Shown here piece by piece: positions 1 through 7,994 of a DNA stretch of 7,994 nt. The notes below the pieces were generated by a model. That model had not been told where the DNA came from, did not search any database, and saw only the letters and a list, made by a program, of their open reading frames with translations. The stretch comes from Clostridiales bacterium. GTDB taxonomy: Bacteria; Bacillota_A; Clostridia; Oscillospirales; Oscillospiraceae. Position numbers and translations under genes: made by a program. The stretch is taken from NCBI GenBank assembly GCA_019417795.1, contig DXUR01000101.1, forward strand, positions 1-7,994. The letters are read 5' to 3'. Position 1 is the first letter of the stretch; each line of letters starts with the position of its first letter.

Positions 1-327
1 TATGAGGACTATAAAGCTGAAATTCTGGACGAAGATGAATACAGTCAGCTAAAGGAGCATTACATAGCAGAAAAGCAGCGGCTGGAACATGAACTGCAAA
101 AGCAGCGTCAGCGCGCATTGGAACTGGAAAAGAGAATCAAAATCTGTGATGCGCAGATGGAACGGATGCGTGGGTTTCTGAATCAAAGTGAGTTTGATGA
201 AGAACTGGTGCACGAACTTATTAAGAAAATCTATGTGGGAATGGACAATTCTGTGGAGGTCGAATTTAAGTGCAGCGACCCCTATCAGGAAGTGCTTGCA
301 ATCATGTCGGAGGTTCAGAATGAATGA
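1..327 (+). CDS. Large serine recombinase, C-terminal fragment (5' end outside window)
   Basis: The frame is open from the first base and reads 108 residues before a TGA at 325-327. The start, catalytic domain and zinc ribbon lie upstream of the window. What is visible is a charged heptad-like segment (about residues 15-60, rich in Glu, Lys, Gln and Leu), as in the coiled coil of large serine recombinases. It is followed by a short tail ending in a V-E-V-E-F-K-C strand. The next gene, a complete large serine recombinase, ends in the same way (M-K-V-E-F-N-C), which supports the family assignment. In this family the coiled coil mediates synapsis of attachment sites and controls direction. The gene overlaps the next by 8 bases, so the two are probably translated together as a recombinase pair. 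It is cut only by the window edge and shows no sign of being a pseudogene. Confidence 0.85.
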   Translation, partial: YEDYKAEILDEDEYSQLKEHYIAEKQRLEHELQKQRQRALELEKRIKICDAQMERMRGFLNQSEFDEELVHELIKKIYVGMDNSVEVEFKCSDPYQEVLAIMSEVQNE

Positions 328-1915
328 TAAAATTGCAATCTATCTCCGCTTATCATTGGCAGACGGAGATTTGAAAAAGGGCAGCAAGGATGAAAGTAAC
401 AGCATTGAGAACCAACGGATGCTGCTCCACGATTACATTGGAAAGCAGGAAGATTTATTTGGCGAGATTGTAGAATATGTAGATGATGGCTATACTGGAA
501 CAAATTTTAATCGTCCGGCTTTTCAGAAAATGATCGTGGATTTGAAGCAGGGCAATATAAAAGTCATCATGGTAAAGGATTTATCCCGCCTTGGTCGTGA
601 CTATATCGGTGTTGGTGATTACATTGAGCAGATTTTTCCGTTGATGGGAGTTCGGTTTATTGCTGTGAATAATTCCTTTGACAGCATGAAACTGAACAAC
701 GGAACGCCGGGAATCGAAGTGGCAGTCAGCAATCTGGTGAATAATATGTATAGCCGGGATATTGCGAAAAAGGTTCGGGCTGCTCTGGAAACGAACTGGA
801 AGAACGGAAAAGCCACCTGCACGAATGTTCCTTTCGGATATGTGTGGAACAAGAAAGGCGGACAGCGGTGGGAGATTGACCCGGAGGCCGCAGCTAGCGT
901 GAAAAAAGTATTTGAACTGGCATTGTCTGGCCGCAATACAACGCAGATCGCCTACGGCATGAACGAATTAAATCTTCCTACGCCGGGATTGTATGCGAAA
1001 CGAAAAAATCTGCTGATGGGCAGTAATCCTATTATTGCTCCGGACAGTGAAATGCTGTGGAATGCGGCAATCGTGTGGAGAATCCTTAGACGGTATGAAT
1101 ACACGGGCGCGCTGGTTATGGGGAGAAGAAAGAAAATTGACGTAAACACTACATCTATTCGGACACTCCCGGAGGACAAGTGGATCATTGCAGAAAATGC
1201 ACATGAGGCCATCGTGACAAAAGATGAATACTATCAGGCACAGAAAGCGATCCGTAACGTAACCCCAATTCAGTATAAGGTAGGCGATGATTTCGCCTTA
1301 AAAGGGAAGATTTGCTGCGGAAACTGCAAACGGCAGCTTCGACACGAAAAGCAGTATGGAGAAATGGTTTTTTGCTGTGGCTATAAAAGGGCGGCAGGAA
1401 AGTTCTCTAAATGCTACGGCGGCTATTACAGAGAATACTCTGTAAACGCAAAAGTGGCTCGTGCGATAAAAACTGTGTTCTATGCGCTGGATGTGGTAAA
1501 TCAGGGAATGCAGGAAAAGCAGTCTATCACGGTGCGCTGCATGGATATTGAGGACTTGGAAAAGCAAGCAGAAGCCATTCGAGTGGAGCAGATTAAACTG
1601 TATGAATTGTATGCGGACGGTGTACTGCTGCGGGATGCGTACATAGAAAAGAAAAAGGTTCTTTCGGAAAAACTGGCTACATTGCAGGATAGCATACGGA
1701 TAGAAAAGGAAGAACAGGAGTGTGCCGATGAATTGGATGAAGAAATCCGCGCCCTGACAAAGCAGGCCAGCGAGAAAACGTACATCGGTGGGCTGACAAA
1801 AGAGTGTGTGGATGCTTTTGTCAGCATGGTTTATCTGTATGATGATCAGACGATGAAAGTTGAGTTTAACTGTGAAGATGTGATTCGGAGAGCATTGGAA
1901 AAGTATGGCGCATAA
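320..1915 (+). CDS. Large serine recombinase (site-specific integrase/excisionase), complete
   Basis: This 531-aa protein should cut and rejoin DNA at attachment sites through a phosphoserine link. Residues 5-150 form the resolvase-type catalytic domain: Y-L-R-L-S places the nucleophile at Ser12 with Arg10, and D-L-S-R-L-G-R-D at 87-94 is the catalytic helix motif. Residues about 165-310 are the 'recombinase' DNA-binding domain. A zinc ribbon follows, with cysteines at 332/333, 336, 352/353 and 365. Residues about 410-485 are a coiled coil, and the C-terminus ends in the same V-E-F strand as the upstream partner. The start at 320 is chosen because GGAGG (309-313) lies 6 bases upstream and the protein begins directly at the catalytic strand. 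The longer in-frame start at 188 would add 44 residues read out of frame from the neighbouring gene. No frameshift is seen, so it looks functional. The target site cannot be told from the sequence. Confidence 0.95.
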   Translation: MNDKIAIYLRLSLADGDLKKGSKDESNSIENQRMLLHDYIGKQEDLFGEIVEYVDDGYTGTNFNRPAFQKMIVDLKQGNIKVIMVKDLSRLGRDYIGVGDYIEQIFPLMGVRFIAVNNSFDSMKLNNGTPGIEVAVSNLVNNMYSRDIAKKVRAALETNWKNGKATCTNVPFGYVWNKKGGQRWEIDPEAAASVKKVFELALSGRNTTQIAYGMNELNLPTPGLYAKRKNLLMGSNPIIAPDSEMLWNAAIVWRILRRYEYTGALVMGRRKKIDVNTTSIRTLPEDKWIIAENAHEAIVTKDEYYQAQKAIRNVTPIQYKVGDDFALKGKICCGNCKRQLRHEKQYGEMVFCCGYKRAAGKFSKCYGGYYREYSVNAKVARAIKTVFYALDVVNQGMQEKQSITVRCMDIEDLEKQAEAIRVEQIKLYELYADGVLLRDAYIEKKKVLSEKLATLQDSIRIEKEEQECADELDEEIRALTKQASEKTYIGGLTKECVDAFVSMVYLYDDQTMKVEFNCEDVIRRALEKYGA

Positions 1916-1944
1916 CCGCATAGAAACAGTGAGGTGAGCAAAAA

Positions 1945-1998
1945 GAATGCCCGTCTGGTTGAGAGGATTCGCAAATCTTCTCGATCAGGCGGGTATTT
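1945..1998 (+). ncRNA. Long RNA hairpin, 25 uninterrupted base pairs, candidate structured RNA
   Basis: Positions 1945-1969 pair with 1974-1998 with no mismatch or bulge, closing a 4-base CGCA loop. Six of the 25 pairs are G-U wobbles (1945/1998, 1949/1994, 1954/1989, 1958/1985, 1960/1983, 1965/1978). On the other strand these would be A-C mismatches, so the fold is good only as + strand RNA. This argues that it is transcribed rather than being a DNA operator. It begins 29 bases after the recombinase stop and could be the 3' UTR of that mRNA or the start of a separate small RNA. An AGGTGA-type ribosome site (about 1932-1937) precedes an ATG at 1947 that would be buried in the stem. It resembles no Rfam family I can name. 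Confidence 0.6.
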
Positions 1999-2004
1999 CA
2001 TTAC

Positions 2005-2041
2005 GTGGGAATGGTTATGCCTACATTTTCTACATAAGCCA
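2005..2041 (+). ncRNA. Possible H-type pseudoknot competing with the downstream terminator
   Basis: GTGGG (2005-2009) can pair with CCTAC (2020-2024), one pair being G-U, leaving a 10-base loop. Eight of those loop bases (2012-2019) can pair with 2033-2041, leaving G2038 bulged. This is the geometry of an H-type pseudoknot: a 2-base first loop and an 8-base last loop (2025-2032). The 3' strand of the second stem is also most of the left arm of the terminator-like hairpin (2033-2044), so the two folds exclude each other, as in pseudoknot riboswitches or attenuators. The pairings are seen by eye only. Any ligand or protein partner is unknown. Confidence 0.35.
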
Positions 2042-2096
2042 CAGACAGCACCCCGGTGTGATCCGAAGTGCAGCTGTGGCTTATGCGGGATTTTTT
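2033..2096 (+). terminator. Terminator-like hairpin after the recombinase and structured RNA
   Basis: A perfect 12-bp inverted repeat (CATAAGCCACAG at 2033-2044 and CTGTGGCTTATG at 2074-2085) encloses 29 bases. Within these, GCAC (2048-2051) can pair with GTGC (2068-2071) to extend the stem across an internal loop. A run of six T follows at 2091-2096 on the + strand only. The T run starts 5 bases after the stem instead of directly, so termination may be incomplete. It would stop + strand transcripts before they run antisense through the XRE gene. The dyad is perfect in DNA as well, so a protein-binding role is possible. Confidence 0.55.
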
Positions 2097-2121
2097 GTTA
2101 TATGGTCAACGGGTTACAAAA

Positions 2122-2463
2122 TCAGATTCCCAAACCGTACAGGATTGCTTTCAGCTCTTTTACCATCCGGGTCAGAATTTCCTGTTCGATTTCATTGCAG
2201 TCCAAGAGCAGACGGTGAATTTCGGAATTTGAGGTTGAAGTCGAGTGCATCAAACTATCTACCAGCAAATCATCAGTCGATACGTCAAGAGCATTGGCAA
2301 TATCAACCAAGGCATCAAGACTTGGGCGTTTGATAGCGGATTCAATTACGCTAATATGTTTTCGTGTCATGTTAAGCTGCTCTCCCAGGGCCTCTTGCGT
2401 GATACCAGCTTGTTTTCGGGCATTTGAAATGCGCTTGCCCAAAGCTTTATAATCAGTAGCCAT
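2122..2463 (-). CDS. XRE-family helix-turn-helix transcriptional regulator
   Basis: This 113-aa protein has a Cro/cI-type HTH domain over residues about 7-66. The first HTH helix is I-T-Q-E-A-L-G-E-Q-L (21-30), the recognition helix is around T-R-K-H-I-S-V-I-E-S (33-42), and the family-typical R-P-S-L-D-A-L-V-D-I-A-N-A-L follows (47-60). Residues 80-113 form a Leu/Ile-rich helix that may serve dimerisation. The start at 2463 is supported by AAGGAGA (2471-2477, read on the - strand) 7 bases upstream. It is transcribed divergently from the ATPase-recombinase operon. The nested palindromes between them (2601-2648) are its most likely operator, so it is probably the element's own repressor and an autoregulator. 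Its targets are inferred, not shown. Confidence 0.93.
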   Translation of the reverse strand: MATDYKALGKRISNARKQAGITQEALGEQLNMTRKHISVIESAIKRPSLDALVDIANALDVSTDDLLVDSLMHSTSTSNSEIHRLLLDCNEIEQEILTRMVKELKAILYGLGI

Positions 2464-2470
2464 GTGCTTT

Positions 2471-2495
2471 TCTCCTTATGATTACCCGCATAAGG
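2471..2495 (-). promoter_or_regulatory. XRE ribosome binding site partly inside a leader hairpin
   Basis: In the XRE leader, read on the - strand, CCTTATG (2495-2489) can pair with CATAAGG (2480-2474) around an 8-base loop. The last bases of the 3' arm, AAGG, are the first part of the AAGGAGA ribosome binding site (2477-2471). The 7-bp stem could therefore mask the site and limit translation of the regulator. Alternatively, it is a small DNA dyad near the transcription start. Confidence 0.4.
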
Positions 2496-2502
2496 CAGTA
2501 CA

Positions 2503-2531
2503 ATTATCTCGCATGATGTTGGGCAGAGCAA
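2503..2531 (-). promoter_or_regulatory. Promoter for the XRE gene
   Basis: Read on the - strand, the -35 is TTGCTC (2531-2526), the spacer is 17 bases, and the -10 is GATAAT (2508-2503, one mismatch to consensus). The predicted start of transcription lies near 2495, giving a leader of about 30 bases before the ATG at 2463. Confidence 0.55.
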
Positions 2532-2547
2532 CTCTATATCAAAGGTT

Positions 2548-2592
2548 CTAAGACCGCAAAGGGACACACGGCTAACTGCTCTGTGGTCTTAG
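2548..2592. repeat. 11-bp inverted repeat in the divergent control region
   Basis: CTAAGACCGCA (2548-2558) faces TGTGGTCTTAG (2582-2592), with ten Watson-Crick pairs and one G-U if folded, around a 23-base centre. It lies just upstream of the XRE -35 and 8 bases before the nested palindromes. It is not followed by a T run, so it is not a terminator. It could be a second operator, part of a replication origin, or a recombinase site. Confidence 0.5.
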
Positions 2593-2600
2593 GATATTTT

Positions 2601-2648
2601 GCTACCCATCAGGTAGCAAAAAGCAACTCATGCTACCTGATGGGTAGC
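2601..2648. repeat. Nested palindromes: perfect 17-bp inverted repeat with palindromic arms, likely operator
   Basis: GCTACCCATCAGGTAGC (2601-2617) and its exact reverse complement GCTACCTGATGGGTAGC (2632-2648) flank a 14-base gap. Each arm is itself a dyad of GCTACC and GGTAGC around 5 bases. The left dyad extends to 10-bp arms through flanking TTTT (2597-2600) and AAAA (2618-2621). The dyad centres (2609 and 2640) are 31 bases apart, close to three helical turns, so two dimers could sit on the same DNA face and cooperate. The right dyad abuts the weak -35 region of the ATPase promoter. The simplest reading is a paired operator for the XRE protein. Iteron-like sites for the RepA-like ATPase are an alternative. 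Confidence 0.75.
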
Positions 2649-2676
2649 AGTCAAAACGCAACAAATGCTTTATAAT
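2648..2676 (+). promoter_or_regulatory. Promoter for the ATPase-recombinase operon
   Basis: A perfect TATAAT -10 lies at 2671-2676. At 17-base spacing the -35 would be CAGTCA (2648-2653), matching only three of six consensus bases and touching the right operator dyad. The good -10 with a poor -35 fits either activation or tight repression by a protein bound at 2632-2648. The predicted start of transcription is near 2683, about 30 bases before the ATG at 2714. Confidence 0.6.
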
Positions 2677-2713
2677 AGAAGTGGGAAAAGACTGCGAATA
2701 GGAAGGTAAGACG

Positions 2714-3691
2714 ATGGCAGACAAGATAGAAAAAGGAATTCTTACATTATATAGTGATGTACAGGCAACTTCTGTTCGCTGGTTGTGGTATCCATTCATT
2801 GCAGTGGGAAAGATAACATTGCTACAAGGCGATCCCGGCGATGGAAAATCAACCATGATGATGAATCTGATTGCGGAACTTTCTAAGGGTGGGAAAACAC
2901 CGGATGGAAAGCCTGTTGGGATGCCGCAAAGGATTATCTACCAGTGTTCGGAAGATGGAGTATCAGATACCATTAAACCCAGACTGGAAAGATGCGGCGC
3001 AGATTGTAGAAAAGTAGCTTTTATCAATGAAGAAACATACAGTGGCCTAACGTTGGATGATGAGCGTATCCGTCAGGCAATCATTGAATTTCGCCCACGG
3101 CTTGTAGTTATAGACCCGATTCAGGCGTATTTAGGAAGTGATTCTGACCTCCAGATTGCAGGGAGAGCCAGAAAACTGATGCAGCGTCTCGGAATGTGGG
3201 CTTCAGTATATGATTGTGCCATTGTGCTGATTGGTCATCTCAATAAGAAAGAGGGAACGAAAGGTCTGTACCGAAGTCTTGGCAGCATAGATGTGGTTGC
3301 TGCTGCGCGAAGTGTTTTGCAGGTGGAGCGTGACCAGGAAGATACAGATATTCGTATTGTCCGGCAAATAAAAAACAGTTTGGCTCCGTCTGATGGAGAA
3401 ATTCGGTTTTCTATAACAGCAGAGATGGGTTTTCAATGGTTGGAGTGCAAGAGCACATTCGTTTCATCGGAACAACCGGAAGTGCCGGAATTTGAGTCAA
3501 AAACAGAAAAGGCAGCATATCTGATAAAAAAGTTGCTTTCTGATGGCGATATGAGAGCAAGAGAAATCTATATGCGGATGAAAGATGAAGGAATCAGCCG
3601 CAGAACCGCAGAAAATACGAAGAAAGAACTCGGTATCCGAAGTTATCGGAAGATGCGACAGTGGTATTGGAGTATCAATACGGGAGAATGA
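2714..3691 (+). CDS. RepA-like / AAA_25 RecA-fold ATPase (putative replicative helicase)
   Basis: This 325-aa protein has a RecA-type ATPase core. Walker A is G-D-P-G-D-G-K-S-T at 39-47, Walker B is L-V-V-I-D at 130-134, and I-G-H-L-N-K at 173-178 is the sensor-like motif. The family (AAA_25) includes RepA, the hexameric helicase of plasmid RSF1010, so unwinding DNA during replication of the element is the likely role. Residues about 262-325 (from K-T-E-K-A-A-Y-L to the end) look like a winged helix for DNA binding. Ribosome site GGAAGG (2701-2706) is 7 bases before the ATG. It is the first gene of an operon, with the recombinase starting 10 bases after its stop. No primase or initiator is visible nearby, so a recombination-mediator ATPase is also possible. 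Confidence 0.88.
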   Translation: MADKIEKGILTLYSDVQATSVRWLWYPFIAVGKITLLQGDPGDGKSTMMMNLIAELSKGGKTPDGKPVGMPQRIIYQCSEDGVSDTIKPRLERCGADCRKVAFINEETYSGLTLDDERIRQAIIEFRPRLVVIDPIQAYLGSDSDLQIAGRARKLMQRLGMWASVYDCAIVLIGHLNKKEGTKGLYRSLGSIDVVAAARSVLQVERDQEDTDIRIVRQIKNSLAPSDGEIRFSITAEMGFQWLECKSTFVSSEQPEVPEFESKTEKAAYLIKKLLSDGDMRAREIYMRMKDEGISRRTAENTKKELGIRSYRKMRQWYWSINTGE

Positions 3692-3701
3692 GGAAAAGTA
3701 C

Positions 3702-5540
3702 ATGATTATCGGTGAAGTAGAAGCAGTAGACCGTAAGCAAAAAATCAGAGACCGCTATAAGGGTGTAGATATATCGGAATTGGAGGTCATTCCCGCCAAA
3801 ATCATAGAGGATCTGGAAACGAGTTCTGTGATTCGGCGTGTGGCAGCATATATCCGTGTTTCCACCGATAATGATGAACAGACTTCTTCGTATGAACTTC
3901 AGAAAAACTATTATACGGATTATATTCAGGCACAGCCGGGATGGGTGTTTGTCGGAATCTATGCGGATGAGGGTATCAGCGGCACATCTCTGGAACATCG
4001 GAAAGGGATGCAGCAGTTGATTGAGGACTGCAAGGCAGGCAAGATTGACCTCGTTCTTACAAAATCCATTGCCCGTTTCGCTCGAAATATCGTTGACTGC
4101 CTTTCTGTGATTGAACTTCTGAAAAATCTCAATCCGCCTGTGGGTGTGAAATTTGAAGCGGATAATATCTATACGTTGGACAGCAATGGACGCATGATTT
4201 TGACGATTCTGGCATCTGTGGCAGAGGAAGAATCGCATTCCAAATCTATCATTATGAACTGGTCGATTGATCGGCGGTTCAGCCGTGGCCTGTTCCTGAC
4301 CCCTGCATTGCTTGGATACGATAAAGACGAGGAAGGAAACCTTGTAATTAACCCGGAGGAAGCGCAGACGGTAAAGGTGATTTACTACCTGTACCTGAAT
4401 GGATATTCGCTTACGGAGATCGCAACCCTTTTGATGGAGTATAGCCGTAAGACGAAGTTGGGGCGTGTGGAGTGGAATCCCGGTACACTTGCAGGTGTTT
4501 TGGCAAATGAGCGTCATTGTGGTGATGTACTGGCGAGAAAGACCTTTACACCGAACTTTTTGACGCATAAATCAAAGAAAAACAATAATGACCGGACACA
4601 GTACAGGCAGAAGAATCACCATGAAGCCATTGTTTCCAGAGAAGTTTTCAATGCAGCCAATCATCTGCGGGCATCCCGCAATTATTCAAAGAAAAACAGA
4701 CCCTTGCCCGTGTTAAGCGTGGTTGAAGATGGGATTTTGCGAGGATATGTGCCTTTTGATAAGGATTGGACAGGTTTTTCGGCAGAAGAATACAGGGAAG
4801 CCTCTGAAAGCGTGATGAAAGAACCGAATGCCACTGCTGCTGCGGATGTGAAAAAACGTCTTGATCTGACGGGCTATGAAGTAGTCAGGGCGCAGTATTT
4901 TTCTACCATGCAGAATCCGGCCATGACGATTTCTAATGGACGATTGCGATTTAACACAGCTTGCTTAAAAAAGTTTGAAAATGTGGAATATGTGGAGCTG
5001 CTGTTAAATTCTGTTGAACGCTGCATTGCCATTCGCCCCTGTAACAAGAATAATCCAAACGCGATCCGTTGGGGCAGACTGAAAGAGGGACGTTGGTGTG
5101 CAAGCACTTTGGGCTGTCGTGGACTTGCAAAGACTTTATTTGACATCATGGAATGGGATGAGGATTTGCGTTATCGGTTTCGGGGTCAGTTTTTGGAACA
5201 GGGCGATAACAAAATGATGCTGTTCGCATTTGATGAGCCTGAAATGATTAAGGTGGAAGAAATTGTTCTGCCTCCAAAGGAAAACACCGAAGAAGATGAG
5301 GGCGAAACGGTCAAAAAGAAGATTTACATTTTCCCACCAGAGTGGGCTGGAACATTTGGACAGCCGATTACAAGTATTGCGCAGGTGGGTATCTTACGGC
5401 AGGAGCATTATGCCGGAAACTGGGATGTATTTCGTCCTGCGTCGGAGATAGAGGAAATGAACACATTTACGGCAGAAAGTCTAAATAAGTTGCTCCATGA
5501 AGCGGAGAAGATAATGGAAGGATGGACTGATTATAGATGA
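3702..5540 (+). CDS. Large serine recombinase with atypical C-terminal domain replacing the zinc ribbon
   Basis: This 612-aa protein starts with a conserved-looking extension (about 1-45, including G-V-D-I-S-E-L-E-V-I-P-A-K). The resolvase catalytic domain follows (46-185): Y-I-R-V-S-T-D gives Arg52 and nucleophile Ser54, and T-K-S-I-A-R-F-A-R-N at 120-129 is the catalytic helix. The recombinase DNA-binding domain covers about 200-325. No CxxC zinc ribbon follows. Residues 390-517 instead form a domain containing F-N-T-A-C, C-N, I-R-W, M-E-W-D and R-Y-R-F-R-G. After an acidic linker comes a short F-P-P-E-W-A-G-T-F-G motif (544-553). Both parts recur in the next gene. The start at 3702 has AGGA (3691-3694) upstream. 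The in-frame start at 3585 would overlap the ATPase gene by more than 100 bases and is rejected. The 3' end overlaps the next gene by ATGA. Confidence 0.94.
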   Translation: MIIGEVEAVDRKQKIRDRYKGVDISELEVIPAKIIEDLETSSVIRRVAAYIRVSTDNDEQTSSYELQKNYYTDYIQAQPGWVFVGIYADEGISGTSLEHRKGMQQLIEDCKAGKIDLVLTKSIARFARNIVDCLSVIELLKNLNPPVGVKFEADNIYTLDSNGRMILTILASVAEEESHSKSIIMNWSIDRRFSRGLFLTPALLGYDKDEEGNLVINPEEAQTVKVIYYLYLNGYSLTEIATLLMEYSRKTKLGRVEWNPGTLAGVLANERHCGDVLARKTFTPNFLTHKSKKNNNDRTQYRQKNHHEAIVSREVFNAANHLRASRNYSKKNRPLPVLSVVEDGILRGYVPFDKDWTGFSAEEYREASESVMKEPNATAAADVKKRLDLTGYEVVRAQYFSTMQNPAMTISNGRLRFNTACLKKFENVEYVELLLNSVERCIAIRPCNKNNPNAIRWGRLKEGRWCASTLGCRGLAKTLFDIMEWDEDLRYRFRGQFLEQGDNKMMLFAFDEPEMIKVEEIVLPPKENTEEDEGETVKKKIYIFPPEWAGTFGQPITSIAQVGILRQEHYAGNWDVFRPASEIEEMNTFTAESLNKLLHEAEKIMEGWTDYR

Positions 5541-6241
5541 ATGAAGAAAACACAACAATCATGCCGCCAGAGAAGGAGATTGTGCAGGATGATAGAGACG
5601 CACGGGCGGAAGAACTGGAAAGTGCCTTTTCGTATGATGGCTACCAGGTCGTGCGAAAGGAACTGTTCGCCCATCTGCGTGACCCGGCAATCGTGATTCG
5701 TAAAGATAGTATCACATTCAATACAGCCTGTATCACAGGGCTGGAGGATGTGGTCTACGTTCATGTCATGTTCAACAATGATTTGAAGCGTATCGTTGTT
5801 CGTGGGTGTAATGAAAATGACAAGGACGCTCTGCGTTGGTGCGTGGCAAAACCGGATAAGCGCAAAAGCCGGAAGATGTCCTGCAAGCCATTTGCGACTT
5901 TAGTTTATCAAGAAATGGGATGGGACAGCGAGTGCCGATATAAAATGTTAGGGTATAGGATTACATTTGAGGGTGAAACTTTGTATGTTTTTGATCTTCT
6001 TGTGCCAGAAATTTTCCATGAGGGACAGAGAAGAAAAAAGAATGCAGCAGATTCGCAGGATAATACTGCAGCAACAAAATCTGTGGATAGCCGCAAAGGA
6101 TTCTACCCAGATGATATTGTGGGAACTTTTGGTGTGCCTGTGGAAGAACACCGAAAAGAATCTGAAGTCCAGCAAATGGATGGGTATGTGTCAATGGGGA
6201 TTCTGACAGGAAAGATCGTTCCTGAAGCTGGAAAGGACTAA
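5537..6241 (+). CDS. Recombinase-companion protein: free-standing copy of the recombinase C-terminal domain
   Basis: This 234-aa protein has no recognised catalytic motif. Residues 35-160 align without large gaps to residues 390-515 of the upstream recombinase, at roughly 30% identity by eye. Shared points include G-Y-x-V-V-R at the start, F-N-T-A-C (61-65), V-x-Y-V, I-x-x-R-x-C-N (86-92), A-x-R-W (98-101), M-x-W-D (127-130), R-Y (134-135) and P-E. Near the C-terminus Y-P-D-D-I-V-G-T-F-G-V-P (190-201) matches the recombinase's P-P-E-W-A-G-T-F-G-Q-P, so the homology covers both modules. A basic linker lies between. The gene overlaps the recombinase stop by 4 bases (ATGA), so translation is coupled and the proteins are probably made together. 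A role as an accessory subunit or directionality factor is inference. The family is unknown to me. Confidence 0.88.
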   Translation: MNEENTTIMPPEKEIVQDDRDARAEELESAFSYDGYQVVRKELFAHLRDPAIVIRKDSITFNTACITGLEDVVYVHVMFNNDLKRIVVRGCNENDKDALRWCVAKPDKRKSRKMSCKPFATLVYQEMGWDSECRYKMLGYRITFEGETLYVFDLLVPEIFHEGQRRKKNAADSQDNTAATKSVDSRKGFYPDDIVGTFGVPVEEHRKESEVQQMDGYVSMGILTGKIVPEAGKD

Positions 6242-6291
6242 TTGCCGGTTGCATAAGGGAATAGTCTGTCCATTTGCGGGAGGTGAGCAGT

Positions 6292-6729
6292 ATGCAGAAA
6301 ACAGAACAGAAAACGGAGCAACAGGCAGGACTTGGCATGAGTTTCTGCGAGGAAGAGGGACGAATCACGGTCTTCAGAAAAACGCTGGAAGCGTTAGAAT
6401 GGCCGTCACACTATCGGTTTCTGTATAATCGCAAAATGAAACAGATAGCTGTACAGGCGTGTGGAGCAGAAGAATCAGGAGCGCATCGTGTGGGAAAGCC
6501 GGATGAATCCAATAGCGGTGAAATCAAGTGTATGGCATTGGTTCGCATGATTTACGGGGATTCTGGGTGGGACAAGAAAATGTCCTATCGGCTGCACGGA
6601 AGAGCTTTTCCACAGCAGCGGCTTGTTTCGTTTAAGATAACGGATGCGATGCAGATAGAAAACGGGAGAGTGCTGACTGAAAATGTGAATCTTACATCAG
6701 TTGGTTCCAGAATAATTAGTTGTCCATGA
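6292..6729 (+). CDS. Second recombinase-companion protein, shorter and divergent copy
   Basis: This 145-aa protein has no named family that I recognise. It appears to be a third, divergent copy of the domain in the two preceding genes. G-R-I-T-V-F (23-28) corresponds to the strand before F-N-T-A-C, K-Q-I-A-V-Q-A-C (50-57) to C-I-A-I-R-P-C, and G-W-D-K-K-M-S-Y-R-L-H-G (92-103) to E-W-D-E-D-L-R-Y-R-F-R-G. It lacks the F-N-T-A-C cysteine region proper and the C-terminal G-T-F-G motif. The start at 6292 is set by GGGAGGTGA (6278-6286) 5 bases upstream. A TTG at 6274 would precede this ribosome site and is rejected. It follows the previous gene by 50 bases and is the last gene of the operon, with its stop inside an inverted repeat. 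Confidence 0.8.
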   Translation: MQKTEQKTEQQAGLGMSFCEEEGRITVFRKTLEALEWPSHYRFLYNRKMKQIAVQACGAEESGAHRVGKPDESNSGEIKCMALVRMIYGDSGWDKKMSYRLHGRAFPQQRLVSFKITDAMQIENGRVLTENVNLTSVGSRIISCP

Positions 6730-6766
6730 TATAACAGTGGCGAAGAATGCAATAATATGGACAACT
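6718..6766. repeat. 10-bp perfect inverted repeat at the operon end
   Basis: AGTTGTCCAT (6718-6727) faces ATGGACAACT (6757-6766) around 29 bases and overlaps the stop codon of the last operon gene. Neither strand has a T run after the arms, so it is not a standard terminator. It lies about 30 bases before the -35 of the next promoter. It may slow transcription or protect the 3' end of the mRNA, or mark a DNA boundary. Confidence 0.45.
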
Positions 6767-6795
6767 CCACGCAAGAAAAGTTTACAGTTAGTCGC

Positions 6796-6824
6796 TTGAT
6801 GTGGGCGGTGAATTATGGTAAGAT
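6796..6824 (+). promoter_or_regulatory. Promoter for the PD-(D/E)XK gene
   Basis: The -35 is TTGATG (6796-6801), the spacer is 17 bases, and the -10 is TAAGAT (6819-6824) with an upstream TG (6816-6817) giving an extended -10. The predicted start is near 6831, with a leader of about 53 bases to the ATG at 6884. It makes the next gene a separate transcription unit. Confidence 0.6.
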
Positions 6825-6883
6825 GGAAACACAATAGGAGAGTTTACGCTCTTGTTGAATCTACTGCGAGGAAGTGAATTCCG

Positions 6884-7862
6884 ATGGAAAATCAGCTTGC
6901 CCACACGATAGATCAGACAGAGTATGATTCGAGATATGACAGAACAGCGAAAAAGCTGTTGGCAAACAAACAGATTCTGGCACAGATCATGAAAGGCTGT
7001 GTGAATGAATACAGCGATTGTACCGTAGATGATATTGTTGAGAAAATACATCGAGGGAACCCCGGAGGTTGGTTCTGTTGGTGTTCATGTCGATGATACG
7101 AACAGACCCAAAAAGTCAACAGATGTAATCAAGGGCAGTAACAACGAGGATTCTACGCTGACCGAGGGAACATTGTTCTACGATGTTCGCTTTGACGCAA
7201 TCGCACCGAAATCTGCGGACAGCACAGAACAGGAAGAAGTCATTCGTCTGATTATCAATGTGGAAGCACAGACAAAATTCAAGCCGGGATACCCATTGAC
7301 AAAACGGGCAATCTATTGTTGCAGCAGAATGATTTCTGCACAGCACGGCCCGATTTTTACAAAATCCGAATACGGGAAAATTCGTAAGGTCTATTCGATT
7401 TGGATTTGTACCCAGCCGTCAGATGGTTTTGAAAACACGCTTACCCGGTACTCCATTAAACCGGAACAGTTGATTGGAGAAGCGCAGGAAGAAACCGAAA
7501 ACTACGATTTGATGAGCGTTGTAATGATTTGCTTAGGCAAGCCAGGGACGGAGAATCACAAAGGAATCCTGAAATTCATGGAAGTGCTGTTATCTTCCAC
7601 AAGGTCGGGTTCGGAGAAGAAGAAGATTCTGGAAGAAGAGTTTGGCGTTGCAATGAGCGAAGAACTGGAAAGAGAGGTGCTTGAAGTGTGCAATCTTAGT
7701 CAGGGCGTAAGGCAGGAGGGTATCGAAATTGGTGAAATTCGGATGCTGGTTCAGCTTGTTCGAGAAGGCGATTTGTCGCTGGAACGTGCTGCAACGAAAG
7801 CTAAAATGACTGTTGAACAGTTTAAGAAAGTGATGGAAGATACCCCATTGCAGGCGGTATAA
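6884..7862 (+). pseudogene. PD-(D/E)XK nuclease-family transposase (Rpn-like), broken by a single-base frameshift
   Basis: The gene starts at 6884 after GAGGAAGTGA (6868-6877). It reads 54 codons, then shifts frame in a run of four A (7043-7046). The first frame ends at a TGA (7094-7096), while the rest continues in the next frame to TAA at 7860-7862. Removing one A restores a 325-aa protein with K-Y-I-E-G-T-P-E-V-G across the join. The corrected protein matches the PD-(D/E)XK_2 / Rpn-like family: Asp104 in R-F-D-A, then Glu127 and Gln129 in I-N-V-E-A-Q form the nuclease motif. The C-terminal region (G-D-L-S-L-E-R-A-A-T-K) is the usual helical tail. The family promotes recombination or acts as a transposase. 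Either the gene is recently inactivated, the base is a sequencing error, or it is expressed by +1 frameshifting. The downstream part has no good ribosome site of its own. Confidence 0.85.
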
Positions 7863-7887
7863 AACAAAATAGCATAAAATGACAGAT

Positions 7888-7950
7888 AGCCCCACAAGGC
7901 TCTGATGATTCAAAAAATTGTCAGAAAAACCTTGTGGGGCTTATTTTTTT
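7888..7950 (+). terminator. Strong intrinsic terminator after the PD-(D/E)XK gene
   Basis: AGCCCCACAAGG (7888-7899) pairs perfectly with CCTTGTGGGGCT (7930-7941). Inside it a second 9-bp stem forms (7902-7910 with 7916-7924, two G-U pairs) around a 5-base loop. A run of seven T follows at 7944-7950 and another six T at 7954-7959. It closes the transcription unit that starts near 6831. Confidence 0.88.
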
Positions 7951-7994
7951 GCCTTTTTTGAGAAATTTGTTGCCCCTATCTTGACATCAGGGGG
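7951..7994. other. Window tail: short inverted repeat and -35-like hexamer
   Basis: CCCCT (7973-7977) faces AGGGG (7989-7993), and between them lies TTGACA (7981-7986), a perfect -35 hexamer. The -10 would fall outside the window, so a promoter cannot be confirmed. No gene is seen in these bases. Confidence 0.2.

Follow-up and report, generated by a model that had tools for sequence, protein, structure and literature searches.

A C-terminal domain of a serine recombinase recurs in two solo companion genes of the same operon

The 7,994-nt stretch of DNA analysed here (the window) encodes, in one operon, a serine recombinase (REC-D) and two smaller proteins (c1 and c2) that carry solo copies of its C-terminal domain, D. 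REC-D has the catalytic motifs of its enzyme group (the large serine recombinases, LSRs), D stands in place of the zinc ribbon, the three genes occur together across genomes, and the triplication of D is old. Because D replaces both zinc ribbon and coiled coil and two separate D proteins are encoded besides, c1 and c2 are best read as subunits on REC-D. We propose, with somewhat less than even confidence, that REC-D, c1 and c2 together make up a heteromeric system for site-specific recombination, which would be induced along with the element carrying it.

The D domain in REC-D, c1 and c2

By its Resolvase and Recombinase domains REC-D is an LSR (Table 1). It follows rec1, whose DUF4368 match was weak (E 6.6e-4, below the cut-off), and rec2, the start of which overlaps the end of rec1. 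The YIRVS and RFxRN catalytic motifs, comprising the nucleophilic serine and the R motif, were present in 120 of 124 relatives; two of the other four were cut N-terminally, one had a far start and one an altered arginine motif. In a well-studied LSR, according to the available text of PMC3783163, the zinc ribbon makes contact with the outer portion of every 25-bp half-site, and control over synapsis and direction lies with the coiled coil; D is located in REC-D where that zinc ribbon meets the outer att half-site. No match to the zinc ribbon PF13408 or to DUF4368 was obtained in the C-terminal part of REC-D at E-values up to 1, and CxxC is absent from the entire protein. These results agree with D standing in for zinc ribbon or coiled coil. 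For the solo copies, the initial annotation had suggested that they might replace the function of either part, bridge att sites or act as directionality factors.

Table 1. Features of the window
Feature	Position	Strand	Basis or remark
rec1, C-terminal end of first LSR	1..327	+	ORF; truncated by window start
rec2, ordinary LSR	320..1915	+	Resolvase and Recombinase domains; CGNC in zinc-ribbon region
Cro/C1-type repressor	2122..2463	-	HTH_3 E 4.5e-14; divergent from operon
Probable repressor operators	2600..2649	.	dyad TGCTACC-N5-GGTAGCA twice, 31 bp apart
AAA_25 ATPase, operon gene 1	2714..3691	+	PF13481 E 5.2e-22
REC-D (rec3, third recombinase)	3702..5540	+	PF00239 E 3.7e-28; PF07508 E 2.1e-20; structure model
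D domain inside REC-D, ~residues 400-525	4899..5276	+	sequence and profile alignments, AlphaFold2 model
c1, solo copy of entire C-terminal half (D and G-T-F-G tail)	5537..6241	+	alignments, model
c2, solo D without tail	6292..6729	+	sequence and profile alignments
Palindrome, 47 bp, spanning c2 stop codon	6719..6765	.	arms resemble outer part of att half-sites
Attachment half-site GTTGCCCCTATCTTGACATCAGGG and core dinucleotide GG	7969..7994	+	probable right end of element

The same annotation had described the C-terminal domain of REC-D as recurring in the next gene and, more faintly, in the one after it. Both recurrences were recovered with single sequences: REC-D 371-603 aligned with c1 15-233 (E 2e-27, 24% identity), with the G-T-F-G motif in register, and c2 aligned with REC-D 413-500 (E 7e-7) and with c1 59-139 (E 5e-12). 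The residue limits proposed for D were correct to within a few residues, and the ATGA through which REC-D and c1 were said to overlap lies at 5537-5540. The start of c2 is most likely at 6292 (GGAGGTGAGCAGT-ATG), 50 nt past the c1 stop. Profile comparison, the check that had been recommended, established that the three segments are related, with E-values of 2.3e-44 over 188 columns for c1 against REC-D, 2.5e-18 for c2 against c1 and 5.4e-18 for c2 against REC-D, the last match being confined to the C-terminal region of the recombinase. The full C-terminal half, including the G-T-F-G tail, is matched by c1; c2 matches D only. The alignments behind these profiles comprised 92 of 92 c1 representatives, 96 of 96 recombinase representatives and 62 of 102 c2 representatives, each with the window protein added. 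An iterated c2 profile admitted proteins of up to 220 aa, so that some c1 proteins were included and labels given by score were mixed at some loci; c1 and c2 were named by gene order and not by score, and the profile E-values and the D tree are independent of that iterated profile.

AlphaFold2 models of c1 and REC-D were confident over D (block pLDDT mostly >90) and had an identical order of strands and helices there, as anticipated for these two proteins. The REC-D model matched the fold of LSR-DNA complexes. Among solved structures the c1 model matched MraZ best, with a weak Z; judged by eye, the strand-helix order of D resembles two of the AbrB-like hairpin units of the MraZ/AbrB fold DNA-binding proteins. 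With hhalign no significant profile match was found between D and nine MraZ and 11 AbrB sequences (E 0.15-0.65), and neither PF02381 nor PF04014 was matched by any of 63 c2 and 88 c1 members. Searches of solved-structure sequences gave no match for the c1 profile, and the best for the c2 profile was CusF, at 0.036. Sliding clamps were rejected as structural relatives of c1 (Foldseek against the PDB, best E 0.015, TM only ~0.1). Three matches at E ≤1e-3 came from BFVD; target cover was best for an uncharacterised protein of 114 aa from Bacillus phage Mgbh1 (TM by target 0.60).

D is net basic in all three proteins, with means of +3.8 in REC-D, +6.0 in c1 and +4.2 in c2 over 89 trios. In the heteromer we propose, c1 and c2 would be D-only subunits that assemble with REC-D, probably through D-D contacts and the binding of adjacent DNA. 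They might instead be DNA-binding transcription regulators of the operon or of the element, derived from the recombinase tail, which we consider quite unlikely.

Co-occurrence and ancestry of the trio

Recombinase searches, together with five annotated records found via c1, yielded 195 loci, some of them on one contig. A D-bearing recombinase was present at 171, and 124 remained after clustering at 90% identity. At the 104 loci with at least 2.5 kb of downstream sequence, two solo D genes were found in 86 cases, three in six, one in 11 and none in one; a D gene thus adjoins REC-D in 103 of 104 and at least two D genes are present in 92. Of 20 loci with shorter downstream sequence, 11 had two D genes, five had one and four had none. 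The survey across genomes therefore agrees with the expectation that the companions are conserved beside this recombinase, and homology and co-occurrence together substantiate the arrangement first put forward, one fused and two solo copies of D kept in one operon, c2 presumably sharing the fold to judge from its sequence. At the 11 single-D loci the sole D gene is c1 by position and length, and a more sensitive scan of 13 loci (these and two others) found no second one. That c2 was not found at 12 of 104 loci speaks against the heteromer. With the first possible codon taken as start, the frames of REC-D and the next D gene overlap in 105 of 119 cases and lie no more than 30 nt apart in 12 further ones.

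A reverse survey from c1 gave 80 loci on viral contigs, 72 of them distinct and many on contigs already in the set. Of 63 loci with sufficient sequence, 55 had REC-D directly upstream of c1; c2 lay downstream in 64 of 64. Six of the eight exceptions were inspected (all except L272 and L288): in five REC-D ends ~0.65-0.95 kb before c1, and in one it is broken. One extra gene between REC-D and c1 was clearly resolved at L285, L287 and L294. Six c1-c2 pairs apparently without a recombinase were rejected as such, the five inspected (all but L288) having REC-D farther upstream.

Among the best 80 of 544 records of a genome scan, the named hosts were mainly Clostridia, with Negativicutes, Erysipelotrichaceae and one record named Deltaproteobacteria bacterium Smac51. 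One plasmid record and 19 phage records were also found, and the four phages inspected all belong to Ca. Heliusvirales. The closest named relative of c1, among the best 120 of at least 3,881 found in the protein collection, was a Faecalibacterium prausnitzii MAG protein.

The trio was found in distinct genetic settings. It lies behind an AAA ATPase at 27 of the 124 loci, as in the window, and ahead of two ParB-like genes at 88, and never in both positions; nine loci have neither, and at six of the nine less than 1.4 kb follows the trio. In a third setting an extra gene lies within the trio and a Fic-domain protein behind it (three such proteins were tested).

A D tree was built from 45 of 89 complete trios and the window; its bootstrap was not fully settled. 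A single branch set each of REC-D, c1 and c2 apart from the rest (support 87/68, 100/94 and 100/100), with two changes between classes compared with 65.8 in shuffles. D thus forms three separate lineages, and the triplication is therefore older than the spread of the operon. Linkage within mobile elements would suffice to explain co-occurrence, in which case the operon would simply be inherited as a block and c1 and c2 would have no role in recombination; given the three lineages, and a gene order preserved in AAA, ParB and Fic-type contexts and beside differing LSR arrays, we regard this as very improbable. In 71 ParB-type trios the distances of D(REC), c1 and c2 were intercorrelated at 0.58-0.67; their correlations were 0.36-0.54 with ParB1, 0.58-0.64 with ParB2 (0.64 between ParB2 and D(c2)) and, at 31 loci with the integrase chosen by best hit, 0.34-0.43 with a nearby integrase. 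The catalytic part of REC-D correlated with its own D at just 0.49. These noisy correlations lend weak support to co-evolution of the D set.

Regulation, neighbouring recombinases and element ends

A Cro/C1-type gene was found within 1.7 kb upstream in 95 of 100 loci. The dyad pair of the window occurs at the same place and spacing in L004 and, altered to TGCCACC and still symmetric, in L041, which is probably the pattern expected of operators. By the same test, operator-like repeats were found in just two of 26 AAA-type and two of 66 ParB-type upstream regions. We propose that the adjacent repressor holds the operon off and that the operon would be turned on with the element.

Among 20 AAA-type loci extending over at least 5 kb, 15 had another LSR upstream, and arrays were found further up in two of the other five. 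Of the ParB-type loci, 54 extend at least 6 kb beyond the trio; another LSR lay downstream in 17 of them and on either side in 20, and in 34 there was none within the stretch examined. The idea that ordinary LSRs are the usual companions of the trio thus holds for the AAA type and fails for the ParB type. All four Heliusvirales genomes have exactly three LSRs, REC-D and two others, and no tyrosine integrase was found in these records; in L031, the one tested, both additional LSRs carry zinc ribbons. No PADLOC defence model matched REC-D, c1 or c2 at E up to 0.01.

Insertion sites were traced in other trio-bearing elements. In G011 a sugar-transferase gene is split on one contig, with its first part at 230841-231161 and its last at 141943-142116, both on the minus strand, which indicates an insertion of ~88.7 kb with the trio at one end. 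About 0.3 kb in from the far junction there is also a complete sugar-transferase gene (229959-230525), perhaps carried as cargo or perhaps a sign that the history of the region is more complicated. Parts of the split gene are on two contigs in G014, and only the last part was found in G012. The G014 junctions read as 24 nt, a core GG and 24 nt; the arms are symmetric at 12 of their 24 positions, including nine of the outer 11, a symmetry equalled six times in 20,000 random pairs. The core could also be read as GA; GG was chosen because the arms then become equal and because G012 and the window agree with it. At its right end the window has the right half-site seen in G014, G012 and L120, differing at one of 23 positions from a pattern built from those other sites (0 expected). 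The window stops at the GG of this half-site, so the right-hand boundary of the window is most likely also that of the element; divergence of the circular and integrated forms at this position may be the reason why the record goes no further.

Scored as att half-sites, the right arm of the palindrome at the end of c2 reached 14.3 and the left arm 8.0, which is the chance level. A general palindrome after c2 was rejected, since the window and three of 41 relatives have one, compared with ten in 410 shuffles, and the sequences of these three are not alike; L052 has a comparable 49-bp site 17 nt past c2. A looser GTTG pattern after c2 was also discarded (19 found, 25 expected), as were comEC as a common target of ParB-type prophages (two of 54 loci with sufficient upstream sequence) and the sugar-transferase target as common to AAA-type elements (three of 19). 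In viral contigs the GTTG pattern occurred in seven stretches, one of which contained the trio in the stretch examined. After c2 the window also has a reading frame with a weak PD-(D/E)XK nuclease match.

The trio lies near the element end, with 107 nt from c2 to the GTTG half-site in G014, 191 nt in G012 and ~1.5 kb from c2 to the junction in G011. Integration of the element might accordingly be the task of REC-D, helped by c1 and c2 as accessory factors, and at ParB-type loci the 34 of 54 without a nearby LSR favour this over the heteromer. Against it stand the other LSRs upstream at AAA-type loci and in all four complete phage records, and the behaviour of close relatives: the REC-Ds of L036 and L041, 88% and 84% identical to that of the window, are flanked by LSR arrays of kinds different from the window's, and the GTTG half-site is absent after c2 in both (3.1 kb and 6.3 kb). 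The window rec2 is closest to an array LSR of G014 (41%), which shares the site type. In the few cases open to comparison, the type of att site tracks the neighbouring LSR array, which points to the array and not REC-D as the probable user of the attachment sites; the related array of G011 goes with a different site. We rate REC-D as integrase rather unlikely. A recombination site of REC-D was not found.

c1 and c2, or one of them, could also be recombination directionality factors, which would bind the recombinase, be it REC-D or one of the neighbouring LSRs, and turn integration into excision. The solo genes copy a domain that stands, by the available text of PMC3783163, at the position through which known factors act. 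The tight placement of the D genes behind REC-D, in an operon behind a repressor, would suit such factors as well. On the other side, two distinct conserved solo proteins exceed what one switch needs, comparable att types follow arrays that have CxxC in the zinc-ribbon region and not D, and we know of no directionality factor described as a copy of an integrase tail. On balance this seems unlikely to us.

A proposed multi-subunit recombinase and its relation to known systems

In the heteromeric system that we propose, the chemistry would come from REC-D, whose serine-recombinase active site is intact. D would replace the zinc ribbon and coiled coil, the LSR parts that read the outer half-site and pair subunits, and c1 and c2 would decide site pairing or the direction of the reaction. 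Ordinary LSRs beside the trio, as in the window, most likely carry out integration, and the trio would come into play on induction, either in excision or to resolve or maintain the circle. More tentatively, site reading and synapsis may be split over three or four polypeptides that share D: REC-D would cut, c1 and c2, joined in some elements by the third solo copy, would fill further half-sites or hold the synapse, and the D subunits present would set partner and direction.

LSRs and serine integrases of the A118, phiC31, Bxb1 and TndX type differ from REC-D, which has no zinc ribbon match, carries D at its C-terminus and is followed by two solo D genes. The best NCBIfam matches of its N-terminal half were CcrA, CcrB and CcrC of SCC elements, with scores far under the cut-offs (CcrB 100.4 of 900, CcrC 87.9 of 900 and CcrA 67.8 of 700 bits). 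Both systems have several LSRs near an ATPase gene, which in SCC elements is the SCC helicase; the match to Ccr proteins, however, extends over the N-terminal half only. The serine integrase triplets of streptococcal ICEs are similar in having several LSRs per element, gene-disrupting integration, very short direct repeats and sometimes genes between integrases and target, but there the three LSRs are clustered, whereas REC-D lies apart from the array; the available text of that report does not mention D genes (PMC4701971). For Ca. Heliusviridae, the available text of PMC9226167 gives nine shared genes, seven named by function, with no integrase or recombinase among these, and two unknown. A systematic survey of LSRs names DUF4368 and three main LSR domains in its available text (PMC10083194). 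Among the open-licence PMC papers listed by our searches, no title or abstract opening describes D or the trio.

The trio group is common, as the number of c1 relatives indicates, and gut phages of the proposed order Heliusvirales carry it too. LSRs are genome-engineering tools, and their choice of partner site and direction is credited to the zinc ribbon and the coiled coil. Here a large natural group of LSRs has no recognisable zinc ribbon but three copies of a single new domain, in separate genes that could be deleted individually, and the trio would allow cutting, site reading and direction to be separated experimentally. If the proposal is true, REC-D, c1 and c2 would represent a multi-subunit class of LSRs that is widespread in gut Clostridia and their phages.

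Number and setting of the D-domain genes

Three reading frames bearing the D domain, not two, followed the large serine recombinase gene REC-D in six representative loci (L166, L173, L187, L189, L194 and L076). One of those in L076 was only 68 aa long, perhaps just part of c1, the first solo D-domain gene. A third setting, with the order REC-D, an extra gene (241-247 aa), c1, the second solo gene c2 and a 701-813 aa Fic-domain protein, was present in L285, L287 and L294, the three loci in which the Fic domain was tested; L296 probably belongs to this setting too. In phage-type loci (L031 and relatives), the second of two ParB-like genes corresponded to DUF6551 (PHROG 1033).

Several of the listed database proteins (P0001-P0240) joined c1 or c2 parts to other sequence. 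Among the matches listed, these parts were 88-100% identical, their partners were capsule genes, REC-D and an ATPase, and the breakpoints repeated at identical codons (e.g. c1 1-5, c2 43-46 and c2 71-73). Such proteins may reflect either real rearrangement or an assembly artefact.

Sequences downstream of c2

Features of the window and related loci
Feature	Location	Remark
Palindrome, 47 bp	window 6719-6765	at c2 end
Palindrome, 49 bp	L052, starting 17 nt past c2	at c2 end
PD-(D/E)XK-type nuclease gene	window 6884-7862	3' of c2; PF12784 match below cut-off
Inverted repeat, then T run	window 7888-7941	terminator-like
Attachment half-site + core GG	window 7969-7994	exactly at window end
Two ParB-like genes	L031 10039-11902 and relatives	after c2, phage-type loci
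Insertion, ~88.7 kb	G011:C15:142116-230841	interrupts sugar-transferase gene

The arms of both palindromes resembled the att half-sites, with spacing different from that of the 50-bp site. The nuclease gene, seemingly broken into two frames (6884-7096 and 7029-7862), is probably cargo of the element.

Possible integration sites and the contig end

The G011 insertion also held, 10-15 kb away from REC-D, an array of three further large serine recombinases. Fragments that we named comEC-like by eye from their sequence lay upstream of the trio (REC-D, c1 and c2) in L099 (Ruminococcus torques) and L031, at 3.0 and 5.8 kb respectively, which suggests comEC as the target of prophage integration there. 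At the right end of the window, ~27 nt separated the terminator-like repeat from the attachment half-site. Because this half-site and its core coincide with the last nucleotides, the sequence suggests that the contig breaks at an active attachment site.
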